This document shows positions 1-64,000 of a stretch of 64,000 bases of DNA, one piece after another. The number at the start of each line of letters is the position of its first letter. The stretch's first letter is position 1. The notes below the pieces were generated by a model that made no database searches, was not told where the DNA came from, and worked only from the letters and a program-made list of their open reading frames with translations. Origin of the DNA: Lachnospiraceae bacterium (lineage in GTDB: Bacteria > Bacillota > Clostridia > Lachnospirales > Lachnospiraceae); contig JAQUVX010000001.1 of assembly GCA_028693165.1 (NCBI GenBank), forward strand, positions 124,001-188,000. Direction: 5' to 3'. Position numbers and translations under genes: made by a program.

Positions 1-552
1 CTGATTGCGCGCCCAGTCATCATCGGTCACCCTCCAGGCTGTCTCTTTCGACTCCTCAAGTCTCTTAAAGCGTTTCTTCTGTTCTTTCTGATCGATGTAA
101 AGGAACAGCTTGATGATCACCGTTCCGTCGTCGGTCAGCTGCTTTTCATAAGAGCGAATATCCTGAAATGCCTCCGGGATCTCTTTCTTCTTTGTGATTC
201 TGTCAAACCGTTCGATCAGGACCTTGCGATACCAGCTTCGGTCAAAGATGGCAATCCGCCCTTTCTCCGGCGTCAGCGTCCAGAACTTGCAGAGGAATGG
301 CTTGCCTGCATCCTCCGCGGTCGCCTGATTGCTTGCGTACACATCGAATCCGCGCGGATCCAGTGCCTGAATCAGGCGGTTGATCTGCGTTCCTTTCCCG
401 GCAGCGCCCATTCCTTCGAATAGAATGATCACCGGCACCCCTGCGTCCTTCAGTTTGCGCTGCAGCACTCCAAGACGGGCACTGTAATCCTTCTGCGCCT
501 CCTTGTACACCCCTTTTTCCACTGTTCTTGACAAATCAATCTTCTCCAGCAT
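1..552 (-). CDS. polyphosphate:AMP phosphotransferase (PPK2 family), partial
   Basis: The gene runs off the left edge: 184 codons are visible with no stop. The protein starts MLEKIDLSRTV and carries a P-loop of the PPK2 type (GMGAAGKGT, about residues 47-55) and a Walker B-like DRSWY about 55 residues later, which is the PPK2 lid/metal arrangement. This N-terminal sequence matches the first domain of two-domain polyphosphate:AMP phosphotransferases of about 500 residues, which convert AMP plus polyphosphate to ADP in the cytoplasm; whether the second domain follows cannot be seen. The start is fixed by AAGGAGG at 560-566, 7 bases upstream. It lies 17 bases after the M28 peptidase gene, so the two are probably co-transcribed. 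A polyphosphate kinase 1 is present at 53373. Confidence 0.85.
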   Translation of the reverse strand, partial: MLEKIDLSRTVEKGVYKEAQKDYSARLGVLQRKLKDAGVPVIILFEGMGAAGKGTQINRLIQALDPRGFDVYASNQATAEDAGKPFLCKFWTLTPEKGRIAIFDRSWYRKVLIERFDRITKKKEIPEAFQDIRSYEKQLTDDGTVIIKLFLYIDQKEQKKRFKRLEESKETAWRVTDDDWARNQ

Positions 553-569
553 CCTGTTACCTCCTTCTC

Positions 570-2555
570 TTACTCCGCTATTCCTGTGTGAAGCTGAAGC
601 TTTTCCTGAATCCAGGCGCGATACAGTTTCAATTCTTCAAATTCATAAAAATATCGGATATGGTTTACCATATTGTTTCCCAGTTCTTCCGGCTCCGCCG
701 TCAGTGCAAACATGGCAAAGCTCTCTTCAAATCCCGGCTCCGGCTCCACACCGTCCACCGAAAAACGCGCTTCGAACGCATCCCGGTACTGTTCCGGTGC
801 CGCGGCTGCCAAAAGCTGCCCGTACAGTCCGGTCAGATCTCTTATCGTCCCGGTCCGGTCCCGCCATTTCTGATCGGTCTTCAGAGCATCCTCGACATCG
901 ATTCCCAGCTCCCAGACTGCCTGACTTCCCCCCGGCGCGCTCTCCGGTGCGCCCTCCGCTGCCTCCATCGGTGCCAGGTAGCAGGCCGTGCCGCCGATTC
1001 CGTCACTGTAAAATGTGATAGCTCCAATCTTCTCGTATGCCTCCGCCGGGAAAATATTCCGCAGAAGCGCCAGCAGCACAGGAGTTCTGGGGTCTGGCAG
1101 GTTCTGATTCAAAATCCGCCCATCTGCCCCGCGCTGCTCGATCACCATGCGGTCCGCCGTATAGGGGTGAAACTCCAGTGCATAGGTGTCGTGTTCGGGA
1201 ATCAACGCGATAGATTTGTGGTAAATCGGATCCTGCCAGTCATATTCGGTACCGTTAGGGCCCTCATTCTCCGCTTTCGGTGCTCCGTACACATTCTGCA
1301 GGCGTTCCTTCATCTCATCGAAGGTAATGCCGGCCCCGTCCGCCTCTAACGTTATGCTGTCCAGTTTTCCATCTAAAAAATAATAATTGGATAAAATAAT
1401 CTGATCCACATCAAACCATTTCATGCGGAACTGATATTTTTCAATCCTGCGCCCTGCCGCGTCCTCGTTGGACACGTCAAGCATCCCCCGCAGTCCGACA
1501 CGTGCCTCCACCGTATCCAGTGTCTCTCCAAACAAAAGCAGTGCATCGGACGGCTGTACATACGCTTCTTCCCGCAAATCATTGTAATAGCGCGATTTGG
1601 CAATCATGGAGGGCGTATCCAGACTCATGATCTCGGATATGGCCTGACTGACCACATCTGTCGCTCTTGCCACACGCTCGACATCCACAATGTCCGGAAG
1701 ATCAAGCGATGTTCCTGCCTCAAATGCATGCTCTGCCTGTGCAAGCGATACCGCCGGAATCTGTGAGGCATGGAAATGCCCTGCATCCACATCCTGCGTC
1801 CGTTCATAAGACCAGTTCTCCCCCAGCACAGCGCGGGAAGCAGCTCTTAGCTGATCGCCCAAAAAGGTGGTAGCACCATCCTGTGTGCCAAGAACCAGCC
1901 GCGCTTCCGAGACATAGCCGACCGCACCAAGATCAATCGCACCGATGATGCGTTCGCGCTCGCGATGGGTCAGAGAATCCATATAATATCGTGCTCCCAG
2001 TCCATTCTCCTCGTAACCGGAAAAACTCACGAAACGCAGCTCCGTATCGCTGGGAAGCTGCGAGAGCAGCCGCGCCGTCTCAAGCCAGGCAGCGACACCC
2101 GAAGCACTGTCATTGGCCCCCGGGCTGTCCGCCTTCGTATCATGATGCGTACTGATAATCAGAATATCCGCGTCTTCTCTGGCACTTGTTCGCACAGCCG
2201 TCACATTGGTTCCGGTAAGGACCTTCGTCTCCGTCTCAACGCGAAACCGCTGCCGCTCAACCTGATAGCCGTAGTCCGTGAGCAGCTGCTCCATATAGCG
2301 CGCTGCTTCCCCTTCCCCCTTGCTGCCGCCCGGCCGTGGTGTCTGCGCCAGAATATCCAGTGATTCCTGGAGATAAAAAGGGTTCGCTTCCTCAAGCACC
2401 GGAATCTCTTCCGGCACCTCATACACAGCCTGCGCACTGTCTGCCCGCGGCAATACCCGGGTCGAAGGTCCCGCACATCCGCTCAGAAGACCGCCAGCCA
2501 ACATACTGACGATCAATCCGGCAAAAACAGGGATTCTATCGGAACGTCTCATCAT
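570..2555 (-). CDS. M28-family zinc peptidase lipoprotein
   Basis: 661 residues. An N-terminal signal peptide ends in a lipobox (LLSGC, Cys27), so the protein is probably anchored on the outer face of the membrane. Residues about 60-310 form an M28 aminopeptidase-like domain. Visible zinc-site candidates are His137/138 and Asp149 (in STHHDT and GANDS), the catalytic Glu pair at 182-183 (YEEN), Asp208 and His276. The last 350 residues are a poorly recognisable C-terminal region. Two in-frame ATGs lie at 2555 and 2552; AGGAG sits only 3 bases before the first and 6 before the second, so 2552 may be the true start. A TATACT -10-like box lies just upstream. The natural substrate is unknown. Confidence 0.85.
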   Translation of the reverse strand: MMRRSDRIPVFAGLIVSMLAGGLLSGCAGPSTRVLPRADSAQAVYEVPEEIPVLEEANPFYLQESLDILAQTPRPGGSKGEGEAARYMEQLLTDYGYQVERQRFRVETETKVLTGTNVTAVRTSAREDADILIISTHHDTKADSPGANDSASGVAAWLETARLLSQLPSDTELRFVSFSGYEENGLGARYYMDSLTHRERERIIGAIDLGAVGYVSEARLVLGTQDGATTFLGDQLRAASRAVLGENWSYERTQDVDAGHFHASQIPAVSLAQAEHAFEAGTSLDLPDIVDVERVARATDVVSQAISEIMSLDTPSMIAKSRYYNDLREEAYVQPSDALLLFGETLDTVEARVGLRGMLDVSNEDAAGRRIEKYQFRMKWFDVDQIILSNYYFLDGKLDSITLEADGAGITFDEMKERLQNVYGAPKAENEGPNGTEYDWQDPIYHKSIALIPEHDTYALEFHPYTADRMVIEQRGADGRILNQNLPDPRTPVLLALLRNIFPAEAYEKIGAITFYSDGIGGTACYLAPMEAAEGAPESAPGGSQAVWELGIDVEDALKTDQKWRDRTGTIRDLTGLYGQLLAAAAPEQYRDAFEARFSVDGVEPEPGFEESFAMFALTAEPEELGNNMVNHIRYFYEFEELKLYRAWIQEKLQLHTGIAE

Positions 2556-2610
2556 GTTCTCCTTTTTGATCTCAATTAGTTACAGTATACCACGTTTTTT
2601 TTTATTTAGA

Positions 2611-2636
2611 AAGGGGCAACCTTTCGGCCGCCCCTT
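2611..2636 (-). terminator. hairpin after aspartokinase
   Basis: AAGGGGC at 2611-2617 pairs perfectly with GCCCCTT at 2630-2636 across a 12-base loop, 40 bases beyond the aspartokinase stop. On the minus strand the stem is followed by TTTCT only, so termination may be weak. The strong A-run farther on lies on the wrong strand for a classical U-tract. Confidence 0.5.
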
Positions 2637-2677
2637 ATCCCAACGTTTGATTCTTTTTTGTCAAATTCCATTTATGA

Positions 2678-3997
2678 TCAGATTTCAGCGGTGATAAAAA
2701 TATCATAAATCGCCTTGGTCGCCGTCTCAAAATCTGCATTCTTCACGCCGATGATGATGTTTAACTCACTGGAACCCTGATCGATCATCTTGACATTGAT
2801 GCGCGCATGAGCCAGTGCAGAAAAAATTCTTCCTGCCGTACCGCGGGTTGCCTTCATGCCGCGTCCCACCACCGCGATCAGAGCCAGATCGGACTCCAGA
2901 TCCACGCTGTCCGGCTCCACCGCGCGATGGATTCCTGCGATGACAGACTGCTCGTACTCCTCAAATTCATCCTGATGTACCATGATGGTCATCGTATCAA
3001 TACCGGAAGGCATATGCTCAAAGGAAATGCCGTACTTTTCAAATACCTGCAATACCTTTCTGCCAAACCCAACCTCCGCGTTCATCATCGCTTTCTCGAT
3101 GTTGATCGCACAGAAGCCCTTGCGGCCTGCGATTCCTGTAATCGTATAATGCGGCTTGCGGCAGGTGCTCTCCACGATCAGCGTTCCCTTATCCTCCGGC
3201 TTGTTGGTGTTGCGGATATTGATCGGGATTCCTTCTTTTCTTACCGGGAAGATCGCGTCCTCATGCAGCACACCGGCTCCCATATAAGCCAGCTCGCGCA
3301 GCTCCTTGTAGGTGATGGTCTCAATGACCTCCGGATTCTCCACGATCCGCGGATCCGTCACCAAAAATCCCGACACATCGGTCCAGTTCTCATACAGGTC
3401 TGCATGAATCGCCCGCGCCACGATCGATCCGGTCACATCCGAACCGCCACGGGAGAAGGTTTTGATCGAACCGTCATGCTTCGAGCCATAGAAGCCCGGA
3501 ATAACCGCGCGCTCCGTGTGCTCCAGGCGCTCGGAAAGCTCTTTATTGGTAAGATCCGACTCGAAATTACCATGCTCATCAAAGAAGATCACTTCCGCTG
3601 CATCAATGAATTCATATCCGAGATAATTTGCCATGACGATACCATTCAGATATTCTCCGCGGGAAGCGGCGTAATCGCGGCCGATCCCTTTTACAAAATT
3701 CTCTTCAATGCGGTCAAATTCGTGATCCAAGTTAAGGTTCAGGCCCAGCCCGTTGATAATCTCCTGATACCGGTCCCGAATCCTGTTCAGAAGCTTCTTA
3801 TAGCTGGCGCCGGTCGATGCCGCGTCGTAGCATTCATACAACATATCTGTGACCTTTTCATCCTTGCTGTTTCGTTTGCCCGGAGCAGACGGAATCACAT
3901 AACGTCTGGACTTATCTGCACGGATGATATCTCCGACTTTCTTGAACTGTCTTGCACTGGCAAGGGAACTTCCCCCGAATTTAACAACTTTTTTCAT
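2678..3997 (-). CDS. lysC: aspartate kinase
   Basis: 439 residues. It phosphorylates L-aspartate with ATP, the first step towards lysine, threonine and methionine. The KFGGSS motif (residues 6-11) starts the amino-acid kinase domain and SRGGSDVTG is the second substrate/ATP motif. Two C-terminal ACT-like modules follow (from about residue 295 and about 370, with GRGMKATRGTAGRIFSALA in the second), so feedback inhibition by an end-product amino acid is expected. The length fits a monofunctional enzyme with no fused homoserine dehydrogenase. A near-consensus promoter lies upstream at 4031-4059. The gene is divergent from isocitrate dehydrogenase. Confidence 0.93.
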   Translation of the reverse strand: MKKVVKFGGSSLASARQFKKVGDIIRADKSRRYVIPSAPGKRNSKDEKVTDMLYECYDAASTGASYKKLLNRIRDRYQEIINGLGLNLNLDHEFDRIEENFVKGIGRDYAASRGEYLNGIVMANYLGYEFIDAAEVIFFDEHGNFESDLTNKELSERLEHTERAVIPGFYGSKHDGSIKTFSRGGSDVTGSIVARAIHADLYENWTDVSGFLVTDPRIVENPEVIETITYKELRELAYMGAGVLHEDAIFPVRKEGIPINIRNTNKPEDKGTLIVESTCRKPHYTITGIAGRKGFCAINIEKAMMNAEVGFGRKVLQVFEKYGISFEHMPSGIDTMTIMVHQDEFEEYEQSVIAGIHRAVEPDSVDLESDLALIAVVGRGMKATRGTAGRIFSALAHARINVKMIDQGSSELNIIIGVKNADFETATKAIYDIFITAEI

Positions 3998-4030
3998 GAC
4001 CGCTTTCTCCTCACGTACATTTTAACGAAA

Positions 4031-4059
4031 ATAATACTTGAATTTCTCCGTTCTGTCAA
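4031..4059 (-). promoter_or_regulatory. promoter of aspartokinase
   Basis: On the minus strand TTGACA (4059-4054), 17 bases, TATTAT (4036-4031). This is five of six at -10 with a perfect -35 and ideal spacing, about 35 bases before the aspartokinase start. Confidence 0.8.
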
Positions 4060-4173
4060 GATTTTTCTTGCTTCGTCCCGCACGCGATTTCTTCCCGCCC
4101 CACACTCGATTTTTTCCTATAATATGGTTATACCAGCCACCAACAATCGTTATATTGTTTCCCCCACAACTTA

Positions 4174-4202
4174 TTGACTTTGATTTCCGTTTATGATAGA
4201 CT
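4174..4202 (+). promoter_or_regulatory. promoter of isocitrate dehydrogenase
   Basis: TTGACT (4174-4179), 17 bases, TAGACT (4197-4202). Transcription would begin near 4209 and give a leader of about 97 bases before the ATG at 4306. Confidence 0.65.
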
Positions 4203-4231
4203 AAAACACAATCTATGAAACACGATGTCGA

Positions 4232-4268
4232 AGCGGACAGCACTTACCCGGGTACTGTCTGCTTTTTT
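4232..4268 (+). terminator. intrinsic terminator inside the isocitrate dehydrogenase leader (candidate attenuator)
   Basis: AGCGGACAG (4232-4240) pairs with CTGTCTGCT (4255-4263), with one G-T pair, and is followed directly by a run of six T (4263-4268). It stands between the promoter at 4174-4202 and the start codon at 4306. No plus-strand gene lies upstream for it to terminate, so attenuation is the natural reading. No T-box motif or recognised aptamer was seen in the short leader. Confidence 0.6.
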
Positions 4269-4305
4269 AACACTTCGGGCAACCGAATTAAGATGGAGGT
4301 CAATT

Positions 4306-5325
4306 ATGAAAAAAATTACTGTTTTTAGAGGGGATGGGATCGGACCAGAGATTACAGATACCGTCCTCGATATTTTGAACGCGGCAGGTGCGCCGCTGGA
4401 ATATGAGATTTTCAACGTGGGACAGAAAGAATACGAAGAACACGGTGCGTTGATTCCGGCAGATGCCTATGCCTCCTTCGACCAGACAAAGGTACTGTTA
4501 AAATCCCCGATTACGACCCCGATCGGGAAAGGCTTCCGCTCGCTGAATGTGACGCTGCGCAATCGTTACGATCTCTACGCCAATATCCGTCCGGCCAAGT
4601 CAAACACCGCCGTCAAAACCATGTTTCACGATGTAGATCTTGTGACCTTCCGGGAAAACACAGAAGATCTCTATGTCGGAATCGAGGAGCAGATCGACGA
4701 AGACACGGTTCATGCGATCAAGATCATTACTCGTAAAGCAAGCACGCGGATCATCCGTGATGCCTTTGAATACGCCAGAGCCCACGGGAGAAAGAAAGTG
4801 ACCTGCGTGCATAAGGCCAATATTCTGAAGATGAGTGACGGCATGTTTCTGGACATTTTCAATAACATGAAACTGGAATATCCGGAAATCGAGTCTGACA
4901 GCATCATCGTGGACAATGTCTGCATGAAGCTGGTTATGGACCCCACCCAGTTTGATATTCTGGTTATGCCAAACCTGTACGGAGATATCGTATCCGATCT
5001 GACCAGCGGCCTGATCGGCGGCCTGGGTCTGCTTCCGTCCAGCAATCTCGGCACCGACTACGCCATGTTTGAAGCCGTCCACGGCAGCGCACCGGATATT
5101 GCAGGGATGGGGATCGCCAATCCAACGGCGCTTCTGTGGTCTGCCTGCATGATGCTCGAATACTTAAAAGAATTCGACTGTGCGAAAAAAATTCGCACAG
5201 CCGTAGATGAAGTCTTAAAAGAAGCGGTTTACTTGACACCGGATCTTGGCGGCACCGCCACCACCAAAGAATATAAGGATGCGATTATCGCACACTTTAA
5301 CACGTTTACTGCATCTGATAAGTAA
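4306..5325 (+). CDS. icd: NAD-type isocitrate/isopropylmalate dehydrogenase family; probable isocitrate dehydrogenase
   Basis: 339 residues. A beta-decarboxylating dehydrogenase that would oxidise isocitrate to 2-oxoglutarate. The sequence opens with a typical GDGIGPEI motif, has the substrate-binding arginine set around LNVTLRNRYDLYANIRP, FRENTEDLYVG, and the metal-binding region NLYGDIVSDLTSGLIGGLG, then FEAVHGSAPDIAG. Its length and motifs fit the NAD-dependent IDH clade; homoisocitrate or isopropylmalate activity cannot be excluded from sequence alone. The ATG at 4306 is chosen over an in-frame ATG at 4225 because GGAGG (4295-4299) lies 6 bases before it and 4225 lies before the leader terminator. 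The 3' end overlaps the convergent SIMPL gene by 20 bases. Confidence 0.85.
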   Translation: MKKITVFRGDGIGPEITDTVLDILNAAGAPLEYEIFNVGQKEYEEHGALIPADAYASFDQTKVLLKSPITTPIGKGFRSLNVTLRNRYDLYANIRPAKSNTAVKTMFHDVDLVTFRENTEDLYVGIEEQIDEDTVHAIKIITRKASTRIIRDAFEYARAHGRKKVTCVHKANILKMSDGMFLDIFNNMKLEYPEIESDSIIVDNVCMKLVMDPTQFDILVMPNLYGDIVSDLTSGLIGGLGLLPSSNLGTDYAMFEAVHGSAPDIAGMGIANPTALLWSACMMLEYLKEFDCAKKIRTAVDEVLKEAVYLTPDLGGTATTKEYKDAIIAHFNTFTASDK

Positions 5326-6082
5326 CCTCAACCGATGCCTCGACACTGACCTGTCCTGCCATCACGCTCATATCCATGGCAGCGGCGGCTCTCTCTCCCT
5401 GATAGGCTCCGCTGCCGCTGGTATAGCCTGCGTAACGGGCATCCGGATTGTAATTGGTCTCTTTGATGTTCACGACAGAACCAAGCTGGCGCGCTTCCGC
5501 TTCTGCCATCACCTGTGCCTTGGTGTGCGCCATCGCGATGGCCTTCTGAAGTGCCTCCTGATACTTCGCATCGTAATCGCTGCAGAAATATTCGACGCGT
5601 TCAATGCTGTTGACGCCCGCCGTCACGGCCTGACTGAGCAGCGTCCCTGCCTGATCCAAAGAAATATCGGATACCGTCAGCTGGGTTTCCATCTCATAGC
5701 CTGTGATTGTCTGCGTGCTGGAATTCCAGTCTTGGATCGGATTCATACCATAAGAAGAGGTCTGAATGGACCTCTCCTCCACCCCAAGCTCCTTCAGCAT
5801 CTGGATGGTCGCGTCGAGATTTTTCGCATTGTCCTGCTGACAGGTTTCCGCGCTTGATGCCTGCGTGTGAACGGCAAACACGATCTTCGCCATATCCGGG
5901 ACGACCTTCACCTCTTCCCTGCCCGACGTGGTAATCTGATTCACTTCATCGGCAGACTGCACCTTGATGGTATCCGGAATCGCCACATTGGACGTGCAGC
6001 CGCTTAAGCTGATCGCCAGCAGACAGGCGGCCGTGCCTGCTGCCAGATATTTCTTCCTGTTATTTTTCATATCACGTTTCAT
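5306..6082 (-). CDS. SIMPL-domain (DUF541) lipoprotein
   Basis: 258 residues from the ATG at 6082. The signal peptide ends in a lipobox (ISLSGC), so it is an exported lipoprotein. The rest is one SIMPL domain, with the usual opening ITTSGREEVKVVPDMA, the alternating-sign sum pattern, and a C-terminal VSVEASVEVTYQ strand. The molecular role of the family is not settled; members sit at the cell envelope. The upstream small gene ends one base before this ATG (TGACATG), so translation is probably coupled. It overlaps the 3' end of the isocitrate dehydrogenase gene tail to tail. Confidence 0.85.
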   Translation of the reverse strand: MKRDMKNNRKKYLAAGTAACLLAISLSGCTSNVAIPDTIKVQSADEVNQITTSGREEVKVVPDMAKIVFAVHTQASSAETCQQDNAKNLDATIQMLKELGVEERSIQTSSYGMNPIQDWNSSTQTITGYEMETQLTVSDISLDQAGTLLSQAVTAGVNSIERVEYFCSDYDAKYQEALQKAIAMAHTKAQVMAEAEARQLGSVVNIKETNYNPDARYAGYTSGSGAYQGERAAAAMDMSVMAGQVSVEASVEVTYQMQ

Positions 6083-6083
6083 G

Positions 6084-6353
6084 TCAGTTCCCCCCTGCAT
6101 TCTGTTTTTCTGGACTTGTGCTTTCCGAACTTCTGCTTTCCAAACTCATATTGGAACTGGTTGCCGGAATGGCTTTCTCTTCTTCCCTGGCTCCCTTCCC
6201 CGCCTTCCCCGCGAGAAAAACGGAGGTTGGCCCGTCGGCTCCGCCGATGATGGAGACCGCCACCGCAGACTTATTGTTCCAGTGAAAGACTGGTCTTAGA
6301 ACAAAAAAGCCTGCGGCAAGCAGCACGCAGGCAATGATCACGCGCTTTTTCAT
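6084..6353 (-). CDS. small single-pass membrane protein with a Na+-decarboxylase beta-subunit signature
   Basis: 89 residues from the ATG at 6353, which has AAAGGGG upstream. A single hydrophobic segment (about residues 4-20) is followed by SIIGGADGPTSVFLAGK (34-50), which closely resembles the conserved GGADGPT region of the beta subunit of sodium-translocating oxaloacetate/methylmalonyl-CoA decarboxylases. The real beta subunit is a polytopic protein of about 370-400 residues, so this is not a functional copy of it. The C-terminal 40 residues are Ser/Glu-rich and low complexity. No biotin carrier or decarboxylase alpha subunit lies nearby. An extended -10 (TGGTATGCT) sits about 30 bases upstream. 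Function unknown. Confidence 0.75.
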   Translation of the reverse strand: MKKRVIIACVLLAAGFFVLRPVFHWNNKSAVAVSIIGGADGPTSVFLAGKAGKGAREEEKAIPATSSNMSLESRSSESTSPEKQNAGGN

Positions 6354-6464
6354 GGAATACCCCTTTCTGTTTCCGTTTGATGGTCTTAGCATACCATAAA
6401 ATGCGCTTTTAGTTATTACATTTTCTTAATCAAATTTCTTAACATTATAAAAGCATAGCTGAAT

Positions 6465-7535
6465 CTAAAAGAATCGAATACATACCGGTGAACCGGTCGC
6501 AAACTGGCTCACTTTTTCCATATGACCATTTGCATCAATCGAAAATACGACAATCCTGTCACTATCCTGATTCCCAACCAGCAAATAGTGTCCGGTTGGA
6601 TCAATCGCAAAATTTCTAGGCGTTTTCCCCCCGCAGTCCTGCCTTTCCGCGAATTCCAATTTGCCATCGTCTGCAATTCGATAGCATACCAGGCTATCAT
6701 GTCCGCGATTTGACGCAATCAAAAAGTTTCCATTAGGTGTAATGTGCAGATCTGAACAGATGTTTTCGCCCGTGAAGTCCTGTGGAAGCGTCGAAACAGC
6801 ATCCACTTTTACCAGTTTTCCATTCTTGCAGGTATAGTGCATTACCTGGGAACTGATCTCATTAATCAGATAAAAATGTGCACCATCCTTGCTGAACTCC
6901 CCATACCTCGGACCACTGCCTGCTGGAACCTGTATATCTGCTTCTTTTTCATGCTCAATGATTGTACCGTCATAATCATAAACCAGAAGCTTGTCGACTC
7001 CAAGATCCGGAACATAAAACCGGCTGCTTTCCATAGAGAAAATGCAACTGTGCGCATGCGGTCCTCTTTGACGATTTTCGTTGACGCTTCTCCCGTTATG
7101 CTGAAAAAAGCTCATGGCATTGCCATCTATGCTCCCATCCGCACGCAAGGGATATGATGTCACCGCTCCGCTGGCAAAATTGGCGATTGCCAGAAACTGA
7201 CTTTTCGGTTCCATCGCAATATGACAGGGATCTGTTCCTCGCGTATTCCAACTCCCCTCCACTTTCATGCGAAACTGCTCATCATAAGAGATCTGCGTTA
7301 CCCCACCACCTGTTTTTCCTAAATATTCTTTCATTTCATTGACTGCATATATTTTATTTTTTTTCTCATTGATACAAAGGAAAGAGGGATTTCTCACTTC
7401 AAGTTCCTCTATCACCCGAATCTCTCCATGCTCAAAGGAGCAGATTGTAATGCCCTTTCCTTTTCCCTGAAACACTTCTCCTGTACCAAACAAGATGGGC
7501 TCCGTATAACTGCCCATGACAAAATATTGCTTCAT
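6465..7535 (-). CDS. pgl: lactonase, YbhE/6-phosphogluconolactonase beta-propeller family
   Basis: 356 residues, the usual length for a seven-bladed beta-propeller lactonase of the YbhE type. Family hallmarks are the N-terminal MGSYT, GTDPCHIAMEP, the RQRGPHAHSC block that carries the active-site His/Arg residues, and CSDLHITPNGNFLIASNRGHDS near the C-terminus. It would hydrolyse a sugar lactone to the aldonic acid in the cytoplasm. As last gene of the GntR-mgl-type operon with three dehydrogenases, its natural substrate is more likely an unphosphorylated sugar lactone than 6-phosphogluconolactone, although that is inference. AAAGGAG precedes the start. Confidence 0.82.
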   Translation of the reverse strand: MKQYFVMGSYTEPILFGTGEVFQGKGKGITICSFEHGEIRVIEELEVRNPSFLCINEKKNKIYAVNEMKEYLGKTGGGVTQISYDEQFRMKVEGSWNTRGTDPCHIAMEPKSQFLAIANFASGAVTSYPLRADGSIDGNAMSFFQHNGRSVNENRQRGPHAHSCIFSMESSRFYVPDLGVDKLLVYDYDGTIIEHEKEADIQVPAGSGPRYGEFSKDGAHFYLINEISSQVMHYTCKNGKLVKVDAVSTLPQDFTGENICSDLHITPNGNFLIASNRGHDSLVCYRIADDGKLEFAERQDCGGKTPRNFAIDPTGHYLLVGNQDSDRIVVFSIDANGHMEKVSQFATGSPVCIRFF

Positions 7536-7559
7536 AATACGCTCCTTTCCTGCACAATA

Positions 7560-8522
7560 TCAAACTAGTAAAACAGTATCTGAATTCAGTCTATCTGTGA
7601 TTTTCACTGCCTCTATGATAAACTGATCTCTTTTTTTCATGTCCTGTTCCATACTTCTCTCAGACCAGTCATAGAATCCTTTTCCCGTTTTCACGCCAAG
7701 ATTTCCATCCACTACAAGCCCACGTATGTATTCATTGGCATGCTTTTCCGCACAGATGTCAGGAAGAACTGTTTCCTGCACAGACAGGCCAAGATCCAGG
7801 CCAATCGCATCCAGATGCTTCAACGGCCCCCATTCCGGAAATCGCATCGCCATCCCACAACTGATTGCTGTGTCTACATCTTCTGCACTTGCAAGACCAG
7901 AGGCTGTAATCGCAATTGCTTCCCGTATAATTGCCTGGAAAATGCGATTTGCCAGCTGCCCCGGCAGATCCCGCTTAACCAATACCGGGGATTTCTTCCA
8001 TTTCTTCAATTCATCTCTTACCTTTTCTGCCACTTCAAGTTCTGTATGGTCTCCCATAACTACCTCAACCAGCGGAACCAGATGTGCCGGAAGCCAGAAA
8101 TGTGTTGTCACGGTACGTTCCGCATGATGGCACTTACTGCTGATATCCGTTATCCTTAAGCCACTGGTATTGCTGCAGATCGGGACTTCCACGGGAAGCA
8201 TCGCATCCAACTTTGCAAACAGCTCCTGCTTTGCATCCAGCTTTTCAATGATCGCCTCGATTACCATAAATGCAGATTCAGCAGCAGCTTCCAAATCTGT
8301 GCTGGTTTCTATCAGCGTCATCGCTTTTGCAGCTTCTTCCTGCGTATTTAATCCATTTTCTTCTCTCAGTTTTATGCATGCTGCCACCTTCTCAATGCCC
8401 GCTTTGACATGAGCTTCATCTACATCCACAAGCATCGTTTTATTGCCCGCAAGAGCACTTATGGCACCAATGCCACTTCCCATCATGCCGCTTCCTACTA
8501 CCATTACATATTCTCTCATCAT
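7560..8522 (-). CDS. 3-hydroxyacyl-CoA dehydrogenase family enzyme (possible L-gulonate 3-dehydrogenase-like)
   Basis: 320 residues. The N-terminal Rossmann fold shows GSGMMGSGIGA and an acidic NAD-selecting VDVDE. The conserved NTSGLRIT and the catalytic-His block THFWLPAHLVPLVEVV follow, and the C-terminal 3HCDH domain ends in GVKTGKGFYDW. No thiolase, crotonase or acyl-CoA gene is nearby, and the operon encodes a sugar importer, two alcohol dehydrogenases and a lactonase. A hydroxy-acid or aldonate substrate oxidised at C3, as in the lambda-crystallin/L-gulonate dehydrogenase branch, fits the context better than fatty acid oxidation; this is inference. Two adjacent ATGs (8522 and 8519) are possible starts. 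Confidence 0.8.
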   Translation of the reverse strand: MMREYVMVVGSGMMGSGIGAISALAGNKTMLVDVDEAHVKAGIEKVAACIKLREENGLNTQEEAAKAMTLIETSTDLEAAAESAFMVIEAIIEKLDAKQELFAKLDAMLPVEVPICSNTSGLRITDISSKCHHAERTVTTHFWLPAHLVPLVEVVMGDHTELEVAEKVRDELKKWKKSPVLVKRDLPGQLANRIFQAIIREAIAITASGLASAEDVDTAISCGMAMRFPEWGPLKHLDAIGLDLGLSVQETVLPDICAEKHANEYIRGLVVDGNLGVKTGKGFYDWSERSMEQDMKKRDQFIIEAVKITDRLNSDTVLLV

Positions 8523-8543
8523 GAACCTTCCCCTTTTTCTTTT

Positions 8544-9638
8544 CTATGGATGGATTACAACTTTAATCGAACCGTCCTTTTTATGTTCAAAAATATCAAT
8601 CGCCTTCTCATAATCCTCCAGCGGAAATGTATGTGTGATCAGCTTTTCTCCTTGAATCGCTCCAGTTGAAAAGAAATGAAGCACTTCTTCCGAAATATTC
8701 GGATTTGCTTTGGAGCCCACAAGCTTGATTTCATTAAAGTTTACCGTGTTTGCCGGAATCATAACGTTCGCATCATGATAGGTTGCTATGAGAGCAATCG
8801 CCCCGGTCTTTCTTACCATCTGACATGCTTTCATCGGAGAATCAGAGGCACCAGAACATTCCATCACTTCATCCGCCCCAACACCGCCAGTTAACTCCAG
8901 AACTCGCTTAACCGGATCTTCTTTTTCAAAATCAATACAAATATCAGCGCCAAGCTCGCGGGCTTTTTCAAGTTTTGCTCCGCGGCCAATCATAATGACA
9001 CGTCCCGAACCCAATGCCTTACATTCCATCATCGCGCACAGGCCGATTGCACCAGGGCCAAATACAACACTGGTTCCCCCCGGTGTAACTCCTGCCAACT
9101 GAACACCGTGAAAGGCAACGCCAGCGCAGTCACACATGGAGGCGACATCGTAACTCACATTTTCAGGTATTTTATGCAGTGCGCTTGTCTTATAAACATT
9201 ATACTCTGCATTTGCTCCCTGCCAGTAAAAACCATAGTGGCGATGTCCCAGATCCAGACCGCCGTCTTTTCCATCTTTGCCATAATTCAGGCATACTGTG
9301 TAATGTCCTTTTTTGCAATTATCGCATTTTCCACAGCCAACATGTGCTTCGCCAGCCACACGGTCTCCCGCGACAAAATCCTCTACTCCATCCCCCACTG
9401 CAACCACCTGCCCGGACCATTCATGCCCCATGATGAACGGATAATAGGGCGGCCAATTTGCAAACTCATACCCTCCATGGATCATCTTTGGATCTGAACC
9501 ACATATTGCAACTGATTTCACACGGCAAAGCACCTCTCCCGCCCCCGGCTTCGGAACCGAAACTTCTGCAAGTGCCAGCTTATCATATGCAACTAACGTC
9601 ATCGCTTTCATTTTCTGTGGGATTTTAAATTCTTCCAT
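8544..9638 (-). CDS. zinc-dependent alcohol/polyol dehydrogenase (MDR family)
   Basis: 364 residues from the ATG at 9638. Catalytic zinc ligands are visible in AICGSDPK and GHEWSG, and structural zinc cysteines in CGKCDNCKKGHYTVC. The NAD-binding fold follows (VVFGPGAIGLCAMM). It resembles sorbitol/threonine dehydrogenase-type enzymes that oxidise a secondary alcohol of a polyol or sugar acid. An ATG 30 bases upstream would overlap the preceding stop region; the start at 9638 has GGAGAG upstream. It is one of two paralogous but divergent MDR enzymes in this operon. Confidence 0.85.
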   Translation of the reverse strand: MEEFKIPQKMKAMTLVAYDKLALAEVSVPKPGAGEVLCRVKSVAICGSDPKMIHGGYEFANWPPYYPFIMGHEWSGQVVAVGDGVEDFVAGDRVAGEAHVGCGKCDNCKKGHYTVCLNYGKDGKDGGLDLGHRHYGFYWQGANAEYNVYKTSALHKIPENVSYDVASMCDCAGVAFHGVQLAGVTPGGTSVVFGPGAIGLCAMMECKALGSGRVIMIGRGAKLEKARELGADICIDFEKEDPVKRVLELTGGVGADEVMECSGASDSPMKACQMVRKTGAIALIATYHDANVMIPANTVNFNEIKLVGSKANPNISEEVLHFFSTGAIQGEKLITHTFPLEDYEKAIDIFEHKKDGSIKVVIHP

Positions 9639-9657
9639 GCCGTTTTCTCTCCATTTC

Positions 9658-10680
9658 CTATTTGTCAAATACCACTACCGTACGGCCAAGACTGGTTCCG
9701 TTTCGCAGCTGATCCAATGCCTCGTTGATCTCTTCCAGTTTATAGGTTTTATAAATATATGGCTTTACAATTCCTTTCTCCACCATCCGGATTGCATCCA
9801 CAAGATTTTGTCTGGAACTTCCTCTGATTCCTATAATTTCTTTTTCTTTGATTACAATCTGCTGATAATTCACTTCAAGTGTCGGATCATTATAGCCTAC
9901 AACGACAACCTTTCCGCCTGGCCGCAAAATTCTGAGACAGGATTCAATGCTTGATTTAATACCAATATTATCAAAAACGACATCACATTGTTCGCCTTCT
10001 GTGATTTTCATAATTTCTTCTTCCAGATCACATTTTGTCGTATTAATCACAACATCTGCACCAAACTGTTTTGCAATCTCAAGCTTTTTGTCCTGCCGGC
10101 TGGTTGCATATACCTCTGCCCCAAAATGCTTTGCAATCTGAATTCCCTGCAGCCCAAGACCGCCTACACCAAGAATCAACACACGATCCCCCGCTGTCAC
10201 CTGCCCCTTATCCTTGATTGCATGATACATGCAAACAACCGCGTCCGGTATAATCGCTGCCTGTTCGAATGGGATGGATTCATTGATCGGGAATACACTA
10301 TCCTTTGGAATCACACAGTATTCCTCATGAGATCCATTTCGCTCAAATCCAATCCTGACCAGTTCTCTGCAAAGATGCGTCTGACCGGTGCGGCAAAATC
10401 TGCAATGACCGCAAAGCACATCAATAGCGGCAACCATGTGCTGTCCCACCTTCAAATCTGTTACATTTTCCCCCAATTCCCATACAATTCCTGCCATTTC
10501 ATGTCCCGGGATATAATTCGTTTTTACGGTAGGCAGAATTCCGTCAATAATATGCAGATCAGAGGCGCACAGACCGCTTGCCATCACTTTTATAAGCACT
10601 TCGCCCGGTCCCGGTCTGGGGATATCCGTCTCCTCGATACTGAGCCCCTTGTGAAATTCTCTTAAAAAAGCCGCCTTCAT
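9658..10680 (-). CDS. zinc-dependent alcohol dehydrogenase (MDR family)
   Basis: 340 residues from the ATG at 10680 (GGAAGG 4 bases upstream; the in-frame ATG at 10692 lacks a ribosome site). Zinc ligands appear in GLCASDLH, GHEMAG and the structural cluster CGHCRFCRTGQTHLC; the coenzyme fold has GVGGLGLQGIQIA. It is closer to the primary alcohol dehydrogenase type than its neighbour. It lies 30 bases after the permease gene and 19 before the second dehydrogenase, so it belongs to the same transcript. Substrate unknown. Confidence 0.85.
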   Translation of the reverse strand: MKAAFLREFHKGLSIEETDIPRPGPGEVLIKVMASGLCASDLHIIDGILPTVKTNYIPGHEMAGIVWELGENVTDLKVGQHMVAAIDVLCGHCRFCRTGQTHLCRELVRIGFERNGSHEEYCVIPKDSVFPINESIPFEQAAIIPDAVVCMYHAIKDKGQVTAGDRVLILGVGGLGLQGIQIAKHFGAEVYATSRQDKKLEIAKQFGADVVINTTKCDLEEEIMKITEGEQCDVVFDNIGIKSSIESCLRILRPGGKVVVVGYNDPTLEVNYQQIVIKEKEIIGIRGSSRQNLVDAIRMVEKGIVKPYIYKTYKLEEINEALDQLRNGTSLGRTVVVFDK

Positions 10681-10713
10681 TTTTCCTTCCATCTTTTTCT
10701 ACACTTTCTATTC

Positions 10714-11748
10714 TTATTTTTTCTTGATATATTTTTGTGTATCAACCGAAACAGCCAGGAGGATGATCGCTCCTTTTACAAAATATTGTAAATAGGGATT
10801 AACCTGTGCAAATACAAGACCATAGCTGATGATCTGGAACAACAGCACACCTGTCACGACACCACCGATGGAGCCGACACCGCCTCGCATGGACACACCT
10901 CCGACCACACAGGAAGCGATCGCATCCAGCTCATAAGACTGCCCCAATGCATTCGTGGCGCTGCCCGTTCTGGCCACTTCCAGAGCCCCGCCGATGCCAT
11001 ACATAATTCCAGCAATGACATAAATAATTAGCATATTGCGAATAATATTGATACCCGATACATTTGCCGCCTCTGAATTTCCGCCAATTGCAAACATATT
11101 GCGTCCCAGCACAGTCTTGTTCCAGATAAACCAGATCACTACAATCGCAATAACTGCATAACAAACAAGATATGGAATTCGAATTGTCCCAATGTGAAAT
11201 GCACCCTGTGCCAGTTTGGAAAGCTTTGGATTCAGAACACCAATCGGAGCCGAATCATTTACCACATCAAAATAAATGGACATCAATCCATAAATGACCA
11301 ACTGCATGCCAAGTGAAGCAATAAACGGTGCAACCTTCAGCTTTGCCACAAAGAAGCCATGCACTAAGGAAAATGAGGCACAAAGCGCGATTGCCCCAAG
11401 AATCGGGATAATAAGCGGAAGCTCAGGAAGATTCGGGAACACTCTTGAGCCATAACTCGGATCCTGCAAGAACGATGCCGTAAAAATCGCTGCCATACCC
11501 ACACTGCGTCCTAAAGACAAATCCGTACAGCCAAGCACAATAATACCGCTCACCCCAAGGGCCAGGATGATTCGTGTGGAAGCCTGGCTCAAAATCGCAG
11601 ACGCGTTCTTCAGGCTCAGAAACTTTGGATCAATATAAATAATAACCAGCACCAGGATCAGCAGCACAATATAGATCGACCAGTCCAGCAGAATGCTTTT
11701 CCAGGACCTCTTCTGCATATCCGGCACTAAATTTTTCAATTTCGTCAT
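10714..11748 (-). CDS. mglC: sugar ABC transporter permease, MglC/RbsC type
   Basis: 344 residues with about ten hydrophobic segments, of the branched-chain amino acid/ribose permease superfamily. Typical stretches are GVSGIIVLGCTDLSLG and the cytoplasmic coupling region GRNMFAIGGNSEAANVSGIN. Together with the MglA-like ATPase and the MglB-like binding protein upstream it forms a complete CUT2 importer. AGGAGG precedes the ATG, overlapping the end of the ATPase gene closely. The sequence leans to the galactose/methyl-galactoside branch; the transported sugar is not proven. Confidence 0.85.
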   Translation of the reverse strand: MTKLKNLVPDMQKRSWKSILLDWSIYIVLLILVLVIIYIDPKFLSLKNASAILSQASTRIILALGVSGIIVLGCTDLSLGRSVGMAAIFTASFLQDPSYGSRVFPNLPELPLIIPILGAIALCASFSLVHGFFVAKLKVAPFIASLGMQLVIYGLMSIYFDVVNDSAPIGVLNPKLSKLAQGAFHIGTIRIPYLVCYAVIAIVVIWFIWNKTVLGRNMFAIGGNSEAANVSGINIIRNMLIIYVIAGIMYGIGGALEVARTGSATNALGQSYELDAIASCVVGGVSMRGGVGSIGGVVTGVLLFQIISYGLVFAQVNPYLQYFVKGAIILLAVSVDTQKYIKKK

Positions 11749-11760
11749 TGTAATTTCCTC

Positions 11761-13272
11761 CTATAAATATTTCGCAGATAGTCTAAGAATATCTTCCTGC
11801 GAAGTATCTTTTGTTTCTACAATTCCTGCAACCAGACCATTGCTCATGACCATGATTCGATCTGTGATGCCAAGAAGCTCCGGCATTTCGGAAGAGATAA
11901 AGATAACCCCTTTCCCCTTGGCTGCATAATCCATAACCAGCTGGTAGATCTCATACTTTGCCCCGACATCAATTCCTCTGGTTGGTTCATCCAGCATCAT
12001 AATATCTGAATCAATCAGAAGCCAGCGGCCCATAATTACTTTCTGCTGGTTGCCGCCTGACAGATTTCCGATTTTTTCTTTCTGAGAAGGTGTTTTTACA
12101 TGCATGGACTCGATCACCCACGTTGTGTCTTCCTCCATCTTTTTCTCATTGATAACGCCCAGTTTGTTTGCATAGCCCTTCATATTTGCAATCGTGGAGT
12201 TAAATTCAATATCCAGGCCAGCAAAAATACCATTTTGACGCCGGTCTTCCGTGATCAGCGCAAATCCATTGTCAATTGACTCTCTTGCATTGTGATTTCC
12301 AACCATTTTTCCGTCTTTTTCAATTGTTCCGTCAGCCCTGGTACGAATTCCGAAAATCGTTTCTATGGTCTCGGTTCTCCTTGAACCCATCAGGCCGGCA
12401 ATACCAAGGATTTCTCCTTTTCTCAGCTGAAAGGTTACATCCTTTACGGTAGGATCATACATTCCCTTTAAATGCTCGATCTTTAAGAGAACCTCATCGG
12501 ATGGCCTGCTTTTTTTCTCCGGAAACCGATTTGTCAATTCACGCCCTACAATCAGTGTAATCAGCTGATCTGTGTTCATCTCTTTTGCGGAGCCAGAAAA
12601 GACATACTGCCCATCACGCATCACGGTTACATCATCCGATATTTTCAAAATTTCCTCCATCTTATGAGAGATATAGACAATTCCACAGCCCTGATCCCTT
12701 AAGCTGTTAATAATTCGAAAAAGATGATCCACTTCCTTTTCCGTCAACGATGAAGTCGGTTCATCCAGAACCACAATCTTCGCATCCGCGGACACAGCCT
12801 TGGCAATCTCAATCATCTGCCGCTGCGATACGGAAAGTCTTCCGATTTTCTCTTTTGGATCAATATCCAGATTCAATCTTTCAAAGACCTCTTTCGTATC
12901 CTGATACATTTTGGCATCATCAACAATCAGACCATTTTTTGGCATTCGCCCCATCCAGATATTTTCCATAACGGTCGTTTCCGGCACCTGATTCAACTCC
13001 TGATGCACCATCGAAACTCCATGATCCAAAGCCTGTTTGGGATTCAGAAACCGAACCTTTTCACCTTTGAATATGATTTCTCCTTCATCCGGATTGTAAA
13101 TGCCAAACAGGCACTTCATTAACGTGGATTTTCCGGCACCGTTTTCTCCCATTAGTGCATGAACCGATCCCGGTCTCACATCCAGATTCACGCCGTCGAG
13201 TGCCCTCACTCCCGGAAATGTCTTAACTATGTTTTTCATCTGAAGAAGATATTCCGTAGTTTTTCCTTTCAT
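11761..13272 (-). CDS. mglA: sugar ABC transporter ATP-binding protein, MglA type
   Basis: 503 residues with two ABC domains, as in all CUT2 ATPases. Domain 1 has Walker [10 protein letters not shown] (about 39-47), signature [14 protein letters not shown] and Walker [11 protein letters not shown]. Domain 2 has a degenerate P-loop (GLMGSRRTE), signature [15 protein letters not shown] and [11 protein letters not shown]. It energises uptake through the permease at 10714. It is separated from the binding-protein gene by a 90-base spacer containing a very stable hairpin. Confidence 0.9.
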
Positions 13273-13308
13273 TTTTTCACCGCCATTTCATTTTGTCCCT
13301 ATAAGGTT

Positions 13309-13341
13309 TCCGGGAAACTTTCTTTGAAAAAGTTTCCCGGA
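13309..13341 (-). promoter_or_regulatory. stable intercistronic hairpin between binding protein and ATPase genes
   Basis: Thirteen bases (TCCGGGAAACTTT, 13309-13321) pair perfectly with 13329-13341 across a 7-base loop. No U-tract follows on the minus strand, so it is not a standard terminator. Its position just after the substrate-binding protein gene is typical of a 3' mRNA-protecting structure that raises binding-protein levels above those of the ATPase and permease. Confidence 0.7.
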
Positions 13342-13361
13342 GTGTTGACTGCTATGTCCAT

Positions 13362-14489
13362 CTATTTTGATAACACATTACTGTAGATATCCCTTGCTTC
13401 CTGAACGTTATCTTTTCCGATCGGAAGATATGGAACTCTCAGATCCTTTATCTCGCCGAGTTCGCCTTCAACGCCTTCCAGAACAGCCGTGCCATTAAGG
13501 GCATTGTGCGCCATCTGATAGATTGCACTTCCTTCTGCATAAGCATTTGACATGATCGAACCAATAATGGTTTCATTGTCAATCAGATCCAATACCTCCG
13601 GCAATGCGTTGATACCGATGGCTCCCATCACGCCATCGCCTGCGCCAAAGTATCCTTCGGATTTGCATGATTCAATGGCACCTAAAAGCATTGCGTCATT
13701 ATTGGAAAGAATCATCTCGATTTCGTCTCCATATTTCCCCATCCATACGTCCATCACATCTTTTGCTGTTGCCGTTTTGAAATCACCTGTCTGCGTGTCA
13801 AGAAGCTCTGCAGCAAAGCCGGCTTCTTTGAACGTATCCTGATCCGCCTGCGTTCTTGCTACTGCATCCGGATGTCCCATAGTTCCCTGAATAATAACAT
13901 ACTGCATAATCCCATCACCATTCTTGTCATAGGCCGGATTCGCCTTAAATGCTTCCATCGCCATATTCGCCTGCATGACACCACTCTCATATGGATCGTT
14001 TCCGACATACCAGCATTTATCATAGCTCATCATATCTGCATCGGACGGACATCTATTAAAAAAGACAAGCGGAATATCAACTGCCTTTGCTTTTGAAATG
14101 ATGGACTGCGCCGCTGTCGGATCAACTGCATTTACGCAAAGGACTTTTGCTCCCTTATTAATCATAAGGTCAATCTGTTCAACCTGCTTTGCCTGATCAT
14201 TCTGTGCGTCCACCATCTGAATTTCAATGTCATCGCCTGCAACAGCCGTGATAGCATTGCGCACATAAGTCACATAGTTGTTGGCGTAATCAAAGATCAT
14301 AACCCCAATGATCGGCTTTTCCCCATTTTCCTTTGCTTCGGTTTCCACCTCCGTAACAGCTTCCGCCGCCGACTGCGATGCCGCTGCAGTTGTTGCTTTT
14401 GACGCTGCGTTTCCAGAGCATCCGGTCAAAGATGAAACTAACATTGCAGATGCCGCTAAAATGATAATACTCTTATTCATTTTTCTCAT
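13362..14489 (-). CDS. mglB: sugar ABC transporter substrate-binding lipoprotein, MglB type
   Basis: 375 residues. Signal peptide with lipobox (SSLTGC), then an Ala/Ser/Thr/Glu-rich linker, then a periplasmic-binding-protein fold of the galactose/glucose type (IGVMIFDYANNYVTYVR, MINKGAKVLCVNAVDPTAAQ, DGVMGAIGINALPEVLDLI). It would capture a hexose-like ligand outside the membrane for the MglA/MglC homologues that follow. GAAGGAG lies upstream of the ATG. It is the second gene of the GntR-led operon, 36 bases after the regulator. Confidence 0.88.
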   Translation of the reverse strand: MRKMNKSIIILAASAMLVSSLTGCSGNAASKATTAAASQSAAEAVTEVETEAKENGEKPIIGVMIFDYANNYVTYVRNAITAVAGDDIEIQMVDAQNDQAKQVEQIDLMINKGAKVLCVNAVDPTAAQSIISKAKAVDIPLVFFNRCPSDADMMSYDKCWYVGNDPYESGVMQANMAMEAFKANPAYDKNGDGIMQYVIIQGTMGHPDAVARTQADQDTFKEAGFAAELLDTQTGDFKTATAKDVMDVWMGKYGDEIEMILSNNDAMLLGAIESCKSEGYFGAGDGVMGAIGINALPEVLDLIDNETIIGSIMSNAYAEGSAIYQMAHNALNGTAVLEGVEGELGEIKDLRVPYLPIGKDNVQEARDIYSNVLSK

Positions 14490-14525
14490 AATGCTTCTCC
14501 TTCATTAATAGAATAAATTGTTTTC

Positions 14526-15215
14526 TCACTGATATTTCAGCTTTTCAAATTGCTCTCTCATATACATAATTGCATTATAAAGATGCTGATATCCTGCCTT
14601 TTCTGCCTGATCCGCATTGCCTCTTTCGATTGCTGAAACAATATTGCTGTGTTCCTGTAATACCTGTGTCTGCCGCCCCTCGATGTGATACCCCGTTACC
14701 CGGTTATGTTTTGCCATGATGTAAAGCTGCTTTGCCATATCCTGTAGTATCGGCGTTTTCATGCTGGCATAAATCAAAAAATGCATTTCCTGATCGAATT
14801 CCATAAATCCTGCTTCATCCCCGGTTAAGGAACATTCTTCCGCACGATTTGCTGTCTGCACCAGTTTTTCCTTTGCCGCATCATTCATATACCTTGCTGC
14901 AGAATTCGCTGCAATCCCTTCCAACGCGGCTCGGGTTTTAAATATTTCATACATTTCTTCTGACATGAAATCGGCAACTTTCGCTTCCTTATGTACTACT
15001 TTTGTAACGAGTCCAACCGATACCAGCCTATTTACTGCATCACGCACTGGTGTCCGGCTAACATTCAGCTGCCTTGAGAGCTGATTTGTATTCAATGGAG
15101 TGTTGGGAGCCAGTTTCCCTGACAAAATCCAATCCCGTAAAATCTCATAGACTCGATCCTGCAAAGAAACATAGTCATCTAGCAAATTTACGATCGTATC
15201 TGTATCTTTTTTCAT
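14526..15215 (-). CDS. GntR-family transcriptional regulator (FadR/FCD subfamily)
   Basis: 229 residues from the ATG at 15215 (GAGGTG upstream; a longer ORF from 15278 lies over the promoter). The N-terminal winged helix has the typical LSRQLNVSRTPVRDAVNRL recognition segment. The C-terminal FCD domain has the helical metal/ligand pattern with EFDQEMHFLIY and EHSNIVSAI. Such proteins usually repress a catabolic operon and are released by a sugar acid or carboxylate. It is the first gene of the operon that ends with the lactonase at 6465, so autoregulation is likely. Confidence 0.88.
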   Translation of the reverse strand: MKKDTDTIVNLLDDYVSLQDRVYEILRDWILSGKLAPNTPLNTNQLSRQLNVSRTPVRDAVNRLVSVGLVTKVVHKEAKVADFMSEEMYEIFKTRAALEGIAANSAARYMNDAAKEKLVQTANRAEECSLTGDEAGFMEFDQEMHFLIYASMKTPILQDMAKQLYIMAKHNRVTGYHIEGRQTQVLQEHSNIVSAIERGNADQAEKAGYQHLYNAIMYMREQFEKLKYQ

Positions 15216-15284
15216 GTGCGCACCTCGTTTACTTTGTTTGGCCATAACAAGATGATTTGGATGTTGGATCCATCTCATGTTTTT

Positions 15285-15313
15285 ATACTAGCATATTGAC
15301 CAAATATTTTCAA
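15285..15313 (-). promoter_or_regulatory. promoter of the GntR-mgl-dehydrogenase operon
   Basis: On the minus strand TTGAAA (15313-15308), 17 bases, TAGTAT (15290-15285). It fits a transcript beginning near 15278 and excludes the ATG at 15278 as a start. A TGGATCCA palindrome lies at 15265-15272 in the leader and could be part of an operator. Confidence 0.65.
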
Positions 15314-15429
15314 TAATCATCCGCTTTTTTATTTATTTTGTACGTTTTATGAAATTTTGATTGCTTATTGGATTTTTAGTTCAAATCTAATAGAAGAAGC
15401 ATCTTGCTGGCTTTTGTATACAATATCAA

Positions 15430-15467
15430 GAAAGGCAACCAACCGTATTACTGGTTGACCGCCTTTC
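15430..15467 (-). terminator. hairpin after the HipA gene
   Basis: GAAAGGC (15430-15436) pairs with GCCTTTC (15461-15467), extended inside by an AACC/GGTT pairing. On the minus strand the stem is followed by TTGAT, so the U-tract is short. It lies 83 bases beyond the HipA stop. The rest of 15314-15549 shows no gene. Confidence 0.5.
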
Positions 15468-15549
15468 ACATCCTATCGTAAAACTCATTAAGCAGAATCC
15501 CGCTGCAATGTTTGCCTCCAATGTCAAGTTCTAAATACCCATTTTATTT

Positions 15550-16707
15550 TTAACCTTCTTTCATATAGTTCCACAAATCCCTACACACAGTTTCCCGCAC
15601 CTGCTCCATCAGCACCCTGCACCTGCTCTGGGGAATCCCGGTCTCCGTTCCAACCTTGATTAACTCCGTCTCTCCCGGATTCTTTCCATTGCCGGCTACA
15701 GAAGTTGTATGCTCTCCATAATATGTGGAACTATAGGTCAGATCATAGGCAGGACTGAGTTTCCATTTTTTGTTGTTCTCATCATATAGAAATGTAAAGT
15801 TCTTCGCATGATCATCCCGGTTGTGTGCAAACACATTAAAACACATACGCAGGAACATATTTTCTAAATCCGCCTTGTTGTTGCCGGTCATGATCTTTGT
15901 CAGCTTCATCAGATCTCTGTAATCCAGGCATGGCTGTCTAAAATCGGCTTCCAGCAATGCGGCGGCGGTACACATATGCACCTTGTACTGCTCGGTTTTC
16001 CGCCGCTCTTCCTGTTCCATCGTGACTCGGTCAAAACGCCTTGTCCCGAAATATCCCGAACATTTTTTTGAATGAAACAATCTGGTTTCTGTCATATCGA
16101 TTCCACAGTTTCTGGCGCACAGAGAGTAATCATACTCCATCTTTCCGGCATTTGGCCGATCCACATGAGCTGGAAATTTGATAATCCAGTCTTCATCCTG
16201 GATTTTCGTCATAATCTTCGGTCTGGCACCGCCGCTGGTTCCGCCTAATCGATATAATTCATCCAGATTGTCATCGTAATCAGTGGTAAGGATTCGTTTA
16301 CACTGTGTGGCCAGCTCATCCAGATCAAAATCCTGCCGCTCATCCGGCATAGCTGTCTCCGGTTCGTAGGTCAATGCGCCCATTCCAGATGCCCCCACAA
16401 TGGAAAGACGGTCAAGCACCGATAGCTCGTCTACATTCTGTCCACTCTTTTGCAGAACCCGGTTCAGCAGAAGCTGTCCCCATGCATCCGGAAGGCTGTC
16501 CGAAAACACACCGAATAAGCCGCCAAAATACGGTTTATCGGAAACAAAAACCTGCTTTTTAAGCGGTATCGAAAATGGGCTGATCGAAAAGCCATCTTCG
16601 ATCCATTCTTCCGAATATTCAAACGCCGCTTTTTTAGCTTCTGTCAGCGCAAGCTTTCCCACGAATCTCTGATGATACAGTACGCGAATCACCTTATTTG
16701 CTTTCAC
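15550..16707 (-). CDS. hipA: HipA-family serine/threonine kinase toxin
   Basis: 385 residues, within the range of full-length HipA proteins. The N-terminal lobe includes LPDAWGQLLLNR and the phosphate/regulatory loop GGTSGGARPK (155-164), whose serine corresponds in position to the autophosphorylated serine of E. coli HipA. The kinase core has HNRDDHAKNF (catalytic Asp298, Asn303) and SPAYDLT (metal-binding Asp322). The kinase is therefore expected to be active. E. coli HipA phosphorylates glutamyl-tRNA synthetase; the target here is unknown. Its start overlaps the antitoxin gene by 14 bases, the usual antitoxin-first arrangement. Confidence 0.9.
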   Translation of the reverse strand: MKANKVIRVLYHQRFVGKLALTEAKKAAFEYSEEWIEDGFSISPFSIPLKKQVFVSDKPYFGGLFGVFSDSLPDAWGQLLLNRVLQKSGQNVDELSVLDRLSIVGASGMGALTYEPETAMPDERQDFDLDELATQCKRILTTDYDDNLDELYRLGGTSGGARPKIMTKIQDEDWIIKFPAHVDRPNAGKMEYDYSLCARNCGIDMTETRLFHSKKCSGYFGTRRFDRVTMEQEERRKTEQYKVHMCTAAALLEADFRQPCLDYRDLMKLTKIMTGNNKADLENMFLRMCFNVFAHNRDDHAKNFTFLYDENNKKWKLSPAYDLTYSSTYYGEHTTSVAGNGKNPGETELIKVGTETGIPQSRCRVLMEQVRETVCRDLWNYMKEG

Positions 16708-16972
16708 GAATTACCTCCTCAATGCTGGCATACGGGACATTGACAAACAATCCCTTGATCTCCTCTGCGCAATCCAGTGTCATGGCTAATCTGGTCAGGA
16801 ATAACAGTGATATATTTCCGGTCGTCTCAAATCGCTTGATGGAGCCATAGCTCACACCGCTGATGTGGCTCAGTTCCTCCTGTGTGATTTTTCGTCTTTT
16901 TCGAATTGTCTTCAGGCGCTTTGCCAGATTCCTGTTGATCTCCTCTGCTGTCTCCCATACAAATCCATCCAT
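16694..16972 (-). CDS. hipB: HipB-like helix-turn-helix antitoxin
   Basis: 92 residues from the ATG at 16972 (AAAGGAG 6 bases upstream). A Cro/C1-type helix-turn-helix is clear: ITQEELSHISGVSYGSIKRFE. A short C-terminal tail follows. As partner of HipA it should bind and inhibit the kinase and repress its own promoter. Upstream AT-rich DNA contains AGAT-N8-ATCT (17025-17040), an inverted repeat with the spacing known for HipB operators. Confidence 0.85.
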   Translation of the reverse strand: MDGFVWETAEEINRNLAKRLKTIRKRRKITQEELSHISGVSYGSIKRFETTGNISLLFLTRLAMTLDCAEEIKGLFVNVPYASIEEVIRESK

Positions 16973-17120
16973 GCCTGCTCCTTTCGTTTGAGTATCCTGC
17001 CTCTGCACTCACGATTTATTTTACAGATCATATTTTATCTATTATCTCTATTTTTCGTTATTTTATACAATATATTATCTATTATTATTTTATCACTGTT
17101 TCAGGGTTTTCGCAACCAAC

Positions 17121-17162
17121 AAAAACGGAAGCACAAACCCACCGATCTGGATTTGCGCTTCC
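17121..17162 (-). terminator. terminator of the DUF5107/TPR gene
   Basis: GGAAGC-A-CAAA (17127-17137) pairs with TTTG-C-GCTTCC (to 17162) in a long stem with one mismatch. On the minus strand it is followed by GTTTTTG. It lies about 35 bases beyond the stop at 17195. Confidence 0.7.
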
Positions 17163-17194
17163 TGCTGCTCGATTTTGTTGCTTTATCATGCGAA

Positions 17195-20100
17195 TTATTT
17201 CGTGGTGAAGGACAAGCTGCACATGTTTCTGTATCTTCTGGCGTTTTGATGCGTCGGTTCAAGGCTTATGGCGGCGTCAAAGGCTGTGGCGGCCGCCTCG
17301 TACTCTCCCATGCCAAGGCGGGCCAAACCGATGAGGTAATTACAGTGCACTTTGTTCTGACGGTCCAAATCGCTGTTGAAAATCAGGAAATCCGGTAATG
17401 AAACCGCAAAATACTCGATTCTCATATGGTCGAATATATGCTGTTCTCCATAATCCAAGAGCCGGTTGAAGCGTTTTTTGGCTTCTGATTCCAGACCCAG
17501 CTTTTGGTTCGCCAGTCCCTGATAATAAATCATATCCGCGGGCTGGTCGTTGTAGTACATCATTCCGGCCGGCTGATCTGTGCCGATCCCCGCCAGTGTG
17601 AAGTAATGGACGGCTGTATCATGATCTCCCAGAGCCTCTGATACCAGTCCAAGATAATAATTAATATTGTTGTCCTTGCATCCCTCCAGCTTTCCTTCTC
17701 CCAGATTTTCAGGATAGGTCAAAGCCGCCTCCAGATATGTTTTAGCCTGCTGCCAGTCACACGCCGCCATCGCGCCGCGTGCCAGTTCCACCAATGCTAT
17801 GGTGTACTGGGTCGTCACCTTGCCTTCTCCTCCCTCCCATGGATGGAAGCGGTTGGCCATAATAAAGTCATAGGCCTTCTGATAGTTGCCTGACAGATTT
17901 AACAGCGTGGCGTATTCTATCATCAGATCATCCCGCTTCATGAACACAGCTTTCGCCGTATTGTAACGCTGCAGCCGTTCTTCGATGGAGATATCCAGCT
18001 TTTTATATAACTGATCCAGTTCAAGGAATATTCTGGCATTTGTTTGATCAAGACTGTAGGCTTTCTCCATGGCTGCTTTTGCCGCAGCCGGATTATTCTG
18101 CTTATTGTAGTAAGCCAGAGAAAGGTTTCTCCAAACGATAGGAAAGTCCGGTTCCAGCTCCGAAGATTTTTCCCAGCACTTGACCGCTTTTTCATACTGG
18201 AACTTGTCATAGTACAGATTGCCAAGGTAATAATATGCATTGGCTCCCTCCGGATTATGCGAAATGGCAAAGTCCAATACTGTGATATCCTCCAGCTTGT
18301 TCGGGAAACAGTAATCGGTGCTGCAATGTTCCGCTTCGGTTAAGGCCGCGCCGGAATCAAGCCCCATGCAGTCGCGATAATAAGCCTTATAATAGAAGAA
18401 CATCGGCCATTTTTCGCTGCTGATGGACAATACCTGTTCTGCCTCTGCATATGCTCCAAATTCGGCATAGTCTCTGGCTATCATCAGATAATTTTCACGG
18501 AAGTTTCCGGCCAGAGTGGTTACCGCTTCCCCCTTTAATGTAGCCAGCTCCAGCTGCGAGATATAATCAAAGGAATCCACCTTAAGGTTTTCTGCAATCA
18601 TATCCATGGCTTCTGCAGTATGGTTCCGTTTTCTTAAGATATAAGCCTTCAGTCCGCGTGCTTTGATATTATGAGTGTTTCTCACCAGACTCTTGTTTAC
18701 CAGCTCCAGAGCGCTCTCATAATGGCCTCTCTGTGCTTCGATGCAGGCCAGATAATAGAAGCCCATCTCCTGCTGCTCCGCTGTCCATGTCGCTTTATAA
18801 AATGCGTCGAAGGCCTCATCCGTATGCTTCTGATACATCAATACCAGGCCCAGATTGTAGTACGGCTCTGAGTTATATGGATTTGGATTCTTCCAGGTAG
18901 CGCGGGCGATGGCTTTTCTGAAATGCTTTTCGGCCTGCTCAAACTGTCCCCGCTTCATCAGGAGCGCTCCATAGGCATTGTTGATTCTGATATCGCCCTC
19001 ATCACGCTTTAAGCCCTCCAGATAATAAGGGTCGGGCCTGTAGGTGGCATGGCGATACTGCTCGATATGCATTCCGGTCAGATAAAGCTCCTCGTTTGTC
19101 ATGATGTTCTCAGGGTCAGCGGCGGCTTCAGCCGGCTTTGGCAGCTCCGGAATCTTCTTTTCCAAAGGCGTAAAGGAAACCAGCTCCACACCGTCTGCCA
19201 GCACCTTCAAGGTCAGCTTTGTCTCATCCGCCACCTGGGTATGTACGGTCTTTTTATAACTGCATACAGGAGAAAGCAGTGCTGTTTCGTCCGAAAGGAT
19301 CTCATCCCCACAGGTTAATAAAATTCGTGCCTCCGGGTATTCTTCGGTTCCATAGGCGGTGATTTCAATGCCGTCTTCTGTCGTCTCCAGATTGATCACT
19401 GCATGTATGGACGCATTCTTTACGGCCCCGACTGCCTTATAAGGCATAAAATACTGGGTAAAGGTCTTTTCCTCCATAGGCTTTAAGTAAGTAAAGTCCG
19501 GCTGATTGTCGGTATATACACCGGTCATCAGCTCGATATAAGGGCCGTCTTCATCTGTCAGGTTGCGGTCCCATGCCTTTCCGAAATCACCGCAGCCCCA
19601 GGTCCACTGCTTTTTGCCCGGTGAAACATGGTGATCCGCCACATGGAGAATACCGGCTTCCTTCTGATAGTCATAGCCGCCCACAAAGTTAAAATCACTT
19701 TTTTCTGCCATATAGGATGTAGGCACCGGTATATTTTTGTAGCGCGAAATATCTACGCCGGCACTGTAGTCATGCTTGTAATATTCCCCGGTAGCGATGG
19801 GAAATCTGGAAACGTCGCGTTTTCCATGGTCCATGACTGCATGGACATCAGGCGGAAACACGGACTGGGTGTAGTCGTTTACCGGAACTGCCGGATTGGC
19901 CCACCACAAAAAGGTCTGTGGCGTAGCTGTGCGGTTGTACAGCTGGCCTTTGATTTCGATATAAGCCTTCCCAGGATATAATGTAAAACTGGCTTCCCCC
20001 TTTGTGCCATACATCTGATCTACATCCGAAATACGGCAGGTTTTTGAGCCGTCTTCCTGTTCCATCAGCATGTAATCGACCGGCGAATAGGTGGTCGGTC

Positions 20101-20470
20101 TGTGATGCTGGGGCCAGTTAAACTCTATGCCGCCGCTGATCCATGGACCGCAAAGACCTACCAGAGCAGGCTTGATCACATGATTGTAATAAACAAAATC
20201 ATACTGGTTCGTCTTATCATAGGCTCTCTGAATCCTGCCGCCCAGTTCTGGAAGTATCATGACCTTTAAATATTCATTTTCAAGCCATACGGCTTTATAG
20301 GTTTTATCCGTTTTGGTATCGGCGATTTTTTCAATCGTGGGATAGGGGTAAATCTTGCCGGAGCTTCCCTGATAAACGCGGCTTTCCAGAAACATCGGGT
20401 TCTTATCAGCTTCTCCCACTTCATAGGTAGGAATGACAATCGCTTCCTCCCATATTCTCACTGCTTCCAT
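17195..20470 (-). CDS. DUF5107 domain / tetratricopeptide repeat protein
   Basis: 1091 residues, no signal peptide, so cytoplasmic. Residues about 30-370 form the DUF5107 domain, which looks like a galactose-mutarotase-type beta-sandwich (LENEYLKVMILPELGGRIQRAYDK, GGIEFNWPQHHRP, TFLWWANPAVPVND). A linker beta region follows (about 380-470). From about 490 to the end there are many TPR units (for example NAYYYLGNLYYDKFQYEKAVKCWEKSSELEPDF). Proteins of this architecture are common next to sugar ABC importers in Firmicutes and Bacteroidetes; the fold suggests a carbohydrate-acting enzyme, but I cannot assign a reaction. It is divergent from an AraC gene and shares an operator pattern with the ABC operon at 25256. 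GGAGGG precedes the ATG. Confidence 0.85.
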   Translation of the reverse strand: MEAVRIWEEAIVIPTYEVGEADKNPMFLESRVYQGSSGKIYPYPTIEKIADTKTDKTYKAVWLENEYLKVMILPELGGRIQRAYDKTNQYDFVYYNHVIKPALVGLCGPWISGGIEFNWPQHHRPTTYSPVDYMLMEQEDGSKTCRISDVDQMYGTKGEASFTLYPGKAYIEIKGQLYNRTATPQTFLWWANPAVPVNDYTQSVFPPDVHAVMDHGKRDVSRFPIATGEYYKHDYSAGVDISRYKNIPVPTSYMAEKSDFNFVGGYDYQKEAGILHVADHHVSPGKKQWTWGCGDFGKAWDRNLTDEDGPYIELMTGVYTDNQPDFTYLKPMEEKTFTQYFMPYKAVGAVKNASIHAVINLETTEDGIEITAYGTEEYPEARILLTCGDEILSDETALLSPVCSYKKTVHTQVADETKLTLKVLADGVELVSFTPLEKKIPELPKPAEAAADPENIMTNEELYLTGMHIEQYRHATYRPDPYYLEGLKRDEGDIRINNAYGALLMKRGQFEQAEKHFRKAIARATWKNPNPYNSEPYYNLGLVLMYQKHTDEAFDAFYKATWTAEQQEMGFYYLACIEAQRGHYESALELVNKSLVRNTHNIKARGLKAYILRKRNHTAEAMDMIAENLKVDSFDYISQLELATLKGEAVTTLAGNFRENYLMIARDYAEFGAYAEAEQVLSISSEKWPMFFYYKAYYRDCMGLDSGAALTEAEHCSTDYCFPNKLEDITVLDFAISHNPEGANAYYYLGNLYYDKFQYEKAVKCWEKSSELEPDFPIVWRNLSLAYYNKQNNPAAAKAAMEKAYSLDQTNARIFLELDQLYKKLDISIEERLQRYNTAKAVFMKRDDLMIEYATLLNLSGNYQKAYDFIMANRFHPWEGGEGKVTTQYTIALVELARGAMAACDWQQAKTYLEAALTYPENLGEGKLEGCKDNNINYYLGLVSEALGDHDTAVHYFTLAGIGTDQPAGMMYYNDQPADMIYYQGLANQKLGLESEAKKRFNRLLDYGEQHIFDHMRIEYFAVSLPDFLIFNSDLDRQNKVHCNYLIGLARLGMGEYEAAATAFDAAISLEPTHQNARRYRNMCSLSFTTK

Positions 20471-20557
20471 AGCTGTCCCTCCATAAGCATTACGGTTAAT
20501 ATTTTCACTTCTTGCTTACACTATATATCATTTACTCCTGTATTTCATTATTTTTAG

Positions 20558-20584
20558 TTGCTATGTGATTTACAAAAATTGCTC
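20558..20584 (-). promoter_or_regulatory. direct-repeat operator upstream of the DUF5107 gene
   Basis: On the minus strand GAGCAA (20584-20579) and TAGCAA (20563-20558) are spaced exactly 21 bases. They lie upstream of AGGAGT and a TATAGT -10 (about 20523-20528). The same arrangement occurs at 25361-25387. The 21-base period is characteristic of AraC-family half-sites; the AraC gene starting at 20658 is the obvious candidate. Confidence 0.6.
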
Positions 20585-20592
20585 TGATGTTC

Positions 20593-20621
20593 TTGACTCT
20601 GTATCCGGATTTTACTATACT
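20593..20621 (+). promoter_or_regulatory. promoter of the AraC gene at 20658
   Basis: TTGACT (20593-20598), 17 bases, TATACT (20616-20621). The 21-base direct repeats at 20558-20584 lie immediately upstream, so one operator could serve both divergent genes. Confidence 0.7.
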
Positions 20622-20657
20622 TTAAAGAGAATATTCTTTCACACAGGAGGTCGTCTT

Positions 20658-21518
20658 ATGCAATGTACTGAAAACCATGTAACCTCAGACTCCGACTATT
20701 ATATCTATACCCCCAGCACACAGGCCCAGGCCCTGTTTTTTTATCCGCTGATTACCGGATATTTCCATTATCAGCCCGGCTACAGCATACGTAGAAGTTC
20801 CTTTAACAGCTTTCTGCTCATGTACATACGAAAGGGCAGCTGTGAAATCGAAACCGGAGATCGTACCTACCAGGCTCATCGCGGACAGGTGGTCATGCTG
20901 GACTGCTATGCCCCTCACGCCTACTCCACGGATACCGGCTGGGATGCAGAGTGGCTGCATTTTGACGGGCAGCAGGCCCGCGATTATTTTAATGTGATAC
21001 TGGCCGATGGCAACCCGGTGATTACCCTTCAGGACACCTGCCGCCTGGAACGTTATCTGCACAAAATCTATCTTCAGTTTAAAGAACGTCTTTCTACAAA
21101 AGAGGCACTGCTTAATAACTACATTGTAAATATATTGACTGAGCTTTTAATCAGCCGGGATGCAGAACGCTCGGTCAACGTGTCAGCCGGTATTATTGAG
21201 GACATTATCGCCTATATCAGCGAGCATATGACAGATGAGCTGTCTTTAGAGGAGCTGGCCGGTCAGGCTTCGCTCAGTCCTTTTTATTTCAGCCGGCTTT
21301 TTAAAAAAGAAACTGGCTTTTCCCCCCATGGTTATGTGATTGCCACAAGGGTTAATACCGCTAAATATCTGCTCAAATCTTCCGATGAAACGATTAAAAA
21401 CATCTGTTTTTCTACCGGATTTACCAGTGAAAGCAGCTTTTGCACCACGTTTAAAAAAGTAACCGGAAGTACCCCCTCCGAGTACCGCATAAGCCTTCAG
21501 AAAGACAATCATAACTAA
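20658..21518 (+). CDS. AraC-family transcriptional regulator
   Basis: 286 residues from the ATG at 20658 (AGGAGG 7 bases upstream; the in-frame ATG at 20565 lies before the promoter). The N-terminal cupin-like sugar-sensing domain has MYIRKGSCEIETGDRTY and VVMLDCYAPHAY. Two C-terminal helix-turn-helices are present: LSLEELAGQASLSPFYFSRLFKKETG and IKNICFSTGFTSESSFCTTFKKVTG. It most likely activates the divergent DUF5107 gene and the AraF-type ABC operon in response to the transported sugar. The gene converges on the binding-protein gene, with a shared terminator between. Confidence 0.9.
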   Translation: MQCTENHVTSDSDYYIYTPSTQAQALFFYPLITGYFHYQPGYSIRRSSFNSFLLMYIRKGSCEIETGDRTYQAHRGQVVMLDCYAPHAYSTDTGWDAEWLHFDGQQARDYFNVILADGNPVITLQDTCRLERYLHKIYLQFKERLSTKEALLNNYIVNILTELLISRDAERSVNVSAGIIEDIIAYISEHMTDELSLEELAGQASLSPFYFSRLFKKETGFSPHGYVIATRVNTAKYLLKSSDETIKNICFSTGFTSESSFCTTFKKVTGSTPSEYRISLQKDNHN

Positions 21519-21534
21519 TCGGACAGACCGAAAA

Positions 21535-21569
21535 AGGCAGGAGCCGTCAATCACTGACAGCCCCTGCCT
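21535..21569 (-). terminator. terminator of the AraF-type ABC operon
   Basis: AGGCAGG (21535-21541) pairs with CCTGCCT (21563-21569), extended inside by GTCA/TGAC. On the minus strand it is followed by TTTTTC. On the plus strand the tract is weak, so it mainly serves the ABC operon. Confidence 0.8.
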
Positions 21570-21597
21570 GAACTTTATGTGCGAATATTAACTGGCT

Positions 21598-22683
21598 TTA
21601 TTCAGCTGCCTTACCCATAACATCTTTGTAGGTTTCAGGTGTAACAACGATAGCGTCTACTGCTGTTTCCATCTTTGCCTCTGCGCCGCCGATTACGTCG
21701 TATAATACGTTTACAGAACCTGCGCCAACAGAATCAGAAGAGAAGTATGCAGAAGCCTTTACGCAGGTACCGTCAGCACCCTTGTTGTTCCACTCGTCCT
21801 TAGCCATGTATGCGCCCAGACCTACTACACATGCGTCAGCGTCCAGACCTGCACTCTCAAGAGCACGTGCTGCACCGATACAGCCTTCTTCGTTTGCTCC
21901 GGTTACGAGCCATTTTTTGATCTCCGGATGAGCTGTGATCACAGAAGTAGCTGCTACATTGCCCTTCTCAGTCGTTCCATCATAGTCAGCCTTGAAAATT
22001 CTCTCTGCTGCAAAGTCAGGACATGCTGCTGTAAAGTTGTCAAATTCACCCTCTGCACGCGGTACGCATGAGGAAACGGTATCCATGGTCATCAGCAAAA
22101 GACCACAGGTCTCATCCGCTGCCAGATTGTTTGTCTTTGCATATTCAGCCAGCCAGTCACCGTTCGCCTGTCCGATTACATAAGCGTTGATGCCTACCCA
22201 TGGAGCCAGCTTGGTTCCGGCTTCATCCTGTAATGCGTCATCTGCTGCAACGATCGGGATGCCTGCTTCTTTGCACTTATCGACTACTGCCTGTGACATC
22301 GTCTGATCCGGGATACAGGTCACGATTCCTTTTGCCTTGTTTGCAATTGCGTTGTCGATCGCTTTTAAATACTCCTCTGGGCTCATCTTTGCATCTACAT
22401 AGATAAACTCGTCCCCTTTTGCTTCTACTGCTGCCTGCGCTGCGGCACCCTCATCGATGAACCAGCTCTGATCGCCGGCTTTGTAAATGCCGTAGACTAC
22501 GCCCTTTTCTCCGCCTGCTGCCGCCGCTGTCGTGTCTGCCGCTGCTGCTGTTGTAGCCGCCGGTGCTGCTGCTTCAGTCGCTGCCGGTGCCGCTGTTGTG
22601 GTTTCTGTTGTCTCAAATCCGCTGCAGGCGGTTAAGCCCAGTGCCATTGCTGCTGCCATTACCAGTGCTAATCTCTTTTTCAT
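21598..22683 (-). CDS. sugar ABC transporter substrate-binding lipoprotein, AraF-like
   Basis: 361 residues. Signal peptide and lipobox (LGLTAC), then a long Thr/Ala-rich linker typical of Lachnospiraceae lipoproteins, then a type I periplasmic-binding fold. The order and wording of blocks (SWFIDEGAAAQAAVE, NAIANKAKGIVTCIPD, EIKKWLVTGANEEGCIGAARALE) resemble the L-arabinose-binding protein AraF more than MglB or RbsB. The ligand is probably a pentose or related sugar, not proven. It is the last gene of the operon, 81 bases after the permease, before a terminator. Confidence 0.85.
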   Translation of the reverse strand: MKKRLALVMAAAMALGLTACSGFETTETTTAAPAATEAAAPAATTAAAADTTAAAAGGEKGVVYGIYKAGDQSWFIDEGAAAQAAVEAKGDEFIYVDAKMSPEEYLKAIDNAIANKAKGIVTCIPDQTMSQAVVDKCKEAGIPIVAADDALQDEAGTKLAPWVGINAYVIGQANGDWLAEYAKTNNLAADETCGLLLMTMDTVSSCVPRAEGEFDNFTAACPDFAAERIFKADYDGTTEKGNVAATSVITAHPEIKKWLVTGANEEGCIGAARALESAGLDADACVVGLGAYMAKDEWNNKGADGTCVKASAYFSSDSVGAGSVNVLYDVIGGAEAKMETAVDAIVVTPETYKDVMGKAAE

Positions 22684-22764
22684 TTTGTAACCCTCCTGTT
22701 TTTGTTTTTACTCTATTTTTATGGAGATTCCTTATCCCCTAATAGACAACTGCTGATGTTTCGA

Positions 22765-23751
22765 TTACAGATTCTTCATGGATGCTGCCAGCAGATCCTT
22801 TTCACGTTTCTGCTTTCTGATATAGTCGGTAGTCAGAGCGAATAATAACAGTCCGCCTTTTGCCACATACTGCCAGAAGCTTGGTACGTTTACCATGGTC
22901 AGTCCTGTGTTGAAGGCCTGAATCAGGATAATACCGAGAATGGTACCGCCCATATCTCCGACACCGCCGACAAAGGAAACTCCGCCTAAAATAACAGCTG
23001 TAATGGCGTCAAACTCAAGATTGACATTGGCTGCAGGCTGTCCTGAATTCATACGTGCCGCGAAGATGATACCGCCGATGGAGCAGAGGATGCCCATCAT
23101 AATGTAACAGGTGGTGATAATTCTCTTTGGATTTAATCCTGCCAGCCGGGCTGCGTCTATGCTGCCGCCGATGGCGTACACGCTTCTGCCAAACTTGGTC
23201 TTTGCCAAAATAATACCGAACACGATAATGCAGACGACCATGATCCATACGGAAAGCGGAATATTGGCGATTCTGGCCTTGCCCAAAACAAGAAAGGTCT
23301 TGTTGCTGATGGCGATCGGCTTTCCTCCGCAGACGATATAGGCAAACCCTCTGACGATGGACTGTGTCACCAGTGTGGCAATAAAAGCTTCTAAGTGAAT
23401 CCGGTTTACCATGAAGGCATTAAAGCAGCCTACCAGTATGCCGCAGCCGATGGTGATGATCACGCTTATCCAGAACGGGAAGCCTTTTCCTACTAAAAGT
23501 GCTGCCACAACACCGGAAAATGCTGCCAGTGAGCCGGGAGACAAATCGTTTTGTCCTGCGATGATCAGATAGGTATGGCCGATCGCGATCAGTCCGACAA
23601 GGGATGCTGCGATTAAAATGTTGATCAGATTTGTTACCGAAAGAAAGTTTTTGTTCAGCGTGGTAAATAATGCAAACACTACGATAATGGCTATGAACAG
23701 AACCAGTTTGTCCCCGCTGATTTGCAGTCTGCTTTTCTTCTTTGTATCCAT
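22765..23751 (-). CDS. sugar ABC transporter permease, AraH/RbsC type
   Basis: 328 residues with eight or more hydrophobic segments of the CUT2 permease family (GLIAIGHTYLIIAGQNDLSPGS, GRSVYAIGGSIDAARLAGLN, ILGGVSFVGGVGDMGGTI). Its ATG overlaps the ATPase stop codon by one base (TAATG), so translation is coupled. It forms the channel for the AraF-like binding protein downstream. Confidence 0.87.
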   Translation of the reverse strand: MDTKKKSRLQISGDKLVLFIAIIVVFALFTTLNKNFLSVTNLINILIAASLVGLIAIGHTYLIIAGQNDLSPGSLAAFSGVVAALLVGKGFPFWISVIITIGCGILVGCFNAFMVNRIHLEAFIATLVTQSIVRGFAYIVCGGKPIAISNKTFLVLGKARIANIPLSVWIMVVCIIVFGIILAKTKFGRSVYAIGGSIDAARLAGLNPKRIITTCYIMMGILCSIGGIIFAARMNSGQPAANVNLEFDAITAVILGGVSFVGGVGDMGGTILGIILIQAFNTGLTMVNVPSFWQYVAKGGLLLFALTTDYIRKQKREKDLLAASMKNL

Positions 23752-25256
23752 TATTCCTGTACCTCCCCTATCATTCCAAGACTCAGAAGCTTACTCTCTG
23801 TAGCCTCCGCTCTGCTGACTTCTCCCGCAATTTCCAGCGACTTCATTACGATAATTCTGTCCGACAGTCCTATCACCTCAGGAAGCTCTGAAGAAACTAA
23901 AATCACACCCAGCCCCTGTTTTGCAAATTCACATATCATCTGATAAAACTCTGATTTTGCACCTACGTCGATCCCTTTTGTCGGCTCATCTAAAATCAGT
24001 ACCTTTGGATTCGTGCTGATCCATCTGGCTACAATGCATTTCTGCTGATTTCCGCCGGAAAGCTCTATGATTTTCTTATCCTTCGAAGGCGTCTTGATCT
24101 TGAAGTTTTCGATGCTCTCCTTTGCAATGGCACTTTCCTTATCCTTGTTTACAAAGCCCAGCTTATTGGAATTCTGATCCAGCATGGAGATGTTGATGTT
24201 GTCGCTTACGCTGAGGTTTGAAAGAATCCCCTGGAGCTTTCTGTCTTCCGGCACCAGCACGATACCATGCTCCATGGCCTCATGCGGGGAATGATTATGG
24301 ATCTTCTTGCCCTCCAGATAAATCTCTCCGGTTTTCATCGGGTCGGCACCGATAATGGCTCTCATAAGCTCTGTACGGCCTGCACCCACCAGTCCGGAAA
24401 AACCGATCACCTCGCCCTTTCTCAGGGTAAAGGAGTTTTTCTTTACGTGGTCTGAGGAAACGTCCTTGACCTCTAAAAGCACATCCCCGATCTCCTTGTT
24501 TCTGTCCAGGTTTTTATAAATATCGCCAAGGTCGCGGCCTACCATCATACGGATCATTTCTTTCTCGGAAACCACCCCGGTCTCTACGGTGTCCACGTAG
24601 CGTCCGTCTTTAAAAATAGCCACCTTATCGGTAATACGCTGTATTTCGTCCATACGATGTGAGACGTAAATGATGATCTTTCCTTCCGACTTCAGCTTGC
24701 CTATGATTTTAAACAGGGATTCAATCTCAGAGTCTGACAGGGAAGCCGTGGGCTCATCGAAGCAGATCACCTTCAAATCCTCTCTGGAATAGGCTTTCAT
24801 GATTTCAACCATCTGCTGATACGCAATGCTTAAATCCTTAACCTTTGTGGATGGACTGATCGGAAGTCCAAAATCCTCTATGATTCCGGCGGCCATTTCA
24901 TTGGCTCTGCGCGTGTCTATAAAACCAAATTTGTTTACCGGCATCCTGCCTAAGTATATGTTTTCTGCAACCGACAGCTCCAGTAAAATCTGCCGTTCCT
25001 GATAGATAATGGAAATGCCTTCCTCGATGGCCTGATGAGGAGACTGAAAATGTTTCTCAACTCCATTTAACAGGTACTTGCCGCCGGTAGGCTGGTAGTC
25101 ACCGTTCAGCACTTTTAACAATGTGGATTTTCCGGCTCCGTTTTCCCCCAGAAAAGCAAGAACCTCTCCGGCATGAGCCTGAAACGACACATCATCTAAA
25201 GCCTTTACACCAGGAAAGTATTTCGATATGTGCTGAAACTCCAATACATTACCCAT
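23751..25256 (-). CDS. sugar ABC transporter ATP-binding protein, AraG type
   Basis: 501 residues with two ABC domains. Domain 1: GENGAGKST Walker A, signature LSIAYQQMVEIMKA, CFDEPTASL. Domain 2: GLVGAGRTE, signature [28 protein letters not shown]. First gene of the three-gene operon ATPase-permease-binding protein. The order with the ATPase first and the binding protein last is the reverse of the mgl-type operon at 15215-10714. GGGAGGGAG precedes the ATG. Confidence 0.88.
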   Translation of the reverse strand: MGNVLEFQHISKYFPGVKALDDVSFQAHAGEVLAFLGENGAGKSTLLKVLNGDYQPTGGKYLLNGVEKHFQSPHQAIEEGISIIYQERQILLELSVAENIYLGRMPVNKFGFIDTRRANEMAAGIIEDFGLPISPSTKVKDLSIAYQQMVEIMKAYSREDLKVICFDEPTASLSDSEIESLFKIIGKLKSEGKIIIYVSHRMDEIQRITDKVAIFKDGRYVDTVETGVVSEKEMIRMMVGRDLGDIYKNLDRNKEIGDVLLEVKDVSSDHVKKNSFTLRKGEVIGFSGLVGAGRTELMRAIIGADPMKTGEIYLEGKKIHNHSPHEAMEHGIVLVPEDRKLQGILSNLSVSDNINISMLDQNSNKLGFVNKDKESAIAKESIENFKIKTPSKDKKIIELSGGNQQKCIVARWISTNPKVLILDEPTKGIDVGAKSEFYQMICEFAKQGLGVILVSSELPEVIGLSDRIIVMKSLEIAGEVSRAEATESKLLSLGMIGEVQE

Positions 25257-25323
25257 GCTGCTCCCTCCCTCTTTACTATTTCATGATTCCCGTTTTGTTT
25301 TTCTCAACTGTCTTTCTGTATTA

Positions 25324-25387
25324 ATTATAACTCCTATTTTCATTTCAGCATTACGCCGTCTTGCTCATTGGTTTTGAAAAATTGCTC
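25324..25387 (-). promoter_or_regulatory. AraC-type promoter region of the ABC operon
   Basis: On the minus strand two GAGCAA repeats (25387-25382 and 25366-25361) spaced 21 bases lead to AATGAAA, AGGAGT and a perfect TATAAT -10 (25329-25324). There is no good -35, as expected for an activator-dependent promoter. The same GAGCAA-N15-(G/T)AGCAA, AATGAAA and AGGAGT elements appear before the DUF5107 gene. Confidence 0.6.
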
Positions 25388-25457
25388 TTGTTGGCAGATT
25401 GTATTCCCTTTTTTTGATTTTGACTTTATACTTTACATGGAAAGGAAGGTGAAAATC

Positions 25458-26507
25458 ATGGAGCTTTTAACCAGGAATATTACTAATAAGGGCAATGATG
25501 ATTCTGTTATTTACGACATAACTACTAATATGGGGCTGAGCATTACGTTTCTCACCCTCGGGGCTTCTATTCAAAAAATTGCCGTCAAATCAGCGGATGA
25601 TACGCTGATACCGATTGCTCTTGGTTCTCCCGATTTGTCTTTTTATGAACGCTGTGCCTGCTATGCAGGAGCTACGCTGGCACCCAATGCCGGCAGAATC
25701 GCAAAGGGTCTGCTGCCCGTAGAAGACGAAACGCTCCAGCTCAGCTTGAATGACGGAGCAAACCAACTGCATGGCGGTTTTTTCAATCTTTCCTCCGTAA
25801 ACTGGCAGACAGAGGGGATCTTCCAGACGAATGACAATGTTTCCATCACGATGACCGCCTTTCAGAACGACGGTACCGACGGTTATCCCGGAAACCGGCA
25901 TTACCAGGTTTCCTATTCTGTAGAGGATACGAACTGGATCACCATAAAGCTTTCCGCCACCACAGATGCCCCGACCTACATCAATATGTCGAACCACACC
26001 TACTGGAATCTGAGTGGAAACTTCTCCGCTCCCGGACTGGAGCAGACGCTTACGGTATTTGCCAATACGGTATGCCGGAATGATGCCCTGCACCTGCCCT
26101 GTGATCTTGTACCGGTTGCAGGTACGGCTTTTGATTTCAGGAAGGCACATTCTTTAAAAACCGGTGTATCCTACAATCATGCCTATATCTTAAACCGGCG
26201 CAGACCTTTTCGCGCGCTGCGCGGCGTAAAACGGGCTGTCAAACCGGAGCTTGCCGCCCTGCTGCAGGATCCCGTCAGCGGCCGCACCCTGGAAGTGATG
26301 ACCGATGCACCTGCTCTGGTGGTTTATTCCGGTGACTATCTTGCGGATGACATGTCTCTCTGGAACGGACAGATCTCCTGCCCCTGCTGCGCCATCGCGT
26401 TAGAGGCTCAGGATATCCCGGATGTCATGCATCTTTTGCCGTCCGCCTATATTCTGACCACACCGGAGCAGCCATTTTCACGTACGATCCGATATCATGT
26501 ATGCTGA
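25458..26507 (+). CDS. galM: aldose 1-epimerase (galactose mutarotase family)
   Basis: 349 residues from the ATG at 25458 (GGAAGG upstream; the in-frame ATG at 25368 overlaps the operator region). It interconverts alpha and beta anomers of an aldose. Family motifs are APNAGRIAKG (substrate Arg), NQLHGG (His), SNHTYWNLSG (catalytic His) and ALEAQDIPD (catalytic Glu). The region from about residue 237 (RRRPFRALRGVKRA) is unusually basic. Divergent from the AraF-type ABC operon, so it probably prepares the imported sugar. It overlaps the convergent AraC gene by 13 bases. Confidence 0.88.
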   Translation: MELLTRNITNKGNDDSVIYDITTNMGLSITFLTLGASIQKIAVKSADDTLIPIALGSPDLSFYERCACYAGATLAPNAGRIAKGLLPVEDETLQLSLNDGANQLHGGFFNLSSVNWQTEGIFQTNDNVSITMTAFQNDGTDGYPGNRHYQVSYSVEDTNWITIKLSATTDAPTYINMSNHTYWNLSGNFSAPGLEQTLTVFANTVCRNDALHLPCDLVPVAGTAFDFRKAHSLKTGVSYNHAYILNRRRPFRALRGVKRAVKPELAALLQDPVSGRTLEVMTDAPALVVYSGDYLADDMSLWNGQISCPCCAIALEAQDIPDVMHLLPSAYILTTPEQPFSRTIRYHVC

Positions 26508-27361
26508 GTATCCCTCCAGCTTTTCCGGTACTCCGCAGGTGATACGTTCATCTGCCTGCGGAATACCCGGCAAAAGTATTGGGAGGAAGTAAAGCCGCTC
26601 ATAAGGGCCACCTGGGTGATGGTATAATTGGGATTGCACAGCAGTTGTTTTGCCTTGCCCAGACGGAGCATATTGATGTATTCATTACTCCCCATGCCGA
26701 TCTGCTCTTTAAAGAAACGGCGCACATATCTGGAGCTTATGCCATGCTCCTCTGCCAGCTTTTCCATGTTCAATTCCTCATCCAGATTTTCATGGATGTA
26801 GTGGATGATCTCTCCGACCGGACCGGTTTCCCGCTCGTCATGTTCCTGCTGCTGCTCTTTTTTCTCCATTTCGCCCGAAAGCTGCGCATAAAGCTGCAGC
26901 AGGAGTAAATCGAGATTGGCCTGTTCCGTATTGCTTAAGTGATCCAGACGGTGCAAAACGCTGATCTGCTCCAATACAGGCAGGATACCTTCACAGCTTT
27001 TCAGCTTGCAGTATTGCCCCTCTGCCATGGGGAATTTGAGATCTTCCGGCAGCTGCTTCGGCGTGCGGATCCGGATTTCCAGCTGTGTAATCTTACAGGC
27101 TTTCTGCATATCCACCATAAAACAGTGGGACAGCTGCGGTGAAATAATGATGCATTCCCCCTGTCTTAAAGGAACAAAATCCGAACCGATCCCCATAATA
27201 CAACAGCCTGTATTGATGTAATTAATCTCATATTCCTTATGGGCGTGACTTTCAAACCGGTAATTGGACGGAAAGCGAAAGATACCGGCCTTTCTGATTT
27301 TTGTCTCATAATGTTCGGAATCCAGAAGCTGAAACAGCTGTCTTGCAAATGTATTCATCAT
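26495..27361 (-). CDS. AraC-family transcriptional regulator
   Basis: 288 residues. N-terminal cupin domain (SHAHKEYEINYINTG, RQGECIIISPQLSHCF), a Glu/Gln-rich linker (about residues 163-182), then two helix-turn-helices (LNMEKLAEEHGISSRYVRRFFKEQ and ITQVALMSGFTSSQYFCRVFRRQ). It is the last gene of the five-gene lactonase-SDR-dehydratase-aldolase operon, 24 bases after the aldolase gene, so it is probably an activator that is produced together with the pathway it controls. Confidence 0.9.
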   Translation of the reverse strand: MMNTFARQLFQLLDSEHYETKIRKAGIFRFPSNYRFESHAHKEYEINYINTGCCIMGIGSDFVPLRQGECIIISPQLSHCFMVDMQKACKITQLEIRIRTPKQLPEDLKFPMAEGQYCKLKSCEGILPVLEQISVLHRLDHLSNTEQANLDLLLLQLYAQLSGEMEKKEQQQEHDERETGPVGEIIHYIHENLDEELNMEKLAEEHGISSRYVRRFFKEQIGMGSNEYINMLRLGKAKQLLCNPNYTITQVALMSGFTSSQYFCRVFRRQMNVSPAEYRKSWRDTQHT

Positions 27362-27385
27362 AGGCTTTCGTCTCCCTGCGTAAAG

Positions 27386-28075
27386 CTACATAATACCGTG
27401 CAGGTCAAAGGACTCCTTTGCCCCCATGCCGCCCTTTATGGCTTCGGCCACCATTTTCTCTCCGGTCGCTTTTTCATAGGCCTTGACGATCACCTCATGC
27501 TCTATTTCCTGCGGGATAATCAGCACACCATCCAGATCACCAAATACGATATCTCCCGGTTTTACCCTGACACCCTCTATTTCTATCGGTACCCTGAAAT
27601 CAATCACCTTGCCTCTGGGCCCCTGATCCTGCGCATAACGGCCATAGGAAAAGCATGGAAAGCCCAGCTCCAGAATGCCCTTTGTATCTCGGTGAAAGCC
27701 GTTTACCACTGCGCCGGCCGCTTTTAAAATGTTCATGCGCGTACACATAAGCTCTCCTACCAGCGCATAAGAAGGAGAAGAACCGGTACAGATATAAACT
27801 TCATTTTCCTTTAGGTCATCCAACGCTTCCAGCATAAGGCCGAACGATTTTTTCATGATGGGATTCGCGCCGTCGGACAGCTCCTCAAAGGCATCTGCCT
27901 CAAGCACCGGCATCGCTCTGCCCGCCACTACCATATCCTCCGAAAGCGGCTGAATCCGCCACGGCAGGAACTGGTGCAGATATCCCATTTTGTCCAGAAT
28001 GTCTCCAAGCACCGCCGAATATAGTTCTGATTTCATAAGCTGAAACAGTTCCTTGTCATTTCCCCAACTAATCAT
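27386..28075 (-). CDS. RraA/HMG-aldolase family protein, probable class II pyruvate aldolase
   Basis: 229 residues from the ATG at 28075 (GGAGGAG upstream). The RraA-like fold is recognised by the block GAVVNGFHRDT (the Arg-Asp pair used in 4-hydroxy-4-methyl-2-oxoglutarate aldolases), PGDIVFGDLDGVLIIP and the N-terminal AVLGDILDKMG. With a sugar dehydrogenase, lactonase and dehydratase in the same operon, cleavage of a 2-keto-3-deoxy sugar acid to pyruvate and an aldehyde is the likely role. RNase E inhibition (the RraA role in E. coli) is unlikely in this setting. Confidence 0.8.
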   Translation of the reverse strand: MISWGNDKELFQLMKSELYSAVLGDILDKMGYLHQFLPWRIQPLSEDMVVAGRAMPVLEADAFEELSDGANPIMKKSFGLMLEALDDLKENEVYICTGSSPSYALVGELMCTRMNILKAAGAVVNGFHRDTKGILELGFPCFSYGRYAQDQGPRGKVIDFRVPIEIEGVRVKPGDIVFGDLDGVLIIPQEIEHEVIVKAYEKATGEKMVAEAIKGGMGAKESFDLHGIM

Positions 28076-28107
28076 ATTCTGCTCCTCCATCTGTGTTTTG
28101 CCATGTT

Positions 28108-29778
28108 TTATTCTACTACAGCACCTTCGGCTGCAGATTTACTGATTCTCTGATAGGTTTTAAGATAACCGTCTGCCAGCTCTTTTTCCGGACGCACCCA
28201 GCTTCTTTTTCTGGTTTCCAGTATTTCTGATGATACAAAAAGCTCCAGTCTGCGCTCCGGTACATCGATTAAAATCTCATCGCCGTCCTCAACCAGTGCC
28301 AGTACCCCGCCCTCATAAGCTTCGGGGGAAATATGCCCCACAAAGCAGCCGCGGTTGGAGCCCGAAAATCTTCCGTCTGTAATGATGGTACAGGTATCTG
28401 ACAGCCCCATGCCCTCCAGACATTTCATAGGCCGGTACATTTCCGGCATACCCGGTCCGCCCTTTGGCCCTTCATAGCGCAGTACAACCATGCTGTGCGC
28501 CGCCACCTTTCCGTCCAAGATCGCCAGGCAGGCTTCCTGCTCACTGTGGAAGACGCGCGCCTTTCCCTTTACCCGCATGAGCTGCTCCGGTATGGCTGCC
28601 GGCTTTACGACAGCTCCAAGAGGTGCCAGATTTCCTTTGAGTATCGCCACACCGCCGGTAGCGGAAAAGGCTTCCTTTTCGCCGCGGATCACTTCGTTTC
28701 TAAGACTTCCCGAAGCCCCATTCAGATTATCCGATACGCTGCATCCATTTGCGGTTATACAGTCCCCGTGAAGATGCGCCTCCAGCTCCTTCATCACGGC
28801 CTGCACACCGCCTGCCTCATAAAAATCCACCATATCGTAGGGAGAAGCCGGATATACGGAGGCTATCTGCGGCACACTGCGGCTGAACCGGTCAAAGACC
28901 TCTAAATCCAGATGGCCCAGACCCGCTTCTTTATATATGGCCTGCAAATGCATGATGGCATTGGTGGAACCTCCCGTACCCATCAGCACCGTGATCGCAT
29001 TTTCAACAGATTTCTCTGTGATGATCTGACGTGCAGTGATGCCCTTTTTTACCAGTTCTACAACGGCCTGTCCGGTAGCATAGGCCATCTTCATGCGGTC
29101 CGCATGTACCGCCGGGATCACTGCGCTGCCCGGCAGACTCATCCCCAGCGCTTCGGCCATACAGCCCATGGTATTGGCTGTGCCAAGCATGGCGCAGGAG
29201 CCGCAGCCGGGTTCGGCCAGATTTTCTATTTTCTTAAATTCATCTTCGTCAATTTCGCCCCGCTTTTTCCAGCCGACTGCCTCCGTGACAATATTGCCGT
29301 CGTAATGCTTTCCCTTATAGCAGGCCGGCTGCATCGGGCCGCTGTTGCAGAATACTGCCGGAATATCCAGTCTGGCTGCTGCCATCAAAAGTCCCGGAAC
29401 AATCTTGTCGCAGGAGCCTAACAGCACGAGCCCGTCAAAGCGGTGTGCCCTGACCATACACTCCACAGAAGCTGTAATCAAATCTCTGGAGGGCAGGATA
29501 TAGCGCATCCCCTCATGTCCTTCCGCAATACCGTCACACGGCGCTATGGTGCCAAAGGTCATGGCTGTGCCGCCGGCCGCTAAAATACCGCGTTCTGCCT
29601 GCTCACAGACCTGATTCAGATTGTAATGGCCCGGTGTGGCATTGGTATAGGTATTTACGATGGCAATCAGCGGTTTTTCAAGCGCCTCGTCCGTAAACCC
29701 CATGGATTTATACAAGGCACGCTTTAATGCGCCCTCATCCTGTTTCAGCAAAGAATTATAATACTTTAGTTCCCCCAT
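28108..29778 (-). CDS. IlvD/Edd-family dehydratase, probable sugar-acid dehydratase
   Basis: 556 residues. Iron-sulfur ligands of the family are Cys123 (GSCDKIVPG) and Cys195 (GCGSC); the position that holds a third cysteine in [2Fe-2S] sugar-acid dehydratases reads ATPGH here, as in the oxygen-labile E. coli IlvD. KGGPGMPEM and DGRFSGSNRG are further hallmarks. The enzyme removes water from a 2,3-dihydroxy acid to give a 2-keto-3-deoxy acid. No other ilv gene is near and the neighbours are a lactonase, an SDR and an aldolase, so an aldonate is the probable substrate. IlvD in branched-chain synthesis remains a fallback. Confidence 0.85.
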   Translation of the reverse strand: MGELKYYNSLLKQDEGALKRALYKSMGFTDEALEKPLIAIVNTYTNATPGHYNLNQVCEQAERGILAAGGTAMTFGTIAPCDGIAEGHEGMRYILPSRDLITASVECMVRAHRFDGLVLLGSCDKIVPGLLMAAARLDIPAVFCNSGPMQPACYKGKHYDGNIVTEAVGWKKRGEIDEDEFKKIENLAEPGCGSCAMLGTANTMGCMAEALGMSLPGSAVIPAVHADRMKMAYATGQAVVELVKKGITARQIITEKSVENAITVLMGTGGSTNAIMHLQAIYKEAGLGHLDLEVFDRFSRSVPQIASVYPASPYDMVDFYEAGGVQAVMKELEAHLHGDCITANGCSVSDNLNGASGSLRNEVIRGEKEAFSATGGVAILKGNLAPLGAVVKPAAIPEQLMRVKGKARVFHSEQEACLAILDGKVAAHSMVVLRYEGPKGGPGMPEMYRPMKCLEGMGLSDTCTIITDGRFSGSNRGCFVGHISPEAYEGGVLALVEDGDEILIDVPERRLELFVSSEILETRKRSWVRPEKELADGYLKTYQRISKSAAEGAVVE

Positions 29779-29790
29779 TGTATGCTCCTT

Positions 29791-30561
29791 CTACACAAAA
29801 TCATTGGCTGCCACGACAGGCAGTGTGGCGCCTCCGTCTATCGTAAGCGTGGTGCCGGTAATATAGGCCGCGTCATCGGAAGCCAGATAGATTACGGCGC
29901 GCGCTATCTCTGTGGTAGTCGCAAACCGTTTTAACGGAAGTCTGGAAGCCGCCTCCAGACGGATATCTCCCGGCTCCCAGCCCACGTCGGTATAACCCGG
30001 AGCCACGGCCACCATGCGAATTCCTTTTAAGGACAGCTCCATAGCCGCATTTTCTGTGAATTTTGATACGGCAGCCTTGGTCGGTGCATATACGGTAGCC
30101 CGGGGCCAGCAGCCTTCCACCTGATTTGAAGATATATTAATGATTACACCTTTGATCTTTTTCTCGATCATGTGCCCTGCCGCTATCTGACTGGAGAAAT
30201 AGAGTCCCTTCCAGTCGATCGCGGTCATCCGGTCAAACATTTCCTCTGTGGTATCCAGGAAATAGGCTTCCGGACTGATTCCCGCGTTATTGACTACGAC
30301 ATCGATCTGTCCCGCTGCCTCTATGGCCAGGGCGTACATTTTCCTGATGTCGGATACCTTTGCCATGTCGCAGTATACGGGCCATGCCTTTACCCCATAT
30401 CCGTCAGCCGCTTTGCAGACTTCAAGGGCTGCTTTTTCGTCACTTCTGTAATTCACGATGATGTTGTATCCGGCCTTTGCCATTTCCAGTGCGATCTGCC
30501 TGCCGATGCCTTTGGCGGCCCCTGTGATTAAGGCTGTTTTTGCAGTTGTGTTTGTACTCAT
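29791..30561 (-). CDS. short-chain dehydrogenase/reductase, probable sugar dehydrogenase
   Basis: 256 residues, classical SDR. Cofactor motif TGAAKGIG (13-20), NNAG (91-94), catalytic Ser144, Tyr158 and Lys162. An Arg-Ser pair after the second beta strand (NYRSDEK) suggests NADP or mixed use. It probably oxidises the free sugar at C1 to the lactone that the next enzyme opens. It sits 5 bases after the lactonase gene and 12 before the dehydratase gene. Confidence 0.87.
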   Translation of the reverse strand: MSTNTTAKTALITGAAKGIGRQIALEMAKAGYNIIVNYRSDEKAALEVCKAADGYGVKAWPVYCDMAKVSDIRKMYALAIEAAGQIDVVVNNAGISPEAYFLDTTEEMFDRMTAIDWKGLYFSSQIAAGHMIEKKIKGVIINISSNQVEGCWPRATVYAPTKAAVSKFTENAAMELSLKGIRMVAVAPGYTDVGWEPGDIRLEAASRLPLKRFATTTEIARAVIYLASDDAAYITGTTLTIDGGATLPVVAANDFV

Positions 30562-30566
30562 AAATT

Positions 30567-31433
30567 CTATATTCCCCCTTCAGACTTGTCTTCGTATTGA
30601 TAGGTCTTTCCGCCCTTTATGCCGAGCGATGCCCTATAAATCTGTCCTCCGCAGCCATGCTCGTCTCTGGCTGTCGTGATGTAAAGTGTTCTGTTATCTG
30701 TACCTCCAAAGCAGCAGCAGGAAACGTATTTGTCGGGTACCGCTATTTCTTCCAGCTTTTTCCCCGTGAAGGGCTCGTAGCAGATCACCTTGCCGCCTCC
30801 CCACAGGGCCGTCCACAGATTTCCGTTTTCGTCTGCACACATGCCGTCCGGGCTGCCATCCTCTTCCGCTACCGATACGGCCACCCGGCGGTTTAGCAGA
30901 TGTATTTGATCCCTGACATCGTAGGCGGCGATACACTGTAATGCCGTATCTACATGATAGAAAATGCTGCCGTCACGACTCCAGTCCATGCCGTTTGGTA
31001 TGGTAAAGCCGGAATATTCGGCCAGTACCTGCCCGCTGCTGATGCAATACAGACTCCCGCCGCCTTTCGCCTCCGGTCTGCTCTGGTTCATGTACATGGT
31101 GCCTACCCAGAGATTCCCGTACATATCACATTTCCCATCATTATAACGAAGTCCCTCAGGGAAATTTTGGCGGAGCAGGATGCGGTTCGCTCCGTCTGAC
31201 CTGTGTTCAAGCACCAGCCTGTTTGTAACTGCCGCCACAAAACCTCCGCTCTTTGAAAATACGATGGTACCGGTTCTGTCCTCCTGCGGAAAAGCCGTAA
31301 GTACAGAGCCCTTCAGAGAGAAAACCTGTCTGCCGTCAATGTCTGTGAAATACAGCCGATTTTCTTCCCTGTTCCATATACAGCCCTCAGCGAGAATACA
31401 ATTCGGCATACAGATGCAAGTTGCCTTGATCAT
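30567..31433 (-). CDS. SMP-30/gluconolactonase family lactonase
   Basis: 288 residues, a six-bladed beta-propeller of the regucalcin family. All four metal ligands of the family are present: Glu16 (LAEGCIW), Asn98 (RYNDGK), Asn147 (IPNGMDW) and Asp196 (SPDGM). It would hydrolyse an aldonolactone to the open acid. It is the first gene of the oxidative operon and follows the promoter at 31467-31495. Confidence 0.88.
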   Translation of the reverse strand: MIKATCICMPNCILAEGCIWNREENRLYFTDIDGRQVFSLKGSVLTAFPQEDRTGTIVFSKSGGFVAAVTNRLVLEHRSDGANRILLRQNFPEGLRYNDGKCDMYGNLWVGTMYMNQSRPEAKGGGSLYCISSGQVLAEYSGFTIPNGMDWSRDGSIFYHVDTALQCIAAYDVRDQIHLLNRRVAVSVAEEDGSPDGMCADENGNLWTALWGGGKVICYEPFTGKKLEEIAVPDKYVSCCCFGGTDNRTLYITTARDEHGCGGQIYRASLGIKGGKTYQYEDKSEGGI

Positions 31434-31466
31434 GCCTTATCACCACTTTTCCTTTGATTTAAGCTG

Positions 31467-31548
31467 ATTATAACATGAAGCATCTGCAATGTCTGCCAAT
31501 AATAGGAACTCGCGAAATATAAGTTGTAAAATTCGGAACTTAAAATAT
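31467..31548 (-). promoter_or_regulatory. promoter and direct-repeat operator of the oxidative sugar operon
   Basis: On the minus strand CAGACA (31495-31490), 17 bases, TATAAT (31472-31467). Immediately upstream are two direct copies of GGAACT-N-AAATAT on the plus strand: GGAACT at 31505-31510 with AAATAT at 31515-31520, and GGAACT at 31535-31540 with AAATAT at 31543-31548. The copies are 30 bases apart, on the same helix face, placed as for an activator. The AraC gene at 26495 is the likely binder. Confidence 0.6.
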
Positions 31549-31655
31549 GGGATATTGGAAAAACACAAAACAGTCTTATGTTTTGTCCGTTTTGGGAACC
31601 TTTGGTGATTGGCAGATGCTTGACAGACGATCTGTGGACGGAAATCAGTTTCTCA

Positions 31656-31684
31656 TGGACATTTTCCGGTGCCGCCTATATAAT
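31656..31684 (+). promoter_or_regulatory. promoter of the LysR gene
   Basis: TGGACA (31656-31661), 17 bases, TATAAT (31679-31684), 35 bases before the LysR start. Confidence 0.75.
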
Positions 31685-31719
31685 TGAAGGAGCATCCCAC
31701 GAGAGGAATTTGATCCCAT

Positions 31720-32646
31720 ATGAATTATTCTTACCTGAAATACATTGTCGAAATCGAAAAAACCGGCTCCATCACAAAGGCCGCGCAGAATCTGTATATG
31801 AACCAGCCGCATCTCAGCAAAATTCTGCGGGAGATCGAGCGGGATTTTGGTATGCCGATCTTCCACCGGACCAGCCGCGGCATGGTGCCTTCGGAGAACG
31901 GCGAAGCATTCCTGCGCCAGGCACACTCGCTTCTGGCGCAGATGAAACAGATGGACATGCTCTGCCGCAGCGATCAGCCGAAGAAATACAGCTTAAAGCT
32001 CTTTGTTCCCCGCGTCACCTACATTTCCAGCGCCTTTACCGACTTCATCTCCCAACTGGATTCGGAGCGTTCCCTCGATATTTTGTATCGGGAAACCAGT
32101 ACCCGGGAAACCATTCAGGCGGTGTCAGACAAGCGCTGTGATCTGGGGATCATCCGAATTCGGACGCTGACGGAAAGCTATGAGAAGAAGCAGCTTGCGG
32201 ACGAAAATCTGATCTGCGAAGAGCTGTTTTCCTTTTCCTGCCAGCTCCTCATGAGTCAGGCGCACCCTCTGGCACACCAGACGGATCTGAATTATCTGAT
32301 GCTGCAAGACTATATCGAGCTGGTGCATGGCGACTCCAATCCGCCGTCCTTCACCTTTGATTCCGGCGACAACTACAGCCCGGACGGCTCAAGCAGCACC
32401 ATCTCGATCTATGAGCGCGGAAGCCAGTTTGAGCTGCTCAACCGCAACCCGCGCTGCTACATGTGGACCGCACCGATCCCCTACCGGATTCTGGCTGCCA
32501 CCGATCTGGTTCAGCGGCCATGCAGCATTCCAGGAAATCAGTATCAGGATCTTCTGATCTGCCGGAATGACTATCGTTTCTCCCAAGAGGCGAAGCGCTT
32601 CGTCCAGTCACTGAACCGGATGATTTCCCAGTTGAGTGACGGGTGA
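31720..32646 (+). CDS. LysR-family transcriptional regulator
   Basis: 308 residues. N-terminal winged helix (TGSITKAAQNLYMNQPHLSKILREIE), then an effector-binding domain with two lobes. The effector domain is diverged and includes a low-complexity Ser/Asp-rich stretch (FDSGDNYSPDGSSSTISIYE). The ribosome site (GAGG) is 13 bases from the ATG, so translation may be weak or the start may differ. Possible targets are the iron alcohol dehydrogenase downstream or the divergent oxidative operon. Confidence 0.85.
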   Translation: MNYSYLKYIVEIEKTGSITKAAQNLYMNQPHLSKILREIERDFGMPIFHRTSRGMVPSENGEAFLRQAHSLLAQMKQMDMLCRSDQPKKYSLKLFVPRVTYISSAFTDFISQLDSERSLDILYRETSTRETIQAVSDKRCDLGIIRIRTLTESYEKKQLADENLICEELFSFSCQLLMSQAHPLAHQTDLNYLMLQDYIELVHGDSNPPSFTFDSGDNYSPDGSSSTISIYERGSQFELLNRNPRCYMWTAPIPYRILAATDLVQRPCSIPGNQYQDLLICRNDYRFSQEAKRFVQSLNRMISQLSDG

Positions 32647-32728
32647 GTGGCGGGCGGCCGGGCGACCGGGGCTCGGCTGGCCGGTGGGCGACCAGGGCGC
32701 GGGCGTGGCCAGGGCGCAATCGGGCGCA
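32647..32728. repeat. very GC-rich low-complexity spacer
   Basis: From 32641 to 32700, 51 of 60 bases are G or C, far above the flanking DNA. GGGCGACC occurs at 32660-32667 and 32686-32693, amid many CGGGCG-like units. It lies between the LysR stop and the terminator at 32747. No coding signal convinces on either strand. Confidence 0.6.
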
Positions 32729-32746
32729 ACGAATCGGAATCGACGG

Positions 32747-32782
32747 GGAATACCGAAATTGGCATGACGGTATTCCTTTTTT
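32747..32782 (+). terminator. terminator of the LysR gene
   Basis: GGAATACCG (32747-32755) pairs perfectly with CGGTATTCC (32768-32776), followed by six T. Confidence 0.88.
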
Positions 32783-32863
32783 GTATCTCCCCAGTTTCTG
32801 CGGAATATGTTATATTTTAATTGTTAAATAAATAACGCAATTACATCAAAGGAGAGATGACTT

Positions 32864-34051
32864 ATGAGATTTACATTGCCAAGAGATTTGTATCATGGAA
32901 AAGATGCATTGGACGCACTGAAAACACTGACCGGTAAAAAAGCAATCGTCGTTGTAGGCGGCGGCTCCATGAAGCGTTTCGGTTTTCTGGATAAAGTAGT
33001 TGATAACTTAAAAGAAGCAGGCATGGAGGTTCAGCTTTTTGAGGGCGTTGAGCCAGACCCGTCTGTGGAGACTGTTATGAAGGGTGCAAAAGCCATGACC
33101 GAGTTTGGTCCGGACTGGATCGTAGCCATCGGCGGCGGTTCCCCAATCGATGCCGCAAAAGCCATGTGGGCTTTCTACGAGTACCCGGATGTGACTTTTG
33201 ACGACCTGTGCATCCCGTTCAATTTCCCGACCCTGCGTACCAAAGCTCACTTCTGTGCGATTTCCTCCACTTCGGGAACCGCAACCGAAGTAACCGCATT
33301 CTCCGTAATCACAGACTATGCAAAGGGCATCAAATATCCGCTGGCTGACTTTAACATTACCCCGGATGTTGCAATCGTTGATCCGGCACTCTGTGAGACC
33401 ATGCCGAAGAAGCTGACCGCTCATACCGGTATGGATGCCATGACGCATGCCATCGAGGCCTATGTCTCCACACTTCACTGCGAATACACCGATCCGCTGG
33501 CTCTGCATGCCATCGAGCTGATCAAAGAACATCTGGTACCGTCCTACAACGGCGACATGGCGGCCCGTGACAAGATGCACGACGCACAGTGCCTGGCTGG
33601 TATGGCATTCTCCAATGCTTTACTGGGTATCGTTCATTCCATGGCGCACAAAACCGGCGCTGCTTATTCCGGCGGACATATCGTACACGGCTGCGCAAAC
33701 GCCATGTATCTTCCGAAGGTCATCCAGTTCAACGCAAAAGAGCCGGAAGCTGCCAAGCGCTATGCTGCAATCGCACGCTTCGTTCATCTGGAAGGCAATA
33801 CCGATCAAGAGCTGACCGCTTCCCTGATCAAGATGATTCAGGAAATGAATGCAAAGCTGGATATTCCGACCTGTATCAGAGATTATGAGGGCGGAATCAT
33901 CGATGAAAACGAATTCATGGAGAAACTGCCGAAGGTTGCAGAACTGGCTGTCGGCGATGCCTGCACCGGCTCCAACCCAAGAACCATCGTCCCGGCTCAG
34001 ATGGAACAGCTTCTGAAATCCTGCTACTATGACGAGGAAGTGGATTTCTAA
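32864..34051 (+). CDS. iron-containing alcohol dehydrogenase
   Basis: 395 residues. Group III alcohol dehydrogenase: NAD-binding GGGSPIDAAKAM, then STSGTATEVTAFSVI and the metal-binding segment HTGMDAMTHAIEAY with AHKTGAAYSGGHIVHGCANA further on, which supplies the Asp/His ligands. Such enzymes reduce short aldehydes (butanal, acetaldehyde, lactaldehyde) to alcohols with NAD(P)H. It may dispose of the aldehyde formed by the aldolase of the neighbouring oxidative operon, or serve solvent-type fermentation. AGGAG lies upstream of the ATG. Confidence 0.92.
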   Translation: MRFTLPRDLYHGKDALDALKTLTGKKAIVVVGGGSMKRFGFLDKVVDNLKEAGMEVQLFEGVEPDPSVETVMKGAKAMTEFGPDWIVAIGGGSPIDAAKAMWAFYEYPDVTFDDLCIPFNFPTLRTKAHFCAISSTSGTATEVTAFSVITDYAKGIKYPLADFNITPDVAIVDPALCETMPKKLTAHTGMDAMTHAIEAYVSTLHCEYTDPLALHAIELIKEHLVPSYNGDMAARDKMHDAQCLAGMAFSNALLGIVHSMAHKTGAAYSGGHIVHGCANAMYLPKVIQFNAKEPEAAKRYAAIARFVHLEGNTDQELTASLIKMIQEMNAKLDIPTCIRDYEGGIIDENEFMEKLPKVAELAVGDACTGSNPRTIVPAQMEQLLKSCYYDEEVDF

Positions 34052-34088
34052 GGTAACACCAATCTCCCGCACTCCGGGTGTATTGTCA

Positions 34089-34131
34089 AATGTAAAAGAC
34101 TGCCGCATGTTCTGTGGCAGTCTTTTACATT
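34089..34131 (+). terminator. bidirectional terminator between the iron alcohol dehydrogenase and MscS genes
   Basis: A perfect 16-base stem (34089-34104 with 34116-34131) with an 11-base loop; TTTT lies within both arms of the stem, so it can work for both convergent genes. Confidence 0.8.
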
Positions 34132-34191
34132 GTTGCTGTGTTGTGGTCAAAGGTTCCTTTTACTTTTCAAAGCCTTCAAATATCTCCTGTT

Positions 34192-34965
34192 TCATCGTTC
34201 CCCCCGCACCACCACATTGGTGTACGGAATCACGATTCCATCCTGCTGGAACTGCCTTAAAATCTCCCTCCTGACATCGCTGCATACCTTGAAATTCTCA
34301 TCGACGGTCTTTGTCCACACCGTCGTTTTCAAGATGATTCCATTGGCCGAAAAATCTTTTATGAGAACAGAAATCTTATCCTTCTCCACCGTCATCGGAT
34401 TCTCCTGCAGGATCTTTTTGATCACCAGAATCGCTTCGTCCAGATCCGATTCGTAAGAGACCTCTACCTCGATATAATTTCCGATTTTCGAATCCTCAAA
34501 ATTGCTGTTTCTGATCACCTCCCGGTTCATAATGCTGTTCGGGATAATGATCCGATTATTGTCATAAAGACAGATGACGGTATGGCGCAGGGTAATATTT
34601 TCCACAATTCCAGTCGTATTGGTGCTCATGAGGGTGATCCGTTCTCCGATGTTAAATGGATGGGACACGGACAGCATGAAGCCCGCGATCACGTCGGCCA
34701 GTGTCTGCTGCGCCGCAAAACCGGCAATCGCGACAAGAAGTCCGGAGCCGGCCAGAACCATCCTCGAAAACTCCTTCGTCGCCTCAAAGCCTCTTCCCGC
34801 AAAATAAAGATACAAAATAATAACAATCGCCTTCAGCACATGCTCTGAAAACGCCAGATGCAGTGCATTGTGACGCTTCTTGATCTCGCGAAAACACAAC
34901 TGAATCAAAAACATAACCAGAATAAAGCTGGCAAGAATCATCATATAGTTTAAATAAATTTGCAT
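34192..34965 (-). CDS. small-conductance mechanosensitive channel, MscS family
   Basis: 257 residues. Two N-terminal membrane segments, then the pore-lining helix region (LAGSGLLVAIAGFAAQQTLADVIAGFMLSVS) with the small-residue packing of TM3, then the cytoplasmic beta domain (PFNIGERITL, NNRIIIPNS). It releases solutes under hypo-osmotic stress. The length fits the short three-helix MscS type. No operon partner is evident. Confidence 0.9.
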   Translation of the reverse strand: MQIYLNYMMILASFILVMFLIQLCFREIKKRHNALHLAFSEHVLKAIVIILYLYFAGRGFEATKEFSRMVLAGSGLLVAIAGFAAQQTLADVIAGFMLSVSHPFNIGERITLMSTNTTGIVENITLRHTVICLYDNNRIIIPNSIMNREVIRNSNFEDSKIGNYIEVEVSYESDLDEAILVIKKILQENPMTVEKDKISVLIKDFSANGIILKTTVWTKTVDENFKVCSDVRREILRQFQQDGIVIPYTNVVVRGER

Positions 34966-35102
34966 TTATTTTATCCTTTCATGCGTACAGCCCGGTGAGC
35001 CCGGCGCACCTTCGGGGAACAGTATGATTATCTTACCATTTTTTCGTTGATAATGCCAGTGTTGTTGCTGCTTTGTTGTCTATGGTATTCGTGTATATTC
35101 TC

Positions 35103-35756
35103 CTATTCTCCAAATACTGCGATGTAATCTTTCTTAAATTTCTCGATTCCCTGGTCTGTCAACGGATGCTTGGTCATCTGCTCGATGACTGCATATGGGA
35201 CAGTCGCGATGTCTGCTCCTGCAAGCGCACAGTCAATCACATGGATTGGATTGCGGACACTGGCTGCGATGATTTCAGTATCAATATCATGCACCATGAA
35301 AATTTCCGAAATGGTCTTGACCAGATCGATGCCCGGCATAGAGATGTCATCCAGTCTTCCTAAGAATGGAGATACATAAGCTGCGCCTGCTCTTGCTGCA
35401 AGAAGTGCCTGTGCTGCTGTAAAAATCAGGGTCACGTTACAATGAATTCCTTCCGAGCTCAAAACCCTGGTTGCTTTTAATCCTTCTACTGTCATCGGGA
35501 TCTTTACTACCATATTAGGATGGATTGCAGCGATTTCACGGCCTTCTTTGATCATGCCCTCTGCATCTGTTGTAGTCGCTTTGACTTCACCACTGATTGG
35601 ACCATCTACGATGGATGTGATTTCTTTGATGACTTCGTTGAAATTTCTTCCTTCTTTTGCGATTAAAGACGGGTTTGTGGTAACGCCACAGATTACGCCC
35701 ATGTCATTGGCTTTCTTGATGTCTTCCACTTTTGCTGTATCAATAAAAAATTTCAT
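35103..35756 (-). CDS. fsa: fructose-6-phosphate aldolase / transaldolase-like (FSA)
   Basis: 217 residues, the size of the short FSA/TalC subfamily. Family motifs are MKFFIDTA at the N-terminus, GVTTNPSL, and VVKIPMT with the Schiff-base Lys85. It forms dihydroxyacetone transfer or fructose-6-phosphate cleavage products. It is the last gene of the PTS operon (36 bases after the MATE gene), so its substrate is probably the sugar phosphate derived from the PTS import. Confidence 0.88.
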
Positions 35757-35791
35757 ATTCTTCTCCTTTGTTCGTTTACTTTATAACTTAT

Positions 35792-37138
35792 TTATATGGC
35801 TCTGTTATGTTTCCATGTTCCTGACAGGTAATACGCCCCTCCGATAAAAAACGGGACAAAACCTGAAATCGCATGTCCATACCAGAAGCCGTATACTCCC
35901 ATACCGCAGGTAAGTCCTAAAAACAGTGCCAGCCCGATTCGTACAAAGATTCCATCCAGCAGAGCAACTGCAAGATTCAGCTTTGGATTGCCCGAACCGT
36001 TAATTAAAGAAAACATGGGCACGCGCAGAGTGCTTCCCGCAAACAGCACCAGAGCAATCGGAACATAGGTCAGTGCCATGAGAAGAATTTCCTCCTCACT
36101 GCAGAAGAATCCGAACACCTGACGGGGTAACAAAAAAGTAACCGCACTCAGCGGAATGGTAATGCAGCATGCCATGCAGAATGCACACAGCATGATTTCA
36201 GGAACACGTTTCGTCTTTTTTGCACCGATGTTCTGCGCAATCATCGTACCTCCGGCTACATTGATTGCCTGTGAAAATGTACTGCAGATGGTATCCAACT
36301 TTGTCCCGATTCCCGATACTGCCGAAGCGATATATCCGTAGGAATTGACCCAGGAATTGACAAATAATTTGGAAAATGTAATCGAAGCCGACTGGATGAT
36401 CATGGGAATTCCAAGCCTTAAAAGAGGAATCATCACCTCCCGGTCTATCCGGAAGCTTTGGGGCTTGAAATCGAAGCCAATCTGTTCCCGCTCATGGTAC
36501 AGGACAAACAGTGCCAGGAAAAAGCTGATTCCCTGTCCAATCACAGTTGCAAGCGCAGCACCCAATGCCGCCATATGGAAAACTCCAATGAACAGCAGAT
36601 CCAGGACCAGATTGATTACGGAAGCGACAGCGATAAACAAAAACGGGCGTTTTGAATCACCCATGCCCCGCATGATGGCACTGACCAGATTATATCCGTA
36701 GATGAATACCAGTCCAAGGATGCAAGTGGTGATATAAGAAGAGGCATAATCCCATGCCTCAGAAGGTGTATTGAGCCAATGCATGATTGGAACGCGGAGA
36801 ATAAAACAGATGACCGTCAGGCAGACCGCACAGCTTAAAAGAAAGGTGAACAATGTCCCAATCAGCTTCTTAACCATATGCTTCTGCCCGGCACCAATAT
36901 ACTGGGAAATGATAATCTGTCCGGCATTTGCCATCCCCATGGAAACAAAGGTCAGAAGCATCAGCACATCGCCGCCTATGGACACAGCTGATAATGCCGC
37001 GCCTCCCACCAGATTGCCCACCACCATCATGTCTACCATGCTGTAAACCGTCTGCAGCATGCCTGACACGACCAGTGGCAGGGCAAATCGAAGCATCTTC
37101 TTTGGAACACTTCCTGATGTGAAATCATTGATCATCAT
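35792..37138 (-). CDS. MATE-family efflux transporter
   Basis: 448 residues with about twelve membrane segments in two homologous halves (PLVVSGMLQTVYSMVDMMVVG early; IPMIIQSASITFSKLFVNSWVNSYG in the middle). Such proteins export organic cations or drugs using Na+ or H+. Its start lies 5 bases after the EIIB gene, so it is part of the PTS operon, which is unusual. It might export a toxic aglycone or by-product released after uptake; that is inference. Confidence 0.9.
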   Translation of the reverse strand: MMINDFTSGSVPKKMLRFALPLVVSGMLQTVYSMVDMMVVGNLVGGAALSAVSIGGDVLMLLTFVSMGMANAGQIIISQYIGAGQKHMVKKLIGTLFTFLLSCAVCLTVICFILRVPIMHWLNTPSEAWDYASSYITTCILGLVFIYGYNLVSAIMRGMGDSKRPFLFIAVASVINLVLDLLFIGVFHMAALGAALATVIGQGISFFLALFVLYHEREQIGFDFKPQSFRIDREVMIPLLRLGIPMIIQSASITFSKLFVNSWVNSYGYIASAVSGIGTKLDTICSTFSQAINVAGGTMIAQNIGAKKTKRVPEIMLCAFCMACCITIPLSAVTFLLPRQVFGFFCSEEEILLMALTYVPIALVLFAGSTLRVPMFSLINGSGNPKLNLAVALLDGIFVRIGLALFLGLTCGMGVYGFWYGHAISGFVPFFIGGAYYLSGTWKHNRAI

Positions 37139-37143
37139 ATGCG

Positions 37144-37452
37144 CTATGCTCTTGCTTCTACAAGGGACTCTGCAAATTTAAGCACAGCAGCACCATTCAT
37201 ACGTCCATAGTCAATCGGTTTGATGACCGCAACCGGAGTCTCTGCTCCATATGCTTTTTCCATATCATCCAGCACATAATTCACCTGGGGCCCTAAAAGA
37301 AGCACATCAAATTCTCCCTTATTCTTCCCTACACTGCCCACATCTACTGCCCATATCTTGTAATCTTTATTCTGAGACTTTGCAGCCTCTCTCATCTTCT
37401 CCACCAGCATACCGGTAGACATACCAAGTGCACACGCAAGCATAATCCTCAT
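37144..37452 (-). CDS. PTS system EIIB component, lactose/cellobiose family
   Basis: 102 residues. The phosphorylated cysteine is Cys7 in the loop ACALGMSTGML. It accepts phosphate from EIIA (39810) and passes it to the sugar carried by EIIC (38470). A separate cytoplasmic EIIB gene is normal in this family. Confidence 0.92.
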   Translation of the reverse strand: MRIMLACALGMSTGMLVEKMREAAKSQNKDYKIWAVDVGSVGKNKGEFDVLLLGPQVNYVLDDMEKAYGAETPVAVIKPIDYGRMNGAAVLKFAESLVEARA

Positions 37453-37457
37453 AATCG

Positions 37458-38483
37458 TTACCTCTCTTTCGATAAAATCAAATTTGTATATTGTTCTACT
37501 GTTTCCTTTAGTTGAAGGAACTGATTGCAGGACTGAATCCTGTCGATGACCTCTGGTCTGATTGCTTCAGCTCCGTGTAATCCACCTAAAATCGCACCAG
37601 TCATGGATGAAATCGTATCTGTATCACCACCTGCATTGGCAGCACAGCGGATGGAAGCCTCTAAGTCCCCTTTCTGTGCGGCCATGATTGCAAATACCGC
37701 CGGTACAGACTCCTGCACAGAAATGCCTGTTCCAATCATTTCTTCCAAAAGCCGGTAGACCTCCTCTTCTGTCTTTGCCTGCCTTCCCAAGTCCACCGCC
37801 AGCCCAATTCTCCGGTCGACATATGGACCAAATGCTCCAAAACCCTCCTCATCCAGCTGAATCCGGGACTGCCTCGCTCCGGCTATGGCCTGTTCGATGA
37901 TGGAGCCTACCGTCGCGCCTTCCTTTTGTGCCTCACACACTGCACAGGCTATCGCACAGGCGCCTGATACTGCGGCACCGTTATAGTGAGTAGGCCAGCA
38001 TAAATCCTTTGTGAATCGGATGGCAAGCTGGTGGTCTTCTCTTGCCAGAAGCCCCATGGGGGCGGCTTTCATCGCACCCCCGTTGGTATTCTGTCTTCCA
38101 AAATGCCGGGCTCTTAATCCTTCATCAATGATATTCCCCTGCTTCAACCGTTCCATAGCACTCTTCGTGTTCTGCCCGGCATACTTTGCAAAGACTACCT
38201 CATCCTTTGACCAGTCCAGTACGGCTTCCACCGCGATGTCCCGGTCAAAGTGGCCATCATGCTTTAAAATCGCCTTCATAAAATAACAGCTGGAGCCAAA
38301 ATCATCGGTCACAGTGCCTGGTACAATGCCCTTTGTGATCAGGCTGATGGATTCTGTATAATCCGTGTATCCTTCCGGAAATGCCTGAAGGATGTCGTCT
38401 CTGGAACGGAATTCCGTAATTGCCCCAAAGGAATCTCCATAGGCAGCTCCATATAATGCACCTTCTATCTTAGCTCTCTGCAT
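37458..38483 (-). CDS. ADP-ribosylglycohydrolase (DraG/ARH) family protein
   Basis: 341 residues from the ATG at 38483, which has GGAGG 9 bases upstream and overlaps the EIIC gene by 14 bases. The two metal sites of the family are visible: GTVTDDFGSS near the N-terminus and GGDTDTISSMTGAILG near the C-terminus. The family removes ADP-ribose from proteins or hydrolyses related N/O-ribosides. Being embedded in a PTS operon it probably acts on the imported phosphorylated glycoside rather than on a protein; this is inference. Confidence 0.87.
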   Translation of the reverse strand: MQRAKIEGALYGAAYGDSFGAITEFRSRDDILQAFPEGYTDYTESISLITKGIVPGTVTDDFGSSCYFMKAILKHDGHFDRDIAVEAVLDWSKDEVVFAKYAGQNTKSAMERLKQGNIIDEGLRARHFGRQNTNGGAMKAAPMGLLAREDHQLAIRFTKDLCWPTHYNGAAVSGACAIACAVCEAQKEGATVGSIIEQAIAGARQSRIQLDEEGFGAFGPYVDRRIGLAVDLGRQAKTEEEVYRLLEEMIGTGISVQESVPAVFAIMAAQKGDLEASIRCAANAGGDTDTISSMTGAILGGLHGAEAIRPEVIDRIQSCNQFLQLKETVEQYTNLILSKER

Positions 38484-39783
38484 TCTCCTCTGCCTCCTCG
38501 TCATAAGTTCCATTTTCCCGTTCTGACTTATCCTGAATAGACAGGAACAGATACCACATCGCACTCAGCGGAACCATCATCAGCAGCTGGATGATTCCCG
38601 CTGTCAGTGTATTGGTTCCCAGTACGCCCGAAAGGAAAACGGGGGTAACGATAGGAATCATAACTCCTGTCGGAATTCCGCAGATTCCCGTTACAGTGAC
38701 TATATAGCCTAAAAGGGTTGTGACAATTGGAGTAATCAGCATTGGAATCAGCATAAATGGGTTCAGCACTAAAGGTAAGCCAAACATCAGCGGTTCATAG
38801 ATGTTGAACAATCCCGGAATCAAGGCTATCTTCATCACACCTGCCCAGTCTTTTCTCTTTTTACGATACATCCACAACGCAATCAGCAGCGGAACTGAAA
38901 TCCAGAATCCAAAGGTTGTCCATACGTGCTGGAAGGTAGCGCAGAAAATGTTAGGCAATGCATTTCCTGCCAGAAGTGCTTCCAGGTTTTCTACACCAGC
39001 CTGGCTTAAGAACGGCCGGAACACGGAAGATACCATAGTCTGTCCATGAAGTCCAAAGAACCAGAACAGATTGACCAGTACCCCCTGTAATACCATACAC
39101 GGAAGGTTCAAAGCAAGACCGGTAAGCGGTCTCTGTACCCAGTAGAAGATAAAGTCTGTTAAGTTTCCCTGTGTGGTAAAGGTTAAAAGCTGTCGAAGCG
39201 ACATGGCTACAATCATGGTGATTGCTGCCGGAATAAAGGCGGTAAACGAATTCTGGATGGACTGCGGTACACTGGCCGGCAGCTTGATTCCCATCTTATG
39301 GTTCAAAGACCAGCGATACACCTCTACGGATAAGATTGCCATCACGATAGCGGTAAAAATCGCTCTTGACCCTAAATATCCCATATCAATCACATTGTTT
39401 AAGTTGACCCCTCCATCTGCCGTCACTACGGATGGGCACAAAATCATAAATGATACAAAAGACACCATCGCGCCGTGCAGCGGATCTAAATCATAGGATT
39501 TCGCCAGACTGTAAGCGATACCGATTACTACAAAAACTGCTATGATACTGTTAGAAAACAAATTGGCGGGATTCATAAACGCTTTTACCGTCTGCATGGT
39601 TTCTTCTCCAAGCAGAGATGCAAAGGCCGGGATTCCCAGAAAAGCCGTCAGTAAGGAACCTGCCATGGTATATGGCAGTGACAGCACGAAGCCATCACGC
39701 ATTGCTTTGATATAACGGTTGGTATTTAGCTTTTTAGCAACTGGCATTAAACATCTTTGTAATATTGCTACTAATTTGTCCAT
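38470..39783 (-). CDS. PTS system EIIC component, lactose/cellobiose family
   Basis: 437 residues with about ten membrane segments (YIKAMRDGFVLSLPYTMAGSLL, LFWFFGLHGQTMVSSVFRP, NPFMLIPMLITPIVTTLLGY). It transports the sugar across the membrane and couples it to phosphorylation by EIIB. The C-terminal tail is acidic. The sugar is not identifiable from sequence. Confidence 0.92.
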   Translation of the reverse strand: MDKLVAILQRCLMPVAKKLNTNRYIKAMRDGFVLSLPYTMAGSLLTAFLGIPAFASLLGEETMQTVKAFMNPANLFSNSIIAVFVVIGIAYSLAKSYDLDPLHGAMVSFVSFMILCPSVVTADGGVNLNNVIDMGYLGSRAIFTAIVMAILSVEVYRWSLNHKMGIKLPASVPQSIQNSFTAFIPAAITMIVAMSLRQLLTFTTQGNLTDFIFYWVQRPLTGLALNLPCMVLQGVLVNLFWFFGLHGQTMVSSVFRPFLSQAGVENLEALLAGNALPNIFCATFQHVWTTFGFWISVPLLIALWMYRKKRKDWAGVMKIALIPGLFNIYEPLMFGLPLVLNPFMLIPMLITPIVTTLLGYIVTVTGICGIPTGVMIPIVTPVFLSGVLGTNTLTAGIIQLLMMVPLSAMWYLFLSIQDKSERENGTYDEEAEENAES

Positions 39784-39809
39784 ATATATCTTCCCCTGTC
39801 ATTTGTGAA

Positions 39810-40127
39810 TTATTGTAATTTGTTAATCAGCTGATATAAATTCAAAAACTCTTTGGCATTTTCATAAGTCGTCATGGCCATAGACAGATGATCCTGAGCA
39901 TGAACCATCATGAGAATCACCTCATTCTTTTCACCCGCGGCTTCTCTTTGTATCAGCTTCGTCTGTATCTCATGTGCTGAAACAAATTTTTCTTCTGCCT
40001 CCCGAATCAGTGCATTGGCATCATCAAAGCGAAACTCTCTTGCCGCCTGGATTGCCTTCATCGAACTGGATCTTGAATCACCGGCACACATCACCAAATT
40101 AATTGCAATCTCGCACATTTCATCCAT
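39810..40127 (-). CDS. PTS system EIIA component, lactose/cellobiose family
   Basis: 105 residues, all-helical trimeric EIIA type. The phosphorylated histidine is His76 in ILMMVHAQDHL. It takes phosphate from HPr. The ATG (GAGGAAT upstream) starts one base after the regulator stop. Confidence 0.92.
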   Translation of the reverse strand: MDEMCEIAINLVMCAGDSRSSSMKAIQAAREFRFDDANALIREAEEKFVSAHEIQTKLIQREAAGEKNEVILMMVHAQDHLSMAMTTYENAKEFLNLYQLINKLQ

Positions 40128-40128
40128 A

Positions 40129-42036
40129 TTATTCCTCTGTCTCCTTTTCCATTCTTTCCAACAGCTGTAACAGGACTGAATAGTTCGGGTTGCGAATCAG
40201 TTCCTTGATACATCCTGTATGAAATAACAATTTTGATATTACAGCTATCAGGTGCTGTGTATTGTCTGCTGTATCTTTCTGCAAGGAAAGCATCAGTACG
40301 ACCTGAACCTTCTGTTTATCCCACTGGATTGGATTCTTAAGTACCGCTACGCATACAAAAGTCTCCCTGGTCAGCGCCCGGTTGGGATGTGGGATCGCAG
40401 CCAGATTTCCAAAAGAGGTAACTGCCATGCGTTCTCTTTCCAGAACAGACTCTAAAAATTCTTCCGGCACATTCTTGACCTGATGAATCTTTTCCACCAT
40501 GCGCTCAATCACTTCCTGCTTAGAAGCTGCCTGAAGCTCTGTGAGAAATAAATCCGGATGGAAATATTTTTCCAGCAAGGTGTTTCCTTTCCCTCGCAGC
40601 AGATTTTCGATTGCATTGGTATCTGCATTTTCTAAAAACAGCTTTACATGGAGAATCGGGCGGTTGACCGGATATGGAATCGGCACCGTGGTAATCACAT
40701 AGTCGATATCCTTTAAATCCACCTGTTTCAGCTCCAGTACGTCACAGGTCGTAATCTGATTGATATATTTCCCAAATTCGCTTTTCAGCCGATAGGAAAG
40801 CAGCTGGGAGCTTCCTCTCCCCGTGGAACATACGACGATGATATTCTTCTTTTCAATACCGCTTCGTCTTCTCTCCAGAGCCAGATTGATAGGAAATGCA
40901 AAATACCCAATCTCATCCTCCTGAATCCGTTTCTCATAGTATTGTTCCAGAAAGCCACAGGCTGTCACAGCCATCATATAAGCCATCGCATAATGGCTTT
41001 TTATCTCGCTTAACAACGGATTCTTAAGCTTCATGCCATATTGAATCCGGGTAGAAAACGGCACCAGGTGTGCGGCCAGAAGCATAATCAGCTCCAGATC
41101 ATTGTGGAAATCTATATTGTAATTTTCCTTGATGACCTCCAGCATATGATGGACAATCTCGTATATTTCATCATTGATGACTAAGTTTCCATCGTTGTGG
41201 GAGCACTCCATAATGCGTTTGCTGGCCAGATGGATTGCGATATACCCGGTCTCTGTACGAGGAATCTCTATGGAGAAGGCTTCTTCCAGCAGACTGCTGA
41301 TCTGCTGAGCACAGCCAAACTCCATCTCCTTTGAAATCTGTTCCATATGCGTTTTCTCTAACGGCACATGATTTCCTTCCTGAATCCTTTTAATCGCGAT
41401 ATAAATATGTACAATCAAGTTCTGATAAGATGCCTCACTAATCTTCAAACGGGAATCTTCCAGCCCTTTTAGTGTACACTTGGCTATTTTCTCCAGCTCT
41501 GCCCGCTTCGTTTCGTCATCCGTTTCAAGCTGGGCTACCGCGGAAGCCGCCAGACAAAGGCGCAGTGAGAATTCACTTCCTTTCACCTGGATTCCATATC
41601 CAGGACGCGTAATTAATTCAAGGCCGTATTCATCCAAAAGCTTTCTGACTTCTTTCAGATTTGCAGTAAGGGTTGATTTGGATACATACAGCTGGTCACA
41701 TAAATCTTCCAGCTTTACATATTCCTGACCGTTGGTGAGAAGCACTTCCAGCAGATACTGCACCCGCTCCTCCGAGGTTACGGGGATGGTCTCTTCTTCT
41801 CCCAGAGTTTTTAAAAACTGGTCATATTTCTCCTGATCTTCAACCACCAGAAGATATCCAACCTTCGTACTGGAAATCAAATGTGCACCTTCTTTTTCCA
41901 GAACCGTCTTCAATTCCCTAAGTTCGTTGCGAATGGTACGACTGCTTAATAAAAGCTTATTGCTCAGGCTTTCACTGCTTACTGCCTCGTCACCATCCAG
42001 ATTGTATAAAATGTCTAACCATCGTTTGTTCTTCAT
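40129..42036 (-). CDS. PRD-containing transcriptional regulator with PTS EIIB/EIIA domains (LicR/ManR type)
   Basis: 635 residues. Two N-terminal helix-turn-helix domains (residues about 5-70 and 95-155, with SSESLSNKLLLSSRTIRNEL and KLEDLCDQLYVSKSTLTANL), two PTS regulation domains (about 185-390), a GatB-like EIIB domain (IIVVCSTGRGSS with the phosphorylatable cysteine) and a C-terminal EIIA domain of the fructose/Ntr type with AIPHP. Phosphorylation by the PTS would set activity. First gene of the PTS operon, so it is likely its activator. Confidence 0.9.
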   Translation of the reverse strand: MKNKRWLDILYNLDGDEAVSSESLSNKLLLSSRTIRNELRELKTVLEKEGAHLISSTKVGYLLVVEDQEKYDQFLKTLGEEETIPVTSEERVQYLLEVLLTNGQEYVKLEDLCDQLYVSKSTLTANLKEVRKLLDEYGLELITRPGYGIQVKGSEFSLRLCLAASAVAQLETDDETKRAELEKIAKCTLKGLEDSRLKISEASYQNLIVHIYIAIKRIQEGNHVPLEKTHMEQISKEMEFGCAQQISSLLEEAFSIEIPRTETGYIAIHLASKRIMECSHNDGNLVINDEIYEIVHHMLEVIKENYNIDFHNDLELIMLLAAHLVPFSTRIQYGMKLKNPLLSEIKSHYAMAYMMAVTACGFLEQYYEKRIQEDEIGYFAFPINLALERRRSGIEKKNIIVVCSTGRGSSQLLSYRLKSEFGKYINQITTCDVLELKQVDLKDIDYVITTVPIPYPVNRPILHVKLFLENADTNAIENLLRGKGNTLLEKYFHPDLFLTELQAASKQEVIERMVEKIHQVKNVPEEFLESVLERERMAVTSFGNLAAIPHPNRALTRETFVCVAVLKNPIQWDKQKVQVVLMLSLQKDTADNTQHLIAVISKLLFHTGCIKELIRNPNYSVLLQLLERMEKETEE

Positions 42037-42058
42037 GTCTCCCCCTCTGCTTATTTAC

Positions 42059-42087
42059 ACTATAGCACTCTTTATTGTAGGTCTCAA
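42059..42087 (-). promoter_or_regulatory. promoter of the PTS operon
   Basis: On the minus strand TTGAGA (42087-42082), 17 bases, TATAGT (42064-42059), 23 bases before the regulator ATG. A perfect palindrome CTGGAA-A-TTCCAG lies upstream at 42147-42159, and could be an operator. Confidence 0.7.
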
Positions 42088-42235
42088 ACTGGTAAATTTC
42101 CACAATAATTACATCGATTACGGAAATTTTTTATTCAAGAGTAGGCCTGGAAATTCCAGAACATAAAATCCAACGCCTGTATATGTATGGATATGCAGCA
42201 CCCCTTTTATGGCTCATGAATTTATCCTGTTTTTT

Positions 42236-42272
42236 GTTTTAAAAAACCCGCCTACAGGTTTCTTCCTGTGGC
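42236..42272 (-). terminator. minus-strand terminator in the 42037-42602 gap
   Basis: GCC-T-ACAGG (42250-42258) pairs with CCTGTGGC (42265-42272) with one bulge, and on the minus strand is followed by GGG and six T (42246-42241). It stands 180 bases before the PTS promoter, so it must end some other minus-strand transcript starting between 42280 and 42500. A 36-codon ORF (42362 to 42252) ends inside it. The remainder of the gap is promoter and operator DNA for the flanking operons. Confidence 0.65.
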
Positions 42273-42474
42273 AGGCAATTCTCTGTTACCGTTCACCGTC
42301 ACAATACACTCCCACTCTATATCCTGTACAAAAGATGCTTCCTCTTTTATAAAACCAATCATGGAATTGCGATCATTCAATGATTAGCCTAAATTTCTTT
42401 TCCTCATGCGTCAATCCATTTTACGGTTATTGATATTTATTTATGATCTGCTCCTCAATGTCCCCGCAACGCAG

Positions 42475-42589
42475 ATGTTCAATTTGTGTTAATGTTTTAT
42501 ATTTTTGAACATTTATCTTGACTTTTTTCTTCTCTTGTGTTAGTATTTTGGTTGTTCATTTATTTAATTTTATTTATATTTTTGAACAT
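42475..42589 (+). promoter_or_regulatory. promoter with two inverted-repeat operator modules for the ABC operon at 42603
   Basis: Promoter: TTGACT (42518-42523), 17 bases, TAGTAT (42541-42546). Module 1: ATGTTCAA (42475-42482) and TTGAACAT (42505-42512). Module 2: TTGTTCAT (42552-42559) and TTGAACAT (42582-42589). In both modules the half-sites start exactly 30 bases apart, and the modules bracket the promoter. A 16-base direct repeat ending in TTGAACAT contains the right half of each module. Confidence 0.65.
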
Positions 42590-42602
42590 ATGAGGAGGAG
42601 TC

Positions 42603-43496
42603 ATGACAACAAAAACAATAAAGCATCCCCTTTCTGCCTGGCATTTCCTGGAGGTACTCCTGTTTATCGGACCTGCCGCTATGTTTCTGATTGTGTTCTG
42701 GATTCTTCCCATCCTGGGATCGCTTGGCGTCAGCTTTACCGACTGGGACTTTATGAGTGATGGATTTCAGATCACAGGAATTCAGAATTACCGTTCTCTG
42801 CTGCGGGACAAAAACTTTTTGAGTGCCATGGAACATACACTGCTCTTTGCCTGCTACACCGTCCTTCCGGGATGTGGAATCGGACTGATTCTGGCTGTGC
42901 TGGTGCACGCCGCAGGCAGGCATACGCCTTATGCCGCGTGTCTGCTGGCTCCATGGATCACACCGACCGTCGCCGTTTCCATCGTATGGATCTGGATCTT
43001 TGAACCGGACCGGGGTCTGGCAAACGGGCTGCTGCAATGGCTTGGACTTCGTGGGCTTCCATGGCTTCAAAGCTCCTCCACCGCGCTGGCCGCGGTCTCC
43101 ATCGTCACGGTGTGGAAGAATCTCGGATACGTCATGCTGTTGTTTCTCGGACCTCTGTCCCAGATTCCGAAGGAGTACTATGAAGCGGCGGCTCTGGACG
43201 GTGCGGGTGTCCTGCAGCGATTTCGAAAGATTACCCTCCCCCTGCTGGCACCGTCCACCTGCTTCGTCGGCCTGATCATGACAGTCGAATCTCTGCGGGC
43301 CTATGACCAGATCCAGATTCTGACACAGGGTGGTCCTGCCGGAAGTACCCGGACGCTTTTGTATCTCTATTATCAGCTTGGATTTGAACAGTTTCGTATG
43401 GGGCAGGCTGCCGCTGCTGTTGTGATCCTGACCATCATCGGACTGTTTCTAGCCTGGGTACAGAACAGAGTAAAAGGAGTCTTTTATGAAATCTGA
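42603..43496 (+). CDS. carbohydrate ABC transporter permease, MalF/UgpA type
   Basis: 297 residues, six membrane segments. The EAA coupling motif is seen as EYYEAAALDGAGVLQRFRKITLPLL. First gene of a three-gene CUT1 importer that lacks its own ATPase. GAGGAGGAG precedes the ATG. Transported substrate unknown. Confidence 0.9.
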   Translation: MTTKTIKHPLSAWHFLEVLLFIGPAAMFLIVFWILPILGSLGVSFTDWDFMSDGFQITGIQNYRSLLRDKNFLSAMEHTLLFACYTVLPGCGIGLILAVLVHAAGRHTPYAACLLAPWITPTVAVSIVWIWIFEPDRGLANGLLQWLGLRGLPWLQSSSTALAAVSIVTVWKNLGYVMLLFLGPLSQIPKEYYEAAALDGAGVLQRFRKITLPLLAPSTCFVGLIMTVESLRAYDQIQILTQGGPAGSTRTLLYLYYQLGFEQFRMGQAAAAVVILTIIGLFLAWVQNRVKGVFYEI

Positions 43497-44310
43497 TTTG
43501 ATTCGCATCCGCCTTCTGCACGTTTTTCTTGGGATCTTCAGCGTCCTGATGGCACTGCCATTTCTCTGGATGTTTGTCAGTTCTCTAAAAACCAAAGAGG
43601 AGGTCTTAGATCCCTCCCGCCTGCTTCCGGCTCAGCCGCAATGGGGCAATTATCTGAGCATTCTGACCGATTCGCCCATCCCGGGCTATCTGGGGAACAG
43701 CCTGTTTGTGGCGCTGGCGGTCGTCTGTCTGCAGTTGATCTGCAGCACCTTGTTCGCATACGGAATTACCTTTCTCAAATTCCGGGGAAGAACATGGCTG
43801 TACCGGATCGTCCTGGTCACCTACATGGTTCCGACGGCCGCTACCTATATTCCCTGCTATATGCTTTTATCCCGATTCCATCTGTTGGATACCTTCCAGG
43901 GTCTGATTCTGTCCAATGGCGTCAGCGTTTTTGGTATCTTTCTTTTAAGGCATGCCTTTACACAGCTTCCGCCGGATGCCATGGAAGCCGCCCGCATGGA
44001 CGGCGCCGGTCACTTCACGGTTCTGACCCACATTGTCATGCCCATGACGCGACCAGCGTATATTACCTTCACCCTGCTGGCCTTCATCGGAACCTACAAC
44101 AGCTACATGTGGCCTTCACTGATCACCGATTCGCCCCAGCGCAGCCTGGTTTCCCAGGGGCTCCGACGTTTCCTCTTCGAGGGCGGTGCCTACGGAACCC
44201 AGTGGGCACTGGTCATGGCGGCCGGAGCAGTCGTGGTCATCCCGCTGCTTCTACTGCTTGCCCTTGGCGGGCATTGGATCACGGATGGAATCGCAGATGG
44301 ACATTCATAA
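43486..44310 (+). CDS. carbohydrate ABC transporter permease, MalG/UgpE type
   Basis: 274 residues, six membrane segments, with the EAA motif as DAMEAARMDGAGHFTVLTHIVMPM. It pairs with the permease at 42603; the two genes overlap by 11 bases. AAAGGAG lies before the ATG. Confidence 0.9.
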   Translation: MKSDLIRIRLLHVFLGIFSVLMALPFLWMFVSSLKTKEEVLDPSRLLPAQPQWGNYLSILTDSPIPGYLGNSLFVALAVVCLQLICSTLFAYGITFLKFRGRTWLYRIVLVTYMVPTAATYIPCYMLLSRFHLLDTFQGLILSNGVSVFGIFLLRHAFTQLPPDAMEAARMDGAGHFTVLTHIVMPMTRPAYITFTLLAFIGTYNSYMWPSLITDSPQRSLVSQGLRRFLFEGGAYGTQWALVMAAGAVVVIPLLLLLALGGHWITDGIADGHS

Positions 44311-44328
44311 CAACAAAGGAGACACATT

Positions 44329-45666
44329 ATGAAACATGCAAATCACAAAAACACAATCACCCTGACAGGTCTCGCCTGCGCTGCTTCACTTCTGCTTCTT
44401 GGCGGCTGTTCCACAGCACCGAAAGAGTCAGGCGAAATTCCGGCTTCCGGCAATGAACAACAGGTCATTCCCCTGACCTTCTGGTACTCTGGCGGAAAAA
44501 CGGCTGCCGGTGTCATGGAGGAAATCATACAGGAATTTAACGCATCACAGAACACCTGGCAGATTACCGGTATCCAGCAGGCCGATTACGACGAAACCTA
44601 TATGAAATTACAGGCAGGAATCGCGGGAGATCACGCCGCCGACCTTGCACTGTTGGACGCAGATAAGTCCTATAACCTGATGCAGAAAAATCTGCTGGCG
44701 GATCTGGAAAGCTATATGGCTTCCGATCCTGATTTTGACCGTTCTGATTTTATTCCGGTCTTTTTTGATCAGTGCCAGACCGACGGCAAGATGTTTGCCA
44801 TGCCGGCTTACGGAACCACACAGGTGCTCTATTACAACCAGAAGCTGATGCAGCAGGCCGGAATACAGCCAGAAACTCTGACCACCTGGCAGGCACTCGC
44901 CGATGCCGCAAAGCAGATTCAGGCCACAGCCGGCGCCGACGTTTACGGATGGGAGCCCATGTGGGGTGCCGACAATCTGATCGATATGGCTCTGAGCAAC
45001 GGCGGAAGCCTGCTGAGCGCAGACGGCACCACCGTGACCATCGATTCCAATGCATGGGTTGACGCGTGGGAGTCTGCACGCCAATGGATTCACGATGATC
45101 ACACCATGCGCATTCATTCCGGCGGACAGGGCTGGGAATACTGGTATTCCACTATGGACGATGTCTTAAATGATCGGGCCGGCGGCTACACCGGCTCCTC
45201 AGGGGATCAGGCCGATCTGGACTTTTCAAAGGTGACCGCCCTGGAACAGCCGGGCTTTGGAACTAATCCAGCCGCTCCCGTCGCCCGCGTGCTTCAGCTA
45301 ATCATGCCGAACAGCGGCAGCAAAGAACGCATGGATGGTGCCTATGCCTTTTTGAAATATTTCTCCGCTCCATCCAATCAGGCAAAATGGTCCATCGCCA
45401 CCGGCTACATCCCGGTTCGCCAGTCGACCCTGGACGATGCCACTTACAAGGCCCACACAGCGAAAAACCCCAATGCTCTGGTTCCTTTCACCCAGGCCAT
45501 GCATGCCTCCCCTCTGGCGATTGATCCGACCGGCGGAAAAATCTACGATGCACTGGATATCGCAGCCGACCAGGTAGAGCTTGAAAATACACCTGCCAGA
45601 CAGGCACTCCAGGAAGCCTGCCAGACCGCACAGACGGCTCTGGATGAGGTTCTTGGAACGAAATAA
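44329..45666 (+). CDS. carbohydrate ABC transporter substrate-binding lipoprotein
   Basis: 445 residues. Signal peptide with lipobox (LLLLGGC), then a type II binding-protein fold of the MalE/UgpB family (LTFWYSGGKTAAGVMEEIIQEFN, LADLESYMASDPDF, AYAFLKYFSAPSNQAKWSIATGYIPVR). Last gene of the importer, an unusual position, since binding proteins usually come first. AAAGGAG precedes the ATG; a terminator follows. Confidence 0.9.
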   Translation: MKHANHKNTITLTGLACAASLLLLGGCSTAPKESGEIPASGNEQQVIPLTFWYSGGKTAAGVMEEIIQEFNASQNTWQITGIQQADYDETYMKLQAGIAGDHAADLALLDADKSYNLMQKNLLADLESYMASDPDFDRSDFIPVFFDQCQTDGKMFAMPAYGTTQVLYYNQKLMQQAGIQPETLTTWQALADAAKQIQATAGADVYGWEPMWGADNLIDMALSNGGSLLSADGTTVTIDSNAWVDAWESARQWIHDDHTMRIHSGGQGWEYWYSTMDDVLNDRAGGYTGSSGDQADLDFSKVTALEQPGFGTNPAAPVARVLQLIMPNSGSKERMDGAYAFLKYFSAPSNQAKWSIATGYIPVRQSTLDDATYKAHTAKNPNALVPFTQAMHASPLAIDPTGGKIYDALDIAADQVELENTPARQALQEACQTAQTALDEVLGTK

Positions 45667-45688
45667 AGCTTTTCCATAATAACAAACA

Positions 45689-45736
45689 AGGCTGCCGCAC
45701 CCGCCAATCGTCCAACTGGTGCAGCAGCCTCTTTCT
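45689..45736 (+). terminator. terminator of the ABC operon
   Basis: AGGCTGC-C-GCACC (45689-45701) pairs with GGTGC-A-GCAGCCT (45718-45730), followed by CTTTCTT. Confidence 0.8.
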
Positions 45737-45764
45737 TAACTTCATAATCTCTGATTCTTCTTTT

Positions 45765-46181
45765 TTATTGATCCTTCATCAACTCAAACTCTGCAAAAAG
45801 TTTCTTCTGGTATGCCGGGTCCATCGCGGCTTTTACGATATCTTCGGTGCGTCCTGCCTCCGCCAGTTTCCGGTTCAGCTCATTTGCAATTTCAACACCT
45901 TCACTACGTCCTCTCGCCTCGGCCTTATCAAACAAATCACACATTCTGATCACGCTCCCTTCTCTGTGTTCTGCTGCAAGCTTCTCCCTCTCCCGGGCAA
46001 AGCGCTCATCCCCGGTAAATATATGAAAGAAATCCGCCACTGCCTCCGGATGATCCAACGCCTTCTCCTGATGATCTTTCTGCTGGTGCATAACATTCGC
46101 ACATGTCTTCTGCTTTTGTTTCCCTGTGATCGTAAGCAGGAATTTTCCGAAAGAATTCACTGAAGTAACCCGTAAGATCAT
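45765..46181 (-). pseudogene. C-terminal fragment of an Rpn/PD-(D/E)XK nuclease-transposase family protein
   Basis: An ORF of 138 codons whose second half (HIFTGDERFAREREKL, VIRMCDLFDKAEARGRSEG) matches the C-terminal tail typical of Rpn-type proteins. The nuclease domain that should precede it is missing: the next gene ends only 72 bases upstream. No ribosome site is seen. Probably a decayed remnant. A full-length relative of the wider family is at 47279. Confidence 0.6.
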
Positions 46182-46253
46182 CCCGCGCTTGTAAGCCGGG
46201 TGTTAGATGAATTAGAAAATCTGCTTTGCATTTATTGCAGCATATGTGATATT

Positions 46254-47057
46254 TTAATGCAAGAGGTTTTTTATCAGGTTTTCCTGTGTAATCTCCTGCA
46301 TCTGCTCTTTCAATAATAACCCGACCTTTCTTCCTGCTTCCTCTCCGACCAGGTTATACCCTTCCTGCAAATAATGGAATTCGTCCTTCATGAGTCCTTT
46401 TGCCGCAAAGGTTTTTAATTGGCGGCTAACCATGACAATCGAGGCTTCCTCGGCAGCCAGTTCTTCCTGTGCTTCCTGTATCGGGACGTAAATCGCAGCA
46501 TCATTCCGGTTGTTTCCAATCTGGATCAGAAAGCAGCGCTCTATTCCGCATTCCCGCAGATAGCTGTGCAGAAATGTTCTTGTATCTTCTTTATAGGTTT
46601 CTTTTGGCGTATGCAGATCTCCATCGGTACAGCCCTGACACCAGATCATCGATCTGTGCCAGATCAGGTAGTCATGCTCCATCAGCCATTGTTCGCACTG
46701 CTTCATCCGTCCCACTGCATCCACATAATAAGCGGCCTCAGGCATCCATTCTGCTATGGCAGAACCACCTTTCGCGCAGGACACTCCCACAATCGGAACT
46801 CCCGTTTCCTGACAACAGGCATTCACAAATGCCGAAACCATCGATCCGGTCTTCATGCCCGCTTCCGTTACACCTGCCGGATTGTTCTCATGCTTTCCAA
46901 ACGGTTCCTGTAAAACATACAATTGATCCGGCGCCGTGATTGCCCGGTATTCATAGCCGGCACCTGCCGTTAATCTTGGAGCCTTATCAGCAGTCCCCCG
47001 TCCGGCCATGTTGCTCTGCCCCATAAACATCACCAGATGAACTTGTTTTTGTTCCAT
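46254..47057 (-). CDS. SGNH-type sialate O-acetylesterase / carbohydrate esterase
   Basis: 267 residues, no signal peptide. Nucleophile motif MGQSNMAGRG with Ser15; the late catalytic block DEFHY supplies the Asp and His. The third block reads WCQGCTDGD, where most relatives have WxQGExD, so Cys replaces the usual Glu. It probably removes acetyl groups from a sugar in the cytoplasm. It is a single gene with GAGGT upstream; a TATAAT box lies at 47140-47135 on the minus strand with a weak -35 (TTGTAG) 17 bases upstream. Confidence 0.82.
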   Translation of the reverse strand: MEQKQVHLVMFMGQSNMAGRGTADKAPRLTAGAGYEYRAITAPDQLYVLQEPFGKHENNPAGVTEAGMKTGSMVSAFVNACCQETGVPIVGVSCAKGGSAIAEWMPEAAYYVDAVGRMKQCEQWLMEHDYLIWHRSMIWCQGCTDGDLHTPKETYKEDTRTFLHSYLRECGIERCFLIQIGNNRNDAAIYVPIQEAQEELAAEEASIVMVSRQLKTFAAKGLMKDEFHYLQEGYNLVGEEAGRKVGLLLKEQMQEITQENLIKNLLH

Positions 47058-47278
47058 TTCTATACCTCGTTTTCCCCGATTGCTGTTTTCTAAACAGAAA
47101 CAGACTCGAAAGCAGTAAGCTGATCTGTAGAATCATTATAATCAACCGTGTAACCATCTACAACCGTAGAATGACGGCGTTTTCTTTACCACTTTCTATC
47201 CTATGGCTGTGTTGTTTTCTAAGTTTCAGGACGTGATAGATTTTCTTAGTTCCTGTAATGCTAAATCGCACTATTTTA

Positions 47279-48163
47279 CTACTTTTGAAGAAGCTTTCGC
47301 AAGCGTTCAGACTCCTGATTCACAGCTTCCATCTCTCGCTCCATCGCCTCTATCCTCCGGTTTGCAGCTTCGTTCTCCGCCTCCAGCTCATCAATCCGTT
47401 TCCGGTACTTATCCATCGGAAGCTCCATCGCTCCGCTCAACAACGGTTTCATCTCTTCCTCACCTCCCAGCTCTTCATAGTGCTTATAAATATGATCATA
47501 GAGCTGTCTTGTCAGCTCCAGCAACTGATTCGCATCATCCTGCGTGATATTACCAACCGTCAGGTTTGCTTTGATACTGTCCATTATATCATGCCGGATC
47601 AGACGCTGCAACTGCTGGAAATTCGCTCTGGTCGGTTCTTTGCGGATCAGCTTGCGGAGCTTCAAAAGCTGGAATGGAATCAAGATCACGAGCTTGCGCT
47701 GATTCAGCTCGGTCACGTCATGATCCAGATAATAAAAGTTTCGTACCTCATAGCGGAATACATCTTTTGTCCAGAAATGCAGCAAAAGGATGCTCTTTTC
47801 CGGACGGTCTGACATCTCATCCAGATAGATTACCATCGGTTCCGGAAAGTTCAGCTCCCAGTCATTTCCACGATTTTCCATGGCATAGTAAAAGGAGTAT
47901 TCAAAAACCCGAATCACGATCGTCTCATCCTGCGTCATCTGTGCTTCCAAATGGTACGTGGATTTTCCACCGATCGTAATAAAAAGATCGGCGAACCGGT
48001 TCGTCAACTCTGCATTGACCGACTCTTTATTTGGATATGTAACTTCAGAATCCAGTGGATAATTTGTGCCGAACAGGCCGTTAATCAAATTGATAATGGC
48101 AAGATTGGATAATGCGAATATCCGTTTGAAGATCTTGTCATAGATTTTGTAGATCTCTTTCAT
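47279..48163 (-). CDS. Rpn-family recombination-promoting nuclease/putative transposase
   Basis: 294 residues from the ATG at 48163; the in-frame ATG at 48214 is excluded because it lies at the edge of the promoter -10. The PD-(D/E)XK-like core is seen as ADLFITIGGKSTYHLEAQM (acidic residue, then E-x-Q). The C-terminal 50 residues (from about MDKYRKRIDELEAE) are a strong coiled coil. These proteins are related to RpnA of E. coli and to IS-like DNA nucleases; this copy has no visible inverted repeats. Its own promoter is at 48216-48245. Confidence 0.8.
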   Translation of the reverse strand: MKEIYKIYDKIFKRIFALSNLAIINLINGLFGTNYPLDSEVTYPNKESVNAELTNRFADLFITIGGKSTYHLEAQMTQDETIVIRVFEYSFYYAMENRGNDWELNFPEPMVIYLDEMSDRPEKSILLLHFWTKDVFRYEVRNFYYLDHDVTELNQRKLVILIPFQLLKLRKLIRKEPTRANFQQLQRLIRHDIMDSIKANLTVGNITQDDANQLLELTRQLYDHIYKHYEELGGEEEMKPLLSGAMELPMDKYRKRIDELEAENEAANRRIEAMEREMEAVNQESERLRKLLQK

Positions 48164-48215
48164 AGATGTGATTTCCCTTCGATTGTAAGACACATCCCGA
48201 AGCTTAGATGTCACT

Positions 48216-48245
48216 ATTATAATGCATAATGGGATACCGAGTCAA
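48216..48245 (-). promoter_or_regulatory. promoter of the Rpn nuclease gene
   Basis: On the minus strand TTGACT (48245-48240), 18 bases, TATAAT (48221-48216). It fixes the start codon at 48163. Confidence 0.75.
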
Positions 48246-48280
48246 GCTGAAAATCCCTTTTTTCCAAAAAAACACAAACC

Positions 48281-48313
48281 GGCCGCCCACCATCTTCCCG
48301 ATAATCAGCGGCC
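48281..48313 (-). terminator. probable terminator of the YegP-like gene
   Basis: GGCCGC (48281-48286) pairs with GCGGCC (48308-48313) across a 21-base loop; on the minus strand GGTTTGTGTTTTTTT follows. Confidence 0.55.
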
Positions 48314-48327
48314 TTCCATCATGAGTT

Positions 48328-48711
48328 CTATTGATTATCCTTTGGCAGCTCGACGATCTCTGCGTCCGGTGCGTTCTTTCTGACGCTCTCGATCCCCTTC
48401 TGGGCACTGCCTTCCTCCACGTATGCCTGACTGGCTAAAATCTCCTGGCCATTCACTGCATTCAGGCGGAAGCGAAATGCTCCTGCTTTGTCCTTGTAAA
48501 TCTCAAATTTCGGATTCTTTTCCTCTAAAAACCCTTCCTTGGTCTGATCCTCTGTCGCTGCAATCGGTGCGTTCTCTTTCACGCTTACAATTCCCTTCTT
48601 ACAGGCTTCCAGCGAAGCATAAACCTGCGATGTTCCAATGATTTCGCCATTCACTGCTTTTAAGTGAAACGTGTGTCCCGTTGCTGTCTGCTTGATCTCA
48701 AATTTCCCCAT
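48328..48711 (-). CDS. YegP-family (DUF1508) protein with two repeats
   Basis: 127 residues from the ATG at 48711 (GGAGG 7 bases upstream; a second ATG lies 6 bases earlier). It consists of two homologous DUF1508 units, each with the pattern FEI/FxFxLxAVNGxxI..SQ.Y.....KGI.SVKxNAP. Family members are small soluble proteins of unknown function, often duplicated like this. It sits alone between the Rpn nuclease and an ABC operon. Confidence 0.85.
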   Translation of the reverse strand: MGKFEIKQTATGHTFHLKAVNGEIIGTSQVYASLEACKKGIVSVKENAPIAATEDQTKEGFLEEKNPKFEIYKDKAGAFRFRLNAVNGQEILASQAYVEEGSAQKGIESVRKNAPDAEIVELPKDNQ

Positions 48712-48833
48712 TTTCATACCTCCAATGAAACATTGCCAACTGTTATCTTGATTTTAACTCTTCCAAGCATAACTTGCAAGAAAATATTGTCGATTTCATA
48801 GAGTTTTTAGAATATATTTGATTTTCAGGCATA

Positions 48834-48867
48834 AAAAGATCCAGAGCCTTTACACCCTGGATCTTTT
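48834..48867. terminator. bidirectional terminator after the UgpB-type gene
   Basis: AAAAGATCCAG (48834-48844) pairs perfectly with CTGGATCTTTT (48857-48867). The terminal T-run is usable on either strand; the minus-strand operon ending at 48893 is the main client. Confidence 0.82.
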
Positions 48868-48892
48868 CCGTCTCCGAAAAAAAGATTTTCAA

Positions 48893-50284
48893 TTACTCAT
48901 TCAAAAGGTTATATTCTTCAATCGCCTTGTTGATCTGTTTTGCCATCGCGTCTGCGGCCGCTTCCGGCTGAGAACCGCTGTTCAGCATATTCTCGATCTC
49001 GGTCTCAACCACTTTTCTTGCCTCCGGGAAGATGCTCAGCAGTGCGCCTGCGGACTCCGGAGTCGAATCATGCAGCTGCTCGATTGCGGTCATGAACTGC
49101 GGATATTTTGCGATGTTCTCTTTGAATACCGGCTCGTCATGTGCTGCTGTGGTGACCGGGAAATATCCGGTCTGTGCGTTCCAGTAAGCCTGACTCTCAG
49201 CCGATACCAGGAACTTTACGAACTCCCAGGTTGCTTTCTGCTTTGCTGTATCCTCGTTGTTCAGTGCCCATAAGGAACCGCCGCCGATGGATACGCCGCC
49301 CTTGTCATCTGCTGAAACCTTCGGGAAGTATGCCGTACCAACCTCAAATTTGCCGTTTACATCATTTAAGATCTGCTTCAGAGAAGCGGTAGAACCTAGG
49401 GTGATTGCAGATTTTCCTGAGCTGAAATCTGCCAGACCTGCATCACCGCCGCGGCCTACGTTCGGAGCAAATCCCTTGTCGTATAAGGATTTCCATGCTG
49501 TCAGAGTCTTTGCGCCGGCACCATTCTGGTCGAAATCGACTGCGGTAGCGACATCGGTACGTCCGTTTCCGTTGTTTGCATAGGCCTGCTGCTGTTTGCA
49601 GGTAAACTGCTCAAAGAACCAGCCATAGATTGCCAGAGACATCACTTCACCGGCTCCGCCCTTATTGATCAGATCCTCACCGATGGCCTCGATCCCCGGA
49701 AGGCTGTCCGGAATCTCAGTAATTCCAGCTTTGTCAAACATGTCCTTATTGTAGTACATCAGCGGAGTGGATGAGTTAAATGGCATGGAATACAAGGTGT
49801 TGTCTACGGTATAGTAAGCTGCGATGTTCGGCTCTACCTGCTTCAAATCCCATCCGTCCGCATCGACCAACTCCTGCATCGGAACGACCCAGCCGGAATC
49901 GATCATAAAGCGGGTGCCAATATCATAGATCTGAACCAGATCCGCTCCCATGTTGCCAATCTGTGCGCTCTTTAACTTGTTGATCGCATCATCATAAGAA
50001 CCCTGATACTGTGCCTCTACGGTGATTCCCTGTGTGTTCTCTGTGTTGAATTTATTGACCAGATAATCAATCGCCTCGCCGTTTACACCACCCATGGAAT
50101 GCCAGAAGGTAATCGTGGTCGGCCCTGCCGCGGTTGTGCCTGCCTCTGCGCTTCCTGCTGCGGTCGTGCCTGCTGTATTCTGTGCCGCGGTCGTACCTGC
50201 TGCACTGCTTCCGCCGGAACATCCTGCCAGGCTTCCTGCAGCCATCGCTGCGGTCAACATAACTGCTGTAATTCTCTTGTTCAT
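48893..50284 (-). CDS. carbohydrate ABC transporter substrate-binding lipoprotein, UgpB type
   Basis: 463 residues. Lipobox (GSLAGC), a Thr/Ala/Gly linker with repeated AGTTA units, then a large type II binding-protein fold with the UgpB-like opening TITFWHSMGGVNGEAIDYLVNKFN. Candidate ligands are glycerol-3-phosphate, glycerophosphodiesters or oligosaccharides. It ends the operon ATPase-permease-permease-binding protein. Confidence 0.88.
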   Translation of the reverse strand: MNKRITAVMLTAAMAAGSLAGCSGGSSAAGTTAAQNTAGTTAAGSAEAGTTAAGPTTITFWHSMGGVNGEAIDYLVNKFNTENTQGITVEAQYQGSYDDAINKLKSAQIGNMGADLVQIYDIGTRFMIDSGWVVPMQELVDADGWDLKQVEPNIAAYYTVDNTLYSMPFNSSTPLMYYNKDMFDKAGITEIPDSLPGIEAIGEDLINKGGAGEVMSLAIYGWFFEQFTCKQQQAYANNGNGRTDVATAVDFDQNGAGAKTLTAWKSLYDKGFAPNVGRGGDAGLADFSSGKSAITLGSTASLKQILNDVNGKFEVGTAYFPKVSADDKGGVSIGGGSLWALNNEDTAKQKATWEFVKFLVSAESQAYWNAQTGYFPVTTAAHDEPVFKENIAKYPQFMTAIEQLHDSTPESAGALLSIFPEARKVVETEIENMLNSGSQPEAAADAMAKQINKAIEEYNLLNE

Positions 50285-50346
50285 TGTTCTCTAATCCTCC
50301 AAGATTATTTTTTAATTGTTCTGAAATCGTACCATTCTTTCTATTA

Positions 50347-51255
50347 TCAGCCTTTCACTGCTCCGGAGAACATACCGCGGATCAGCTGTTTCTGACCTAC
50401 GATAAAGATGGAGATGGAAGGCAGAATGATCATAACAACACCTGCGATCATTAAGGTGATGGACTGCGAGTCCACGCTGTCCAGCATACCGATACCGATC
50501 TGAACCGTTCTCAGTTCATTCGAGCCGGTAACTAAGAGCGGCCACATGTACATGTTCCATGCATTGATGAAGGTATATACCGCCATCGCTCCGATTGCCG
50601 ACTTGGTCAGCGGCAGAAGAATCCGGAAAATGAAGCGGATGTTGGAACAGCCGTCAATCTTTGCCGACTCATACAGAGAGATCGGGAATGACATATAGAA
50701 CTGACGGAACAGGAAGATGCCCATCGCCGAGGTCAGATACGGAACAATCAATACCTGATAGGAATCCAGCCATTTCCAGCCGCTGACGGTCAGATAGTTG
50801 GAGATGATCGTTGCCTCTCCCGGAATCATCATGGTCGCCATAACGATCATGAACAGGATATTCTTGCCTTTAAACTCCAAAAAGGAGAAGGAAAATGCCG
50901 CCAGGGAACAGGATATGATCTGTCCAAAGGTAATGCAGGCTGCCACAACAAAGGAGTTGATTACAAATCTTACCAGCGGAACCTTGACTAACGCCTGATG
51001 GAAATTCTCCAGGGTCGGATGCTGCGGAATCAGATTCATAGCTGTTGTAAACAGCTCGCTGGATGGCATAAATGCAATACTGATCGCATACAAAAGCGGA
51101 AGCAGGATCAGGATTGCCATCACCACGTTCGCCCCAATCAATATCCCCGTCTCAGAACGGCGTTTGATCTTTGCCTTCTGATTCTCAAGCTTCTGCAGCG
51201 CAATCAATTCCTCTCTGCTGATATGCTCCGGACTTTTCGCTATTATATTTTCCAT
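50347..51255 (-). CDS. carbohydrate ABC transporter permease, UgpE type
   Basis: 302 residues with six membrane segments and an EAA motif (ISLYESAKIDGCSNIRFIFRILLPL). Its ATG overlaps the stop of the preceding permease (TAATG). Confidence 0.9.
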   Translation of the reverse strand: MENIIAKSPEHISREELIALQKLENQKAKIKRRSETGILIGANVVMAILILLPLLYAISIAFMPSSELFTTAMNLIPQHPTLENFHQALVKVPLVRFVINSFVVAACITFGQIISCSLAAFSFSFLEFKGKNILFMIVMATMMIPGEATIISNYLTVSGWKWLDSYQVLIVPYLTSAMGIFLFRQFYMSFPISLYESAKIDGCSNIRFIFRILLPLTKSAIGAMAVYTFINAWNMYMWPLLVTGSNELRTVQIGIGMLDSVDSQSITLMIAGVVMIILPSISIFIVGQKQLIRGMFSGAVKG

Positions 51256-52121
51256 TAATACTGCACTCCTTTCTTCTCGACCTTAAACATCACAAGGGTC
51301 AGACACATGATCAGTGCAAACAGGATGACAGACTGCGCTGCTGCGCTGCCGAACCGAAAGTTGAAGAATGCGTCCCGGTAAATGGAATACACGATCAGGT
51401 TGGTTGATTCGCCAGGGCCGCCCTGTGTCAGTACCTTAACCTGACCAAAGGACTGAAATGCCTGGATGATGTTGACCACCAGTGTGTAGAACATGATCGG
51501 GCTGAGTCCCGGAAGGGTCAGCTGGAAGAACTTCTGAACCTCATTGGCCCCGTCCACGGATGCACGCTCATAGATGGATTCATCGATGTTGCTCAAACCT
51601 GCTGAAAAATACAGGAAATTGATTCCGCTGTTCAGCCATGCCGTGAGAACGGCCACACAGACCAGCGCATATTTGGGATCGTTGATCCAGTTGATGTCCA
51701 AATGAAGCAGTTTGTTCACAATTCCGATGGACGGATGCAGCATGATCTTAAAGATCATGGCAGCCGAGCTGGAAGCGATTGCCATCGGCAGAGCATAGGC
51801 GGTACTGAAGAAACGAATGCCCGGGAAGGTCTTGTTGCAGAGCACTGCTGCAATCAGTCCCAGAAGCATACTTCCCGTCACTACGATCAGCACGAAAATT
51901 ACCGTTACCGCGATACTGTTGTAAAATGATTTTGAGGTGAGCAGGTCTATATAGTTGCCCAGACCCACGAACAGCTTCGCCTCTCCCATCTTGTTTGTCT
52001 TGTACATACTCAGGTAGATGGTCTTGAAAAACGGATAGAACAGGAATACTGCAAAGACCAGCATTGCCGGAACGACATACCCGTAAGCACCAAATCTCTT
52101 GATCAATGATTTATCCTTCAT
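51255..52121 (-). CDS. carbohydrate ABC transporter permease, UgpA type
   Basis: 288 residues from the ATG at 52121 (GGAGG 9 bases upstream; an earlier in-frame ATG lies inside the ATPase gene). Six membrane segments; EAA-like SIYERASVDGANEVQKFFQLTLPGL. It starts 4 bases after the ATPase stop. Confidence 0.9.
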   Translation of the reverse strand: MKDKSLIKRFGAYGYVVPAMLVFAVFLFYPFFKTIYLSMYKTNKMGEAKLFVGLGNYIDLLTSKSFYNSIAVTVIFVLIVVTGSMLLGLIAAVLCNKTFPGIRFFSTAYALPMAIASSSAAMIFKIMLHPSIGIVNKLLHLDINWINDPKYALVCVAVLTAWLNSGINFLYFSAGLSNIDESIYERASVDGANEVQKFFQLTLPGLSPIMFYTLVVNIIQAFQSFGQVKVLTQGGPGESTNLIVYSIYRDAFFNFRFGSAAAQSVILFALIMCLTLVMFKVEKKGVQY

Positions 52122-52125
52122 ATAC

Positions 52126-53247
52126 TCACGCCTCCCCATTTCCGTTCTGTGCATAAAAAATATTAACGCCGGTCTCTGCGTCAAACAGCTTCAGCTCTGC
52201 GATATCCGCATACAACTTCACCCGCTCTCCCGCACGGACTTTGCTCTCCGGCGGCAGCTTTGCTGAAATCGGTGTCTTCTCGGATTCTCCGTGAATCAGG
52301 ATCTCCGCGCCCAGCATTTCGCGCACGTCGATCTCCATCTCGATGTCCGTGCCTTCCTCGCCTTCCAGATGGAAATCCTCCGGACGGATTCCGACAGTCA
52401 GTTCTCTGCCCTCATAATCCATATTCAAAAGCCGTTTTGCCAGCAGGCCCTTGACCTGTATGTACTGATTGCCAAATTTCAGCTGAAGCTCATTGCCCAC
52501 GCGATACACAATGGTCTCGATAAAGTTCATGGTCGGAGAACCGATGAAGCCTGCCACGAACTGGTTGACCGGATTGCGGTACAGCTCCGCCGGCTTGTCC
52601 GCCTGCTGGATCTCACCGTCTTTCATCACCACGATTCTGGTTCCCAGGGTCATGGCCTCGACCTGATCATGGGTCACATAGATGATGGTTGCGCCCAGCT
52701 TCTGATGAAGCTTTGCCAGCTCTACACGCATCTGGGAGCGAAGCTTCGCATCCAGGTTGGACAGCGGCTCATCCATGAGAAGGAGGTCTGCCTGACGCAC
52801 AATCACACTGCCGATCGCTACACGCTGTTTCTGTCCGCCTGATAAGGCATTCGGTCTGCGATCCAGAAGATGACTGATCTCCAGGATCTCAGCCGCATGT
52901 TTTACCCGCTTGTCGATCTCATCTTTGTCGATGCCATGTACCTTCAGACCGAAGGCCATATTCTGATACACGGTCATATGCGGATACAGCGCATAGTTTT
53001 GAAATACCATCGATAAGTTGCGCTCCTGCGGCTTTAAGAAATTTACCAGCCGATCCTTGATCCATAACTCGCCGTCTGAAATTTCATCCAATCCCGCGAT
53101 CATGCGCAGGGTCGTGGACTTTCCGCAGCCGGACGGTCCAACCAGAATCAGGAACTCTCCCTCTTCAACTTTTAAATTAAAATTTTTTACTGCCTGAAAT
53201 CCATTGTTGTAGCTCTTACAGATATTTACCAACGAAACACTCGCCAT
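52126..53247 (-). CDS. ugpC: ABC transporter ATP-binding protein, UgpC/MsmK/MalK type
   Basis: 373 residues. Walker A GPSGCGKST (37-45), signature LSGGQKQRVAIG, Walker B LLMDEPLSNLDAKLR, then a C-terminal TOBE/regulatory domain (about 240-373). First gene of the operon. ATPases of this type often serve several importers, and the ABC operon at 42603 lacks one. Confidence 0.92.
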   Translation of the reverse strand: MASVSLVNICKSYNNGFQAVKNFNLKVEEGEFLILVGPSGCGKSTTLRMIAGLDEISDGELWIKDRLVNFLKPQERNLSMVFQNYALYPHMTVYQNMAFGLKVHGIDKDEIDKRVKHAAEILEISHLLDRRPNALSGGQKQRVAIGSVIVRQADLLLMDEPLSNLDAKLRSQMRVELAKLHQKLGATIIYVTHDQVEAMTLGTRIVVMKDGEIQQADKPAELYRNPVNQFVAGFIGSPTMNFIETIVYRVGNELQLKFGNQYIQVKGLLAKRLLNMDYEGRELTVGIRPEDFHLEGEEGTDIEMEIDVREMLGAEILIHGESEKTPISAKLPPESKVRAGERVKLYADIAELKLFDAETGVNIFYAQNGNGEA

Positions 53248-53372
53248 ATTTCTGTTCCTTTCCTATGTTTTCCTCTGTCGCTCCGGTTATTTTATGAGAC
53301 ATATGTAAAGTCCAAAAGTAGCGTTTTGTAAAAAAACGGTTAAAAAAGCAGAATAACAGCCTTGTTCCAGCT

Positions 53373-55526
53373 CTAATTATTGATTCCTTCTGCTGCTTTA
53401 TACGCTTCCTCGTAGAAAAACTCCTGTGAATCCAGCTTCTTTTCATTGATATTGCGAGACACATAGGTTCCGTCAGCCGTCAGGCATTTGCCCTTCTCAT
53501 CGTCCATCATCATGGTGTCAAACATCCAGTCCAGCCGTTTGTGATTCTCTTCATCCAGCACCGGCACGGCAACCTCCACGCGGCGGATGGTATTTCTTGT
53601 CATATAGTCCGCGGAAGCGATGTAAACCTTCTCGCGCTCCGGCGTACCGAAACGATAGATTCTGGAATGCTCCAGGAAACGTCCCACGATGCTGATTACC
53701 GTGATATTTTCCGTGCAGCCCGGAACACCTGCAACCAGACAGCAGATGCCGCGGACGATCATCTCAATCTTCACACCCGCCTGCGATGCCTCTACCAGCT
53801 TCTCAATGATAACCTTGTCCGTCAGGGAATTGATCTTGATTCCGATATAGGCAGGTTCGCCATTCTGCGCGTGCCAGATCTCTGTGTCGATCATCTCCGT
53901 GATCTTGTTCTGCAGGCAGTGCGGCGCAACCAGGAGCTTCTTCGTCTCCTCGATCGTTTCACCGCGAAGCAGGCAGGCAAATACCTCGGCCGCCTCGGCC
54001 CCGATCTCCGGATCAGCCGTAATCAGCGACAGATCGGTGTACAGTCTGGAGGTCTTCTCATTGTAGTTGCCGGTTCCAACCTGTGTGATGTAGGAAAGTC
54101 CACTCTCGGTCTTTCGCGTGATCAGACACAGCTTGGAATGCACCTTGTAGCCGTTCAGACCATAGATCACGCGGCAGCCTGCCTCCTCCAGCTTTCTGGA
54201 ATACTCGATGTTGCTCTCCTCGTCAAATCTGGCACGCAGCTCGACCAGGACCACAACCTCCTTACCGTTCTCTGCCGCTTCCACCAGGGCCTCCACGATC
54301 TGGCTTCTGTCCGCCAGACGATACAGGGTCATTTTCATGGAAACGACGGAATCATCCCGCGCGGCTTCATTTAACAGATTCACAAACGTCTTGATGTTTT
54401 CAAATGGGTAGGACAGCAGCAGATCCTTCTTCTCCACCTGATCGATCAGACTCAGCTTTTCGTTGATCTGCGGTGTCATCCGCGCGGAACGCTTGGTGAA
54501 GAACAGGTTCTCCTTGTTCTGGCTGCGCAGATAGTTCTGAAGTGCAAAGACAAAGGACATATCAAGCGGCACACCGCACAGGAATACATGACTCTTTTCC
54601 ATCTTAATATCCTTGCAGATATCTCCGATCAGCTTCTTGTTAATCTCCCTGGAAAGCTCCATGCGAACCGGGTTCATGCGCTTTCTCTGCTTTACCAGAT
54701 TCTCCATGGCATCCCGGTAATCCAGATCCTCGTCGTAGATCGTCTCGGTGTCAATGTCCGCATTTCTCGTGATGCGCAGCAGTGATTTTTCCTGAATTGC
54801 ATACTTTGGGAACAGTTTCGGAAGAAAATGAAGGATAATCTCCTCCGACAGCATAAAGGTGCCCGGTCTGGTCGGGATCTCGATCAGGCGCTTGAACACG
54901 TTGTTGCTGCATGGAATGATGGCGGTTCTCGTCTTGCCGCTTCTGGTTGAAAGCAGTGCCACCGCATAGATATCCTTGTTTTTTAAGAATGGGAACGGCT
55001 GCTGTTTGCTGACAATGTTGGCAGACAGATACGGTGCGATCTCATGATCGAAATAGGCCTCCAGAAATTCGCCCTCCGCTCCGGACAGTTTGTTGAAATT
55101 GATCAGACGGATGCCGGCCGGCTCCAGCTCTCCCATCAGCTGCTCGTAGATCCGCGCCTTCTTGAAATCCAGTTCACGCGTTGCTTCCAAAATCGCATCA
55201 ACCTGCTCTTCACTGGTCATGTTCGTCTTGTTCTCACGGATCTCTTCGTCAGATTCCATCTGATCCATCAGCGTTCCCACGCGAACCATGTAAAATTCGT
55301 CCAGGTTGGACTGGTAGATGGATGCAAAGGTCAGGCGCTCTGCAAGCGGCACCCGCGGATTGCCTGCTTCATTTAATACACGCTCATTGAATTTCAGCCA
55401 GGATAGCTCCCGGTTCATCATATATGGTTGTTTCGCATACTCCGTCTTGTTTGCCGCCTCCGTTTTTTTCGTCGCTTTCATCGCTTTTGTGTCCTGCCCT
55501 TTTTTCTTCTGTTCTGCTTTTTTCAT
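53373..55526 (-). CDS. ppk1: polyphosphate kinase 1
   Basis: 717 residues from the ATG at 55526 (repeated GGAAAGGG upstream; earlier in-frame ATG at 55574 has no site). It polymerises the gamma phosphate of ATP into polyphosphate, reversibly. After a Lys/Ala-rich N-terminal tail (about 35 residues), the N domain begins MNRELSWLKFNERVL. The two PLD-like catalytic domains contain the autophosphorylated histidine in YKVHSKLCLI and the second histidine in FLEHSRIYRFG. Pho-box-like repeats lie upstream (55666-55682), and a PPK2-type enzyme at 1-552 could use the product. Confidence 0.95.
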   Translation of the reverse strand: MKKAEQKKKGQDTKAMKATKKTEAANKTEYAKQPYMMNRELSWLKFNERVLNEAGNPRVPLAERLTFASIYQSNLDEFYMVRVGTLMDQMESDEEIRENKTNMTSEEQVDAILEATRELDFKKARIYEQLMGELEPAGIRLINFNKLSGAEGEFLEAYFDHEIAPYLSANIVSKQQPFPFLKNKDIYAVALLSTRSGKTRTAIIPCSNNVFKRLIEIPTRPGTFMLSEEIILHFLPKLFPKYAIQEKSLLRITRNADIDTETIYDEDLDYRDAMENLVKQRKRMNPVRMELSREINKKLIGDICKDIKMEKSHVFLCGVPLDMSFVFALQNYLRSQNKENLFFTKRSARMTPQINEKLSLIDQVEKKDLLLSYPFENIKTFVNLLNEAARDDSVVSMKMTLYRLADRSQIVEALVEAAENGKEVVVLVELRARFDEESNIEYSRKLEEAGCRVIYGLNGYKVHSKLCLITRKTESGLSYITQVGTGNYNEKTSRLYTDLSLITADPEIGAEAAEVFACLLRGETIEETKKLLVAPHCLQNKITEMIDTEIWHAQNGEPAYIGIKINSLTDKVIIEKLVEASQAGVKIEMIVRGICCLVAGVPGCTENITVISIVGRFLEHSRIYRFGTPEREKVYIASADYMTRNTIRRVEVAVPVLDEENHKRLDWMFDTMMMDDEKGKCLTADGTYVSRNINEKKLDSQEFFYEEAYKAAEGINN

Positions 55527-55665
55527 TTTTCCCTTTCCCTTTCCTATTTCACGGCATTCCATCTGCGTCCGCACAATCTGCCGTGCAAATGGTCTGCCGA
55601 TGATTTTCCATTATTGAGAATACAGGAAAGCACGCTCCGCTACTATCCGCCTTATGTTATCTTTG

Positions 55666-55708
55666 TGTAAAGTTTGTGTAAATCAGGGATATTTTACATA
55701 AACTTTAC
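55666..55708. promoter_or_regulatory. Pho-box-like repeats between ppk1 and pfkA
   Basis: On the minus strand TTTACA-N5-TTTACA (55682-55666) faces ppk1; on the plus strand TTTACA-N5-TTTACC (55693-55708 region) faces pfkA. Each pair has an 11-base period, the pattern bound by PhoP/PhoB response regulators. Together the arms form a 16-base inverted repeat (55667-55682 and 55693-55708) with one mismatch. The second TTTACA of the ppk1 side could also be its -35. Confidence 0.6.
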
Positions 55709-55809
55709 CTGCTCTTTATCGGACTCTGGTGGCATATCCTACGGAATTTTTGTATGATGTACTCTCAAATAAGCTACTGCATACAGACAGAAGAAAGAGG
55801 ACATAGAAT

Positions 55810-56886
55810 ATGAAGAGAATCGGAATACTCACAAGCGGCGGTGACTGCCAGAGTTTAAATGCAACCATGCGCGGCGTGGCGAAGGCATTATATAAAATAT
55901 GTGATGACATTGAGATCATCGGATTTGAAGATGGCTACAAGGGTCTGATTTATTCGAATTACCGGGTCATGCAGCCCTCTGATTTTTCGGGAATTCTGAC
56001 CAAGGGCGGCACGATCCTGGGAACCTCCCGCCAGCCGTTCAAGCTCATGAGAATTCCGGATGAGAATGGACTTGATAAAGTGGAAGCCATGAAATCCACG
56101 TATAAGAAGCTCAACCTGGAATGTCTGGTCGTTCTGGGCGGAAACGGAAGCCAGAAAACGGCAAATCTTCTGCGGGAAGAAGGGCTGAATATCGTCTCCC
56201 TGCCAAAGACGATCGATAACGATCTGTGGGGAACCGATATGACCTTCGGCTTCATGAGTGCGGTGGATGTCGCTTCCAATGCTATCGGCTACATCCACAC
56301 CACGGCCGCATCCCACAGCCGCGTCTTCATCGTCGAAATCATGGGGCACAAGGTTGGCTGGCTGACGCTCTATGCCGGAATCGCCGGAGGCGCCGACATC
56401 ATCCTGATTCCTGAGATTCCCTATGATCTGGACGCTGTCACTCAGGCGATCGCCGCCCGCAATAAGAGTGGAAAGCATTTCTCGATCCTGGCTGTCGCAG
56501 AAGGCGCTGTCTCCAAAGAGGAAGCGGCACTCAGCAAGAAAGAGCTGAAAGAACTGCGCAAAAAGGAGCCAAGCTATCCGTCCGTCGCCTACCGGCTGGG
56601 CGCTGCCATCCAGGAGCGAACCGGACAGGATATCCGCGTGACCGTCCCCGGCCACATGCAGCGCGGCGGCGAACCCTGCCCCTATGACCGCGTGCTCTCC
56701 ACCCGCTTCGGAGCCGCGGCGGCCCGGCTGATCAACAATCAGGAGTACGGCTACATGATTTCCATGAAAGGCGGCGAGATCACAAAAACTGCCCTCTCCG
56801 AGATCGCAGGCCAGTTAAAAACCGTCGACCCGGAATGCTCCATCGTGCAGGAGGCAAGGGCAGTTGGGATTTCCTTCGGAAACTGA
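55810..56886 (+). CDS. pfkA: 6-phosphofructokinase
   Basis: 358 residues. Phosphorylates fructose 6-phosphate. GGDCQSLNATMRG at the N-terminus, GGNGS at 110-114, the catalytic PKTIDNDLWGTD (Asp136) and substrate-binding EIMGHKVGW. Two signature positions are mixed: glycine after Asn112 (residue equivalent to E. coli Gly104) suggests ATP, while Lys133 in PKTIDND is usual in pyrophosphate-dependent and related long-clade enzymes. Asn112 replaces the nearly invariant Asp. Divergent from ppk1. Ribosome site AAAGAGG. Confidence 0.9.
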   Translation: MKRIGILTSGGDCQSLNATMRGVAKALYKICDDIEIIGFEDGYKGLIYSNYRVMQPSDFSGILTKGGTILGTSRQPFKLMRIPDENGLDKVEAMKSTYKKLNLECLVVLGGNGSQKTANLLREEGLNIVSLPKTIDNDLWGTDMTFGFMSAVDVASNAIGYIHTTAASHSRVFIVEIMGHKVGWLTLYAGIAGGADIILIPEIPYDLDAVTQAIAARNKSGKHFSILAVAEGAVSKEEAALSKKELKELRKKEPSYPSVAYRLGAAIQERTGQDIRVTVPGHMQRGGEPCPYDRVLSTRFGAAAARLINNQEYGYMISMKGGEITKTALSEIAGQLKTVDPECSIVQEARAVGISFGN

Positions 56887-56933
56887 CGCAAAACCGGTCG
56901 GATGATGCATTCTGCATCGAACCGTTCACATAC

Positions 56934-56963
56934 AAAATCCGGCTCCTGAGTGGGCCGGATTTT
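56934..56963. terminator. bidirectional terminator between pfkA and the anti-sigma gene
   Basis: AAAATCCGGC (56934-56943) pairs perfectly with GCCGGATTTT (56954-56963). A second small hairpin (GATGCA/TGCATC) lies at about 56903-56918. Confidence 0.82.
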
Positions 56964-56986
56964 GACTTGTTCTTCTGTTATATACG

Positions 56987-57751
56987 CTATTTCACACTGC
57001 TCTCAATGACCTCTTTCGCCATCTGAACCAGCGTTTCCTGTGTCGCCGTCGAATTCATCGCCAGGAGGCCATAATTCACACCGTCCTCGTCCCAGCCCAG
57101 ATACTGGACACGTATGATTTCCACGTCATCGGAGCCATAGCTGAACACATATTTTCCGCTGGCCTCATCAGCTTTGTCCTGCTCGGTCTGCACATAATCG
57201 CCCGGCACAACTTTATTATCATAAAAGCTGTAGAAAACCGGAATGTCATTGATCGTGGCTGCCTGGACTGAATTGACTTCCTCCTGTGCCGCATGCGTTG
57301 GCGCTACGAACATGGACAAGTTGTCATCTCCCAAATTATATGCAAGATACAGGCTTTTATAGCTGCCGATCACCTTGTCATTCTCGTCAAAATCAGAATT
57401 TGTTCCAACGTTTCCGCCTGCAAATGTGTAGCCGTTCGAAAAGCTGTCGATCAGTTTTGCATCCGCACCGATGAGTTTTTTCACTTCTTTCGCCGTCGGC
57501 AGTGTCTGAAATTCATTCTGCGAACTGGATACGCTCGTCGTGTAAGCCGCCCTGCTTGCCGCAAATGCTGTCATTCCCAGCACAAAGGTCGCCGCCAGTA
57601 CCATCACCAACCTTTTTTTCCATGCCATCTTTTTAATCCTCATGCTTTCATTCTCCTCTTCTTCCGGCAGATTTTCCAGTGTTGATACCACTTTTTCATG
57701 AAACTGTTCCGGTACCTTTGGAAAGGTATGCTTCCAGTTGTATTCATCCAT
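56987..57751 (-). CDS. probable anti-sigma factor (DUF4367-like)
   Basis: 254 residues. A short N-terminal cytoplasmic segment (about 1-45), one membrane segment (RLVMVLAATFVLGMTAFAA, about 47-65), then an extracellular domain of about 185 residues. The gene begins 3 bases after the sigma factor stop, so it is translated with it. It most likely holds the ECF sigma factor at the membrane. The signal it senses is unknown. Confidence 0.78.
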   Translation of the reverse strand: MDEYNWKHTFPKVPEQFHEKVVSTLENLPEEEENESMRIKKMAWKKRLVMVLAATFVLGMTAFAASRAAYTTSVSSSQNEFQTLPTAKEVKKLIGADAKLIDSFSNGYTFAGGNVGTNSDFDENDKVIGSYKSLYLAYNLGDDNLSMFVAPTHAAQEEVNSVQAATINDIPVFYSFYDNKVVPGDYVQTEQDKADEASGKYVFSYGSDDVEIIRVQYLGWDEDGVNYGLLAMNSTATQETLVQMAKEVIESSVK

Positions 57752-57754
57752 TGA

Positions 57755-58249
57755 TCATCCCTCGCCTTCCATTATGCGTTTCAGTCGTTTCCTGCCCGTT
57801 GCCAGCCTGCTTTTTACCGTGCCCTCCGGAATTTTCAAAAGCGTCCTGATCTCCTTGACGGAATATCCCTCTATGTAATACAGCACCAGAGTGATCCGCA
57901 GCGGAAGTTCCAGCCGTTCCAGAGCCAAATAAAGCTCCGTGTATTCCTCCTCCGGGCTGCCGCTTCCATTTACCGCCTCTTTCGTCTCCTGATCGGTGAA
58001 ATATTCCTCATAGGACACCACCGGCCGCCGTTTGCGCAATATCCCGTAACACTCATTGATCATGATCCGGGTCAGCCAGGTCTTAAAGTATCCTTCTTCT
58101 TTCAGCGTACTGCGTTTCTCGTAGGCCTTTAAAATGGAATTTTGTACCGCATCCTCGCAGCTTGCCTCGTCCTTCAAGATCGACCTTGCCACATGGTACA
58201 GGGCAGGTTCTGCCTCAAGCACCAGACTTGTAAATGTATGTTTATCCAA
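57755..58249 (-). CDS. ECF-type sigma-70 family RNA polymerase sigma factor
   Basis: 164 residues if started at the TTG at 58249, which places GGAAAGG 11 bases upstream and gives the usual start MDKHTFTSLVLEAEPALY. A longer reading from a TTG at 58273 lacks a ribosome site. Region 2 is seen as CEDAVQNSILKAYEKRSTL and GYFKTWLTRIMINECY; region 4 as LVLYYIEGYSVKEIRTLLKIPEGTVKSRLATGRKRL. It pairs with the anti-sigma gene downstream. A UUG start would keep its level low. Confidence 0.88.
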   Translation of the reverse strand: MDKHTFTSLVLEAEPALYHVARSILKDEASCEDAVQNSILKAYEKRSTLKEEGYFKTWLTRIMINECYGILRKRRPVVSYEEYFTDQETKEAVNGSGSPEEEYTELYLALERLELPLRITLVLYYIEGYSVKEIRTLLKIPEGTVKSRLATGRKRLKRIMEGEG

Positions 58250-58343
58250 TGGAGCTACATCCTTTCCAAACAAATTGCAGCGCTGCTTTTTGTTTTACAC
58301 TAATTAGATGGTTTGGATGGAGAATTGGTTCATTTTATTGAAA

Positions 58344-59921
58344 CTAATTTGATCTCCGATAAATAACCTTCCCCAGTCTCACCGTCATCTCAACCCTGAT
58401 CTTCCGGATCTCCATCGGATCGCACGCCATCGGACTCTGGCTTAAAACCACAAAGTCTGCCTGTTTTCCTTCCTTCAAGCTTCCCTTGCGGTCTTCCTCG
58501 TGATATTGATAGGCTGCGTTTATCGTCACGGCTTTCAACGCATCGTATACCCCGATGGCCTCTTCTTTTCCCAATACAACGCCCTGTTTGGTGATGCGAT
58601 TTACGGCACACCAAATACTCTCCAGCATATCCGGCAGAATGACCGGTGTATCCTGATGCATGGTGAATAGAATGTTCTTTTCCAGAGTCGACTTACAGGG
58701 AGAAATCCTGCGCGCCCTGTCCCACCCGAAATTTTTGATATGGACATCTCCCCAATGATAGATGTGCGCCGCAAAGTAGGAAGGGATCATGCCAAGTTCC
58801 TTCACCCGCTCCAACTGACTTGTATCCAGGAATTGCGCATGGATGATAACCGGGCGAATGTCCCTGATGTCCGGAATCTTTGCTGCCTGCGTCAGATACT
58901 GTTCACATGCCGCATCGCCATTGCAGTGTGCCAAAATCTGCACCTGCGCTTCCCCGGCCTGGCGAATGCTTTGATAGACCGCATCATCGCTCATCGTCGG
59001 ATAGCCGAAATAGTCCGCATCGTCCACGTACGGAGTCAGCATCCAGGCCGTCCGCTGCTGCGGAGAGCCATCCAGAAATATTTTATATCCACCGATTTTA
59101 AACTGTTTGTCATACGCTTGAAGCGCATTTGGAAAAGCCGCCTGATAGGCCGGCATATCCTCCATAGCGACATAACCGACCAGATCAAGTTTCAGACCAT
59201 CGTGCTCCACCAATGCTTTTAATAAGGGAAGCATCTGCGCAACACACAATCCTTCTTGAATCGTCGTAATTCCATAGGAGGCATACAACTCCTGCGCCTT
59301 TTGGTATGCCTGGAGAAAGCGCCGGATGTCAGCCATGGGGATCTTCTTAACAAATTCAAAATAGGCATTTTCTTCCAGATAGCCGGTCAGTTTTCCCGCA
59401 CTCTGCCCGATCACTCCGCCCGGAACCTGGGGCGTATCCACAGTGATTCCCAAACGGTTTAATCCCGGCGTATTTAACAGGCCGGAATGCCCCGATGTAT
59501 GAGAAATCATCAGCGGATTGTTTGGGACAAGGTCGTCAAGAAAGGCCAATGTAATTGGCTTGTCGTCCTCAAATGCATTCGGGTCGTATCCATTTGCCTG
59601 TATCCATGCGTTCGGCTCGACTTCATTTTTTTGCATAAAGGTCTGAATTCGTTTTGCCGCTTCTTCACGTGAAGAGCAATGCGCGAGCTGTACCTGCATC
59701 TGACCGCTCGCAAGGTTGGATAAATGGCTGTGCGCATCCAGAAATGCGGGCATCAGACACCTGCCGTCCAAATCATATAAGGTCACATGCTCTGCGGCCT
59801 CCTGTTCACACTCACGAAACGTGCCAACACACTTGATCAGTCCGCCCTCCTCCAAAACCGCTTCCGGATTTTCAGATGCTTCTAAGGTGATGATCGGTCC
59901 GTTGTAATAAATCACTGACAT
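58344..59921 (-). CDS. metal-dependent amidohydrolase, YtcJ family
   Basis: 525 residues from the ATG at 59921 (GGAGAGGAG upstream). Amidohydrolase superfamily: DAHSHL (62-67) gives the first two metal ligands, then KIFLDGSPQQRTAWM, AHCNGDAACEQYL and a late metal-binding Asp region around FTMHQDTPVI. YtcJ-like enzymes act on amides, formamides or cyclic ureides; the substrate here is unknown. Single gene with its own promoter. Confidence 0.85.
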   Translation of the reverse strand: MSVIYYNGPIITLEASENPEAVLEEGGLIKCVGTFRECEQEAAEHVTLYDLDGRCLMPAFLDAHSHLSNLASGQMQVQLAHCSSREEAAKRIQTFMQKNEVEPNAWIQANGYDPNAFEDDKPITLAFLDDLVPNNPLMISHTSGHSGLLNTPGLNRLGITVDTPQVPGGVIGQSAGKLTGYLEENAYFEFVKKIPMADIRRFLQAYQKAQELYASYGITTIQEGLCVAQMLPLLKALVEHDGLKLDLVGYVAMEDMPAYQAAFPNALQAYDKQFKIGGYKIFLDGSPQQRTAWMLTPYVDDADYFGYPTMSDDAVYQSIRQAGEAQVQILAHCNGDAACEQYLTQAAKIPDIRDIRPVIIHAQFLDTSQLERVKELGMIPSYFAAHIYHWGDVHIKNFGWDRARRISPCKSTLEKNILFTMHQDTPVILPDMLESIWCAVNRITKQGVVLGKEEAIGVYDALKAVTINAAYQYHEEDRKGSLKEGKQADFVVLSQSPMACDPMEIRKIRVEMTVRLGKVIYRRSN

Positions 59922-59962
59922 ATAATGCTCCTCTCCGTTCCTGGCTGACAATGTATAATGGA

Positions 59963-59991
59963 ATTATATTCCAGCATGACTGCAATTACAA
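59963..59991 (-). promoter_or_regulatory. promoter of the YtcJ-type gene
   Basis: On the minus strand TTGTAA (59991-59986), 17 bases, TATAAT (59968-59963). Confidence 0.72.
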
Positions 59992-59995
59992 CAAA

Positions 59996-60048
59996 AGAGA
60001 ACAGGCTATCCTTAAGGTGTAACCCATAGGGTAGTCTGCTCTCTTTTC
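59996..60048. terminator. terminator after the PNPOx-family gene
   Basis: A long imperfect stem: AGAG, CAG and CTA segments (59996-60011) pair with TAG, CTG and CTCT segments (60029-60045). TCTTTT follows on either strand, so it can serve the minus-strand gene ending at 60138. The gap 60049-60137 shows nothing else recognisable. Confidence 0.6.
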
Positions 60049-60137
60049 TGTTCAATATTCTTTCGGACAGCGTATTTGCATCCGACTTCGTATGATATCC
60101 TGATTTTTATCATACACGCGGGAGCACGCTTTTCCGA

Positions 60138-60533
60138 TCAAAACTCGTAAGGTGCATTCCCCGAAAAATCAGCAATCAGTCCGTGTGCATGTTCAAGGTA
60201 AAACACCTCAAAGATTGGATTCTGCGCTGTCTCATACTGTCCTTTTACGATTGGATTTAACATACAGGCTTCTTTGACTTCCATATTGTTTTCAAACACG
60301 GCTTTGCCATGTAAACGAATCCATGCATAGTCCGGGCTGGATACCGATACTTCGATTTCCGGATTTGCCTGCATATCCTGATATACGTCCTTTTTATTAT
60401 TTGTGCAGAACCAGAGTTTCCCCTCTTTTTCCAGGCAGAACATAAATGGACGGCATTTCGCCTTCCCATCCCTGCCTACGGTTGCCAAATACTGTACCGG
60501 GTTTGCCTGTAAAAATTCCACTACTTTTGTCAT
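60138..60533 (-). CDS. pyridoxamine 5'-phosphate oxidase family protein (flavin-binding)
   Basis: 131 residues from the ATG at 60533 (GAAAGGAAG upstream; longer reading lies over the promoter). Split-barrel flavin fold typical of this family: VQYLATVGRDGKAKCRPFMF, LWFCTNNKKDVYQDMQANPEIEVSV, WIRLHGKAVFE. Such proteins bind FMN or F420 and reduce small molecules; it is too short for true PNP oxidase. Two operator copies at its promoter tie it to the Rrf2 regulator at 60700. Confidence 0.85.
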   Translation of the reverse strand: MTKVVEFLQANPVQYLATVGRDGKAKCRPFMFCLEKEGKLWFCTNNKKDVYQDMQANPEIEVSVSSPDYAWIRLHGKAVFENNMEVKEACMLNPIVKGQYETAQNPIFEVFYLEHAHGLIADFSGNAPYEF

Positions 60534-60569
60534 GTCTTTTTCTTCCTTTCTGTTGAGAAATATTTTTGT

Positions 60570-60631
60570 TGTAATACTCTTTGTTACATTCAAGAGTCTA
60601 TCATCTTTTTGTTGTAATGTCAATAGTTACA
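60570..60631 (-). promoter_or_regulatory. promoter with two Rrf2-type operators
   Basis: Promoter on the minus strand: TTGACA (60623-60618), 17 bases, TAGACT (60600-60595). Operator copies TGTAAT-N7-GTTACA at 60613-60631 (over the -35) and 60570-60588 (after the -10). A third copy overlaps the -35 of the Rrf2 gene itself. Confidence 0.72.
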
Positions 60632-60644
60632 TCGTGGGTTGCGT

Positions 60645-60683
60645 AAAAAAAATCCCATACTTCGTCTTCACGAATATATGGGA
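60645..60683 (-). terminator. terminator of the Rrf2 gene
   Basis: TCCCATA (60653-60659) pairs with TATGGGA (60677-60683), with TTCG/CGAA inside; on the minus strand eight T follow (60652-60645). This makes the Rrf2 and PNPOx genes separate transcripts. Confidence 0.85.
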
Positions 60684-60699
60684 ATCATCCTGATCAGTT

Positions 60700-61137
60700 T
60701 TACGGTTCGTTGGATATAAAACTCGCTGTATCCTCTATAATATCCTGCATCGTAATGCCTGCCATCTCTCGTTCCATCGCCTGCTGGATCTGATCAAGTC
60801 TCCGGTCCAACACATGATGAATGTTCTTTCCTACCGGACATTTGGGATTGGGGTTCTCATGAAAATGAAACAATTCTCCCTCATCCACGCACTCCGTCGC
60901 CTGATAAATATCCAAAAGGGTAATGTCTTTCAGCGGTCTCGCAATCTGCGCTCCGCCGCTTCCCCTCGTCACCCTGACGATTCCGGCACTTTTTAATTGC
61001 TGCAAAAGCCTGCGGATCACAACCGGATTTACATTCACACTGCCCGCCAGAAAATCGCTTGTGACCTTATCGTCTTTAAATGTTTCAATACACGAAAGCA
61101 CATGAATGGCTATCGTAAATCTGCTTGAAATCTGCAT
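60700..61137 (-). CDS. Rrf2-family transcriptional regulator
   Basis: 145 residues. Winged helix with VTSDFLAGSVNVNPVVIRRLLQQLKSAGIVRVTRGSGG, the standard Rrf2 recognition and wing. Only two cysteines are seen (in ATECVDE and NPKCPVG), not the three-cysteine cluster of IscR/NsrR, so Fe-S binding of that kind is unlikely; the pattern is that of the YwnA-like branch, possibly thiol-sensing. It likely represses itself and the PNPOx-family gene through the shared operator. Confidence 0.88.
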   Translation of the reverse strand: MQISSRFTIAIHVLSCIETFKDDKVTSDFLAGSVNVNPVVIRRLLQQLKSAGIVRVTRGSGGAQIARPLKDITLLDIYQATECVDEGELFHFHENPNPKCPVGKNIHHVLDRRLDQIQQAMEREMAGITMQDIIEDTASFISNEP

Positions 61138-61175
61138 TGCTTCTCATCTCCTGTCATTTGGGCTGTAACAAGAAC

Positions 61176-61212
61176 AGTATAATTTCTTTTTGGTGTAAAG
61201 TCAATGGTTACA
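61176..61212 (-). promoter_or_regulatory. autoregulated promoter of the Rrf2 gene
   Basis: On the minus strand TTGACT (61204-61199), 17 bases, TATACT (61181-61176). The operator TGTAAA-N7-GTTACA (61194-61212) covers the -35 exactly as at the PNPOx promoter. Confidence 0.75.
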
Positions 61213-61226
61213 ACAATTAAGAAGGT

Positions 61227-62411
61227 TTAATCTTGTTCCACCCGCAAAAATTTCCGGTAAGTCAAATCAATCATAAATGCCCCTAACGGCGCCGTGATCA
61301 GGATCGCCAGCACCGACACGGTCAGAACGACCGTTCCGCAGGAAAGTCCCATCGCCAACGGCAGTCCGCCTATCGCTGCCTGCACGGTGGCCTTCGGCGT
61401 ATATGCAATCATACAAAACAGCCTCTCTTTGGGATTCAATTTCGTTCCAAGCAGGCAGAAGCCCACTCCGGCCATGCGGAACAGCAACACCCCAAATATC
61501 AGAATCACGGCTGAAACGCCCGCACTGCGGACATTGTTGAGATCAACCGTTGCCCCAACCAGCACAAACAGCATGACTTCTGACATCACCCACAGTTTGT
61601 TGAATTTGAAGGTTAATCTTGCTGCAACCGCCTCTCGCGTTCTCTGCAAAGAGATTCCCATACACATCACGGCGATCAGCGAGGCAAACGGTATCACACC
61701 CGCAAGCCGATCCTCGCACGTAACCATAATAAACGCCGCGGATAATAAAATGATTACCTTAACGGTATCTCTCATATGAATCCGCTCAAAATATTTCGCG
61801 AGCAGATACCCAATCAGGAACCCGACGATCATTCCAACCAGGATCGAAACCGGGATGTTCAGAAAACTCTTTATCGATATCGAATTTCCCTGTGCCAATC
61901 CCGTAAACGTAGAAAACAGAACGATGACAAACACATCATCCACCGACGCTCCCGCCAGGATCATCTGTGGAATGGACTGCTTTGTGCCATATGTTTCATC
62001 CATCAGCTTTATCATCTTCGGTACAATAACCGCCGGTGACACCGCGCCCACCACTGCGCCCATGATTGCCGCATCCAGTCGCGATATCCCAAGCAAAGCA
62101 GGCGCCAGAAGAATCATTCCCGCAATCTCAAAACACGCAGGCACAAAGCACATCAGCACTGCCGGTCTTCCAGCCCGTTTTAAATCTGCAATATCCAAAG
62201 ATAGCCCCGCGCGAATCAAAATAATAATCAGCGCAATCCGTCTTAACTCCGCTGAAATGTTCAGAACCGACGAATCAATCAGATTCAGTAAATGCGGCCC
62301 CAGAATCACCCCTGTCAGAATCATCCCGAATAAGCCCGGAACCTTCATTTTTTTGCACACCCACGCAAACATCATTCCAAATAACATCATAAAAGCAATA
62401 CTGATCAGCAT
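61227..62411 (-). CDS. cation/proton antiporter (CPA family, Kef/NhaP-like)
   Basis: 394 residues with about twelve to thirteen membrane segments. The ion-binding region shows the acidic pair in LAGASVDDVFVIVLF. No C-terminal TrkA-N domain is present. It is preceded by a fluoride riboswitch, so its physiological job is most likely fluoride stress (export of fluoride-linked protons or cations, or ion balance during fluoride exposure). GGAGG lies 9 bases before the ATG. The promoter overlaps the end of the upstream dehydrogenase gene. Confidence 0.88.
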   Translation of the reverse strand: MLISIAFMMLFGMMFAWVCKKMKVPGLFGMILTGVILGPHLLNLIDSSVLNISAELRRIALIIILIRAGLSLDIADLKRAGRPAVLMCFVPACFEIAGMILLAPALLGISRLDAAIMGAVVGAVSPAVIVPKMIKLMDETYGTKQSIPQMILAGASVDDVFVIVLFSTFTGLAQGNSISIKSFLNIPVSILVGMIVGFLIGYLLAKYFERIHMRDTVKVIILLSAAFIMVTCEDRLAGVIPFASLIAVMCMGISLQRTREAVAARLTFKFNKLWVMSEVMLFVLVGATVDLNNVRSAGVSAVILIFGVLLFRMAGVGFCLLGTKLNPKERLFCMIAYTPKATVQAAIGGLPLAMGLSCGTVVLTVSVLAILITAPLGAFMIDLTYRKFLRVEQD

Positions 62412-62430
62412 ATCCTGTTCCTCCTTCAGA

Positions 62431-62528
62431 CGCAGAAAAGCTGATGGTTTCTGCGTGAAATTATGCAGAAGTCATCAGCTTATGATAAGCAGTTTAAGAT
62501 TTTCATCTAAGGGAGAACCTCATTCCCG
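62431..62528 (-). promoter_or_regulatory. fluoride riboswitch (crcB motif) with expression platform
   Basis: Read on the minus strand. P1: GGGA/TCCC around loop ATGAGGTTC (62527-62511). An extra small hairpin AGAT-gaaa-ATCT follows. Then AAACT and P2 GCTTAT/ATAAGC, then TGATGACTTCTGC (to 62465). The pseudoknot is GAGGT of the first loop with ACTTC. This order and wording (ATGAGG...CCC, AAACTGC, GCTGATG, CTTCT) match the fluoride aptamer closely. Downstream, AAGCTGATG can instead pair with CATCAGCTT (62446-62438) and a competing hairpin CGCAGAAA/TTTCTGCG (62431-62455) lies just before the GGAGG, a mutually exclusive switch. Confidence 0.85.
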
Positions 62529-62537
62529 TTGCGTTCT

Positions 62538-62565
62538 ATTATACCGGATTGGGGAGAAATTTCAA
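62538..62565 (-). promoter_or_regulatory. promoter of the riboswitch-antiporter unit
   Basis: On the minus strand TTGAAA (62565-62560), 16 bases, TATAAT (62543-62538). Transcription starting near 62531 would include the complete aptamer from its first base pair. Confidence 0.75.
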
Positions 62566-63452
62566 GTGTTTTTCACAACACTTGCGCCGGAAAGCTTCTC
62601 ATAAAATTTCACGATAGAAGCATGATCCTCTTTCTCGCAGCCCTCTGCTCTCAAAAACTGCATGGTTTCCATCAGCTGCGCTGTCAAAGGTGCCGGAGCG
62701 CTGATCGCATGTGCTGCATTCAATGCGTTGGTCAGATCCTTGATGTGCAGCTCGACGCGGAAACCAGGCTTATAATTGCCGTCCAGCATCATCGGGGCCT
62801 TTGCATCCATAACCGTAGAGCCAGCCAGACCGCCACGAATTGCCTGATAAACCAGCTCCGGATCTGTACCTGCCTTTTTCGCAAAGGTCAACGCCTCCGA
62901 CACGGCGGCGATATTGATTGCAACCACCATCTGGTTTGCCAGCTTTGCCACATTGCCGGAGCCAAGTTCCCCCACGTATACCACGGAACCGGCCATCACC
63001 ATCAGCATCTCATAATATTTGTCAAATAATTCTTTCTTACCGCCGCACATGACCGACAGAGTTCCATCGATGGCCTTTGGCTCTCCACCGGATACCGGGC
63101 AATCCATCATATCCATATTCTTCTTTGCCAGTTCCGCGCCGATCGCCTTCGATTCGGTTGGATCGATGGAGCTCATATCGATCACGCAGGTTCCTTCCTT
63201 CGCCCCTTCCACAACGCCGTCTTCGCCGAGAACCGCAGCTCTCACATGCGGAGAGTTCGGAAGCATGGTTATGATCGTATCGCATTCCTGCGCTATTTCC
63301 CTGCCGCTGTTTGCAGCCTTCGCGCCTGCTGCCACAAGCTCTGCTATCGTGTCCTCATGATGGTCAAATACCACCAGCTCATACCCTGCTTTTAACAGAT
63401 TCAAAGACATTGGCCTGCCCATAATTCCCAATCCGATAAATCCTATTTTCAT
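62562..63452 (-). CDS. garR: NAD(P)-dependent 3-hydroxyisobutyrate/tartronate semialdehyde reductase family (GarR type)
   Basis: 296 residues from the ATG at 63452 (AAGGTGG upstream; an in-frame ATG at 63533 precedes the promoter). N-terminal GFIGLGIMGRPMSLNLLKAG cofactor motif, DCPVSGGEPKAIDGTLSVM substrate loop, and the catalytic Lys in GSGNVAKLANQMVVA. Sequence is closest to 2-hydroxy-3-oxopropionate reductase, which makes D-glycerate from tartronate semialdehyde. It is a single gene; no glucarate operon is next to it. Confidence 0.88.
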   Translation of the reverse strand: MKIGFIGLGIMGRPMSLNLLKAGYELVVFDHHEDTIAELVAAGAKAANSGREIAQECDTIITMLPNSPHVRAAVLGEDGVVEGAKEGTCVIDMSSIDPTESKAIGAELAKKNMDMMDCPVSGGEPKAIDGTLSVMCGGKKELFDKYYEMLMVMAGSVVYVGELGSGNVAKLANQMVVAINIAAVSEALTFAKKAGTDPELVYQAIRGGLAGSTVMDAKAPMMLDGNYKPGFRVELHIKDLTNALNAAHAISAPAPLTAQLMETMQFLRAEGCEKEDHASIVKFYEKLSGASVVKNT

Positions 63453-63495
63453 AATGATTTCCACCTTTCTGGAAAGAAATTTTGTGTTTATCTGT

Positions 63496-63524
63496 ATTAT
63501 AGAAAATCCCAGCATTTCTTGCAA
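63496..63524 (-). promoter_or_regulatory. promoter of the GarR-type gene
   Basis: On the minus strand TTGCAA (63524-63519), 17 bases, TATAAT (63501-63496). From here to 63699 no gene is seen; GCGGGCTCCTT (63589-63599) and ATGACAAAATC (63571-63581) recur exactly at 63786-63796 and at the Abi gene start (63829). Confidence 0.72.
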
Positions 63525-63699
63525 TAGGCGCATGTACCAAATATCAGTTCAATATCTGTATTTTAAAACGATGACAAAATCTCCTGTCGCGGGCTCCTTC
63601 TGTATAGGGACAAGCTTTTGCAGTATCGTATCCTTTCGGTACTTGCGTTTGCATGCAGATCCGTATAGCACATATACTATACACACCACAAAAAATCTA

Positions 63700-63728
63700 T
63701 TGACTCTTTGTAGTCTTTAGAGTATACT
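63700..63728 (+). promoter_or_regulatory. promoter of the small RNA / Abi_2 unit
   Basis: TTGACT (63700-63705), 17 bases, TATACT (63723-63728). An inverted repeat GTATAG/CTATAC (63663-63668, 63677-63682) lies just upstream. Confidence 0.75.
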
Positions 63729-63734
63729 ATTTGC

Positions 63735-63799
63735 AGTGGTTGTGCTACGTTGCTTGTGAGGCGCGTAGCCCAGTGGAGTCCGTGCGCGGGCTCCTTTTT
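63735..63799 (+). ncRNA. short terminated RNA upstream of the Abi_2 gene (abiF-RNA-like candidate)
   Basis: A strong promoter is followed within 75 bases by an intrinsic terminator: GGAGTCCG (63775-63782) pairs with CGGGCTCC (63787-63794) around TGCG, then five T. The body can form GCTACG/CGTAGC. No ORF fits. Genes with the Abi_2 domain are known to be preceded by a structured RNA (abiF RNA motif in Rfam, as I recall); position and size fit, but I could not match it base by base. It may be an RNA antitoxin or an attenuator for the Abi gene. Confidence 0.6.
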
Positions 63800-63828
63800 C
63801 AATCTAAACGAAATAGCAGGAGTTGCCA

Positions 63829-64000
63829 ATGACAAAATCATTTTTAACTTATAAAGAACAATTATGTAAATTAGTGAATGAGAAACAGCTGTCTGTTCCA
63901 AATCAGGAATATGCCATAGAGATCTTGGAGCAATTAAGCTACTATTCTCTCATCGGAGGATATAAAGATTTATTCAAACATTCATCTGGGAAATATAAAT
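63829..64000 (+). CDS. Abi_2-family abortive infection protein, partial
   Basis: 57 codons before the right edge. The N-terminus (MTKSFLTYKEQLCKLVNEK, then YAIEILEQLSYYSLIGGYKD) matches the opening of AbiD/AbiF-type Abi_2 proteins: a short KxFLTYxEQ, a basic helix, then a YYxLxGY motif. These act as phage-defence toxins, with a HEPN-like fold. AGGAG lies 6 bases before the ATG. The end of the gene and its neighbours are outside the window. Confidence 0.8.
   Translation, partial: MTKSFLTYKEQLCKLVNEKQLSVPNQEYAIEILEQLSYYSLIGGYKDLFKHSSGKYK

Follow-up and report, generated by a model that had tools for sequence, protein, structure and literature searches.

The window (the whole stretch of DNA that was analysed, 64 kb long) carries on its minus strand, from 62565 to 61227, a promoter-like site, a fluoride riboswitch and an antiporter gene. 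The features are the following:

62538..62565, minus strand: sigma-70-type promoter TTGAAA-16-TATAAT, 11 of 12 consensus matches
62459..62536, minus strand: fluoride riboswitch aptamer (RF01734), 48.7 bits, gathering score 34
62511..62527, minus strand: P1, GGGA 62527-62524 with TCCC 62514-62511 (Rfam alignment and fold)
62468..62521, minus strand: pseudoknot, GAGGT 62521-62517 with ACTTC 62472-62468 (sequence and conserved positions of the Rfam match)
62497..62508, minus strand: inserted hairpin AGAT-GAAA-ATCT in the interval from P1 to P2 (sequence)
62478..62490, minus strand: P2, 4-5 bp (Rfam alignment and RNAfold)
62438..62481, minus strand: competing hairpin (9 + 6 bp) using the aptamer 3' arm (fold of 62486-62435)
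62420..62425, minus strand: Shine-Dalgarno site AGGAGG, 8 bases ahead of the start codon (sequence)
61227..62411, minus strand: NHA2/SLC9B-like antiporter, 394 aa, with D158, D159 and K340 (PF00999, 137.4 bits, cut-off 26.2)

The preliminary description of this DNA had placed a fluoride riboswitch in the antiporter leader, and the covariance-model search bears this out: the RF01734 match (62536-62459) has an E-value of 1.9e-10 over the whole window, is complete (model positions 1-64 of 64 aligned), and is the sole Rfam match within the 64 kb at gathering thresholds. It is also the one fluoride riboswitch found in the genome of the window. Models of miRNAs and snoRNAs at the aptamer site scored below their gathering scores and were rejected. 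The aptamer parts named earlier are all present and in order: P1 with its loop (ATGAGGTTC inside GGGA/TCCC), the insert AGAT-GAAA-ATCT, AAACTGC, P2, TGATGACTTC, and the GAGGT/ACTTC pseudoknot, which includes one G-U pair. Two details need trimming. P2 exists, but the "perfect" pairing GCTTAT/ATAAGC of 6 bp would leave a one-base loop, and 4 pairs (Rfam model) or 5 with a triloop (RNAfold) are realistic. The hairpin inserted between P1 and P2 is real as well, and more ordinary than had been implied. Our survey of 397 genomes of the same family (334 genera) gave 70 riboswitch matches that pass the cut-off, spread over 68 genomes, and 69 of these 70 can form a stem of at least 3 bp in the insert, with differing sequences, although the cut ran into P2 in a few rows and a 3-bp stem can be due to chance. 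The insert was accordingly rejected as a special feature; it is typical of the lineage. When folded alone with RNAfold, the aptamer stretch is no more stable than its own shuffles (z 0.15), so that it is the covariance-model match that speaks for the aptamer, not the folding energy. We regard the assignments of riboswitch and antiporter gene as close to certain.

The promoter-like site, called by consensus match only, ends at 62538, directly ahead of the aptamer; the interval 62300-62900 holds two such sites against a shuffle mean of 0.7. On the other side of the aptamer, the competing hairpin pairs as AAGCUGAUG-AC-UUCUGC...GCAGAA-AC-CAUCAGCUU and cannot coexist with the pseudoknot or the P2 3' strand. 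The 52-base stretch 62486-62435 folds at -20.4 kcal/mol (z -6.7), and none of 200 shuffles was as stable; the refolding of the aptamer 3' arm near the ribosome site that had been proposed is thus possible on paper (hairpin 62481-62438). In the free fold, the P1 3' strand is paired to the Shine-Dalgarno site; enforcing the aptamer raises the mean unpaired probability of that site from 0.36 to 0.62. Immediately 3' of the competing hairpin lies UUUUCUGC, a weak U-tract, and a terminator search called none here. In most relatives the same hairpin is followed by a U-tract, as for an intrinsic terminator: a hairpin-linked U-tract (at least 6 T in 8 bases) occurs in 63 of the 70 family riboswitches over the cut-off, counting two weak picks (L070 and L100), with the window among the seven exceptions. 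This agrees with the overlapping terminators known from a published account of the riboswitch class (PMC2864571). The window riboswitch shares with the crcB motif (RF01734) the full-length model match, the pseudoknot and, as in that account, the arm common to aptamer and competing hairpin, and differs in its weak U-tract and in the P1-P2 insert hairpin, usual in this family. In one other genome (locus L045, G164:C21:141735-141942), tandem fluoride riboswitches of 36.2 and 44.6 bits precede a single antiporter gene, the second being close to the ribosome site and devoid of a hairpin-linked U-tract.

Taken together, the sequence depicts an aptamer behind a promoter-like site, its 3' arm shared with a strong competing hairpin, and an antiporter gene downstream. 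This arrangement points to an ON switch, working via read-through, a freed ribosome site, or both. Fluoride (with Mg2+) would hold the aptamer and block the competing hairpin, and so turn the gene on; mostly, in the relatives, this would happen via read-through, and in the window, with its weak U-tract, possibly via the freed ribosome site. Fluoride induction of the antiporter gene is very likely. One could also suppose that the window riboswitch is decaying and has lost its switching, given the weak U-tract and the fact that, in a tree of 81 antiporters (full-length or nearly, the window's included), the window protein's smallest well-supported clade has six other members, all without a riboswitch. 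The aptamer, at 48.7 bits, nevertheless has P1, P2 and pseudoknot intact, as is the competing hairpin, and the AGCTTTTCTGCG end is common to the window and two other family riboswitches (L086 and L089); we consider decay improbable.

The window protein matches no Pfam family other than PF00999; the same search gave no match to CRCB (PF02537, Fluc) or to CLC (PF00654), and the protein scores far under the cut-offs of the named antiporters in NCBIfam. With a profile of 58 relatives, NHA2/SLC9B2 comes first among solved structures (205 bits, against 61 for MjNhaP1), and it is also first in a fold search with the predicted model (mean pLDDT 85.8), at a TM-score of 0.82 on the query and 28% identity. 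E95, D158, D159, R312 and K340 are invariant in all 58 relatives and align with E215, D278, D279, R432 and K460 of human NHA2, an electroneutral Na+/H+ exchanger (PMC8850199). The ion site is that of a cation exchanger. What sets the window clade apart from NHA2, a CPA2-type exchanger that is otherwise its best solved relative in sequence, fold and ion-site residues, is the fluoride riboswitch, an R or K at position 132 (55 of 58 relatives; Ser in NHA2), and an invariant E278 (Gln in NHA2).

The antiporter gene (62411-61227), earlier described as the only gene behind the riboswitch, has a neighbour: an rrf2-like gene (61137-60700) follows 89 bases downstream on the same strand, so that the two may be co-transcribed. 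A near-palindrome, TGTAAWGTCAATRGTTACA, occurs in two exact copies, at 60613-60631 before a PPOX-like gene (60623-60138) and at 61194-61212 before the rrf2-like gene. Since these are its only two matches in the whole source genome, with up to 2 mismatches allowed, TGTAAWGTCAATRGTTACA is probably the operator of the rrf2-like regulator.

According to a 2024 review, the fluoride exporters of bacteria are of two types, Fluc and CLC-F (PMC11139923). The source genome (94.3% complete, in 42 contigs) gave no match to Fluc (PF02537) in a search that was positive for 10 of 14 control genomes, and neither a CLC-F-type protein nor a second PF00999 protein was found in it. Its one CLC, on contig C16, falls in the lower-scoring CLC group and has GREGA, while all seven riboswitch-linked CLCs aligned have GREGV; as a fluoride exporter it was held unlikely. 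Neither known kind of exporter having been found, the antiporter itself may be the fluoride defence of this organism.

In 60 of the 68 family genomes with a riboswitch, the window's included, the antiporter or what is left of it lies behind the riboswitch; the remaining ones have a CLC-F-type gene (7 genomes) or Fluc (1 genome) in that place. No Fluc or CLC-F-type match was found in any of the 60. With the stricter filters there are 84 family riboswitch matches, of which 14 are below 34 bits and outside the count of 68 genomes. Among the 60 are G131 and G046. At the former's locus (L034), as at L040 (G008), a riboswitch over the cut-off is followed by a C-terminal remnant or fragments of the antiporter, G131 having the remnant only; in the latter (L066, G046:C1), riboswitch and antiporter are separated by a 463-aa ORF that resembles, on visual inspection, a group II intron reverse transcriptase. 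A further genome, G209, has one riboswitch before a CLC-F-type gene and another of 40.0 bits (L060, G209:C91) directly before a gene for a MutS domain V protein (71.1 bits).

Over all 397 genomes, the antiporter was found in 92 (E at most 1e-20), Fluc in 84, and CLC-F-type genes in 21. The 92 include decayed, split or cut copies (G008, G131, G205, G119, G325, G341, G359, G063 and G169 among them), and "CLC-F-type" is defined by a score gap against one riboswitch-linked CLC (at least 319 bits in the 21 genomes, the next being 249). A riboswitch accompanies the antiporter in 61 of the 92, the one count that includes G339, whose riboswitch of 33.9 bits immediately precedes the antiporter; in the other 31 none was seen in the stretches examined, one of these loci (L184, G063) ending at a contig edge with no upstream sequence.

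Antiporter and known exporters nearly exclude each other. The antiporter shares one genome (G365) with Fluc against 19.5 expected (P 3.6e-10), none with CLC-F-type genes against 4.9 (P 0.0033), and one with either against 24.1 (P 3.6e-13), these P values assuming an independence of genomes that holds only in part. The other CLC type, to which the CLC of contig C16 was assigned, served as control and shows nothing of the sort: it shares 39 genomes with the antiporter (39.6 expected) and 36 with Fluc (36.2 expected), with a CLC fragment of G246 counted in, nine genomes excluded because their matches were poorer than about 1e-35, and second copies counted among the matches listed. Restricting the sample by quality (completeness of 90% or more, contamination of 5% or less) leaves no genome with both antiporter and Fluc, against 15.5 expected. 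Four genera (g3, g16, g44 and g45) contain a species with Fluc as well as a different species with the antiporter, the latter as a broken copy in g44. A sample of the class (133 genomes, the source included) has the antiporter in 18 and Fluc in 25, with none shared against 3.4 expected (P 0.018); a single CLC match in it, with 37% identity, reaches E 1e-70 or better. None of the three transporters was found in 202 of the 397 family genomes, among them G172, the one genome of the window's genus that was sampled.

An exporter might of course be present in the source genome and have been missed, either in an unassembled part, since the assembly falls short of completeness, or in the form of its sole CLC. 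Yet no Fluc or CLC-F-type match appears in the other 59 genomes with a riboswitch-linked antiporter either, and the CLC type of contig C16, which lacks the GREGV of the riboswitch-linked CLCs, is distributed independently of both antiporter and Fluc. We hold this explanation to be very improbable.

More serious is the view that the antiporter is a helper only: an ordinary Na+(K+)/H+ exchanger, induced by fluoride, that mends the cytoplasmic pH after HF entry and replaces no exporter. This is how the literature sees Na+/H+ antiporters linked to fluoride riboswitches: the 2024 review ranks them as the next-most common riboswitch-associated genes after the exporters and explains them by pH homeostasis (PMC11139923). 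The ion site of NHA2 type, which does not vary among the 58 relatives, agrees with it, and so does Clostridioides difficile, where, according to a review, a CLC and an NhaP-type antiporter share one fluoride riboswitch (PMC11477304). The likeness of the window unit to this C. difficile unit (CD0656-7; PMC11139923, PMC11477304) is one of gene arrangement, an antiporter under a fluoride riboswitch; the antiporter there follows a CLC gene, whereas for the window antiporter no exporter gene was found. A helper, however, should often accompany an exporter, and antiporter and Fluc or CLC-F-type genes meet in a single genome where 24.1 were expected, and the 60 genomes with a riboswitch-linked antiporter yielded no exporter gene. 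We therefore think this view rather unlikely.

The near-exclusion, together with the lack of an exporter among the genes found in the source genome, suggests that the antiporter substitutes for the known exporters. Our preferred reading, to which we give a probability of about 0.65, is that the antiporter replaces Fluc and CLC-F and that the window's 62565-61227 (minus strand) is a fluoride-induced defence unit. Judging from the co-occurrence, the antiporter alone would do the job that Fluc or CLC-F does in other genomes. Proton-coupled exchange at the conserved DD-Lys site might either expel fluoride or lower the pH gradient that traps it; by weak-acid chemistry, even a cation exchanger could take the place of an exporter if the import of protons lowered this gradient. 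Several findings count against replacement: the NHA2-type ion site; the 202 genomes with none of the three transporters, the window's congener included; the 31 of 92 antiporter genomes without a riboswitch, to which the six relatives in the window protein's smallest well-supported clade belong; the tree of antiporters, where 15 changes of riboswitch state are needed, at least 12 of them by well-supported branches; G365, with antiporter and Fluc; the decayed copies behind intact riboswitches; and the C. difficile pair of CLC and NhaP-type antiporter.

Replacement need not mean export. A tentative proposal, with the odds against it, is that the NHA2-like clade adds a third family to the fluoride exporters of bacteria, working on the CPA fold as a fluoride antiporter coupled to protons. 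The clade would then stand in for Fluc and CLC-F in many family members and would often be marked by a fluoride riboswitch of its own; direct transport of fluoride by the antiporter is possible, though less likely than not. Fluc (CrcB) and CLC-F belong to other protein families than the antiporter. The near-exclusion opens a direct test, namely fluoride tolerance from the antiporter gene alone. Should the gene by itself give tolerance, the result would be either a third exporter family or fluoride resistance without export, and either outcome would sit on a fold known for moving cations.

As to precedent, the reading of the preliminary description, a fluoride riboswitch before a CPA-type antiporter, is upheld by the Rfam match, the promoter, the order of the genes and the recurrence of the unit in 60 genomes of the family. 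It is less unusual than had been implied, being an already published kind (PMC11139923), of which the window unit is a new case. That the antiporter is likely part of the fluoride response finds support, and the near-exclusion with Fluc and CLC-F-type genes goes further. Searching the open-licence literature, mostly without subscription papers and without preprints, we found no account of this near-exclusion; nor did open-licence titles and abstract beginnings yield a proposal of the NHA2-like clade as fluoride exporter, and a report may exist outside them (subscription journals, bioRxiv).

The riboswitch-antiporter unit extends beyond the family. Among the best 80 of 545 confirmed antiporters in named genomes, 58 have a riboswitch at most 250 bases upstream, and 59 loci have one when that of Anaerotignum neopropionicum, 2.2 kb upstream, is counted. 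These best 80 include loci of Bacillota and of Bacteroidales (Parabacteroides and a Rikenellaceae MAG), and two Brachyspira loci with the antiporter and no riboswitch. At two loci (L229 and L232) a gene for a universal stress protein (Usp) adjoins the antiporter; at the second, another fluoride riboswitch follows the Usp gene, with no ORF of at least 100 aa close behind. The link between riboswitch and antiporter looks old, since a family antiporter only 42% identical (L003, G055) stands with the survey's best-scoring riboswitch, at 59.7 bits.
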